Source: Clostridia bacterium
GTDB lineage: Bacteria; Bacillota; Clostridia; Oscillospirales; Acutalibacteraceae
Length of the DNA: 35,384 nucleotides
Assembly (NCBI GenBank): GCA_017550625.1
Contig: JAFZOL010000038.1
Span: 1-35,384 of the forward strand
Reading direction: 5' to 3'
Shown here: positions 1-35,384 of the stretch, piece after piece
How positions within the stretch are numbered: position 1 is the first letter of the stretch
How the letters are laid out: each line of letters opens with the position of its first letter
Notes under the pieces: model-generated
Seen by the model: the letters and a program-made list of their open reading frames with translations, nothing else
What the model was told of the DNA's origin: nothing
The model's database searches: none
Made by a program: the position numbers and the translations under genes

Positions 1-257
1 AGACGACCGGCTCCATATCCGCTTGGGCGACGAACAGACTTCTTCTCATATTTCAATCATACATAAAGAATCAAAATCACAAAACAAACGACCCCGCCGA
101 CCGGGTTCATCATCAAAAGCAAGCGGGCGCCGCCGCGACTTCCCCACGTCGGGGATGGGATCGATTTGAATCGGGTTTTATTTATTCCCCGTCTTTTTCC
201 GTCAAATCGACCCACCCCACTCCGTAGGGAACGAACGGCTGTAGGCAGCCGTACTAC
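1..257 (-). mobile_element. Truncated copy of the ~350-bp GTAG-hairpin element
   Basis: The window opens inside a copy of the element that is complete at 27577-27927, entering about 90 bp from that copy's left end. The right end is intact: stem ACGGCTG (235-241), loop TAGG, stem CAGCCGT (246-252), an A, then CTAC (254-257). Read on the minus strand this is GTAG-T-hairpin. Inside are the shared blocks TCCCTACGGAGTGGGG, the GATTTGAATC block and the TCCCCGACGTGGGGA block. No coding capacity is credible. The open reading frames across it are by-products of GC-rich sequence. Confidence 0.8.
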
Positions 258-482
258 CGGCAGGCTTTCCCGCCGACCGACCATATCGGCGTCCAAAAGT
301 CATTCCCCGCGGCGGCAGAGGCAGACTCCCCCGCGGGGCGGGGGAGATGTCCGCGAAGCGGACAGAGGGGGACGGGCCGCGTGCGGCTGCCGCGCTGCCG
401 TTTAAGAACTCCCGTGCACCCGTGGTCCGTGCACCCGTGCACCCGCCGCGCAACGCGCGGCTTTTTCTCTGTGTGTCCAAAT
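258..482. repeat. Repeat cluster: GTAG-hairpin block F plus GTGCAC tandem
   Basis: Positions 312-400 hold an ~90-bp block (F) with nested hairpins: a C/G-rich palindrome, the GTCCGC-GAA-GCGGAC hairpin, and a terminal GC-rich hairpin. The same block recurs at 6923-7007 and 27436-27523, and in part at 31675-31717. Positions 411-444 hold the 8-mer GTGCACCC tandem, interrupted by GTGGTCC. The hairpin CCGCGC-AAC-GCGCGG follows at 446-460. No gene is visible. Confidence 0.8.
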
Positions 483-509
483 AAAAAAAACGCCCGAAGG
501 CGTTTTTTT
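483..509 (-). terminator. Terminator of the lipoprotein-maf unit
   Basis: Stem AACGCC (489-494), loop CGAA, stem GGCGTT (499-504), flanked by an A-run and a T-run so that it can work in both directions. It overlaps the maf stop codon. Confidence 0.85.
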
Positions 510-1062
510 ATTCTACTTCTTTCAGTGCTCTCGCGATCGCGGCGACGGGGAAGCCGACGACGTTGTAATAATCGCCGGTGATGCCCTTCACGAGCAGGGC
601 GCCGAGGCCCTGGATGCCGTAGGCGCCGGCCTTGTCGGCGGGCTCGCCGGTGGCGACGTAGGCGTCGATCTCGCCGTCGGTCAGGGGATAGAACTCCACG
701 GCCGTGTCTTCGTAAAAGCGGCGTTCGCCGCGCGGGCCTTTGATGAACACGCCCGTGAACACGTGGTGCGTGCGCCCCGACAAGGCTCTCAGCATCGCCT
801 TCGCGTCGGAGTCGTCCTTCGGTTTGCCCAAAATCACGCCGTCGGCCTCGACGACGGTGTCGGCGGCGATCACGGTGTCGGCCGGGAAGCGTTCGGCGGC
901 GGCCCGGCCCTTCAGGGCGGCGAGGTACGCCACCGTTTCGGCGGGCGTGAGCCCCGCGGGCACGCGCTCTTCCACTTCGGGCACGCGGACTTCGAAATCC
1001 GCCGTGATGAGCCCCAGAAGCTCGCGCCTGCGCGGCGAGCCGGAAGCAAGGATCAGTGCCAT
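508..1062 (-). CDS. maf: Maf-family nucleoside triphosphate pyrophosphatase
   Basis: The family hydrolyses non-canonical or modified nucleoside triphosphates to the monophosphate and pyrophosphate, and has been linked to septum control. The 184-aa protein has the usual length and starts with the family signature ASGSPRRREL at residues 7-16. The AADTVV segment with its acidic catalytic residue follows near residue 66, then GKPKD and AYGIQG. The ATG start lies 13 bp after the stop of the upstream lipoprotein gene and no promoter is seen in that gap, so the two are probably cotranscribed. Subfamily (Maf or YhdE/YceF-like specificity) cannot be settled by eye. Confidence 0.93.
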   Translation of the reverse strand: MALILASGSPRRRELLGLITADFEVRVPEVEERVPAGLTPAETVAYLAALKGRAAAERFPADTVIAADTVVEADGVILGKPKDDSDAKAMLRALSGRTHHVFTGVFIKGPRGERRFYEDTAVEFYPLTDGEIDAYVATGEPADKAGAYGIQGLGALLVKGITGDYYNVVGFPVAAIARALKEVE

Positions 1063-1075
1063 AGCCGCTCCCCTC

Positions 1076-2056
1076 TTATTCGACCACGGGATAGTGGAAC
1101 GCGTAGGCGGTGGTCTCGGTCAGGTCGAAGGTGATCGTGATCTCGCCCACGCCCTCGAGCTTGCCGACGCCCCTCGCGGTGGCGGTGACGCACACGACCT
1201 TGTTGAAGCTCGCGCTGTTGAGGCGGGTGCGGTCCATATCGAGCTCGGCGCGGACCTCGGGGTCGCGGTAGGTGAACGTATAGTCGATGTCGGCAAGGTA
1301 ATTCTCGACCACGGTGAAGTGGCCGAGGACCTCTTCTTTGTCGCGCTTTGCGCCGAACACCTCTTCGAGCAGGGCTTCGTCGGCGGGCAGATACACGGTG
1401 TCGCCCTCGCTGCCGTCCTCTTTCTTCTCGCCCTTTTCGGTGTTATAATAGCGGAAGGTGACCTTGAGCAGGTTGTCGGTATTGTGCGTCTCGGTCAGGG
1501 TCTCGCTCTGGGCCTCGGCGATCTCGCTGCCGTTTTCGTCCTCCACCATGCGGGTGACGGGCACGGCCGTCTCATTGCCGTTTTCGTCCGTGACGATCTC
1601 GGTGACCGCCACGATCACCTCGTAGCCCTTTTCGTCGGTGACGGGCTCGGACGACGTGTTGCGCCCGGGCAGGATCGCGAGCGCCTTGGCGGGATCGAAC
1701 TTTTCGAGCATGGTGCCCGCGGCCGCAGTCACCTCGCGGCTCTCGCTGCCGGGCGCGCCCTCGGCGATGAGGTCCTTGAGGAGGCCCGCGGCGGCCTTGA
1801 GCAGGGCGATATCGCCCTCCCCTTCCACTTCGGGCTTGCCGATGGAGATGGACGAGGATTCCTCCACCTTCACGGCGTCGGTGAACGACGTTGTAACGGC
1901 GGACCTGAACAGTTCCGGCACGGCGTCGGCCTCGGGCGTGTCGAGGATCTTGCGGTTGGCGTTCTTCTCCACGTTGGCCTTGATGTCGCTGATCATCGAG
2001 CAGGAGCAAAGCGCCAGAATCAGCGCCGCGAGCAGCAGCGCAAGGGTCTTTTTCAT
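1076..2056 (-). CDS. Predicted lipoprotein of unknown function
   Basis: This 326-aa protein was not recognised. It begins with a Lys-Lys n-region, a Leu/Ala-rich core and the sequence LCSC, an acceptable lipobox with Cys19 or so as the lipidated residue. Membrane-anchored export is therefore likely. The mature part is acidic and lacks further membrane segments. Around residues 140-185 a short unit of the type V-x-D-E-N/K-G recurs about three times, interspersed with Val/Thr-rich strands. A consensus-like promoter lies just upstream at 2089-2117 and maf follows 13 bp downstream. The pairing with maf gives no clear functional clue. Start choice rests on the signal peptide and the AAGGGGG ribosome-binding stretch. 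Confidence 0.8.
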   Translation of the reverse strand: MKKTLALLLAALILALCSCSMISDIKANVEKNANRKILDTPEADAVPELFRSAVTTSFTDAVKVEESSSISIGKPEVEGEGDIALLKAAAGLLKDLIAEGAPGSESREVTAAAGTMLEKFDPAKALAILPGRNTSSEPVTDEKGYEVIVAVTEIVTDENGNETAVPVTRMVEDENGSEIAEAQSETLTETHNTDNLLKVTFRYYNTEKGEKKEDGSEGDTVYLPADEALLEEVFGAKRDKEEVLGHFTVVENYLADIDYTFTYRDPEVRAELDMDRTRLNSASFNKVVCVTATARGVGKLEGVGEITITFDLTETTAYAFHYPVVE

Positions 2057-2088
2057 AAAGGGGCCCCCTTTTGATTACAGATAGAATT

Positions 2089-2117
2089 ATTATAGCACGG
2101 TTTTTTGAGGATGGCAA
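2089..2117 (-). promoter_or_regulatory. Sigma-A-type promoter of lipoprotein-maf
   Basis: On the minus strand: -35 TTGCCA (2112-2117), 17-bp spacer, -10 TATAAT (2089-2094). It lies about 33 bp upstream of the lipoprotein start. Confidence 0.8.
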
Positions 2118-2425
2118 GGATTATTTTGGACAGAGGGGCGCACAGGGCGCACAGGGAAGGAATTCAAAATGCAAAATACAAAATACAAAATGACGTGAGA
2201 TGTGAGATGTGGGATGATGGAAGGGCTCCGCCCTTACCCATTATAATGGGGTACGGGGTGTTTCTCGCCTGTCGGCTCGGTCGGCGCTTCTGCCTAACGG
2301 CAGTAATGTCCACCGGACACCCGCGCACTTTCCTTCCCCGGCCTCTGGCCCCTGGCCTCTCTCCCTCGGCCCTGTGCGCCCTGTGCGCCCTGTGTGCCCG
2401 CGCGGCTTTGCCGCGCTTTTCCCTC
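2118..2425. repeat. Repeat cluster upstream of pyk
   Basis: In order: GGGCGCACA 9-mers (2136-2156), AAAATAC/AAAATGC heptamers (2164-2192), GAGATGT-type heptamers (2193-2217), hairpin AAGGGC-TCC-GCCCTT, and the palindrome CCCATTATAATGGG near 2239-2252. Then come GGCCTCT/GGCCCCT heptamers (2338-2361) and CCCTGTGCG 9-mers (2370-2399). The cluster closes with hairpin GCGCGGC-TTT-GCCGCGC (2400-2416), followed by TTTT. That last hairpin could terminate readthrough just before the pyk promoter. No gene is visible. Confidence 0.75.
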
Positions 2426-2454
2426 TTGCAAACCGTGCCGGGTTATAGTATACT
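2426..2454 (+). promoter_or_regulatory. Sigma-A-type promoter of pyk
   Basis: -35 TTGCAA (2426-2431), 17-bp spacer, -10 TATACT (2449-2454). Both hexamers and the spacer length are identical to those of the rpsJ promoter. The AAAGGAG ribosome binding site follows at 2474-2480. Confidence 0.85.
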
Positions 2455-2488
2455 GGATTTGGAATTCCGGGACAAAGGAGATATTTTT

Positions 2489-3904
2489 ATGCGTAAAACG
2501 AAGATCGTTTGCACCATCGGCCCCGCCACGGACGCCGACGAGGTGATGCGCGGCCTGATGACCGCCGGAATGAACGTGGCGCGCTTTAATTTTTCGCACG
2601 GGACCTACGACGACCACACGATGCGCCTCAACCAGGTGCGCCGCGTGCGCGAAGAGCTGGGCCTGCCCGTTGCCACGATGCTCGACACCAAGGGCCCCGA
2701 GATCCGCCTCGGCAACTTCGAAAACGGCAGCGAGATTCTCGAGGACGGCGCGACCTTCACCCTGACCACGCGCGACGTGCCCTGCACCAAAGAGCTCGGC
2801 AGCGTGACCTTCAAGGGCCTGCCCAAGGACGTCCGCCCCGGCAACCGGGTGCTCATCAACGACGGCGTGATCGAGATGGTGTGCAAAGAGGTGCACGACA
2901 CCGAGATCGTGTGCGAGGTGGTGCATGGCGGCAAGGTCTCGAACCACAAGGGCATCAACGTGCCCGGCGTGACGCTCAGCATGCCGTTTCTGAGCGAGGC
3001 CGACATGAACGACCTTGAATACGGCGCGAAGCAGGGCTTCGATTTCATCGCCGCGTCGTTCGTGCGCAACGCCGCCGACGTCAACTACATGCGCAAATTC
3101 ACGCGCTCGCTCGGCTGGAACGACGTGCGCATCATCGCCAAGATCGAAAATAAGGACGGCGTGGAGAACATCGACGAGATCATCGAAGCCGCCGACGGCA
3201 TCATGGTCGCCAGAGGCGACCTCGGCGTGGAGATCCCGTTTGAGGATATCCCGGCCATTCAGAAAGAGATCATCCGCAAGGGGTATCTCGCGGGCAAGCA
3301 GGTGATCACCGCCACGCAGATGCTCGAGAGCATGGTTTCGAGCCCCCGCCCGACGCGCGCCGAGATCACGGACGTGGCCAACGCCATCTACGACGGCACG
3401 TCCGCTACCATGCTGTCCGGCGAGACCGCCGCGGGCCAGTACCCCGTGGAGGCCGTGCGCACGATGGCGCTGATCGCCGAGACCACCGAAAAGGCCATCG
3501 ACTATAAAAGGGCCTTCCATATCCGCCGCGCGGACACCGACAACACCGTGGCCGAGGCCATCGCGCACGCCACCGTCACCACCGCCCACGACCTCAACGC
3601 CGCCGCGATCGTCACCGTGACCCTTGGGGGCACCACGAGCCGCCTCATCTCGAAATACCGCCCCGCCTGCCCCATCGTGTGCTGCACGCTTTCTGACGTT
3701 GTGCTGCGGCAGATGAATCTTTCGTGGGGCGTGGCGCCGTGCCTCATCGGCGAGAAGACCAACACCGACGAGCTGTTCGCCGCCGCCGTGGAGGCCGCCC
3801 GCGAGACGGGTCTGGTCAAGCCCGGCGACACCGTGGTGATCACCGCCGGCGTGCCCCTCGGCGTGTCGGGGACGACGAATCTGATGAAAGTTGATAAGGC
3901 GTAA
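2489..3904 (+). CDS. pyk: Pyruvate kinase
   Basis: Transfers phosphate from phosphoenolpyruvate to ADP, the last ATP-yielding step of glycolysis, in the cytoplasm. The 471-aa protein begins with the family start RKTKIVCTIGPA. It carries the active-site segment IAKIENKDGV with its catalytic lysine, the metal-binding MVARGDLGVE, and the ATQMLESM/PTRAEITDVANA region. A complete C-terminal allosteric domain ends at the stop. The extra C-terminal phosphohistidine-like domain seen in Bacillus pyruvate kinases is absent. The reading frame is open further upstream, but the start at 2489 is fixed by the promoter, by AAAGGAG 8 bp before the ATG, and by homology of the N-terminus. The gene is monocistronic: repeats follow it and its terminator is ~200 bp downstream. 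Confidence 0.97.
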   Translation: MRKTKIVCTIGPATDADEVMRGLMTAGMNVARFNFSHGTYDDHTMRLNQVRRVREELGLPVATMLDTKGPEIRLGNFENGSEILEDGATFTLTTRDVPCTKELGSVTFKGLPKDVRPGNRVLINDGVIEMVCKEVHDTEIVCEVVHGGKVSNHKGINVPGVTLSMPFLSEADMNDLEYGAKQGFDFIAASFVRNAADVNYMRKFTRSLGWNDVRIIAKIENKDGVENIDEIIEAADGIMVARGDLGVEIPFEDIPAIQKEIIRKGYLAGKQVITATQMLESMVSSPRPTRAEITDVANAIYDGTSATMLSGETAAGQYPVEAVRTMALIAETTEKAIDYKRAFHIRRADTDNTVAEAIAHATVTTAHDLNAAAIVTVTLGGTTSRLISKYRPACPIVCCTLSDVVLRQMNLSWGVAPCLIGEKTNTDELFAAAVEAARETGLVKPGDTVVITAGVPLGVSGTTNLMKVDKA

Positions 3905-4102
3905 AAAAGGCGGCGCTTTGCGCCGCGGGTGCACGGGTGCACGGGTGCATGGGTGCACGGGGGACGAGGATTCGCCGCCGACGGTGTCGGAGGAAGGCGA
4001 ACCGCAGTCCGGAGAAAACAACGAGCGTGCCGAGCGCCCCAAGCGAAGGCAGGCGACTATGTTTTCGACTGGCAAGAATGCAAAATACAAAATGATTGAG
4101 CG
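3905..4102. repeat. Repeats inside the pyk 3' untranslated region
   Basis: Hairpin CGGCGC-TTT-GCGCCG (about 3911-3925), then the GGGTGCAC 8-mer tandem (3927-3962). About 110 bp of unassigned sequence follow, then AAAATAC/AAAATGC heptamers (4075-4093). All of this lies between the pyk stop codon and its likely terminator, so it would be transcribed. Confidence 0.7.
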
Positions 4103-4140
4103 GATGCCGGGGGCTTTATTGGACCTCCGGCGTCTTTTTT
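4103..4140 (+). terminator. Likely terminator of pyk
   Basis: An 11-bp stem pairs GATGCCGGGGG (4103-4113) with CCTCCGGCGTC (4124-4134), including two G-T pairs, across a 10-nt loop. TTTTTT follows. Confidence 0.8.
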
Positions 4141-4371
4141 GTTATTCGGCAACGAGGCAGGCGGCGGCCCCCTCGGTACGGTCTGCGCCCCTACCGGAAC
4201 GATACCGCGCGGCTTCGCCGCGCTCCCGTGCACCCGTGCATCCGTGGACCATGCACCCGCCGCCGCAGGCGGCCTATAATCCCTGTGCGCCCTGTGTGCC
4301 CTGTGCGCCCTTTAAAACTCCCGTGCACCCGTGCACCCGTGGACCGTGCACCCGCCGCCGCAGGCGGCTGC
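4141..4371. repeat. Repeat cluster between pyk and the EF-G-like gene
   Basis: Hairpin GCGCGGC-TTC-GCCGCGC (4207-4223), then GTGCACCC tandem with GTGGACC (4225-4258), hairpin GCCGCC-GCA-GGCGGC (4259-4273) and CCCTGTGCG 9-mers (4280-4313). A second GTGCACCC tandem (4319-4353) and an identical hairpin (4354-4368) follow. The tandem-plus-hairpin pair therefore occurs twice, separated by the 9-mer block. Confidence 0.8.
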
Positions 4372-4405
4372 AAAAAAAAGAAGCTCTCGCGAGCTTCTTT
4401 TTTTT
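4372..4405 (-). terminator. Terminator of the EF-G-like gene
   Basis: Stem GAAGCTC (4380-4386), loop TCGC, stem GAGCTTC (4391-4397), with A- and T-runs on both sides. It sits 10 bp after the stop codon and could act in both directions. Confidence 0.9.
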
Positions 4406-4414
4406 GTTTCGTTA

Positions 4415-6487
4415 TCAGTCGTCGTCTTCGTCGACCATATGGGCGTCTTCGATGACCTTCTGCGCGACGTTCATCGGCGCCTCTTCATAGCGGGCGAACT
4501 CGAGCGAGAAGTGGCCTCTGCCGGCGGTGACGGAGCGCAGCGTGGTGCTGAAATCGCCCATCTCTGCCATCGGGACCTCGGCCTCGAGCATCTGCATCTT
4601 CGGCTCGTCGGCGGGGCCCATGCCGAGCACGCGGCCGCGGCGCTTGGTGATATCGCCCATGATGTCGCCGAGGTTATCGTCGGGCATATAGGCCTTCAGG
4701 GTGCCGATCGGCTCGAGGATGGCGGGGCCGGCAACGTCCTTGAGCTGCTTGAACGCGAGGGACGCGGCGGTCTTGAACGCCATTTCGGAGGAGTCGACGG
4801 GATGGTAGGAGCCGTCGTAAAGGGTGGCCTTGAGGCCCACCACGGGATAGCCCGCGACCATGCCTCTGGTGACGCAGTCGCGAAGGCCCTTTTCGACCGC
4901 CGGGAAGAAGTTCTTGGGCACGGAGCCGCCGAACACTTCTTCAGCGAACACGAGCTCTTCGGAATCGGTGGGCTCGAAGCGGATCCACACGTCGCCGAAC
5001 TGGCCGTGGCCGCCGGACTGCTTCTTGTGGCGCCCGTGGATCTCGACCTTTTTCTTGATGGTCTCGCGGTAGGCAACTCTCGGGATCGTGAGGTCGACCT
5101 CAACGCCGAACTTCGCCTTGAGCTTCGCCACGATCAGGTCGAGGTGCTGCTCGCCGAGACCCGCGACGATCTGCTCTTTGGTCTCTTCATTGGTATAGAA
5201 CTTGATGACCGGGTCTTCCTGGCAGAGTCTTCTGAGGCCCTGGGCGACCTTTTCTTCTTCGCCCTTCTTCTTCACGTTCACGCACATCTGCAGGCACGCG
5301 GCCGGGAAGACGGGAGCTTCGAGGTTGAGCACCAGCTTGTCGGAGCAGATGGTGTCGCCGGTCTGGACTTCGTCGAGCTTCGTGATGACGCCGATGTCGC
5401 CGGCGGGCAGGACGGAAGCATCCTCGGTCTTGCCGCCCTTGGGGATCACGAGCTTGCCCATACGGGACGAATTGCCGGTCCTCGCGCAGTAGCAGGGGGT
5501 GTCGGTGGTGAGCTTGCCGGACACGACCTTGACGTAGCTCATCTTGCCCACGAACGGGTCGGCCACGGTCTTGAACACGATGGCGGCAAGCGGGCCGTTT
5601 TCGTCGCACTTGAGTTCAACGTCCTTGTCGTCGGCGTCTTTCGCGATCTCAACGCGGGCCGTGGGGGCGGGCGCGAGTTTGGCGACGCCGTTGAGCACAA
5701 GGTCCACGGCCTCGAGCACGTAGCCTGCGCACGCGTACACCGGGATCACTTCGCCGCTGGCGACGGACTTCGAAAGGGCGTTCACAATCTCGTCGTGCGT
5801 GAGCTCTTCGCCGTCGAAATATTTCATCATGAGGTCCTCGTCGGTGCCGGCGACGGCCTCGGTGAAGGCCTCGTGCAGCTCGGTGATGTGGTCCTCTTCG
5901 GGATAGGCGACTTCGCTCGCTTTGCCGTTATTGTAGGCGAAGGCCTTGTTCTGCAGGAAGTTGACGTAAGAAACGACCTTGCCGCCCTCAACGTGCGGAA
6001 CCACGACGGGGCACACGATGGAGCCGTATTCCTCTTTCAGGGCCTCGACGGTCTTGAAGAAGTCGGTGTTGTCGGCGTCGCAGCGCGTGACGATCGCAAA
6101 ACGCGCCATGTGACGGGCAGCCGCGGCCTTGAAGGCCTTTTCGGCGCCCACGTCCACGCCGGAACCGGCGGCGAGCACCACCAGGGCGGCGTCAGCGGCG
6201 CGCATGCCCTCGGAAACGCCGGTCTCAAAGTCGAAAAGCCCGGGCGTGTCGATGATATTGATCTTGGCGCCGTTCCACTCCACGGGGCACACGGCGGACG
6301 AAACGGAATTGTGACGGCGCTTTTCTTCGGGATCATAGTCCATCACGGTGTTGCCGTCGGCGACCTTGCCGAAACGGTCGGCCGCGCCCGCGAGATAGAG
6401 CATCGCCTCGGCGAGGGTGGTCTTGCCTCTGCCGCCGTGACCCGCGATCACGACGTTGCGGATGTCTTTTGCGTTGTACTGCTTCAA
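4415..6487 (-). CDS. Elongation factor G-like translational GTPase
   Basis: A 690-aa protein with full EF-G length and domain layout: G domain at the N-terminus, then EF-G domains II to V. The P-loop is GHGGRGKT (16-23) and G3 is DTPG (80-83). The G2 region (RRHNSVSSAV, 57-66) departs from the canonical RGITI. The G4 motif is TRCD (134-137) instead of NKxD. These changes, and a location away from rpsL-rpsG-tuf, mark it as an EF-G paralogue rather than the canonical fusA. Its exact role cannot be read from the sequence. The start is TTG, 8 nt after AGGAGG; no in-frame ATG with a binding site is available. It is monocistronic with its own promoter and terminator. Confidence 0.88.
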   Translation of the reverse strand: MKQYNAKDIRNVVIAGHGGRGKTTLAEAMLYLAGAADRFGKVADGNTVMDYDPEEKRRHNSVSSAVCPVEWNGAKINIIDTPGLFDFETGVSEGMRAADAALVVLAAGSGVDVGAEKAFKAAAARHMARFAIVTRCDADNTDFFKTVEALKEEYGSIVCPVVVPHVEGGKVVSYVNFLQNKAFAYNNGKASEVAYPEEDHITELHEAFTEAVAGTDEDLMMKYFDGEELTHDEIVNALSKSVASGEVIPVYACAGYVLEAVDLVLNGVAKLAPAPTARVEIAKDADDKDVELKCDENGPLAAIVFKTVADPFVGKMSYVKVVSGKLTTDTPCYCARTGNSSRMGKLVIPKGGKTEDASVLPAGDIGVITKLDEVQTGDTICSDKLVLNLEAPVFPAACLQMCVNVKKKGEEEKVAQGLRRLCQEDPVIKFYTNEETKEQIVAGLGEQHLDLIVAKLKAKFGVEVDLTIPRVAYRETIKKKVEIHGRHKKQSGGHGQFGDVWIRFEPTDSEELVFAEEVFGGSVPKNFFPAVEKGLRDCVTRGMVAGYPVVGLKATLYDGSYHPVDSSEMAFKTAASLAFKQLKDVAGPAILEPIGTLKAYMPDDNLGDIMGDITKRRGRVLGMGPADEPKMQMLEAEVPMAEMGDFSTTLRSVTAGRGHFSLEFARYEEAPMNVAQKVIEDAHMVDEDDD

Positions 6488-6495
6488 ATGAATAA

Positions 6496-6549
6496 CCTCC
6501 TACGAATCATATGGTATGTATTTCCTGATAAAAATACACATATCAGGAG
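6496..6549 (-). promoter_or_regulatory. 5' leader of the EF-G-like gene with competing hairpins
   Basis: The ~60-nt leader holds two mutually exclusive stems: CCTGATA/TATCAGG (6524-6530 with 6541-6547) and GTATTT/AAATAC (6518-6523 with 6532-6537). The start of the transcript contains CTCCT (6545-6549 on the minus strand), complementary to AGGAG of the ribosome binding site at 6496-6501. A control role is inference. Confidence 0.35.
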
Positions 6550-6550
6550 T

Positions 6551-6579
6551 ATTGTAGCACAAGCGCGGCGGGATTTCAA
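6551..6579 (-). promoter_or_regulatory. Sigma-A-type promoter of the EF-G-like gene
   Basis: -35 TTGAAA (6574-6579), 17-bp spacer, -10 TACAAT (6551-6556), on the minus strand. Confidence 0.85.
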
Positions 6580-6589
6580 GAGGATTTTG

Positions 6590-7024
6590 AATAAATGTGG
6601 GATGTAAAATGAGGGGGAAGGGCGCACAGGGCGCACAGGGCACACAGGGCGCACAGGGAAGAATACAAAATACAAAATACAAAATAAAGGGGCCGGAGGC
6701 CAGAGGCCAGAGGCCAGGGGGCGCGGCTTCGCCGCGCGGGTGCACGGTCCACGGGTGCACGGGTGCACGGGAGTTATTAAACGGTAGCGCGGCAGACCTC
6801 TGCCGCCCGACGGAAAGATGATCGGTTTTTTGTTTGCTTGGGCGACGGGGTGCTTTCCGGCAGGGGTGCAGCGTCATACCCGTCGACCGGGCGGAACAGA
6901 AATCCGCAAATCCATTCGCGCAGCGGCAGAGGCAGACTCCCCCGCGGGGCGGGAGATGTCCGCAAAGCGGACAAAGGGGGACGGGCCGGGTGCGGCTGCC
7001 GCGCTACCGGATAATCAAAACCCG
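6590..7024. repeat. Repeat cluster with the full module order
   Basis: GGGCGCACA 9-mers (6617-6659), AAAATAC heptamers (6660-6685), GGCCAGA heptamers (6690-6722), a GCGCGGC-TTC-GCCGCGC hairpin (about 6721-6738) and GGGTGCAC tandem with GGTCCAC (6739-6773). Next is a GTAG-C-hairpin unit (6784-6806: GCGGCAG-ACCT-CTGCCGC). After ~115 bp without recognisable genes comes a copy of block F (6923-7007) ending in CTAC. Confidence 0.8.
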
Positions 7025-7053
7025 AAAAAAAGAAGCCGGGAGCTACTACCCGG
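7025..7053 (-). terminator. Second, distal terminator-like hairpin
   Basis: On the minus strand CCGGG (7049-7053) pairs with CCCGG (7036-7040) across an 8-nt loop. CTTC and a T-run (7025-7031) follow. It lies ~130 bp beyond the main terminator of the symporter gene. Confidence 0.5.
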
Positions 7054-7086
7054 AACCCCGACTTCATCATGTTGGTTTTCACATCC

Positions 7087-7135
7087 CCCGTGCACCCGTG
7101 GACCGTGCACCCGTGCACCCGCCGCCGCAGGCGGC
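7087..7135. repeat. GTGCACCC tandem plus GCCGCC hairpin
   Basis: An 8-mer tandem with a GTGGACC interruption (7087-7120) and hairpin GCCGCC-GCA-GGCGGC (7121-7135). It is almost the same as 4319-4368, and again sits immediately before a terminator. Confidence 0.85.
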
Positions 7136-7156
7136 TTTTCGCCCACGCCGCGCAAC

Positions 7157-7184
7157 AAAAAAACCGCCTTTCGGCGGTTTTTTT
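7157..7184 (-). terminator. Terminator of the symporter gene
   Basis: Stem CCGCC (7064-style positions 7164-7168), loop TTTC, stem GGCGG (7173-7177), between an A-run and a T-run. It lies directly after the stop codon and can work in both directions. Confidence 0.88.
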
Positions 7185-7186
7185 GC

Positions 7187-8794
7187 TCATTCTTTTTCGA
7201 TCGTGCGGCGGATCCTTTCCGCTTCGGGGCTTTCGTCGGATTGCCCGATCCACATATCCTCCCACTTGTGGCCGGCGATGCGCTCGAGGCGTTTTTTCTG
7301 GACGTCGTCCACGTCGCAGCGGCCGGTCTCGTGTTTTTCTTTGATCGCGGCCTGCATGGCCTCGTGGTCCTTTTTCTCCATCTTGAACAGGTGGACGAGG
7401 ATGAACGTCATCACGCCGAAGAAGATGGGCAGGTAGGTGAAGAGCAGGCGGATGCCGAAGATCGTTTTCGGGGTCTGGTCGGCCACGGCCTTTTTCTTCA
7501 CGTTATAGCCGAAGCCGGTCTCAAGCGTCCAGCTCAGCGCCCCGCTCAAGAACGAGCCGATGGTTTTCGACACGAACGAGCGGAACGTGGAGATCACGCC
7601 CTCGCGCCGCCGCCCGGTGATGAGCTCGTCCACGTCGGTAACGTCGGGCTGGATGGTCTCGAGCACGAAGCCGGGGCCCGAGAAGCCGAAGTTATAGAGG
7701 ACGGTGGCGAAGAACAGGATGACGCTGGGCGTCTTTTCGCCGACGAAGGCGTAGAGCGCGAGGCCCGCCACCATGATGGGCGTGAACAGGGTGCCCGAGA
7801 TGCGCTTGCCCTTGTAACGGTTGAGCAGATAGTTGACCGGCGAGCCCATGAACTCCGACACGCCCGCGATGATGTTGAGCGTGTTGAAGTGCTTATACTT
7901 GTTCGCGACGCTGATCATGAAATACTGGTCGGCGTAGGAATAAAAGCTGTGCACGAACGAGTTGCACATGGCGATCAGGAAATACTGCCGGAACGCGCGG
8001 TTCGAGAACACGAGGTAGTATTCGTGGAACAGGTATTTCCAGTCCACGGGCGGCACATAGAGCTGGCGCGAATCGGGCTCGGGACAGGTAAAGAAGCTGA
8101 GCACCGTGGGCCAGAAGAACCATAGTGACAGCACGATGCCGCAGAACAGGTATTTGGTCTTGTCCGCGGGCGAGGGGTCGGGCATATTGAAGCCGCCGAG
8201 CATGAGGCCCATGAAGATGAACGACGACACCTGCCCCACCGAGTTCATCGCGTATTCCACGATCTTATACTGCGTGCGCCTGAAGTAGTGCGGCTCGATG
8301 GTGGGCAGCATGGCGTGGTGCGGGATGCTCATCATGGTGTAAGAGGTGGAATAGAGGATGCTCGTGACGAGGTACCACAAAAACGTGTGGTCGATGTTGC
8401 CCTGGCCCGAGATGCCGAACGAGCACCACTTCATCACGTAAGCGAACAAAAACGGGAACGCGCCGATCAGCACGTAGATGCGGTGCTTGCCCCAGCGGGT
8501 GCGCGTGCGGTCGGTGATGAGGCCCATCAGCACGTCGCTCACCGCGTCCACGATGCCGCCGATCATGCCGAGCCTGCCGGAGATCCGAAGCGGGATCTCC
8601 TCGACGAAGCTCATATACTGCTGGTGGTACATGCCGAGGGGATACCCGGCGCCGCCGAGCGTGATGTTGGCGACCGTGTAGGACGCCATGGGCTTGAAGT
8701 ATTCCTTGGCCTCGCCCTCGATGCCGATCACGTCGAAGAGCTTGCCCGCGAATTTCGTGTCTACGAATCTTTTTTTCTCTTTGCCTTTGGACAT
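7187..8794 (-). CDS. GPH-family (MelB-like) sugar:cation symporter
   Basis: Members of the glycoside-pentoside-hexuronide family import sugars with Na+ or H+ through twelve membrane helices. The 535-aa protein shows the family's cytoplasmic motif after helix II: Asp83 and Asp87 region, then DRTRTRWGKHR (95-105). Many hydrophobic helices follow, with a charged C-terminal tail of ~60 residues. The substrate is not predictable. The start at 8794 is chosen because GGGAGG lies 7 nt upstream and the promoter covers the N-terminal end of the longer open frame (to 8854). There is no sugar-hydrolase or regulator neighbour, so no pathway context. Confidence 0.88.
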   Translation of the reverse strand: MSKGKEKKRFVDTKFAGKLFDVIGIEGEAKEYFKPMASYTVANITLGGAGYPLGMYHQQYMSFVEEIPLRISGRLGMIGGIVDAVSDVLMGLITDRTRTRWGKHRIYVLIGAFPFLFAYVMKWCSFGISGQGNIDHTFLWYLVTSILYSTSYTMMSIPHHAMLPTIEPHYFRRTQYKIVEYAMNSVGQVSSFIFMGLMLGGFNMPDPSPADKTKYLFCGIVLSLWFFWPTVLSFFTCPEPDSRQLYVPPVDWKYLFHEYYLVFSNRAFRQYFLIAMCNSFVHSFYSYADQYFMISVANKYKHFNTLNIIAGVSEFMGSPVNYLLNRYKGKRISGTLFTPIMVAGLALYAFVGEKTPSVILFFATVLYNFGFSGPGFVLETIQPDVTDVDELITGRRREGVISTFRSFVSKTIGSFLSGALSWTLETGFGYNVKKKAVADQTPKTIFGIRLLFTYLPIFFGVMTFILVHLFKMEKKDHEAMQAAIKEKHETGRCDVDDVQKKRLERIAGHKWEDMWIGQSDESPEAERIRRTIEKE

Positions 8795-8824
8795 GGTTTC
8801 GCCTCCCGCAAAAAAGATAGGGGT

Positions 8825-8854
8825 ATTATAGCACACCGCGCGGCGCTCTGTCAA
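8825..8854 (-). promoter_or_regulatory. Consensus sigma-A promoter of the symporter gene
   Basis: -35 TTGACA (8849-8854), 18-bp spacer, -10 TATAAT (8825-8830); both hexamers match the consensus perfectly. Confidence 0.9.
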
Positions 8855-8911
8855 CGCGCGGCCCGCAAGGTTTTATAAAGCGTTTCGATGGATTCGATTC
8901 GATAGAATGAT

Positions 8912-8937
8912 AAAGGAGAGGGACTCCCCTCTCCTTT
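8912..8937 (-). terminator. Terminator-like hairpin after the secreted repeat protein
   Basis: A perfect 11-bp stem pairs AAAGGAGAGGG (8912-8922) with CCCTCTCCTTT (8927-8937), with a 4-nt loop. The T-tract after it on the minus strand is short and broken, so termination may be partial. Confidence 0.7.
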
Positions 8938-8951
8938 GGGTTCATTTTGGT

Positions 8952-10001
8952 TCAGAAGCTCAGGCGCATGACCATCAGGCGCAGGGTGACGACCAGCGCG
9001 ACGCCGAACAGCTCGAGCATGACGGGCGGGATGCGGTTTTCGGCGTAATCGAGGTCGGCGATCACGGCGGCGCGGTAGAGCGACAGCACGGTCTCGTTCG
9101 AGGTGCCGGTGAGGCGGATCACCTCGTTCGCCGCCGCCCACACAAGCACGTGCAGGGCGAGCTCGCCAGCGATGTGCTGATAGGTCATCCAATAGTCCTT
9201 GCTCTCGTCGCCGTTTTCGAGCATGGTCTCTTCTTCGCCCGCATAGAGCTTATCCACGAGCGCGCCGAACACGGCGAGGTTCAGGATCTCGGGATGGTCG
9301 GCGATGTTCACGCGAATATACACGGTGCCCTTGCCGTCCTCAATGACCTGATACTTGTAAACGGTCCCGTCCGCGATGAGCTCGGCCAAAGCGTCGGGGT
9401 CGTCGAGCTGCACGAAGACGTATTCGCTCAGGGCGTTGGCGAGGTCAACGAGCGGCAGCTCGCCCTCGGGGAGCTCGGTGTCGTCGTCGCCAATGATTTC
9501 GGAGATCTCTTCGAGATCTTCGGGGCTGACCTCGGGCACGGCGCCGATGGCCTCGTAGAGCTTGATGAGCAGCTGCGACACGGTTTCAAACGCGGCGCTC
9601 GCGTCCGCGGCGACGTCTTCGCTGCCGGCGTATTCGGCGAGCATGCCGATCAGGCTTTGGACGTAACTCAGAAGCCCGGACGCGGCGTCGGACGCTTCAT
9701 CCTCCGAAGCCTCGCCGTCCCCGGCGTCGCCGAGCAGGCCGGTGAACGCCTCAAAAAGCTGCGAAACGATGCCGGTGAGGCCCGACACGATGCCGGAGGC
9801 GTCCGTCTCCCCGTCCCCTTCGCCGCCGAGAAGGCCCGCGAACGTGTCAAGAAGCTGCGAAGCGATGTCCGAAAGCCCCGCGGTGAGGTCGGAGGCCTCG
9901 TCCCCGGCGGCGGGCTCGTCGTCAACGGTCTCGGCAAGCACGGCGGCGGGCGTCACGGCAAGCAGCAGTACCGCCAGCAGCACGGCAAGAATCTTTTTCA
10001 T
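8952..10001 (-). CDS. Secreted acidic repeat protein with C-terminal membrane anchor
   Basis: Not recognised. The 349-aa protein has a classical signal peptide (cleavage expected after Ala23, VLA-ET). An acidic Gly/Ala/Ser-rich region (24-130) follows, in which a ~33-residue unit of the form S-GL-x-x-I-x-SQL-x-x-F-x-GLLG recurs. Residues ~130-320 are more globular. A hydrophobic segment (~328-345) ends in Arg-Leu-Ser-Phe. This suggests a surface protein with its bulk outside and a C-terminal membrane anchor. No sortase motif is visible. The longer open frame to 10307 runs into repeats; the start at 10001 is set by the signal peptide, AGAGGG upstream, and the promoter. Monocistronic. Confidence 0.8.
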   Translation of the reverse strand: MKKILAVLLAVLLLAVTPAAVLAETVDDEPAAGDEASDLTAGLSDIASQLLDTFAGLLGGEGDGETDASGIVSGLTGIVSQLFEAFTGLLGDAGDGEASEDEASDAASGLLSYVQSLIGMLAEYAGSEDVAADASAAFETVSQLLIKLYEAIGAVPEVSPEDLEEISEIIGDDDTELPEGELPLVDLANALSEYVFVQLDDPDALAELIADGTVYKYQVIEDGKGTVYIRVNIADHPEILNLAVFGALVDKLYAGEEETMLENGDESKDYWMTYQHIAGELALHVLVWAAANEVIRLTGTSNETVLSLYRAAVIADLDYAENRIPPVMLELFGVALVVTLRLMVMRLSF

Positions 10002-10032
10002 AAAATATCCCTCTTTCAGAATTGATGGAACT

Positions 10033-10061
10033 ACAATACCACGGATAGGACGGATTGTCAA
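10033..10061 (-). promoter_or_regulatory. Sigma-A-type promoter of the secreted repeat protein
   Basis: -35 TTGACA (10056-10061), 17-bp spacer, -10 TATTGT (10033-10038), on the minus strand. Confidence 0.85.
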
Positions 10062-10516
10062 GAGGCAGCGCGGCGCAGCCTCACGGGTAACATAGATGCC
10101 GCACATCCTTCCCCATTCATATTGATTTCGAAGAAAGGGCAAATCCGGCACTTGGGCGGCGGGGCGCTTGTGGGTAGTACGGCTGCCCACAGCCGTTATT
10201 TCCCTGCGGAGCGGGGTGGGTCGATTTGACGGATACTGACGGGGTATGACAAAACTTGATTCAAATCGATCCCATCCCCGACGCGGGGAAACCCGACGGA
10301 TAGACAACCGTTTCGGGTTCTGTTTGGGCGACGAGCAGACTTCTTCTCATATCTCAATCGTTCATAAAGAATCAAAGTCACAAAACCAGCGACCCCGCCG
10401 ACCGGTTTAATGGAAAAGCACAAATCCATTCTCGCAATGAAAGAGCGCCGACCGAAGCGGGAACCGAGACCGAGCCGCACTACCGGCAGGCGGGATCGCC
10501 GACGAAACAAAAACGC

Positions 10517-10545
10517 TTGACATCTGTCGCGATACGGCGTACGAT
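10517..10545 (+). promoter_or_regulatory. Possible promoter of the RAYT gene
   Basis: -35 TTGACA (10517-10522), 17-bp spacer, -10 TACGAT (10540-10545, 4 of 6 consensus bases). Because the -35 covers the TTG at 10517, translation is unlikely to begin there. Confidence 0.5.
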
Positions 10546-10561
10546 AATCTCGGTGATCGAT

Positions 10562-11068
10562 ATGCGGACGTATGTAAAAGGCTATTATATCAAGACGCAG
10601 CACCGGCTGAAGTCGTTTGATTATTCTTCAAAAAACTCCTATTTTCTCACATTCAATACAAAAGACAACAAGCGCATTTTGTCTGAAATCAAACGGTCCG
10701 ACGACGGGCTGCACACGCTTCTTACACTGACGCCCGAGGGTGAAGCAGTAGACTATTTTATCCGCCGGATCGAAGAAAGCTACGGCGTTGAGCTCGACGC
10801 TTACGTCATTATGCCGAATCACGTGCATATGATGGTGACCGTCCCTTATCACGGGGCGTCGGAAACACAGGCGGATTCCGTCATTGCAAGACTCGTGCGC
10901 TCCACGAAAACGCTCGTATCAAAAAAACTCGGGCGGCAGATCTGGCAGGACGATTATTACGACGTGATCGCGGACACGGAGAAAATATACGACCGCTGCC
11001 TCGATTATATCCGGGACAACCCCGGCGTATGGCTGCGGGATAACGGCGCCGAGCCGCAGATTGAATAA
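10562..11068 (+). CDS. REP-associated tyrosine transposase (Y1/HUH, RAYT)
   Basis: RAYTs are single-strand DNA nucleases related to IS200/IS605 TnpA and are thought to spread REP palindromes. The 168-aa protein has the HUH motif in MPNHVHMMV (His87 and His89), the WQDDYYDVI block (128-136) and YIRDNP (149-154), whose Tyr149 is the expected catalytic tyrosine. All key residues are present. Length fits the family. ATG 10562 was preferred over TTG 10517 because the latter lies in a -35 box; the ribosome binding site is weak. The gene is visibly richer in A/T and in AAA/AAT codons than its neighbours. It stands alone between inverted element ends. An ordinary IS200 transposase is the alternative, but WQ...YD and YIxxNP favour RAYT. 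Confidence 0.9.
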   Translation: MRTYVKGYYIKTQHRLKSFDYSSKNSYFLTFNTKDNKRILSEIKRSDDGLHTLLTLTPEGEAVDYFIRRIEESYGVELDAYVIMPNHVHMMVTVPYHGASETQADSVIARLVRSTKTLVSKKLGRQIWQDDYYDVIADTEKIYDRCLDYIRDNPGVWLRDNGAEPQIE

Positions 11069-11216
11069 AAGAAGAAGGGGTGTTTTGGCGGGCTCGTCGC
11101 CCGGCCGATTACAAAAAATACGATCCTTCCGACGCTTTTCCCCACGTCGGGGAGTCTCGCCGTTCGGCTCAACCCCCACTCCGCAGGGAAATAACGGCTG
11201 TGGGCAGCCGTACTAC

Positions 11217-11404
11217 CCACGGCGCGCACGCCGACAAAACAAAAAAGGCGATATAACCCTTATCCGCGCGAAAGTATCCTGAGCCGATATTATTTAAAGA
11301 GAATTCTTCATCCTTCATTCTTCATTCTTCATCCCACATCCAACACCTTTTTTCATACGCCGCACCGCCGACACTCCACACTCCACACTTCACACTTCAC
11401 ACTC
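11217..11404. repeat. Degenerate short tandem repeats beyond rplQ
   Basis: After ~90 bp without features come TTCATTC/TTCATCC units (11307-11340) and, after a T-run, ACACTCC and ACACTTC heptamers (about 11372-11404). The heptamers grade into one another by single-base changes. No gene is visible. Confidence 0.6.
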
Positions 11405-11436
11405 AAAAAAAGACCTCCCGTGGGAGGTCTTTTTTT
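11405..11436 (-). terminator. Terminator of the ribosomal supercluster
   Basis: Stem AGACCTCCC (11411-11419), 2-nt loop, stem GGGAGGTCT (11422-11430), with A- and T-runs on both sides. Located just after the rplQ stop. Confidence 0.93.
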
Positions 11437-11449
11437 ATTATCATGTGGC

Positions 11450-11791
11450 TCAGACGAGTTCGATGATCGCCATTTCGGCGGCGTCGCCGCGGCGGGGGCC
11501 CGTCTTCACGATCCGGCAATAGCCGCCCTTCACGTCCGCGTACTTCGGCGCGATCTCCGTGAACAGCTTGGCGGCGACGTCCTTCTTGGTGACGTATTCG
11601 AGCGCCAGTCTTCTGTTGTGAAGATTATCCTCCTTGGCGAGGGTGATCATCTTTTCCGTCATCGCGCGGACTTCTTTCGCGCGGGTAACGGTGGTCTCAA
11701 TTCTGCCGTTTTCCAAAAGGAAAGTCACCATCGCGCGCAGCATCGCTTTGCGGTGATCGGTGGTTCTGCCGAGCTTTCTGGTACCGGGCAT
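11450..11791 (-). CDS. rplQ: Ribosomal protein L17 (bL17)
   Basis: Large-subunit protein near the exit tunnel. The 113-aa product starts with the family sequence [19 protein letters not shown] and has the [17 protein letters not shown] block. It ends in the usual compact bacterial form, with no C-terminal extension. It is the last gene of the supercluster, 44 bp after rpoA, and is followed by the terminator. Confidence 0.98.
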
Positions 11792-11835
11792 TATAAATCA
11801 CTCCTTACTACCTGATAGGTGAAATGGGGTAAGAC

Positions 11836-12786
11836 TTATTCGTCTTCCTGGCGAAGCGACAGACCGAACTGGGCGAGCTTCTGCACGACCTCGTCCAAAG
11901 ACTTCTTGCCGAGATTTCTGACCTTCATCATCTCGTCTTCGGTCTTTTCGATCAAATCGCCGACCTTGTGGATGTTCGCTCTCTTCAAGCAGTTGAAGGA
12001 ACGGACGGAAAGGTCAAGCTCCTCAACGGTCATCTCGAGCGTCTGCTTGTTGGAATCGTTGTCTTTCACGATCATGATCTCCACGTCGCCGGTCTCTTCG
12101 GACAGGTCGACAAAGAGATTGAGATGTTCGGTGAGGATCTTGGCAGCCAGAGAAACGGCGTCCTTGGCCGACGTGGTGCCGTTGGTCCACACCTCGAGCG
12201 AGAGCTTGTCGAAATCGGTGACGTCGCCGACGCGGGTGTTTTCAACGGTGTAGTTGACCTTGCAAACGGGCGTGTAGATCGAGTCGATGGCGATGACGCC
12301 GATCGGCGGGTTCAAAAGCGCCTTATTGCGTTCAGCCGAATCGTATCCCCTGCCCTTGTCCGCGGTGAGCTCCATCACGATGTGCGCCTCGGGAGACAGG
12401 GTGGCTATATGCAGCTCGGGGTTAAGGATCTCAACCTCGGAATCTGTCTGAATGTCTCCGGCTTTGAGTTCGGTGGCACCGGAAATGTCCACATACATGG
12501 TCTTCGGACCGTTGCCGAAGATCTTGAGAATCACGCTCTTTAAGTTCAGAACGATTTCAGTAACGTCCTCTTTCACGCCTTCGATCGTGGAGAACTCGTG
12601 GAGCACGCCGTCGATCTTGACGGAAGTGATGGCGTAGCCGATGAGCGAGGACAGAAGAACGCGGCGCAGGCTGTTGCCGATGGTGGTGCCGTAGCCTCTT
12701 TCGAGGGGCTCCAGGATGAACTTTCCGTAAGAGCCGTCCGCGGATACTTCGGCAACTTCGATGCGGGGCTTCTCAATTCCAATCAT
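11836..12786 (-). CDS. rpoA: RNA polymerase alpha subunit
   Basis: The alpha dimer nucleates RNA polymerase assembly, and its C-terminal domain contacts upstream promoter DNA and activators. The 316-aa protein has the N-terminal [23 protein letters not shown] assembly region (key part [11 protein letters not shown]). The C-terminal helix-hairpin-helix domain (about residues 245-310) contains [16 protein letters not shown] and [12 protein letters not shown]. Length is normal. A 70-bp gap precedes it, after rpsD. Confidence 0.98.
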
Positions 12787-12856
12787 TCAAAACCCTCCTT
12801 ATATTATTGGAACAGAACGTTGCTGCTGTAAGTCGCAGATAAATGCGGCAAAGCGA

Positions 12857-13459
12857 TTATCTCGAATACAACTCAACGATCAGATGCTCTTCGACGTCGA
12901 AATCAACGTCTGCTCTTTCGGGCATTCTGAGAACGGTGCCTTTGAGCTCGTTTCTTTCAAGCTGCAGCCACTCGGGAACGACCACCGCGGGGGCGTCTTC
13001 ACCGGTGAGCTTGGTGAAAAGAACGGACTGACGGCTCTGCTGTCTCACGGCGATGACCTGACCGGGCTTGACCTGATAGGAAGGAATGTTGACCTTTCTT
13101 CCGTCGACGGTGAAGTGACCGTGGTTCACGAGCTGACGCGCCTGGCGGCGGGTCTGCGCGAAGCCGAGATGATAGACGACGTTGTCGAGACGGCGCTCGC
13201 AGAGGATGAGCAGGTTGTCGCCGGATTTGCCGGGCATCTTTTCGGCTCTCTGATAGTAGGAATAAAACTGCTTCTCAAGAATGCCGTAGATGAACTTGAC
13301 TTTCTGCTTCTCGTTGAGCTGTCTCGCGTATTCGGACTGCTTTCTTCTCATGCCGCCCTTGGGGTTGCGGTTGGTGGTCTTCTTCGCGTAACCCATGGTC
13401 GCGGGGGAGATATTGAGAGCTTTGCAGCGCTTTGCGACAGGCTGGTTATTCTTAGCCAT
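12857..13459 (-). CDS. rpsD: Ribosomal protein S4 (uS4)
   Basis: Primary 16S rRNA binder that starts small-subunit assembly; in Firmicutes S4 can also repress its own mRNA. 200 aa. The S4 RNA-binding domain (RRLDNVVYHLGFAQTRRQARQLV, key part RLDNVVYRLGFA-like) lies at about 90-150. The N-terminal zinc-binding cysteines of Zn-type S4 are missing, so this is the zinc-independent form. The open frame extends upstream to 13513, but the MAKN start at 13459 matches the family and has AGGAGG-like sequence before it. Confidence 0.97.
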   Translation of the reverse strand: MAKNNQPVAKRCKALNISPATMGYAKKTTNRNPKGGMRRKQSEYARQLNEKQKVKFIYGILEKQFYSYYQRAEKMPGKSGDNLLILCERRLDNVVYHLGFAQTRRQARQLVNHGHFTVDGRKVNIPSYQVKPGQVIAVRQQSRQSVLFTKLTGEDAPAVVVPEWLQLERNELKGTVLRMPERADVDFDVEEHLIVELYSR

Positions 13460-13482
13460 AATCTCTTTTCCTCCTTGTTGAA

Positions 13483-13887
13483 TCAGACGCGTCTTCTCTT
13501 GGGCGGACGGCATCCGTTGTGCGGGATGGGCGTGACGTCCTTGATCAGCGTGACTTCGAGGCCGGCGGTCTGCAGCGCGCGGATGGCGGCTTCACGGCCC
13601 TGGCCGGGGCCCTTCACGAAGACCTCGACGGTCTTGAGGCCGTGCTCGATGGCCAGCTTCGCGGCGGTCTCGGCGGCGGTCTGCGCGGCAAACGGCGTGC
13701 TCTTTCTGGAGCCTCTGAAGCCCATTTCGCCGGCGCTCGCCCACGAAATGGCGTTGCCCTGCACGTCGGAGATCGTGACGATGGTGTTGTTGAAGGTGGA
13801 CTGGATATGGACTGCGCCCTTTTCGATATTCTTGCGTTCGCGGCGTTTACGGGTCACGCCTTTTTTCGCAGTTGCTTTAGTAGCCAA
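13483..13887 (-). CDS. rpsK: Ribosomal protein S11 (uS11)
   Basis: Platform protein of the small subunit that contacts the mRNA in the E site. 134 aa, with a basic N-terminal tail, the [15 protein letters not shown] strand, [14 protein letters not shown] and [13 protein letters not shown]. The [11 protein letters not shown]-terminus is typical. The start is TTG (MATKATAKK), 8 nt after AGGGAGGG; an ATG 7 nt upstream is out of frame. It follows rpsM by 15 bp. Confidence 0.97.
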
Positions 13888-13902
13888 ATTTCATACCCTC
13901 CC

Positions 13903-14271
13903 TTACTTCTTCTTGTTCGCGATCGTCTTCTTCGGGCCCTTGCGGGTGCGCGCGTTGGTCTTGGAGCGCTGGCCCCTCACGGGCAGGCCCTTTCTGTGGC
14001 GGACGCCGCGGTAGCAGCCGATCTCGACGAGACGCTTGATGTCGTAAGCCGTTTCTCTTCTGAGATCGCCTTCGACCTTCACGTTGTGGTCGATATACTC
14101 ACGCAGCTTCGAAACGTCTTCTTCGCTCAGATCCTTGACGCGGACGTCGGGATCCACGCCCGTTGCCTTGATGATGTCAGAGGCAGTTTTGCGACCGATG
14201 CCGAAGATATAGGTGAGAGCGATCTCGATCCTTTTTTCTCTGGGCAGGTCAACACCGGAAATACGTGCCAT
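13903..14271 (-). CDS. rpsM: Ribosomal protein S13 (uS13)
   Basis: Head protein of the small subunit that bridges to L5 and contacts P-site tRNA. 122 aa, starting [21 protein letters not shown] with the helix-two-turn-helix region [10 protein letters not shown]. The basic tail [21 protein letters not shown] is the usual tRNA-contacting extension. ATG start; 35 bp after rpmJ. Confidence 0.98.
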
Positions 14272-14306
14272 TAAATGATTGCACCTCCATTAATTGCTGT
14301 CGGGGC

Positions 14307-14420
14307 TCAGCCCTGACGCTGCTTGTGCTTGGGATTCTCACAGATGACCATGATCTTGCCCTTGCGCTTGATGATCTTGCATTTCTCGCAGATCTTTTTG
14401 ACAGAAGGTCTGACTTTCAT
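14307..14420 (-). CDS. rpmJ: Ribosomal protein L36 (bL36), zinc type
   Basis: A 37-aa large-subunit protein. The translation begins [15 protein letters not shown] and ends NPKHKQRQG. Zinc ligands Cys11, Cys14, Cys27 and His32 are all present. It sits between infA (41 bp upstream) and rpsM, its usual place in Firmicutes, with an AGGAGG site before the ATG. Confidence 0.98.
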
Positions 14421-14461
14421 TGTGTATACCTCCTAATTCGTATGAAAGCTTGTGTTGCGTC

Positions 14462-14680
14462 TTATTTGGAACGCCAGGTAATGCGGCCCTTGGTGAGATC
14501 GTAGGGGGAGATCTCCACCGTGACCCTGTCGCCGGGCAGGATGCGGATGTAGTTCATACGCAGCTTGCCGGAAATATGCGCCAAAATCACTTTGCCGTTT
14601 TCGAGTTGGACCTTGAACGCCGCGTTAGGCAGGGCGTCCACGACGGTACCTTCGATTTCGATATTGTCTTGCTTCGACAC
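14462..14680 (-). CDS. infA: Translation initiation factor IF-1
   Basis: Binds the A site of the small subunit during initiation and aids IF-2 and IF-3. The 72-aa product is a single S1/OB-fold domain with the family sequences [34 protein letters not shown] and the C-terminal GRITWRSK. The start is GTG, 9 nt after GGGAGG. Spacing to the KOW gene upstream is 19 bp. Confidence 0.98.
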
Positions 14681-14699
14681 TTAACGTTTCCTCCCTTAA

Positions 14700-14948
14700 T
14701 CAATCATGCGTTACGGTGTCCCGCACGCGCGCCAGCGCTCTTCTGAGGCCGGCGTCTCCCGTGAACGCTGCTTCGGGCAGCGTCACGCCGAGCGGACCGA
14801 GGTGGCGGGGGTTCTTGCGCTTGGGCTTATTGAGCCTGTGCTTCTTCCCGTCACATACGTAAACGAATCTGTCGTCCGTTCCGACGACGACCCCGAGGCG
14901 ACCTTTGTCTTTGCCCCGCAGGCTGACGACCACTTCCCTGCCCGTCAT
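14700..14948 (-). CDS. KOW-domain RNA-binding protein (L14e-like)
   Basis: A small 82-aa protein commonly found between map and infA in Firmicutes; its job is not established. The N-terminal KOW motif is VVVSLRGKDKGRLGVVVG, followed by KKHRLNKPKRKNPRHL, a basic stretch suited to rRNA binding. The start at 14948 is inferred from the family and lies 2 bp after the map stop, which suggests translational coupling. The frame is open to a GTG at 14975 inside map, but that start lacks proper ribosome-binding spacing. Confidence 0.88.
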   Translation of the reverse strand: MTGREVVVSLRGKDKGRLGVVVGTDDRFVYVCDGKKHRLNKPKRKNPRHLGPLGVTLPEAAFTGDAGLRRALARVRDTVTHD

Positions 14949-14950
14949 GT

Positions 14951-15700
14951 TCAGCACCGGGTCAGGATCAGGCACTCTCCGTCCGTTACGGCGACGGAGT
15001 GTTCGAAATGAGCGGATAACTTTCCGTCCGCAGTCACGACCGTCCAGCCGTTTTTGAGCACGCGGACGGCTTCGGTCCCTTCGTTGATCATGGGTTCGAT
15101 GGCCAGGGTCATGCCGGGCAGCAGGCGCATGCCTCTGCCGGGCGTGCCGTAGTTCGGAATCGAAGGATCTTCATGCAGGTGCGTGCCCACGCCGTGCCCG
15201 GTGTAGTCACGCACCACGCCGTATCCCTGATTAATGCAGTGCTGGGCGATCGCCGCGCCCACGTCTCCCAGTCTGTTGCCCGCAACCGCTTTTCTGAGGC
15301 CGAGATACAGGGCCTCTTTCGTAACGGTGCACAGCCGCTCGGCTTCAGGGGAAACGCGGCCGCAGAAGAACGTGTAAGCGTTGTCGCCGTAGTAGCCGCC
15401 GTAGACGGCGCCCAGGTCGATGCTCACGATGTCGCCCTCGCGCAGCACGTGCTGTTTGTCGGGGATGCCATGAATGACTTCGTTGTTCACGGAGATGCAG
15501 GCGGTCGCGGGGAATCCGTTGTAATTCAGAAACGCAGCGGTCGCGCCCTGACTCTTGATGTAGTCGGCTGCGACCCTGTCGATCTCGGCGGTGGTAACGC
15601 CGGGCTCAACGGCCTGCCCCGCGAGCTTGAGTGCCGTAGCGGAAATCCTTCCCGCTTCACGCATGAGCTCGAGCTCGCGGCGTGTTTTCAGCACGATCAT
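14951..15700 (-). CDS. map: Methionine aminopeptidase, type I
   Basis: Removes the initiator methionine from new proteins after deformylation. 249 aa, short type Ia form without an N-terminal zinc finger. The metal ligands of the pita-bread fold are visible: Asp in SIDLGAVYGGYYGD (two aspartates), His in TGHGVGTHLHEDP, Glu in LAIEPM and Glu in HFEHSVAVTD. The ATG overlaps the adk stop by four bases (ATGA), indicating coupled translation. The frame is open further upstream inside adk, but that part is a shadow. Confidence 0.97.
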   Translation of the reverse strand: MIVLKTRRELELMREAGRISATALKLAGQAVEPGVTTAEIDRVAADYIKSQGATAAFLNYNGFPATACISVNNEVIHGIPDKQHVLREGDIVSIDLGAVYGGYYGDNAYTFFCGRVSPEAERLCTVTKEALYLGLRKAVAGNRLGDVGAAIAQHCINQGYGVVRDYTGHGVGTHLHEDPSIPNYGTPGRGMRLLPGMTLAIEPMINEGTEAVRVLKNGWTVVTADGKLSAHFEHSVAVTDGECLILTRC

Positions 15701-16335
15701 GCCTGTTCCTCCAGCGCGCGAAGGGTAAGGGCGGTGGTATCGGCCACCTTTTCCTGCCCCTTCACGGTCACGAGCTTTTCCTTGGAGGCGTAATAGCTCT
15801 TCAACGGCTCGGTCTGCTCGTGGTAAACGTGCAGGCGGTTGAGGACCGTTTCGGGCGCGTCGTCCGCTCTCTGGATCAGTTCGCCGCCGCAGACGTCGCA
15901 AACGCCGTCGACCGCGGGCTTTTTATAGTCGATGTGATACGAGCTGCCGCAGCTCTTGCACACGCGCCGGCCCGAGAGCCTGGCGACGATGGCTTCGTCG
16001 GCGACGTCGATATCCACGACCTTGTCGATCACGACGCCCATCTCCTCAAGCGCTTCGGCCTGGGGGATGGTGCGGGGGAACCCGTCGAGGATGAAGCCGT
16101 TTTTGCAGTCGTCCTCGGCAAGGCGCTCGCGGATGATGCCGATCACGACGTCATCCGGAACGAGGAGCCCCGCGTCGATGTAGGATTTGGCCTTAAGGCC
16201 CATCTCGGTGCCGTTCTTGAGGGCGGCACGGATGATGTTGCCGGTGGACACGGTGGGGATCGCAAACTTTTCGCTCACGATCTCCGCCTGGGTCCCTTTT
16301 CCGGCGCCGGGGGCGCCGAGAAAGATAATGTTCAT
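15697..16335 (-). CDS. adk: Adenylate kinase, zinc type
   Basis: Interconverts ATP plus AMP and two ADP. 212 aa, with P-loop GAPGAGKGT (7-15), the DGFPRT motif (84-89) and the long LID. The LID carries Cys126, Cys129, Cys146 and Cys149, the structural zinc site typical of Gram-positive enzymes. The start at 16335 is the family MNIIFLGAPG; the frame is open 21 bp more. It lies 13 bp after secY and overlaps map by four bases. Confidence 0.98.
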   Translation of the reverse strand: MNIIFLGAPGAGKGTQAEIVSEKFAIPTVSTGNIIRAALKNGTEMGLKAKSYIDAGLLVPDDVVIGIIRERLAEDDCKNGFILDGFPRTIPQAEALEEMGVVIDKVVDIDVADEAIVARLSGRRVCKSCGSSYHIDYKKPAVDGVCDVCGGELIQRADDAPETVLNRLHVYHEQTEPLKSYYASKEKLVTVKGQEKVADTTALTLRALEEQA

Positions 16336-16348
16336 ACCGGCCCTCCGA

Positions 16349-17671
16349 TCAGTCAAGGAAGCCCTTGTAGTGGCGCATCATCATCTGGCTCTCGATCTGC
16401 TGCACCGTTTCGAGCGCAACGCCGACGACGATGATGATGGAAGTGCCGCCGATGGAGATGCTTCTGAGCTGGTCAAAGCCGAGCGCGTTGTTGATGATCT
16501 GGAAGACGTTCGGGAACAGCGCGACGACGGAAAGCATCAGGGCGCCGAGCAGAACGATCTTGGAGATGACCTTCGCGATGTAGTCGGCGGTGGGTCTGCC
16601 CGAGCGGATGCCGGGGATCATGCCGGAGTTTTTCGCGAGGTTGTTCGCCATTTCGACCGGATTGTACTGGATCGAAGCGTAGAAATACGCGAAGAAGATG
16701 ATCAGCAGGAAATAGATCACGCAGTAGACGACCTTGCCGGAATCGAACCAGCCGAAGAAGGTGTTCCAGAACGAATCGGGGTTCGCTTCGAGCTTGTCGG
16801 CCACGAACATCTTGATTGTGGGCGGGACCGACAGGATCGAGCTCGCGAAGATGATCGGGAGCACGCCGGAGAGGTTCACCTTGATCGGGATGTTCGAGCT
16901 CTGGCCGCCGTACATCTTTCTGCCCACGACGCGCTTGGCGTACTGGACCGGGATGCGGCGCTCGGCGCCGTCCATCCACACGATGTAGGCGATCATGAGG
17001 ATCAGGAAGATGAGGGTGAGCGGGGAGAGCAGATAGTACCAAGAACGGTTCACCCAGAACGGCTGGATGATGCCGTAAAGGGTGGCGGGCAGACGGGACA
17101 CGATGCCTGCGAACAGGATGATCGAGATGCCGTTGCCGATGCCCTTGTCGTTGATCTGCTCGCCGAGCCACATGACGAGCACCGAGCCGGCGGTGAGCAC
17201 CGAAACGATGAACACGCCCTGCATGACGCCCGCGAAGCCCTCGGCCTTGAAGATCAGGAAGTTATCCTTGCTGCGGATGTAGATGAAGTAAGCGACACTC
17301 TGCAGAAGCGCAAGGCCCACGGTGACGTAGCGGGTGATCTTGGTCATCTTCTTGCGGCCTTCCTCGTCGTGCGAGAGCTTCTCGAGGGCGGGGATGGCGA
17401 CTGCAAGCAGCTGCAGGATAATCGAACTGTTGATGTAAGGCGTGATGCCCAGAGCGAAGAGGGTACCGTAGTTGAACGCCTCACCGGTCAGCATCGAAAC
17501 GAAGTCGAAGAACGTTCCGCTGCCGGTGGAGGTGCCGAACAGGTTCTCACCCGAGAAGAACGGCACCGGGATCTGGCACCCGAGTCTGAAGATGAACACG
17601 ATGAAGATCGTGAAGATCATCTTTTTGCGGAGATCCGGGATTTTCCACGCGTTGATAAATGTTTTTAACAT
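16349..17671 (-). CDS. secY: Preprotein translocase subunit SecY
   Basis: Channel-forming subunit of the SecYEG translocon in the cytoplasmic membrane. The 440-aa protein has about ten membrane helices. Recognisable stretches include FRLGCQIPVPF near the N-terminus, the plug/helix-2 region (ALGITPYINSSIILQLL), GIGNGISIILFAGIV and the cytoplasmic loop GAERRIPVQYAKRV. It lies 37 bp after rplO, the usual spc-operon position. Confidence 0.98.
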   Translation of the reverse strand: MLKTFINAWKIPDLRKKMIFTIFIVFIFRLGCQIPVPFFSGENLFGTSTGSGTFFDFVSMLTGEAFNYGTLFALGITPYINSSIILQLLAVAIPALEKLSHDEEGRKKMTKITRYVTVGLALLQSVAYFIYIRSKDNFLIFKAEGFAGVMQGVFIVSVLTAGSVLVMWLGEQINDKGIGNGISIILFAGIVSRLPATLYGIIQPFWVNRSWYYLLSPLTLIFLILMIAYIVWMDGAERRIPVQYAKRVVGRKMYGGQSSNIPIKVNLSGVLPIIFASSILSVPPTIKMFVADKLEANPDSFWNTFFGWFDSGKVVYCVIYFLLIIFFAYFYASIQYNPVEMANNLAKNSGMIPGIRSGRPTADYIAKVISKIVLLGALMLSVVALFPNVFQIINNALGFDQLRSISIGGTSIIIVVGVALETVQQIESQMMMRHYKGFLD

Positions 17672-17708
17672 GCGGGCACGCTCCTTTCAAAAGATTTCAG
17701 GTTCGGGA

Positions 17709-18155
17709 TCATTCGGCGATCTCGGCGGTGCCGCCGGCCGCTTCGATCTTCGCCTTGGCTTCTTTCGAAAAAGCGTTGGCCTTTACGGTGAGCGCCTTCG
17801 TGAGTTCCCCGTGGCCGAGGACCTTCACGCCGTCGAGCTCTTTGCGGACAAGGCCGCTTTCAAGCAGCGCGTCGATATCGACGACAGCGCCGGCCTCGAA
17901 GGCCTCTTCGAGCGCGGAGACGTTGACGATGGCGATCTCCTTGGCGAAAATGTTGTTGAAGCCTCTCTTCGGGAGTCTTCTCTGCAGGGGCATCTGGCCG
18001 CCTTCGAAGCCGGGGCGCATGCCGCGGCCCGCTCTGGCCTTCTGACCCTTGTGGCCCTTGCCCGCGGTCTTGCCCTGACCGGACGCGGGGCCTCTGCCTA
18101 TGCGCTTGACCGGCTTATTGGAACCGGGAGCAGGCGATAACTCGTGAAGTTTCAT
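17709..18155 (-). CDS. rplO: Ribosomal protein L15 (uL15)
   Basis: Late-assembling large-subunit protein. 148 aa, with [12 protein letters not shown] at the start and the glycine-rich basic extension [21 protein letters not shown]. The [18 protein letters not shown] block follows, then the globular C-terminal domain. ATG start, 22 bp after rpmD. Confidence 0.98.
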
Positions 18156-18177
18156 GTTAAGCTGTCCTTTCTGTTCT

Positions 18178-18357
18178 TTAAGCTTCGGTCACTTCGAGAA
18201 GGAAGCCGATCTTATGGAGCTTGCCCTGCGTCTGCGCGTTGTCGGGCTGCACGGTGGTATCGCCGATCTTGCGAAGCCCCAGGCTCGCGGCGGTGGCGAT
18301 CTGATCCTTCTTGCAGCCGATAAGGCTCTTCTTCAGTGTGATTTTCAGTTCTGCCAT
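18178..18357 (-). CDS. rpmD: Ribosomal protein L30 (uL30)
   Basis: A 59-aa large-subunit protein too short to stand out by length alone. Translation gives [19 protein letters not shown], then [16 protein letters not shown] and a C-terminus EVTEA, matching the bacterial short form. AGGAGG precedes the ATG. It sits between rpsE and rplO, as expected. Confidence 0.96.
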
Positions 18358-18369
18358 ATCGGTGCCTCC

Positions 18370-18876
18370 TTATTCGTAAAGCTCTTTGACGGCTTTGCCT
18401 CTCACGGCGGCGACCTCTTCGGCGTTCCTGAGCAGGGACAGGCCGTTGAGGGTGGCTCTGATCACGTTGCAGGGGTTGTTGGACCTGAGGGCCTTGGTAC
18501 GGATGTCCTTGATGCCGACGGTCTCAACCACGGCGCGCACGGGGCCGCCGGCGATAACGCCGGTACCGGGGGCGGCGGGCTTCATGAGCACGACGCCTGC
18601 GCCGTATTTGCCGATGATCTCGTGAGGAATGGTGGTGCCTTTCAGGGAGACGTGCATCATGTTCTTCTTGGCGTCTTCGATGCCCTTGCGGATCGCATCC
18701 GGCACTTCGCCGGACTTGCCGAGGCCGAAGCCGATCTTGCCGTTGCCGTCACCCACGACGACGAGGGCCGCGAACTTATAGATACGACCGCCCTTCACCG
18801 TCTTGGATACGCGGTTGATGGCGACGACTCTCTCCTGAAACTCGCTGTTTTCTTTCGGTGTTTCAAACTTAGCCAA
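18370..18876 (-). CDS. rpsE: Ribosomal protein S5 (uS5)
   Basis: Small-subunit protein at the mRNA entry; mutations in the family affect fidelity and spectinomycin sensitivity. 168 aa, with [20 protein letters not shown] (double-stranded RNA-binding-like N-domain), [16 protein letters not shown] and the C-domain [17 protein letters not shown]. The start is TTG, with AAGGAGGAG upstream; no in-frame ATG is better placed. Confidence 0.98.
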
Positions 18877-18893
18877 AGTAACTCCTCCTTCGC

Positions 18894-19253
18894 TCAGAAC
18901 TTGAGGCCGCCCTCGCGGGCGCCTTCGGCCAGGCCCTGGACACGGCCGTGATAGATGTAGCCGCCGCGGTCGAACACGCAGGTGTCGATATTCTTCGCAG
19001 CCGCTCTTTCGGCAAGGGTCTTGCCGACCTTCTTCGCCGCTTCCACGTTTCCGCCGTACTCCTCAAAGCCTTTTTCGGCCGTGGAGGCGGAGACGAGCGT
19101 GACGCCCTTGTCGTCGTCGATGAGCTGGGCGTAGATGTGCTTCAGGGAGCGGAAAACGTTGAGGCGCGGACACGCGGCGGTGCCGTGGATCTTATTGCGG
19201 ACGCGCTGATGGCGGGCGAGTCTCGCCTTTTTCGTATTCGGTCTGTTAACCAT
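18894..19253 (-). CDS. rplR: Ribosomal protein L18 (uL18)
   Basis: Binds 5S rRNA in the central protuberance together with L5. 119 aa, with [37 protein letters not shown] and [25 protein letters not shown], all family-typical. ATG start; 15 bp after rplF. Confidence 0.98.
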
Positions 19254-19268
19254 ACTGTTATCCTCCTA

Positions 19269-19814
19269 TTATTTACCGCCCTTACCGGCTTTGCCTTCCT
19301 TGCGGCGGACGACTTCGTCGGCATACTTGATGCCCTTGCCCTTATAGGGCTCGGGGGGACGGATGCCGCGGACCTCGGACGCGAACTGGCCGAGCTTCTG
19401 CTTGTCGTAGCCCTTCAGGACGATCGAGTTGGGGGAAGGGACTTCCACGGTAATGCCTTCGGGAGGGGTCATTCTGTCCTGATGGGAGTGGCCCACGTTC
19501 AGGACGAGGTCCTTGCCTTCGAGGGCGGCGCGGTAACCGATACCGACGACCTCGAGCTTCTTTTCAAAGCCGGTGTGGACGCCCACGATCATGTTGTTGA
19601 TGAGCGTGCGGGTCAGACCGTGCAGGGATCTGTTTTCTTTCGTGTCGTCGGGACGGGTCACGTGGATGTGGCCGTTCTCGAGCTCCACGTTCATTTTCGG
19701 GCTGAAGGCGCTCGTAAGCTCGCCCTTCGGGCCCTTCACGGTAACGACGTTGCCTTCGATCTTGACGTCAACGTCCGCCGGTACGACGATGGGCAGTCTG
19801 CCTATTCTTGACAT
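19269..19814 (-). CDS. rplF: Ribosomal protein L6 (uL6)
   Basis: Large-subunit protein near the factor-binding site. 181 aa with two related domains. It begins [17 protein letters not shown] and contains [23 protein letters not shown] and the C-terminal [16 protein letters not shown] signature. ATG start; 13 bp after rpsH. Confidence 0.98.
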
Positions 19815-19827
19815 CCTCAGTACCTCC

Positions 19828-20226
19828 TTACCAGATAAACGCCAGGACTTCGCCGCCGACGTTCTGCTTGCGCGCTTCCTTGTCGGTCATAATGCCCTTG
19901 GACGTGGACAGGATCGCGATGCCGAGGCCCTTCATGACCTTGGGCATGTTCTCGCAGTCCGTATAGATACGCAGGCCGGGCTTGGAGACTCTGCGCAGCC
20001 CGAGCAGGACCTGGCTCTTGTTGGGTCCGTACTTGAGCGCGATCTCGATGACGCCCTGCTTGCCGTCGTCAAGGACCTTGTAGCCCTTGATGTAGCCTTC
20101 GTCGAGCAGGATCCCGGCAATTGCCTTCTTCATGTTGGAGGCAGGCACCTGGACCGTGTCGTGTTTCGCTGAGTTTGCGTTCCGGATACGGGTGAGCATA
20201 TCAGCAATGGGATCGGTAATCTGCAT
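19828..20226 (-). CDS. rpsH: Ribosomal protein S8 (uS8)
   Basis: Small-subunit assembly protein; in E. coli it represses the spc operon, which is not shown for this lineage. 132 aa, with [18 protein letters not shown] at the start and the conserved C-terminal [25 protein letters not shown] start; 18 bp after rpsN. Confidence 0.98.
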
Positions 20227-20244
20227 GCTTGAATCCTCCTTTAA

Positions 20245-20430
20245 TTACCAGCTTGCCTTCTTCACGCCCGGGATCTGGCCGGCGTGCGCAAGCTCTCTGA
20301 AGCAGATACGGCAAACGCCGTATTTCCGCAAATAAGCGTGGGGTCTACCGCAAATCTTGCATCTGTTGTAAGCTCTGGTCGAATATTTCGCAGGTCTCGC
20401 CTGTCTGACCTTCATAGAAGTCTTTGCCAT
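20245..20430 (-). CDS. rpsN: Ribosomal protein S14, zinc type (uS14, type Z)
   Basis: A 61-aa small-subunit head protein. The zinc ribbon ligands Cys24, Cys27, Cys40 and Cys43 are all present (CKIC and CRIC), with the [18 protein letters not shown] end. The short zinc form is typical of Gram-positive bacteria. It lies 12 bp after rplE. Confidence 0.98.
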
Positions 20431-20442
20431 GTTTACCCCTCC

Positions 20443-20982
20443 TTATTTCGCAAAGGGCGCGCCCATCAGGGTGAGCAGCTCTCTTGCTTCTTCATCGGTA
20501 TTCGCGGTGGTGACGATGCAGATATCCATGCCGCGCACCTTATCCACTTTGTCGTACTCGATCTCGGGGAAGATCAGCTGCTCTCTCACGCCGAGGGAGT
20601 AGTTGCCTCTGCCGTCGAACGAGTTCGGGTTGATGCCGCGGAAGTCGCGCACGCGGGGAAGCGCCAGATTGAAGAGCCTGTCGATGAACTCATACATCTT
20701 TTCGCCTCTGAGCGTGACCTTGACGCCGTTGGGCATGCCTTCTCTGAGCTTGAAGTTCGCCACGCTCTTCTTCGCGAGGCAGACCACGGGCTTCTGGCCG
20801 GTGATCTTCGAAATGTCGCCCACGATGGCGTCGATGGCCTTCGGATTTTCACGGGCCTCGCCGCAGCCGACGTTGATGACGACCTTGTCGACCTTCGGGA
20901 TCTGCATGACGCTCTTGTAGCCGAACTTCTTCATAAGGGCGGGCGCAACGTCAGCTTTATAAGTCTCTTTGAGTCTTGCCAT
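20443..20982 (-). CDS. rplE: Ribosomal protein L5 (uL5)
   Basis: 5S rRNA-binding protein of the central protuberance that touches P-site tRNA. 179 aa, with [47 protein letters not shown] (key KxSxAxFKLR), [16 protein letters not shown] and [19 protein letters not shown] start; 18 bp after rplX. Confidence 0.98.
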
Positions 20983-21000
20983 TTTCGTGTTCCTCCCTCA

Positions 21001-21321
21001 TTATTCGAAGTGGGCGCCGCACTTCTTGCAGACGCGCTGCTTCTTGCCGTTTTCGATCACGTGGCCCACGCGGGTCGCTTTGCCGCACTTGGGGCAGACG
21101 AGCTGCACCTTGTCGGCGTACAGGGCGGATTCGGCCTGCAGGATGCCGCCGGGCTCGCCCATCTGGCGGGGCTTGACGTGCTTCGAAACGATGTTGATCT
21201 TCTCGACGATGACCTTGCCTTCGGCCGGGCTGACCTGCAGGACCTTGCCGGTCTTGCCGCGGTCTTTGCCGTTGATCACGATGACGGTATCGCCGGTCTT
21301 GACGTGCACTTTCTTACTCAT
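21001..21321 (-). CDS. rplX: Ribosomal protein L24 (uL24)
   Basis: Assembly-initiating large-subunit protein. 106 aa: a KOW domain (HVKTGDTVIVINGKDRGKTGKV), then GGILQAESALYADKVQLV. The C-terminal ribbon has Cys76, Cys79, Cys98 and Cys101, an apparent zinc site found in many Firmicute L24 proteins. ATG start; 15 bp after rplN. Confidence 0.98.
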   Translation of the reverse strand: MSKKVHVKTGDTVIVINGKDRGKTGKVLQVSPAEGKVIVEKINIVSKHVKPRQMGEPGGILQAESALYADKVQLVCPKCGKATRVGHVIENGKKQRVCKKCGAHFE

Positions 21322-21336
21322 AATCGTGCCCCTCCC

Positions 21337-21705
21337 TTACAGAACTTCGGGCGCGAGAGACAGGATCTTGGTGTAATCCTTGTCGCGAAGCTCTCTCGCA
21401 ACGGGCCCAAAGATACGGGTACCCTTGGGGTTCTTGTCTTCCTTGATGATGACGGCCGCGTTCTCGTCGAAGCGGATATACGTGCCGTCGGCTCTGCGCA
21501 CGCCCTTCGCGGAGCGCACGATCACGGCCTTCACGACGTCGCCTTTTTTGACCACGCCGCCGGGTGTAGCCTTTTTGACCGAGGCCACGACCACGTCGCC
21601 GATGTTGGCGTATTTTCTGCCGGTGCCGCCGAGCACGCGGATGCACATAAGCTCCTTGGCGCCCGTGTTATCGGCAACCTTCAGTAAAGTTTGCTGCTGA
21701 ATCAT
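21337..21705 (-). CDS. rplN: Ribosomal protein L14 (uL14)
   Basis: Large-subunit protein at the subunit interface. 122 aa, beginning [21 protein letters not shown]. It contains the signature [38 protein letters not shown] (key [13 protein letters not shown]). ATG start; 12 bp after rpsQ. Confidence 0.98.
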
Positions 21706-21717
21706 ATTGCGCCCTCC

Positions 21718-21972
21718 TTATTTCGCCTTCTCGATGATCTGGGCCACGCGCCATCTCTTGTCCTTGGACATGGGGCGGGTCTCCATCAGAAGGACGCGGT
21801 CGCCGACGCCGCACTCGTTGTTCTCGTCGTGCGCCTTGAGCTTGATGGTGTGGTTCACGATCTTGTTGTAGAGCGGATGCGCCACCTTGTCTCTGACGGA
21901 CACGACGACGGTCTTATCCATTTTATCGCTGGTCACGATGCCGACGCGGGTCTTTCTTAAATTTCTTTCCAT
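21718..21972 (-). CDS. rpsQ: Ribosomal protein S17 (uS17)
   Basis: Primary 16S rRNA-binding OB-fold protein. 84 aa, with [38 protein letters not shown] and [17 protein letters not shown], all family hallmarks. ATG start; 17 bp after rpmC. Confidence 0.98.
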
Positions 21973-21989
21973 TTCCGTATCCTCCCTGA

Positions 21990-22193
21990 TCAGGCGTCTT
22001 TCGCGGCAAGCTCGATATCCTTGAGCACGGTCAGCACTCTGGCGATATCTTTCTTGACGGCGCCGATACGCATCGGATTGTCGAGCTGGTTGATGGCCTG
22101 CTGAAAACGCAGCTTGAAGAGTTCGTCCTTCAGCTCGCCGAGCTTTTCGTTGAGTTCGGCCGCGGACAGTTTTCTGAGTTCACTGGCTTTCAT
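21990..22193 (-). CDS. rpmC: Ribosomal protein L29 (uL29)
   Basis: A small helical protein at the tunnel exit, part of the docking site for exported-protein factors. 67 aa, with [18 protein letters not shown] and the signature [19 protein letters not shown]. Its ATG overlaps the rplP stop by four bases, which implies coupled translation. Confidence 0.97.
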
Positions 22194-22618
22194 TCTTGCT
22201 CACCGTCCTGTTCTTCCTTTTTCACAAACTTGCACTTGATGGGCAGTTTGTTTGCCGCGAGGCGCATGGCCTCTCTGGCGGTCTCCTCGGGCACGCCGGC
22301 GATCTCGAACATCACTCTGCCGGGCTTGACGACGGCCACCCAATACTCGGGGGAACCTTTACCGGAACCCATGCGGGTCTCGGCGGGCTTCTCGGTGATG
22401 GGCTTGTCGGGGAAGATCTTGATCCACACCTGACCGCCGCGCTTGATGTATCTCGTCATGGCGATACGGGCGGCCTCGATCTGGTTCGAGGTGATCCAGG
22501 CGGGCTCGAGAGCAGCAAGGCCGTAATCACCGTAATTGACTGCGGTACCGCGGTGCGCCGCGCCCTTGAGGCGGCCTCTCTGCTGTCTGCGGTACTTCAC
22601 GCGTTTAGGCATTAACAT
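22190..22618 (-). CDS. rplP: Ribosomal protein L16 (uL16)
   Basis: Large-subunit protein that helps place A-site tRNA. 142 aa, starting [19 protein letters not shown], with [37 protein letters not shown] and the C-terminal [15 protein letters not shown] start, 3 bp after the rpsC stop. Confidence 0.98.
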
Positions 22619-22621
22619 TTC

Positions 22622-23308
22622 TTACGCCCTCCTGTCTCTTCTCTGTCTTCTCTTGTTGTTGTTCGAGGCGGCCTCGTGCAGGACTTCGCCTCTGTAGATC
22701 CAGACCTTGACGCCGATCCTGCCGTAGGTCGTTTTGGCCTCGGTGAAACCGTAGTCGATGTCGGCGCGGATGGTCTGAAGCGGGATGGTGCCCTCTTTGT
22801 AGTGCTCGCTGCGCGCGATCTCGGCGCCGCCGAGTCTGCCGCTGCACTGGATCTTGATGCCGTTGGCGCCGAGGCGCATCGTGGAGCCGATGGCCTGCTT
22901 GACGGCGCGGCGGAAGGACACTCTCTTTTCGAGCTGCTGCGCGATCTTCTCAGCGACCAGCTGGGCGTTGAGGTCGGGCTGCTTGATCTCGATGATGTTG
23001 ATGAACACATCCTTGTTCTCGCCGATCAGGTTCTTGCAGGTGGTCTTGATCTTTTCGATCTCAGCGCCGCCTTTGCCGATCACCATGCCGGGCTTCGCGC
23101 AATGGATGTTGATGCGGACTCTCTTGGGGTCGCGCTCGATCTCGATCTTCGGCACGCCGGCGCTGGCGAGCGCCTTGAGCAGGTACTCACGCACCTTGTA
23201 GTCGGTCACGAGCGTATCGCCGAAGGTCGCCTTGTCGGCGAACCAGCGGGATTCCCAGTCCTTGATGACGCCGATCCTAAGACCGGTCGGATTGATTTTC
23301 TGTCCCAT
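22622..23308 (-). CDS. rpsC: Ribosomal protein S3 (uS3)
   Basis: Forms part of the mRNA entry channel and helicase activity of the small subunit. 228 aa, starting [20 protein letters not shown]. The KH domain carries [11 protein letters not shown], followed by the C-terminal [30 protein letters not shown] region (key GAEIARSE). The basic tail RRQRRDRRA is normal. ATG start. Confidence 0.98.
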
Positions 23309-23328
23309 TATCGTGTTCCTCCTTCCGC

Positions 23329-23664
23329 TTATTCCGCTTCTTTGAGCACAAGGTTGATGTGGCTCGTCTTCTTGTTGATGCGGAACGCTCTGCCGTGCGC
23401 TCTGGGGCGGATGCGCTTCAGGGTGGGGCCCTGAGACACGGTCGCCTCGGCGACGTAAAGGCGCTCGGTATCCATGTCGAAGTTGTGCTCCGCGTTGGCG
23501 ATGGCGGACTTCAGGAGCTTGTAAACCGGTTCGCTGGCTGCCTTGGGCGTGAACTTCAGGATAGCCATAGCTTCATCGGCGGGCTTGTTTCTGATAAGGT
23601 CGAGAACGAGCTGGACCTTACGGGGAGCGATGCGCACGTAGGGCGCGGATGCTCTGGATTCCAT
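23329..23664 (-). CDS. rplV: Ribosomal protein L22 (uL22)
   Basis: Lines the exit tunnel; its beta-hairpin is a macrolide-resistance site in other species. 111 aa, with [22 protein letters not shown] and the hairpin end [25 protein letters not shown] start; 20 bp after rpsS. Confidence 0.98.
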
Positions 23665-23684
23665 TCTGCTGCACTCCTTTCGGC

Positions 23685-23966
23685 TTATTTACCGTTGTTC
23701 GAGGTCTTGCTGCCGGCGTGGCCCTTGAAGGTACGCGTGGGAGCGAACTCGCCCAACTTGTGGCCGACCATATCCTCGGTCACATAGACCGGCACATGCT
23801 TGCGGCCGTCGTGTACGGCAAAGGTGTGGCCGACAAACTCCGGGAAGATCGTGGAGGCGCGGCTCCAGGTCTTGAGGACGATCTTTTCGCCCTTCTTATT
23901 CATTTCAATGACTCTTTTGTAGAGCTTTTCCTGTACAAAAGGCCCTTTCTTAACGCTTCTGCCCAT
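23685..23966 (-). CDS. rpsS: Ribosomal protein S19 (uS19)
   Basis: Small-subunit head protein that pairs with S13. 93 aa, starting [17 protein letters not shown], with [28 protein letters not shown] (key TIxPxFVGHTxAVHDG) and the [12 protein letters not shown] end. ATG start; 20 bp after rplB. Confidence 0.98.
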
Positions 23967-23986
23967 TATTTATCACTCCTTTGCTC

Positions 23987-24820
23987 TTACTTGTCGTTGA
24001 TGCGCTTCACGATGAGCTTGTCGCTGCTCTTGTGCTTCGCGCGCGTCTTATAACCGAGCGCCGGCTTGCCCCACGGGGTGACAGGGCCGGGACGGCCGAT
24101 CGGGGATTTGCCCTCGCCGCCGCCGTGCGGGTGGTCGCAGGGGTTCATGACGGAACCGCGCACGGTGGGACGGATGCCCATGTGACGGGTGCGGCCCGCT
24201 TTGCCGATCTTGACGTTGATGTGGTCTTCGTTCGAGACGGTGCCGATGGTCGCCATGCAGGTGATCGGCACGTTTCTCAGCTCGCCGCTGGGCAGACGCA
24301 GAAGGGCGTATCTGCCTTCCTTGGCCATGAGCTGAGCGGCGTTGCCGGCTGCTCTCGCGAGCTGGCCGCCGCGGCCGGGATAGAGCTCCACGTTGTGGAT
24401 GAACGTACCGGTGGGGATGTTCTGCAGGGGCAGGGCGTTGCCGACCTTGATATCGGCGGCCTCGCCCGCGATCACGGTGTCGCCGACCTTCAGGCCCGCG
24501 GGTGCCAGGATGTAGTTCTTCACGCCGTCTTCATATTCGATCAGCGCGATGAACGCGGAGCGGTTGGGATCGTACTCAAGGGTCTTGACTTCGGCGGGGA
24601 CGCCCAGTTTCTGTCTCTTGAAGTCGATGACGCGGTACTTTTTGCGGTTGCCGCCGCCGTGGTGGCGGACGGTGATCCTGCCGTAGCTGTTTCTGCCGGC
24701 GGTCTTCTTGACGGGCTCAAGAAGGGCTCTGCAGGGACCGGTCTTTGACAGGGAGGAATAATCCGTAGTCGACATATTACGGCGGCCGTTGGTAGTCGGC
24801 TTATAGATCTTGATAGCCAT
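23987..24820 (-). CDS. rplB: Ribosomal protein L2 (uL2)
   Basis: One of the largest and most conserved 50S proteins, needed for subunit joining and the peptidyl-transferase region. 277 aa, with [54 protein letters not shown] and the catalytic-region loop [18 protein letters not shown] with its conserved histidines. ATG start; separated from rplW by an unusually long 118-bp gap. Confidence 0.98.
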
Positions 24821-24938
24821 AATTGATTCACACGCCTTTCATCATGATAAAACTTGTGTTCTTCTTCCGGGGAACTTAGCGGCCCGGCTAAAGGCCATAC
24901 GTCGCGCCCCGGCGAACGCTTTGATCCGATCGGATCAA
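24821..24938 (-). promoter_or_regulatory. rplW-rplB spacer with two hairpins
   Basis: This 118-bp spacer begins, directly after the rplW stop, with the perfect 18-bp palindrome TTGATCCGATCGGATCAA (24921-24938). Further on it has hairpin TTAGC-GGCCCG-GCTAA (24876-24891). All other gaps inside the S10 and spc parts are under 70 bp. Neither hairpin has a T-tract, so termination is not evident; mRNA processing or attenuation is possible. Confidence 0.45.
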
Positions 24939-25235
24939 TTAAAACATACCGTCAAAGAACTCGATCGTCTTGGATTTTTCGGTAAGGGTGACAACGGCCT
25001 TCTTGTAGGCGGGCTTGTAGCCCTCGAAACGGCCGTAGCGGCGCAGGTGGCCGCGCACGTTCATGGTGTTGACGTCCTTGACTTCCACGTCGAAGAGCTC
25101 GGAAACGGCCTTCGCGATCTCGATCTTGTTGGCGTCCTTTCTCACGATGAACGTATACTTTTTCAGAGCGGTGCCGAGCATGCTTTCCTCGGTCACGACC
25201 GGTCTGAGGATGATATCCTGAGCAAACTGTTTCAT
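24939..25235 (-). CDS. rplW: Ribosomal protein L23 (uL23)
   Basis: Docking protein at the tunnel exit for trigger factor and SRP. 98 aa, with DIILRPVVTEESMLGTALKKYTFIV, the KIEIAKAVSELFDVEVKDVNTMNV motif region, and RYGRFEGYKPAYKKAVVTL. Its ATG shares one base with the rplD stop (TAATG). Confidence 0.98.
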   Translation of the reverse strand: MKQFAQDIILRPVVTEESMLGTALKKYTFIVRKDANKIEIAKAVSELFDVEVKDVNTMNVRGHLRRYGRFEGYKPAYKKAVVTLTEKSKTIEFFDGMF

Positions 25236-25858
25236 TACGCGTATACCTCCTCAAGTTTCGCAACGGCGTCCTTCGTCAGGAGCAGCGTATCGGCGTTCAG
25301 CAGGTCGTAGGTGTTGATGGTGCCAACGGTAGCGACCTTCACGCCGGCGATGTTGCGCGCGGAGCGGTAGATCACGTCGTCCTTCTCGGGCAGCACGATC
25401 AGCGCCTTGCCCTCGGCCTTGACGGCGGAGAGGACCTTCACGATCTCTTTGGTCTTGATCTCGTCCAGCGTGAGGGCGTCGAGAACGATCAGCGCCTCGT
25501 CGAGGACCTTCGAGCTCAGGGCCGACTTGATCGCAAGCTGGCGGACCTTCTTGTTGATGGTGAAGTTGTAGCTGCGGGGCTTGGGACCCAGGGCGATGCC
25601 GCCGTGGTACCACTGCGGAGCTCTGGTGGAGCCCTGTCTCGCGCGGCCGGTGCCCTTCTGTCTCCAGGGCTTTTTGCCGCCGCCGGAGACCTCGGAACGG
25701 GTCTTGGTGTTCTGGGTGCCCTGACGCTGGTTGGCGAGGTAGCGCACCACAGCGATATGCATGGCCGACATGTTCGGCTCAACGGCGAACACGTTTTCGC
25801 TCAGCTCGAGCTCGGACACGGTTTCGCCCAACATATTGAGTACGTCGATTTTAGGCAT
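25235..25858 (-). CDS. rplD: Ribosomal protein L4 (uL4)
   Basis: Large-subunit tunnel protein. In E. coli it represses the S10 operon through the leader; that is not shown here. 207 aa, with the loop region TKTRSEVSGGGKKPWRQKGTGRARQGS (key KPWRQKGTGRARQG), then HGGIALGPKPRSYNFTINKKVR and the C-terminal domain. ATG start; 14 bp after rplC. Confidence 0.98.
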   Translation of the reverse strand: MPKIDVLNMLGETVSELELSENVFAVEPNMSAMHIAVVRYLANQRQGTQNTKTRSEVSGGGKKPWRQKGTGRARQGSTRAPQWYHGGIALGPKPRSYNFTINKKVRQLAIKSALSSKVLDEALIVLDALTLDEIKTKEIVKVLSAVKAEGKALIVLPEKDDVIYRSARNIAGVKVATVGTINTYDLLNADTLLLTKDAVAKLEEVYA

Positions 25859-25872
25859 TTTGCTTTACCTCC

Positions 25873-26508
25873 TTAGGCTTTCTTCACGGCGTCGGTCACG
25901 ACGACGTAGCCGCCCTTCGCGCCGGGGATCGCGCCCTTGACGGCGATGAGGTTGTTCTCGGCGTCGACCTTCACGACCTCAAGGTTCTGGACCGTGACTT
26001 TCTCGCTGCCGAGGTGGCCGGGCATCTTTTTGCCCTTGAACACGCGGGAGGGATCGGAGCACGCGCCCATCGAGCCCTGGTGACGGGCCACGGGGCCGGT
26101 GCCGTGGGTCTCTTTGAGGCGGCCGAAGTTCCATCTCTTGATGGCGCCGGCGTAGCCCTTGCCCTTGCTGGTGCCGGACACGTCGACCTTTTCGCCGACG
26201 GCGAAGACGTCAGCCTTCACGAGGTCGCCTTCATTGAGCGCCGCGGTATCGTTGAGGCGGAACTCTCTGAGCACCTTTTTCGGCGCAACGTTGTTCTTTG
26301 CGAAATGCCCCTTCATGGGCTTGTTCACGCGGTTCGGCTTCACGTCGCCGAAACCGAGCTGCACGGCGTCGTAGCCGTCTTTTTCGGCCGTCTTCTTCTG
26401 AACGACGGCGCAGGGACCCGCTTCGATCACGGTCACCGGGATGAAATTGCCGCTGCCGTCGAAGAGCTGGGTCATACCGATCTTTTTACCGATCAGACCT
26501 TTTTCCAT
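25873..26508 (-). CDS. rplC: Ribosomal protein L3 (uL3)
   Basis: Early assembly protein near the peptidyl-transferase centre. 211 aa, starting [20 protein letters not shown], with [50 protein letters not shown] and the final globular part. ATG start, with AGGAGG upstream. Confidence 0.98.
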
Positions 26509-26576
26509 GTTGTTTATCCTCCTTACAAGTTATAGGTCGGTTTCCCGACTTGACCTGCCGACTTATAAAAGCCGGT
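26509..26576 (-). promoter_or_regulatory. rpsJ-rplC spacer with a GAAA-loop hairpin
   Basis: The 68-nt spacer forms GTCGG-GAAA-CCGAC, a GNRA-type tetraloop hairpin, with possible flanking pairs AAGT/ACTT. The rplC ribosome binding site AGGAGG follows ~10 nt later. A regulatory role is a guess. Confidence 0.3.
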
Positions 26577-26891
26577 TCACAGCATCTTGATCTCGATATC
26601 GACGCCGGCGGGGAGCTCAAGGTTCGTGAGAGCCTCGGCGGTCTTGCCGGACGGGCGGATGATATCAATCAGACGCTTGTGCGTTCTCTGCTCAAACTGT
26701 TCACGGGAGTCCTTGTACTTGTGGACCGCGCGAAGGATGGTAACGATCTCCTTCTCGGTGGGGAGCGGCACGGGGCCGGAGACCTGCGCGCCGGTGCGCT
26801 TGGCGGTCTCAACGATCCGTTCGGCGGCCTTGTCCACAAGCGTGTGGTCGTAGCCCTTGAGTCTGATTCTGATTTTCTCCTTAACTGCCAT
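26577..26891 (-). CDS. rpsJ: Ribosomal protein S10 (uS10)
   Basis: Small-subunit head protein; in many bacteria (as NusE) it also joins the NusB antitermination complex. 104 aa, starting [20 protein letters not shown]. It has [13 protein letters not shown] and the [21 protein letters not shown] signature. It is the first gene of the supercluster; no rpsL-rpsG-fusA-tuf genes precede it here. The ATG is 7 nt after AGGAGG. Confidence 0.98.
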
Positions 26892-27206
26892 TGTTTTGCC
26901 TCCTAACGTTTTGGTGGGGCTCTGTAAATGAAATCACACGGCGCCGGGTTATTCGCGCCTGCCGCTTAATAAAAGCCGGAATTCGCAAGTATTCCGGACA
27001 GGTGCGGCGTGTTTCGCCGTCAGGCCGCGAAGATTCCCCCGGGGCGGTTAAGGGTCGCCCAAAGGTACGGTCTGACTATCAGATGCGCCCGGTTTTGAAT
27101 CGGACATACTCCGCGGAAATTATCCACTTCAGAGAGTGGTCACCTCCCGCATCATCGCATGACGGTCCGAACGGGAAGGCATAGTTCACCTATCCCATTC
27201 GAATGC
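26892..27206 (-). promoter_or_regulatory. Long 5' leader of the ribosomal supercluster
   Basis: About 315 nt separate the predicted start site from rpsJ. The leader can form CCACT-CTCTGA-AGTGG, GACGGCG-AAACA-CGCCG(C), and CCGGAAT/ATTCCGG hairpins before the AGGAGG of rpsJ. It contains no repeat modules, unlike the sequence just upstream of the promoter. Ribosomal-protein autoregulation would fit, but I do not recognise a named leader motif. Confidence 0.55.
27129..27182 (-). CDS. Possible 17-aa leader peptide upstream of rpsJ
   Basis: ATG at 27182, preceded by AGGTGA (27186-27191) 3-4 nt away, opens a 17-codon frame (MPSRSDRHAMMREVTTL) that stops at 27129. The stop falls in the loop of the CCACT/AGTGG hairpin. 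A stronger Shine-Dalgarno-like GGGAGGTGA lies inside this frame, so the short frame may be coincidental. No homology is known to me. Confidence 0.3.
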   Translation of the reverse strand: MPSRSDRHAMMREVTTL

Positions 27207-27212
27207 CCGACA

Positions 27213-27241
27213 AGTATAACACATCTTTTTTCAGATTGCAA
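27213..27241 (-). promoter_or_regulatory. Sigma-A-type promoter of the ribosomal supercluster
   Basis: -35 TTGCAA (27236-27241), 17-bp spacer, -10 TATACT (27213-27218), on the minus strand. It lies ~320 bp before rpsJ. Confidence 0.85.
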
Positions 27242-27576
27242 GAGGTTTTTTGTTATTTTTTTAACTTTTTTTTGCCGTCTGCGGCGGCAGGGATAAGGGC
27301 GCACAGGGCGCACAGGGCACACAGGGCGCACAGGAAGGATTGAGAGGGGCCGGAGGCCGGAGGCGCGGCGAAGCCGCGCGGGTGCACGGGTGCACGGGTG
27401 CACGGGTGCACGGGGATGAGGCCGCGAACACATCGGTAGCGCGGCAGCCGCACGCGGCCCGTCCCCCTCTGTCCGCTTCGCGGACATCTCCCCCGCCCCG
27501 CGGGGGAGTCTGCCTCTGCCGCCCGACGGATATGCTTTGGATTCTATGCCCGTTCGGGCGACGGGCTCGTCAGCCG
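27242..27576. repeat. Repeat cluster upstream of the ribosomal promoter
   Basis: GGGCGCACA 9-mers (27296-27337), GGCCGGA heptamers (27344-27362), hairpin GCGCGGC-GAA-GCCGCGC (27363-27379) and GGGTGCAC tandem of four units (27380-27416). Block F follows in inverse orientation, starting with GTAG (27436-27523), and then ~50 bp leading into the GTAG end of the next element. No gene is visible. Confidence 0.85.
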
Positions 27577-27927
27577 GTAGTACGGCTGCCTACAGCCGTT
27601 CTTTCCCTGCGGAGCGGGGGTTGAGCCGAACGGCGAGACTCCCCGACGCGGGGAAAAGCGACGGATAGACGACCGGTTCGGAATCTGCTTGGACGACGAA
27701 CAAGGTTTTTTCGTATTTTTCTATCTTTCTTTGAAAGAATCAAAGACACATTACCATCAACCCCGCCGTCCGCATTTATCATCAAAGGCAATCGGGCGCC
27801 GCCGCGACTTCCCCACGTCGGGGATGGGATCGATTTGAATCGGATATTTTTTTATGCCCCGTCTTTTTCCGTCAAATCGACCCACCCCACTCCGTAGGGA
27901 ACAAACGGCACTGGGGTGCCATACTAC
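27577..27927 (-). mobile_element. Complete 351-bp GTAG-hairpin element without transposase
   Basis: Left end GTAG-T-ACGGCTG-CCTA-CAGCCGT (27577-27599). Right end, inverse, is ACGGCAC-TGGG-GTGCCAT-A-CTAC (27905-27927). Next to each hairpin is TCCCTRCGGAGYGGGG. The left subterminal sequence is the GGTTGAGCCGAACGG type; the right is the GGGTCGATTTGACGG type. The interior holds AAAGAAAG / CTTTCTTT-type sequence and no gene. It matches the element at 31273-31622 in reverse orientation over its whole length. The right hairpin has a diverged stem that still pairs apart from one C-A (G-T on the other strand). Confidence 0.85.
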
Positions 27928-28246
27928 CGGAAAACGTGCCCGCCGACCGGGCGGAACGGGAATCCACAACTCACTGCCCGCTGCGGCAGGGGTCTGCCGC
28001 ACAGCCGTAAAAAACCGCCGGAGGTTTTTAATCCCCCGGCGGATCATTCTTTCCCCCGGCCTCCGGCCTCTGGCCCCTAGCCTCTGGCCTCTGGCCCCTC
28101 TCTATCCTTCCCGTGCACCCATGCACCCGTGCACCCGTGCACCCGCGCGGCATCGCCGCGCTCCCTGGCCTCTGGCCCCTTAATTTTGTATTTTGTATTT
28201 TGCATTTTGCATTCCCTCGGCCCTGTGCGCCCTGTGCGCCCTCTGA
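27928..28246. repeat. Repeat cluster in inverted module order
   Basis: A TGCGGCAG-GGGT-CTGCCGCA hairpin lies near 27981-28000, then a short CCGCCGG...CCGGCGG hairpin with T/A runs (about 28014-28042). GGCCTCT heptamers (28054-28109), GTGCACCC tandem (28111-28144), hairpin GCGCGGC-ATC-GCCGCGC (28145-28161), GGCCTCT heptamers (28166-28184), ATTTTGT heptamers (28185-28214) and CCCTGTGCG 9-mers (28215-28244) follow. The last five blocks are the order seen at 6617-6773, read backwards. Confidence 0.85.
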
Positions 28247-28954
28247 TCAATTGATCTCCCCTTCGATCTTCGGGAAAATCATCTTCTTGATCAGCACGTT
28301 CATGCAGAACCAGTTTTCGGTGGCGGAGATCTTTTCTTTCTCGCTGTCGTCGGCGGCGGCGACGCTCACGATGTTGCTGTCAGCGTCGATGAGGTACACG
28401 CGGCGGATGTCGTCGGCCGAGCGCCCGGCGCCGTTAAACTCAAACACGTAGTTCTGCCCGGTCTGCGGCACGGTGTACACCGCCACCAGCTTGTCTGTCT
28501 CGATGCCGCGCTGGTTGTTGACGAGGCGGATATAGGGGTTCGTCTTTTCGGCGCTCACCACCATGGTGCCGTTGGCGTCGGGCAGCTCCACGTGCAGGTC
28601 GAGGTTGCCGTTCTCGTCGGTGGCGAGCTCGGTGGAGCCCTCATAGGCCGTGGTCGGCTCGGTTGCCGGCTGCGCGGTGGTCGGGACTTCGCCGGTCGGC
28701 TCGGGCAGGGTCGTGTTCGGCGCGGTCTCGGTGATCGGCACGTAGGTCGGCACGGATACCGTCTCGGCCGTGGCCCGCTCAAAAGACGGCATCTCCACCG
28801 AGATCTCGAAGTCGGACGTGACGGGCAGGGTGGACGCCTCGGGCTCGTAGAGATAAGAATACTCGTCGGTCGGCCCCTGCGGCTCGGCGCCGCACGCCGC
28901 GAAAATGAGCGCGGCCAGCGTTATCGCGATAAAAACGGTCAAACTGCGTTTCAT
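28247..28954 (-). CDS. Predicted lipoprotein of unknown function
   Basis: Not recognised. The 235-aa protein starts MKRSLTVFIAITLAALIFAAC, a clear lipoprotein signal with Cys21 in FAAC. Residues ~25-115 are rich in Thr, Pro and Glu (many T-T/P-T-x pairs), resembling a cell-wall-spanning linker. Residues ~120-235 look globular, with NPYIRLVNNQRGIE and VFEFNGAGRSADDIRRVYLID. The frame extends ten codons upstream, but the start at 28954 fits the signal and the GGGAG site. A GCCCC-TTC-GGGGC hairpin lies just upstream of that site. It appears monocistronic. Confidence 0.82.
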   Translation of the reverse strand: MKRSLTVFIAITLAALIFAACGAEPQGPTDEYSYLYEPEASTLPVTSDFEISVEMPSFERATAETVSVPTYVPITETAPNTTLPEPTGEVPTTAQPATEPTTAYEGSTELATDENGNLDLHVELPDANGTMVVSAEKTNPYIRLVNNQRGIETDKLVAVYTVPQTGQNYVFEFNGAGRSADDIRRVYLIDADSNIVSVAAADDSEKEKISATENWFCMNVLIKKMIFPKIEGEIN

Positions 28955-28989
28955 GTCAAAACTCCCAACGCCCCGAAGGGGCAATATAG

Positions 28990-29202
28990 AATGGTATAAA
29001 AATTTTTAACCTTATATATAAGAGGCCAGGGGCCAGAGGCCAGAGGCCAGGGGGCGCGGCGCAGCCGCGCGGGTGCACGGGTGCACGGGGAAAAAGGCGG
29101 CGCTTTGCGCCGCGGGTGCATGGGTGCACGGGTGCACGGGTGCACGGGGATGAGGCCGCGGCCCCGCCGCGCTTTTTCAATGCCGGCCGCAGGCCCCGAA
29201 TC
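28990..29202. repeat. Repeat cluster: heptamers, hairpins and GTGCAC tandems
   Basis: GGCCAGA/GGCCAGG heptamers (29021-29054), hairpin GCGCGGC-GCA-GCCGCGC (29055-29071), GGGTGCAC (29072-29092), hairpin GGCGGCGC-TTT-GCGCCGC (about 29096-29112) and GGGTGCAC (29113-29150). The segment GCTTTTTCAATGCCGG that introduces the mini-hairpin chain follows. Confidence 0.8.
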
Positions 29203-29303
29203 GTTTCGCGAACGCGAAACACTTCACGCCGCGAAGCGGCACTTCACTTGCGAAGCAAACTTCACGTCGCGAAGCGACACATCACTGCGCGGCATTGTCG
29301 CGC
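29203..29303. repeat. Chain of GCGAAGC mini-hairpins, copy 1
   Basis: Five hairpins in a row: GTTTCGCGAACGCGAAAC (29203-29220), GCCGCGAAGCGGC (29228-29240), TTGCGAAGCAA (29248-29258), GTCGCGAAGCGAC (29266-29278) and GCGCGGC-ATT-GTCGCGC (29287-29303). The spacers between them are ACTTCAC three times, then ACATCAC. Three hairpins share the core GCGAAGC, known as an exceptionally stable DNA mini-hairpin. Confidence 0.9.
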
Positions 29304-29304
29304 T

Positions 29305-29355
29305 CCCGTGCACCCGTGCACCCGTGGACCGTGCACCCGCGCGGCATCGCCGCGC
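29305..29355. repeat. GTGCACCC tandem plus GCGCGGC hairpin
   Basis: 8-mer tandem with GTGGACC (29305-29338) and hairpin GCGCGGC-ATC-GCCGCGC (29339-29355), placed directly before a terminator as at 4319-4368 and 7087-7135. Confidence 0.85.
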
Positions 29356-29377
29356 ATTTTCTTTCCGCCGCGGAAAG

Positions 29378-29400
29378 AAAAAAACCCGCCGAAAGGCGGG
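29378..29400 (-). terminator. Terminator of the 90-aa gene
   Basis: CCCGCC-TTTC-GGCGGG on the minus strand (29385-29400), followed by seven T. A further TTTCTTTCCG/CGGAAAGAAA hairpin abuts it. Confidence 0.9.
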
Positions 29401-29416
29401 ATCCGGACGATCGGTC

Positions 29417-29689
29417 TTACGCCCCCGTGATCGTGGAGAGCACGGCGGAGGAATTGGGATTGCTGAGCAGATCGATCACGCTCGTGGCGAGCGAATTCAG
29501 CACGAGGCCGATATCCGCCGCGTCCGCGCCGGTGACCGCCGCGATGACCCCTTTGAAGATCCCCACAAGCCCCTGAAGCGAGCTCGTGTCGCCGTTTTCG
29601 ATCGAGTCCATGGCGGACTGGAACGCCGCGTTCACAGCCTGGGCGTCAAACCCCAGGTTCGCAATCGTCTGTAAAAGCGCAGATAACAT
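29417..29689 (-). CDS. Small 90-aa protein of unknown function
   Basis: Not recognised. It starts MLSALLQTIANLGFDAQAV and is rich in Ala, Ser, Leu and Ile. It has no cysteine, few charged residues and amphipathic helical stretches (VGIFKGVIAAVTG, LNSLATSVIDLLSN). There is no signal peptide. A strong GGAGGG ribosome binding site 7 nt before the ATG and a terminator right after the stop argue for a real gene. No terminator is seen between the upstream AI-2E-type gene and this one (116-bp gap), so cotranscription is possible. Confidence 0.7.
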   Translation of the reverse strand: MLSALLQTIANLGFDAQAVNAAFQSAMDSIENGDTSSLQGLVGIFKGVIAAVTGADAADIGLVLNSLATSVIDLLSNPNSSAVLSTITGA

Positions 29690-29805
29690 GATAGGACCCT
29701 CCTGAAAAAACCTGTACGGAAATAATCTATCACAAACGTTCGCGTTTATTTTTCTGTTTTAGAAAAATAACGCAGATTTTTTATACATTTTTCAGAAAAA
29801 ACGGC

Positions 29806-31071
29806 TTATTCTTCCTCTTCGGCAGCAACAGGGACGGCTTCGGCGGGGATTTCCGCGGCGGGCGGGGCGTCTTCGGGCCCGCCCTCAACGGCAGGTTCCG
29901 CGGTGCGATAGAGGTGGATGATGCCCTCGTCGTTGAGCTTTTTGATCACGATGCAGATGAACGGCAGGATGAAGAAGCCGAGCACGCCGAGGGTCTTGGT
30001 GCCGATATACATCGCCATGATCGTGACGATGGGCGACATGTTCACCTGCCCCGCCACGAGCTTGGGCTCGATGATCTGGCGGATCACGGTGATCACGGCG
30101 TAGAGGATGATGAGGCCGATGCCCATCTTCGCGTTATTCTGGAAGAACGAGATGACCGCCCACGGGATCACGATGGTGCCGGTGCCGAGCACGGGCACGA
30201 TGTCAACGAGCGCGATGATGAGGGCGATGAGCAGGATATAAGAGAACTGGACGTCGAAGATGCCGAGCAGCTTGAGGATCGACAGGCCGATCGTGAGCTC
30301 GGTGGTGGTGATGAGGATGATGAGCGAATACGCCTTGACCATCTTTTTGAGGCTCGACAGCGTCACGGTGCGGGCGTCGCGCAGCTTGGTGAGATGGCGC
30401 TCGGGCAGCAGGCGCTTGACGAAATCGAGCATCTTGTCGTAGTCGATCGTCATGAACACGCACGAGATGATGAACACGACCACCGAGATGACCGCCGACG
30501 GGATCGAGGTGATGGCGTCCTTCACGGCGCCGGCGCCGCCCCCGCCCGAGAACATGCCGCCGAGCAGGCTCTTGACGTCGTCAAACGTGAAGGGCAGCTG
30601 GTTCGACTCGATGATCCTGCCGAAAAAGGCGTTGATGCTGTCGCGCGCCTTCACGCGCAGCGTTTCCGGCAGAAAGCCCACGAAATCGTAGGTCCACTTG
30701 CGCGCCGATTCGGCGAGCGCGCCGGGGCTCTGCAGCTTGTTCCCCACATACGACACGAGGTCCTTGAGCTTGGTCCACAGGCTCTGCCCCAACAGGATGA
30801 GCAAAAACACGATGAGGCCGAAGATCGCCAGCACGAAGATCGTGCTCACGATGCCGCGCTTGAAGGGGGTCTTTTTGCTGATGAACGTGACCGGGCGGTG
30901 CAGGATCGCCGCGATCAGAAACGCGAAGAAAAACGGCGCGATGATCGGAAAGAACGGGCGCGCAAGAAAATAGAACAGCGCGATGATCACCGCGAAAAAC
31001 GCGGCGTTGATCAGAAAGGCCCTTCTTTTTTCAACGATTTCGCTTTTCATGACTTCGTTTTCGCTTTTCAT
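29806..31071 (-). CDS. AI-2E/PerM-family membrane protein (YtvI-like)
   Basis: The family contains exporters or channels such as TqsA and the sporulation protein YtvI. The 421-aa protein has about eight membrane segments. N-terminal helices lie at ~18-90. A long soluble region follows, then the conserved C-terminal block VDIVPVLGTGTIVIPWAVISF and RQIIEPKLVAGQVNMSPIVTIMAMYIG, closest to YtvI by eye. The C-terminal tail is acidic. The ATG at 31071 has GGAGG 5 nt upstream. A second in-frame ATG seven codons later lies in a tandem copy of the same 21 bp. Substrate is unknown. Confidence 0.85.
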   Translation of the reverse strand: MKSENEVMKSEIVEKRRAFLINAAFFAVIIALFYFLARPFFPIIAPFFFAFLIAAILHRPVTFISKKTPFKRGIVSTIFVLAIFGLIVFLLILLGQSLWTKLKDLVSYVGNKLQSPGALAESARKWTYDFVGFLPETLRVKARDSINAFFGRIIESNQLPFTFDDVKSLLGGMFSGGGGAGAVKDAITSIPSAVISVVVFIISCVFMTIDYDKMLDFVKRLLPERHLTKLRDARTVTLSSLKKMVKAYSLIILITTTELTIGLSILKLLGIFDVQFSYILLIALIIALVDIVPVLGTGTIVIPWAVISFFQNNAKMGIGLIILYAVITVIRQIIEPKLVAGQVNMSPIVTIMAMYIGTKTLGVLGFFILPFICIVIKKLNDEGIIHLYRTAEPAVEGGPEDAPPAAEIPAEAVPVAAEEEE

Positions 31072-31156
31072 GACTTCCTCCGCGGGCAGCGCGCCGGACG
31101 AACACGGCCCGTAGCGGAAACTGCCCTTTCTGATATATTTTATACCACTTTTGAGG

Positions 31157-31162
31157 ATTATA
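31157..31162 (-). promoter_or_regulatory. Possible -10 box of the AI-2E-type gene
   Basis: TATAAT on the minus strand within an A/T-rich stretch ~85 bp before the start. No convincing -35 is seen at the right distance; a second candidate, TATAAA, lies nearer the gene. Confidence 0.35.
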
Positions 31163-31194
31163 CAATAGGTTTCTTTAAAAAAGCGGAAATAAGG

Positions 31195-31272
31195 ACCAAG
31201 GGCGCACAGGGCCGGGGGACGCGGCGAAGAATTTGCGTTTTCCTTTTTGCCCGGTCGGCGGGCCCGCCGTGG
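31195..31272. repeat. Short repeat remnant before the element
   Basis: Two GGGCGCACA-like units (31199-31212), a GC-rich stretch, then GGTCGGCGGGCCCGCC, the outer flank shared by several GTAG-hairpin ends. Confidence 0.55.
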
Positions 31273-31622
31273 GTAGTACGGCTGCCCACAGCCGTTTGTT
31301 CCCTACGGAGTGGGGTGGGTCGATTTGACGGAGAGAATAGGGATATGAATATAACTTGATTCAAATCGATCCCATCCCCGACGTGGGGAAGTCGCGGCGG
31401 CACCCGCTTGCCTTTGATGATGAACCCGGTCGGCGGGGTCGCTGGCATCGTATTTTTGTTTTTTTCAAAGAAAGACAGAAAAACACGAAAAAACCTTGTT
31501 CGTCGCCCAAACAGATTCCGTACCGATAATGCATCCGACGCTTTTCCCCGCGTCGGGGAGTCTCGCCGTTCGGCTCAACCCCCGCTCCGCAGGGAAAGAA
31601 CGGCTGTAGGCAGCCGTACTAC
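31273..31622 (+). mobile_element. Complete 350-bp GTAG-hairpin element, opposite orientation
   Basis: Left end GTAG-T-ACGGCTG-CCCA-CAGCCGT (31273-31295). Right end is ACGGCTG-TAGG-CAGCCGT-A-CTAC (31600-31622). The subterminal sequences are the GGGTCGATTTGACGG type at left and the GGTTGAGCCGAACGG type at right, the reverse of 27577-27927. The interior carries TGATGATGAACCCGG, a T-rich stretch with TTTCAAAGAAAG, and CCTTGTTCGTCG, all shared with the other copy. No gene. Confidence 0.85.
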
Positions 31623-31776
31623 CCACAAGCGCCCCGTCGTCTGATCGAAACGAAAAACCGGGACTCTTTCCGTCGGACGGACAGAGGGGGACGGGCCGCG
31701 TGCGGCTGCCGCGCTACCGAAATGATTGTGCGCGGCATCGCCGCGCTTTTTCAATGCCGACCGCAGGTCCCGAATC
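31623..31776. repeat. Partial block F and GCGCGGC hairpin
   Basis: The terminal half of block F (31675-31717) ends in CTAC. Hairpin GCGCGGC-ATC-GCCGCGC (31730-31746) and the GCTTTTTCAATGCCG lead-in follow, the same lead-in as before the chain at 29203. Confidence 0.75.
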
Positions 31777-31877
31777 GTTTCGCGAACGCGAAACACATCA
31801 TGCCGCGAAGCGGCACATCACTTGCGAAGCAAACATCATATCGCGAAGCGATATATCATTGCGCGGCATCGCCGCGC
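31777..31877. repeat. Chain of GCGAAGC mini-hairpins, copy 2
   Basis: Same five positions as copy 1: GTTTCGCGAACGCGAAAC (31777-31794), GCCGCGAAGCGGC (31802-31814), TTGCGAAGCAA (31822-31832), ATCGCGAAGCGAT (31840-31852) and GCGCGGC-ATC-GCCGCGC (31861-31877). Spacers are ACATCAT, ACATCAC, ACATCAT, ATATCAT. The fourth stem differs from copy 1 at both end bases and still pairs. Confidence 0.9.
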
Positions 31878-31879
31878 CC

Positions 31880-31932
31880 TCGACCCTGTGTGCCCTGTGT
31901 GCCCTGTGTGCCCTGTGTGCCCTGTGCGCCCT
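31880..31932. repeat. CCCTGTGTG 9-mer tandem
   Basis: About six units of CCCTGTGTG/CCCTGTGCG, the longest 9-mer run in the window. It ends ~20 bp before the rpmH promoter. Confidence 0.9.
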
Positions 31933-31952
31933 TTCCCCTTTAAAAATAACAC

Positions 31953-31981
31953 TTGACATCCCCACCCGCCTGTATTATAAT
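31953..31981 (+). promoter_or_regulatory. Perfect consensus promoter of rpmH
   Basis: -35 TTGACA (31953-31958), 17-bp spacer, -10 TATAAT (31976-31981): both boxes and the spacing are consensus. The ~90-nt leader has a GAAAAAG/CTTTTTC hairpin (about 32030-32050). Confidence 0.95.
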
Positions 31982-32079
31982 GTTTCAGTATGGTAAAAGG
32001 GTGCATATGCCCTTTCCCGCGAATCCGCTGAAAAAGGTCTCTGCTTTTTCACAGCAAAAAAAGAATGGAGGGGAACAAC

Positions 32080-32214
32080 TTGAAAAGAACGTTCCAGCCC
32101 AAGAAGCGTCAGCGCAAGATGGAGCACGGCTTCCGCAAAAGAATGTCCACGTCCAACGGCCGCAAGGTCCTTGCCCGCCGCAGAGCCAAGGGCAGAAAAG
32201 AGCTCTCCGCCTGA
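32080..32214 (+). CDS. rpmH: Ribosomal protein L34 (bL34)
   Basis: A 44-aa basic large-subunit protein. Translation begins [19 protein letters not shown] and continues [24 protein letters not shown], the family sequence. The start is TTG at 32080, 6 nt after GGAGGGG. An in-frame ATG at 32065 overlaps that binding site and would add five residues not found in the family. It opens the rnpA-yidD-yidC-jag unit. Confidence 0.97.
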
Positions 32215-32238
32215 TTTGGGGCGTAAGGGCCAAACGTG

Positions 32239-32589
32239 ATGGCTTCGCCGAAACCCGAAACGTTACAGCTGAACAGTGATTTCCGCCGGGCTTATGCCCG
32301 CGGAAAGGTTTACACGGATCCTGCGCTGGTCACCTACGTGGTCAAGAACCGCGCGGGCATTTGCCGTATCGGGATCACGACGAGCAAAAAGATCGGCTGC
32401 GCCGTCAAGCGCAACCGCGCGAGAAGAGTGATCAGGGCGGCGGCAGAGAGGCTGCCTCAGATCGAAAAACACGTGGATCTGGTGTTCGTTGCCAGAACCA
32501 AGACCGCCTATCAGAAAAGCACCGAGATCGCCGAAATCATGCGTTCTCAGCTCGAAAAAGCAGGTGTGATACAACATGAAGAAGGATAA
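32239..32589 (+). CDS. rnpA: Ribonuclease P protein component
   Basis: Binds the 5' leader of precursor tRNA and assists the catalytic RNA. 116 aa from ATG 32239 (GTG at 32236 is also in frame). It has LNSDFRRAYARGKVY and GITTSKKIGCAVKRNRARR, whose RNR motif is at 58-60. The ribosome binding site (AAGGG) is modest. The gene lies 24 bp after rpmH, and its end overlaps yidD by 14 bp. The RNase P RNA gene is not in the window. Confidence 0.95.
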   Translation: MASPKPETLQLNSDFRRAYARGKVYTDPALVTYVVKNRAGICRIGITTSKKIGCAVKRNRARRVIRAAAERLPQIEKHVDLVFVARTKTAYQKSTEIAEIMRSQLEKAGVIQHEEG

Positions 32590-32836
32590 CGGCGAGAGCA
32601 TCCCGCTCAGGATGATCTCTGTCTATCAGCGAAACATCTCCCCTCATCTCCCCGCTCGCTGCAGATATTATCCGACCTGCTCGCAATACACCTACGACGC
32701 GATAGACAAATACGGCTTTATCATAGGCGGCATCCTGGGGGCCTTGAGGCTCCTCAGGTGCAATCCCCTGTTTCCGGGCGGCGTCGATCCCGTGCCGGAA
32801 TTCAAACACATCCCTTACCGCAAGAAAAAGAACTGA
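32576..32836 (+). CDS. yidD: Membrane protein insertion efficiency factor YidD
   Basis: A small membrane-associated protein that helps YidC-dependent insertion. 86 aa, with SVYQRNISPHLPARCRYYPTCSQYTYDAI (key RCRYYPTCSxY, Cys29 and Cys35), GGILGALRLLRCNPLFPGGVDPVP, all family landmarks. Starts inside rnpA, so translation is probably coupled; 24 bp before yidC. Confidence 0.96.
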   Translation: MKKDNGESIPLRMISVYQRNISPHLPARCRYYPTCSQYTYDAIDKYGFIIGGILGALRLLRCNPLFPGGVDPVPEFKHIPYRKKKN

Positions 32837-32860
32837 CGTTGAAGGAGTTTACGCACAAAC

Positions 32861-33823
32861 ATGCAGATCCTTTACTATCCCTTTGGCTGGGCGCTCGGCG
32901 CGCTGTATTCGCTGACGCATAACTATCTGGTCGCTCTGATCATCCTGACCGTGGTGCTGCGTCTGCTGCTGCTGCCGTCTTCGATCAAGCAGCAGAAAAG
33001 CTCGGCCAACCAGATGCGCCTGACCGCGAAGGTCAATAAGATCAAGCGCAAATACGTGGGCCAGAACACGCAGGAGGCCCGTCAGAAGCAGCAGCAGGAG
33101 ATCCAGGAGCTGTATTCCCGCGAAGGGTTCCGCGGCATGGGCGGCGGCTGCGCCCCCATGGCGCTGCAGCTCGTGGTGATGATGGGCCTTTACGGCGCCA
33201 TCTATCAGCCCCTGCAGTTCGTGCTCGGCATTTCGGCCGAAAAGATCACGACCCTCATCGAATCGCTCAAGGCCTTTCTCGGCGAAGGCGCCACCGTGAG
33301 CACGCGTCCGCAGCTCGAGATCCTCAGGCACATCGAAAACCTCGCCAACACCGGCCTTTCGGACGCCGAGTTCGCCAAGGTGCTGGATTTCAAAAACAGC
33401 TTCACCGCGTTCGGCTTCGACCTGACGAACGTCCCGAAGGACGACATGAAGACCGTGGGCTGGTATCTGATCCTGATCCCGGTGCTCGCGGGCCTGACTG
33501 CCATGCTCTCGGCCGTGTATACCATGCTGCGCCAGAAGAAGACCCAGCCCGACATGGGCCAGAACAAGATGATGATGGGCTGCATGATGCTGCTCACGCC
33601 CCTTATGTCCGGCTATTTCTCGTATATCCTGCCGCTGGGCATCGGTTTTTACTGGATCTTCTCGAATATCCTCTCTTTCATCCAGATGATCGTGATGAAC
33701 ATCTTCTTCAAACCGTCTCAACTCGTCGCCGCGCAGATGATCGACGAAACCGTGCAGCGGCGCGCACGTGAAAAGAGCATCAAAGAGACGAAGGCCCTGA
33801 TGGACGCGCAGCAGGGCAAGTAA
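32861..33823 (+). CDS. yidC: Membrane protein insertase YidC/OxaA (SpoIIIJ type)
   Basis: Inserts membrane proteins alone or with SecYEG. 320 aa, with helix 1 holding the groove arginine (Arg34 in TVVLRLLLLP). The cytoplasmic helical hairpin SSANQMRLTAKVNKIKRKY to GMGGGCAPMALQLVVMMGLY follows, then a ~75-residue extracellular insert with three or more later helices (to about 285). The basic C-terminal tail suits ribosome binding. No lipobox precedes helix 1, unlike Bacillus SpoIIIJ. Confidence 0.95.
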   Translation: MQILYYPFGWALGALYSLTHNYLVALIILTVVLRLLLLPSSIKQQKSSANQMRLTAKVNKIKRKYVGQNTQEARQKQQQEIQELYSREGFRGMGGGCAPMALQLVVMMGLYGAIYQPLQFVLGISAEKITTLIESLKAFLGEGATVSTRPQLEILRHIENLANTGLSDAEFAKVLDFKNSFTAFGFDLTNVPKDDMKTVGWYLILIPVLAGLTAMLSAVYTMLRQKKTQPDMGQNKMMMGCMMLLTPLMSGYFSYILPLGIGFYWIFSNILSFIQMIVMNIFFKPSQLVAAQMIDETVQRRAREKSIKETKALMDAQQGK

Positions 33824-33877
33824 CGACGAACGTCCCCCGCCCGCGGACCCCCGCGGCGCTATGAAAGGAAACACGAA

Positions 33878-34993
33878 ATGATCATTGAACAAATCGGCTA
33901 CGGCGCCAGCTTTCAGGAGGCCTATGAGAACGCCAAAGAGCTTCTCGCGGCTCCCGACGACGCCGAGCTTCAGCATGAAATCATCCAGGAAGCCAGAAAA
34001 AAGCTCTTCGGCCTCAGAACCGAGCCCGCGAAGGTGAAGGTGTGGTATGAGATCCCCGACCCGAAGCCCGAGCGCCCCGCGAAAAAAGAAGCGCCCGTGA
34101 AGACCGAGCGCCCCGCGCAGCCCCGTCAGGCCAAAAAAGAGCCCGTGCCGGTCGTGAAGAAGGACGACCGCAAAAATAATCAGCCCGTTCAGAAGAAAGA
34201 AGAACCGAAGCCTCAGCCCGTTCAGAAGAAAGAGCAGCCCGCCCCCAAGAAGGAGCAGCCGAAACGCGAGAAAAAGCCCGAAGCGGCCGAAGCCGTCAAG
34301 GAAGCGCCCGCGCCGGCCGTGATGGTCCCCCTGCCCACCGACGAGAACGACGTCGCGGTGAAATTCCTGCGCCTCGTGACCAAGGGCCTCGGCATCGAGG
34401 ACTGCGGCATCACCGTTGAAAAGGCCGAAAACGGCAGCGAATACGTGTATACGCTCAGCTGCGGCGACGACGACGGCGCCCTGATCGGCAGACGCGGCGA
34501 GACCCTCGACGCGATCCAGTATCTGCTGCGCCTGACCGAAAACAAGGGCGTGGAAGACGACAAGCACAGAAAGCTGACCGTCAACGTCGGCAACTACCGC
34601 GAGAAGCGCCACGCCTCGCTCAAGAGCCTTGCCGAAAAGAACGCGCGCAAGGTGCTCAAATACGGGCGCAACGTCGCCCTTGAGCCGATGTCCGCCTACG
34701 AGCGGCGCATCATCCACACCGCGGTGCAGGGCATCGACGGCGTGACCTCGCACTCCGTGGGGTCCGATTCGAACCGCAAGGTCATCATCTCGCTCGAAGA
34801 GGGCGTGACCCCCACGAACCCCTCCCGCGGCGGCGACAGAGACCGCAGAGGCGGCAGACGCGACGACCGCAGAGGCGGCCGCGGCCCCAGGCGCGAGCCC
34901 TATAAGCCCAGCGTGACCCGCGAACCCCGCAAGGACAACGCCGGCTCCCTCTACGGCAGGATCGAAGTGCCGAAGGCGGAAGAAGAAGAATAA
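33878..34993 (+). CDS. jag: RNA-binding protein Jag/KhpB
   Basis: Jag/KhpB/EloR proteins bind RNA and affect cell elongation and sporulation. 371 aa: Jag-N domain (1-55), a Lys/Pro/Glu/Gln linker (60-150) with two close KKEQP-type units, a KH domain with GRRG (204-207), and an R3H domain with Arg276 and His280. The tail (317-345) is rich in Arg/Gly (RGGDRDRRGG...), an extra RNA-binding feature not universal in the family. It starts 54 bp after yidC and ends the unit; trmE/mnmE does not follow. Confidence 0.95.
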   Translation: MIIEQIGYGASFQEAYENAKELLAAPDDAELQHEIIQEARKKLFGLRTEPAKVKVWYEIPDPKPERPAKKEAPVKTERPAQPRQAKKEPVPVVKKDDRKNNQPVQKKEEPKPQPVQKKEQPAPKKEQPKREKKPEAAEAVKEAPAPAVMVPLPTDENDVAVKFLRLVTKGLGIEDCGITVEKAENGSEYVYTLSCGDDDGALIGRRGETLDAIQYLLRLTENKGVEDDKHRKLTVNVGNYREKRHASLKSLAEKNARKVLKYGRNVALEPMSAYERRIIHTAVQGIDGVTSHSVGSDSNRKVIISLEEGVTPTNPSRGGDRDRRGGRRDDRRGGRGPRREPYKPSVTREPRKDNAGSLYGRIEVPKAEEEE

Positions 34994-35007
34994 GGTTAGT
35001 TAACAGA

Positions 35008-35040
35008 GAACGGGCGATCCGAGATCGCCCGTTCTTTTTT
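35008..35040 (+). terminator. Terminator of the rpmH-jag unit
   Basis: A 12-bp perfect stem GAACGGGCGATC / GATCGCCCGTTC (35008-35019 with 35023-35034), 3-nt loop, then TTTTTT. Confidence 0.97.
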
Positions 35041-35289
35041 GCGGATTGAGGGCGCACAGGGCACACAGGGCGCACAGGGATTATAAGCCGCCTGCGGCGG
35101 CGGGTGCACGGTCCACGGGTGCACGGGTGCACGGGAGTTATTAACGGCAGTGCGGCGAGGCCGCGCAATCGTAGGGGCGCAGCCGGCGGGATCGCCGTCC
35201 GCATAAAACTGAAGCCAAAAATCCCCCTGCCGCTGCGGAAACGAGGTTTTCTGATTGCGATCCCGTTTGGTCGGCGAGCCCGCCTGCCG
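35041..35289. repeat. Repeat cluster after jag
   Basis: GGGCGCACA/GGGCACACA 9-mers (35049-35080), hairpin GCCGCC-TGC-GGCGGC (35087-35101) and GGGTGCAC tandem with GGTCCAC (35102-35135). A GCAG-T-GCGGC-GAG-GCCGC hairpin resembling the GTAG-foot units follows near 35147-35163, then ~120 bp of unassigned sequence ending in TTGGTCGGCGAGCCCGCC, the outer flank of the element. Confidence 0.8.
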
Positions 35290-35384
35290 GTAGTACGGCT
35301 GCCTACAGCCGTTTGTTCCCTACGGAGTGGGGTGGGTCGATTTGCCGGAAAAAGACGGGGGATAAATAATATCCGATTCAAATC
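35290..35384 (+). mobile_element. Truncated GTAG-hairpin element at the right edge
   Basis: GTAG-T-ACGGCTG-CCTA-CAGCCGT (35290-35312), TCCCTACGGAGTGGGG and the GGGTCGATTTG type of subterminal sequence. The window stops in the ATTCAAATC block, ~95 bp into the element. Confidence 0.85.

Follow-up and report, generated by a model that had tools for sequence, protein, structure and literature searches.

The RAYT gene and the hairpins at its sides

The analyzed stretch of DNA (35,384 nt, hereafter the window) corresponds to contig 53 in a genome assembly of 2.88 Mb and 80 contigs. Its plus strand carries, at positions 10562–11068 (ATG at 10562, stop codon included), a gene encoding a 168-aa TnpAREP-like HUH/Y1 protein, i.e., a RAYT. 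The first-pass annotation had described this protein as complete, and its motifs and residue number were confirmed: NHVH, WQDDYYD (given there as WQxxYYD), and YIRDNP are all present, and the tyrosine is residue 149. Reckoned from residue numbers, the HUH motif NHVH is encoded at approximately 10817–10828, WQ at 10943–10948, and Tyr149 at 11006–11008 (all plus strand). An HUH motif combined with a tyrosine in Y---NP, and not in Y---Q, is what distinguishes RAYT (TnpAREP) proteins, and the window protein has both. It matched Pfam Y1_Tnp with 36.6 bits (cut-off 23), while its best model was NCBIfam REP_Tyr_transpos (62.7 bits, E 3.4e-17), below the cut-off of 80 set for that model. As five scanned relatives likewise stayed below this cut-off (47–73.9 bits), the model was taken as not reaching this RAYT branch. 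The closest solved chain was 4er8 TnpArep (E 0.0035). Among the residues through which E. coli TnpAREP contacts GTAG, W94, Q95, and E/D100 are kept as W, Q, and D, whereas H101 and R104 are aligned with V and D. In the 77-row alignment, position 104 is occupied by R in 71 of 74 filled rows and by K in two.

Genome-wide searches found a single RAYT (E ≤ 0.01, with no second RAYT protein match elsewhere in the genome) and a single Y1_Tnp gene (E ≤ 0.1). In the named-genome scan only two named RAYT matches were obtained, both from Oscillospiraceae MAGs (31–38% identity), which agrees with the Firmicute host proposed in the first-pass annotation. A promoter-like site, TTGACA-17-TACGAT, precedes the gene at 10517–10545 (plus strand); taken alone it is weak, as the scan gave one match against 0.9 expected. 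The gene for the closest relative of the RAYT, found in genome G214 of the same genus, is preceded at the equivalent position by TTGACT-17-TAAAAT, and the upstream order of a degenerate inverted end (CCGTACTACC in G214), promoter-like site, and ATG is common to both genes.

The hairpin GTAGTACGGCTGCCCACAGCCGT, of the form GTAG-T-ACGGCTG-NNNN-CAGCCGT, lies on both sides of the gene in exact and mutually inverted copies, at 10174–10196 (plus strand) and 11194–11216 (minus strand), as had been noticed before. They are parts of longer inverted ends, the left one (10170–10216, plus strand) consisting of the hairpin and TATTTCCCTGCGGAGCGGGG, and the right one located at 11174–11220 (minus strand). 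Previously estimated at about 45 bp, these ends measure 47 nt each, are 98% complementary, and are separated by 957 nt. Within the window, nine hairpin matches with up to three mismatches were detected (0.00 expected, 100 shuffles), of which seven are exact and two are overlapping reverse readings.

Dispersed GTAG-hairpin elements

A family of elements with such ends had been supposed to exist in this genome, and the hairpin is indeed found there in 36 exact copies of GTAGTACGGCTGCCCACAGCCGT, with none carrying one or two mismatches and none of the reversed-pattern control. Many sites hold a larger unit of approximately 350 bp, represented in the window by a complete RAYT-less element at 31273–31622 (plus strand, 350 bp). 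Complete elements share one layout: a GTAG hairpin, a B arm (containing TGGGTCGATTTGA), a middle part, a C arm (containing GTTGAGCCGAACGG), and an inverted GTAG hairpin. The fold of the copy at 31273–31622 is a single long hairpin (-95.3 kcal/mol, z -10.3 against shuffles). A second complete element, at 27577–27927 (minus strand), is 88% identical to it, and one of its end hairpins is a compensated variant, GTAGTATGGCACCCCAGTGCCGT; two further elements are cut, one near the contig start (17–257, minus strand) and one by the contig end (35290–35384, plus strand).

With 31273–31622 as the query, 15 full or nearly full copies with inverted hairpins were found in the genome including the query itself, the other 14 being 82–88% identical to it; 11 of the 15 span both query ends and four begin at query base 4 or 13. 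Ten more elements are partial, and each of them touches a contig end or stops at most 37 bases short of one, so the copy number of the element is a lower bound. Among 14 complete copies, 11 measure 346–353 bp and three, with an enlarged hairpin loop, 411–414 bp. The end-hairpin loop is larger by about 65 nt (including ggtctcggctcccgc) at loci L034, L036, L045, and L051, and a relative of part of this insert is present in the window at 10444–10506. None of the dispersed element copies read contained a RAYT remnant, and inspection by eye, uncounted, revealed no direct repeats at the element edges. The window-type hairpin forms differ by 23 two-sided changes, and their covariation is 0.517 compared with 0.166 after shuffling, where the paired percentage is partly circular, since the 17 forms of this set had been chosen as hairpins.

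Outside these inner elements a second (outer) family of GTAG hairpins was recognized, whose start, GGTAGCGCGGCAG, occurs as 37 exact 13-mers in the genome (reversed control 2). Allowing one mismatch, an outer-type start is located within 250 nt of at least one side in 13 of the 14 complete inner elements and of both sides in five (reversed control: no sides); one of the 14 has it on neither side, and a flank is cut short in two. In the window, such starts accompany the element at 27577 (27435–27447, plus strand) and that at 31273 (31706–31718, minus strand). Outer-type pairs also exist with no inner element between them, in the window at 6783–7008 (GGTAGCGCGGCAG ... CTGCCGCGCTACC, no strand assigned) and elsewhere at L204 and L205. 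The part of the window from 26900 to 35384 (e.g., 27380–27500 and 31700–31900) contains further short intergenic repeats, GTGCACGGGTGCACGG, GGGCGCACAGGG, and CCCCGCCCCGCGGGGGAG, which are densely packed into the intergenic spaces also occupied by the elements.

The RAYT interval (10174–11216, 1043 bp) is present in one copy in the genome. To the left of the gene lies a shortened element in reverse orientation (10174–10498, minus strand; approximate boundaries, read off the sequences) with a C-type outer arm bearing a B-type loop, an inverted middle, and a degenerate inner end (gagccgCACTACC, about 10472–10484) facing the RAYT, and to the right there is a solitary C arm (11128–11216, plus strand) that shares 96% identity with its counterpart in the element at 31273–31622. 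At both outer edges the interval has an arm of the C type, the left one being chimeric in that it combines both arm types found in dispersed copies. Outer-type hairpin starts were found on neither side of the interval (within 250 nt, up to one mismatch).

RAYT genes and hairpins in the genus and the family

Twenty-six genomes of the genus were compared, and RAYT matches (E ≤ 1e-5) were found in 13 of them. The closest RAYT, with 64% identity, is that of G214, a genome holding 31 exact copies of GTAGTACGGCTGCCCACAGCCGT. The nine complete G214 elements that were read measure 372–403 bp and resemble those of the window genome in part order and in folding (z -12.9 for one of them). Their cores are only 39% identical to those of the window genome (30% against shuffled sequence), while identity within the two genomes is 84% and 82% (eight copies per genome; 28 pairs within each, 16 between). 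With exact copies of the hairpin in both genomes and cores so dissimilar, the hairpin is the part that both lineages conserved, the intervening cores having drifted. In the 3.5 kb around the G214 gene, hairpins were detected upstream only.

The orthologous site in G214 holds no RAYT. Downstream of its rplQ (96% identical) there are 127 nt followed by a homologue of the secreted-protein gene (48% identity over 248 aa, E 2e-82) that in the window occupies 8952–10001, 1448 nt from rplQ. The window spacer is thus longer by 1321 nt, about 280 nt beyond the 1043-bp interval, so that the site gives no clean insertion of the interval; judging from this comparison, the RAYT and elements would have been gained here in the window lineage or lost in that of G214. 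Among 20 rplQ loci, four of which (G205, G207, G211, and G221) have less than 600 nt downstream before the contig end, a RAYT was present at that place in the window's alone, and G210 has a REP there.

In G210, which encodes three RAYTs (best 43% identity), 35 hairpin matches with up to three mismatches were found (control 1), 26 of them being GTAGCACGGCTGACCACAGCCGT, and nine inverted hairpin pairs are spaced 105–122 bp from start to start, like ordinary REPINs. Two RAYT matches each were obtained in G204 and G218. In general, several RAYT lineages of this one genus lie beside different hairpin forms (L144, L147, L148, and L154–L157); at L148 and L149, the identical RAYT proteins of G203 and G206 are surrounded by many GTAGGGAACG hairpins.

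The first-pass annotation had named frequent hairpins in RAYT-less genomes as evidence against its reading. Nine of the 13 RAYT-negative genomes of the genus have zero to two hairpin matches at up to three mismatches, and the other four have more: G216 with 11 (control 6), G219 with 9 (3), G220 with 7 (7), and G222 with 16 (3). Among the matches listed, the exact hairpin was confined to the window genome (G000), G214, and a single occurrence in G220, a 58% complete genome in which it lies at a contig start (L136); the one locus read from each of G217, G218, G219, G221, and G222 did not contain it. The first-pass reading was not refuted on this point, although co-occurrence is not strict, given G220 and the looser forms above control in G216, G219, and G222. 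These hairpin-bearing RAYT-negative genomes count against a strict rule; in them, the RAYT may have been lost or may fall in an assembly gap.

The survey was then widened to 200 genomes of the family, of which 47 gave RAYT matches (E ≤ 1e-6). With up to one mismatch, the exact-type hairpin was found in the window genome, and G125 and G174 gave a single 1-mismatch match apiece. For the GTAG hairpin of the relatives, a covariance model (R1) was built from 27 of 41 26-nt forms. At least ten R1 matches were present in 26 of the 47 RAYT-positive and in six of the 153 RAYT-negative genomes; for at least one match the numbers were 38 of 47 and 27 of 153, a count that is partly circular, since the hairpins behind R1 came from within RAYT genes of these very genomes, and in which the window genome is positive by a single match. 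The genomes are related and some have at least 38 R1 matches, so Fisher values serve as a guide only. Genomes with 23–24-nt hairpins are under-counted by a model of 26-nt forms, and seven of the nine RAYT-positive genomes without an R1 match have hairpins of that length in their RAYT loci. Conversely, at least five R1 matches were found in 14 of the 153 RAYT-negative genomes. Two genomes, G087 and G112, have at least 38 R1 matches each and no RAYT match at E ≤ 1e-6; their RAYT may be more distant or may have been lost.

In most RAYT loci of the family, GTAG hairpins are located inside the gene itself. The 77 loci read comprised 75 covering 76 family-scan matches (L107 covers two and was read once) and two from the named-genome scan; since L056 and L116 are one locus, 76 are distinct. 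An in-gene GTAG hairpin was detected in 63 of the 77 (62 of 76 distinct), and an inverted pair on both strands in 46 (45 distinct); 17 loci have one internal strand only, five have flanking hairpins only (within 600 nt), and nine have none, which means that GTAG hairpins lie in or beside the RAYT gene in 68 of the 77 loci, L056 and L116 being counted separately. With control feet, the same detector gave four (GATG), zero (CTAC), and one (GTGG) of the 77 loci, and never a pair. At a looser threshold, 91 loci (the 77 and 14 of 15 further genus loci, the fragment L152 being left out) were divided into 46 with an internal pair, 17 with one internal strand, 20 with flanking hairpins only, and eight with none. 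The plus hairpin is mostly situated at approximately nt 99–135 of the RAYT match and the minus hairpin at approximately nt 243–333; in the loci displayed, the first precedes and the second follows the HUH codons. Both members have the same length in 45 of the 46 pairs, mean identity within pairs is 92% (the unequal pair being set to 0), and 19 pairs are identical, among which the doubled locus enters twice. Selection on the protein alone does not account for this likeness, since the peptides encoded at the two sites differ. Across the RAYT loci of the family (L055–L132), the two hairpins of an in-gene inverted pair resemble each other but in most cases differ from those of other loci.

In a quick tree of 84 proteins (seven rows of at most 120 aa were left out), the window RAYT falls into a nine-row clade of genus members (99% SH-aLRT). 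All members of this clade have flanking hairpins, all of the GTAG-N-stem form with a 1-nt spacer, and none has an in-gene GTAG hairpin or R/K at position 104. The remaining 75 rows mostly lack the spacer and have R at 104, and 59 of them carry in-gene hairpins. Decay of the window RAYT, as V and D at 101 and 104 might suggest, is not the simplest reading, because the whole subclade lacks R/K at 104 and its reading frames are open.

Interpretation and relation to known systems

We consider it probable that the window locus is a REPtron, i.e., a single-copy gene for a single-strand nuclease of the RAYT family (HUH/Y1) among its cognate REP hairpins, and that the approximately 350-bp elements are long REPINs mobilized in trans. 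Each REPIN would be a largely palindromic unit ended by two inverted GTAG hairpins, in many cases nested with an additional, outer REP pair that lies next to it or around it. It would fold when its strand becomes single, possibly on the lagging-strand template; the RAYT would dock on the GTAG-foot hairpin at each end, Tyr149 would cut beside GTAG, and the REPIN could then be moved elsewhere in trans, with the RAYT gene staying anchored among the REPs and not travelling as ordinary element cargo. The RAYT/REP layout recognized in the first-pass annotation is indeed a REPtron layout, and the RAYT and the hairpin are associated: the gene is the sole Y1 gene found in its genome, and the identical hairpin recurs in G214.

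Several observations speak against this reading. V and D replace H101 and R104 of E. coli TnpAREP, though the subclade shares this loss; nine of the 47 RAYT-positive genomes lack R1 matches and 14 of the 153 RAYT-negative ones have at least five; the RAYT-negative, 58% complete G220 holds an exact hairpin; and the genome contains two hairpin families but one RAYT. As regards the contact residues, E. coli TnpAREP tolerates no substitution in GTAG, and a different GTAG requirement has been reported for the other group studied (PMC8266576), which makes a changed contact patch combined with a spacer hairpin plausible.

The main alternatives concern what moves and by which enzyme. The near-perfect inverted ends of 10174–11216, and its absence from the orthologous site of G214, where 127 nt separate rplQ from the secreted-protein homologue, would suit a whole autonomous transposon from which the 350-bp elements arose by internal deletion. 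However, this interval exists in one copy, the 350-bp copies read carry no RAYT remnant, a degenerate inverted end intervenes between the left end and the gene, the nearest RAYT has hairpins upstream only within the 3.5 kb around it, and the spacer difference of 1321 nt exceeds the interval by about 280 nt, with no clean insertion visible. Chiefly on account of the single copy, the unbracketed G214 gene, and the missing remnants, we judge this alternative decidedly improbable. The same evidence bears on the earlier proposal that the window holds the active or parental copy of the element family, which was not sustained: no second copy of the gene was found, the dispersed copies read are without RAYT sequence, the left arm is chimeric, and the G214 hairpins are upstream only. 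Activity of the RAYT, moreover, is not a property that can be read from sequence.

Size and inverted ends of the elements would also fit MITEs of a DDE transposase, the RAYT then being a bystander. No direct repeats were seen by eye at their edges, though, and the ends begin with GTAG-foot hairpins, as REPs do; furthermore, the identical hairpin recurs with the closest RAYT, and 68 of the 77 RAYT loci read have GTAG hairpins within or next to the gene, so this explanation appears highly unlikely. We also consider it unlikely that the hairpins spread otherwise (e.g., by recombination), with a domesticated RAYT only binding or trimming them. In the literature, RAYTs have been described as domesticated, and they are gene-like (PMC8266576); present movement of the elements is itself putative. 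Nevertheless, RAYT-linked copying is indicated by elements 82–88% similar at many sites and by the finding that the RAYT lineages of the genus are accompanied by different hairpin forms.

REPtrons and REPINs are already known as kinds. Like the published REPtrons and RAYT-REP systems (Nunvar 2010, PMC2817692; Di Nocera 2013, PMC3733652), the window locus combines a Y1/HUH gene with inverted GTAG-foot palindromes on both sides, which are repeated genome-wide; bracketing inverted hairpins are present around the window RAYT but not around its nearest relative in G214, where they are upstream only. The Smal2 REP of S. maltophilia, GGTAGCGCCGGGCCATGCCCGGCG in the table of PMC2817692, starts like the spacer form of the window. 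What differs is the clostridial (Oscillospiraceae-like) host and the units of about 350 bp with long second arms, often beside or within an outer REP pair. As in REPINs (Bertels and Rainey 2011, PMC3116915), two inverted, dispersed REPs and the spacer between them fold as one hairpin, and a RAYT has been proposed there to act in trans; the commonest published spacings are 71 and 110 bp, whereas the lengths here are 346–353 and 411–414 bp, and 372–403 bp in G214. By contrast with TIRYTs (TIRtrons), with long TIRs unrelated to GTAG repeats, the 47-bp ends of the window interval hold GTAG hairpins.

IS200/IS605 transposons belong to the same catalytic family, but they are multi-copy with an IS200-type TnpA, whereas the window RAYT is single-copy, has inverted hairpin ends, and scores 27.2 bits with the IS200-type model (cut-off 55). 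The COG1943 label separates RAYTs from IS200 enzymes poorly. Counts of COG1943 'RayT' have been printed for Geobacillus, a Firmicute (PMC4847372, PMC9693769). The words Firmicutes, Clostridi-, and Gram-positive are absent from the main texts of PMC2817692 and PMC3733652, and no report on REPs or RAYTs in Clostridia was recognizable by title or abstract start in the open-licence literature.

By motifs alone (NH[IFV]H, WQ, and Y---NP), the protein resembles TnpAREP subclass 2.4 (Quentin 2018, PMC6006769), in which in-frame REPs occur inside tnpAREP genes, generally between HuH and Y. The in-gene hairpins of the family described here differ in mostly forming an inverted pair, one before and one after the HUH codons, and the window subclade has none inside; such a pair is not described in the sections of PMC6006769 covered here, while its Supplementary Figure S10 may show one. 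Against the literature covered to this extent, clostridial GTAG REPs with RAYTs, approximately 350-bp REPINs beside or within outer REPs, an unchanged end hairpin with nearly unrecognizable cores, and paired in-gene hairpins around HUH look unusual.

These systems add a clostridial branch to the known RAYT-REP systems and bear on the spread of REPs and on how the match between a RAYT and its REP is maintained. The genus offers a natural series, with an identical hairpin in two genomes whose cores are nearly unrelated and whose enzymes are 64% alike, followed by sister lineages with altered hairpins and relatives with a hairpin pair in the enzyme gene, by which the co-evolution of DNA letters and protein residues becomes directly testable.

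As a tentative and rather doubtful extension, the RAYT gene of the family might be built around a REPIN: the inverted GTAG pair brackets the HUH codons at two fixed places, is concerted within a gene, and differs between lineages, so the gene would hold a sample of the enzyme's own substrate, possibly for self-tagging or self-regulation. The window subclade might have left this state by losing the in-gene pair, placing hairpins outside, replacing H and R by V and D, and acquiring a spacer hairpin and giant, partly nested REPINs. For a joint change of residue 104 and the hairpin spacer, the tree offers only two independent pairs (p 1 in a sign test); the change in the subclade amounts to one or two events and is thus a lead, without statistical weight. 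The rule is broken at L148 and L149 (D, no spacer), L151 (I, no spacer), and L078 (R, spacer). At L078, regular arrays of about 88 bp with alternating GTAGCGGACGCC and GTAGCGGCGACC hairpins extend on both sides of the RAYT, like BIMEs.
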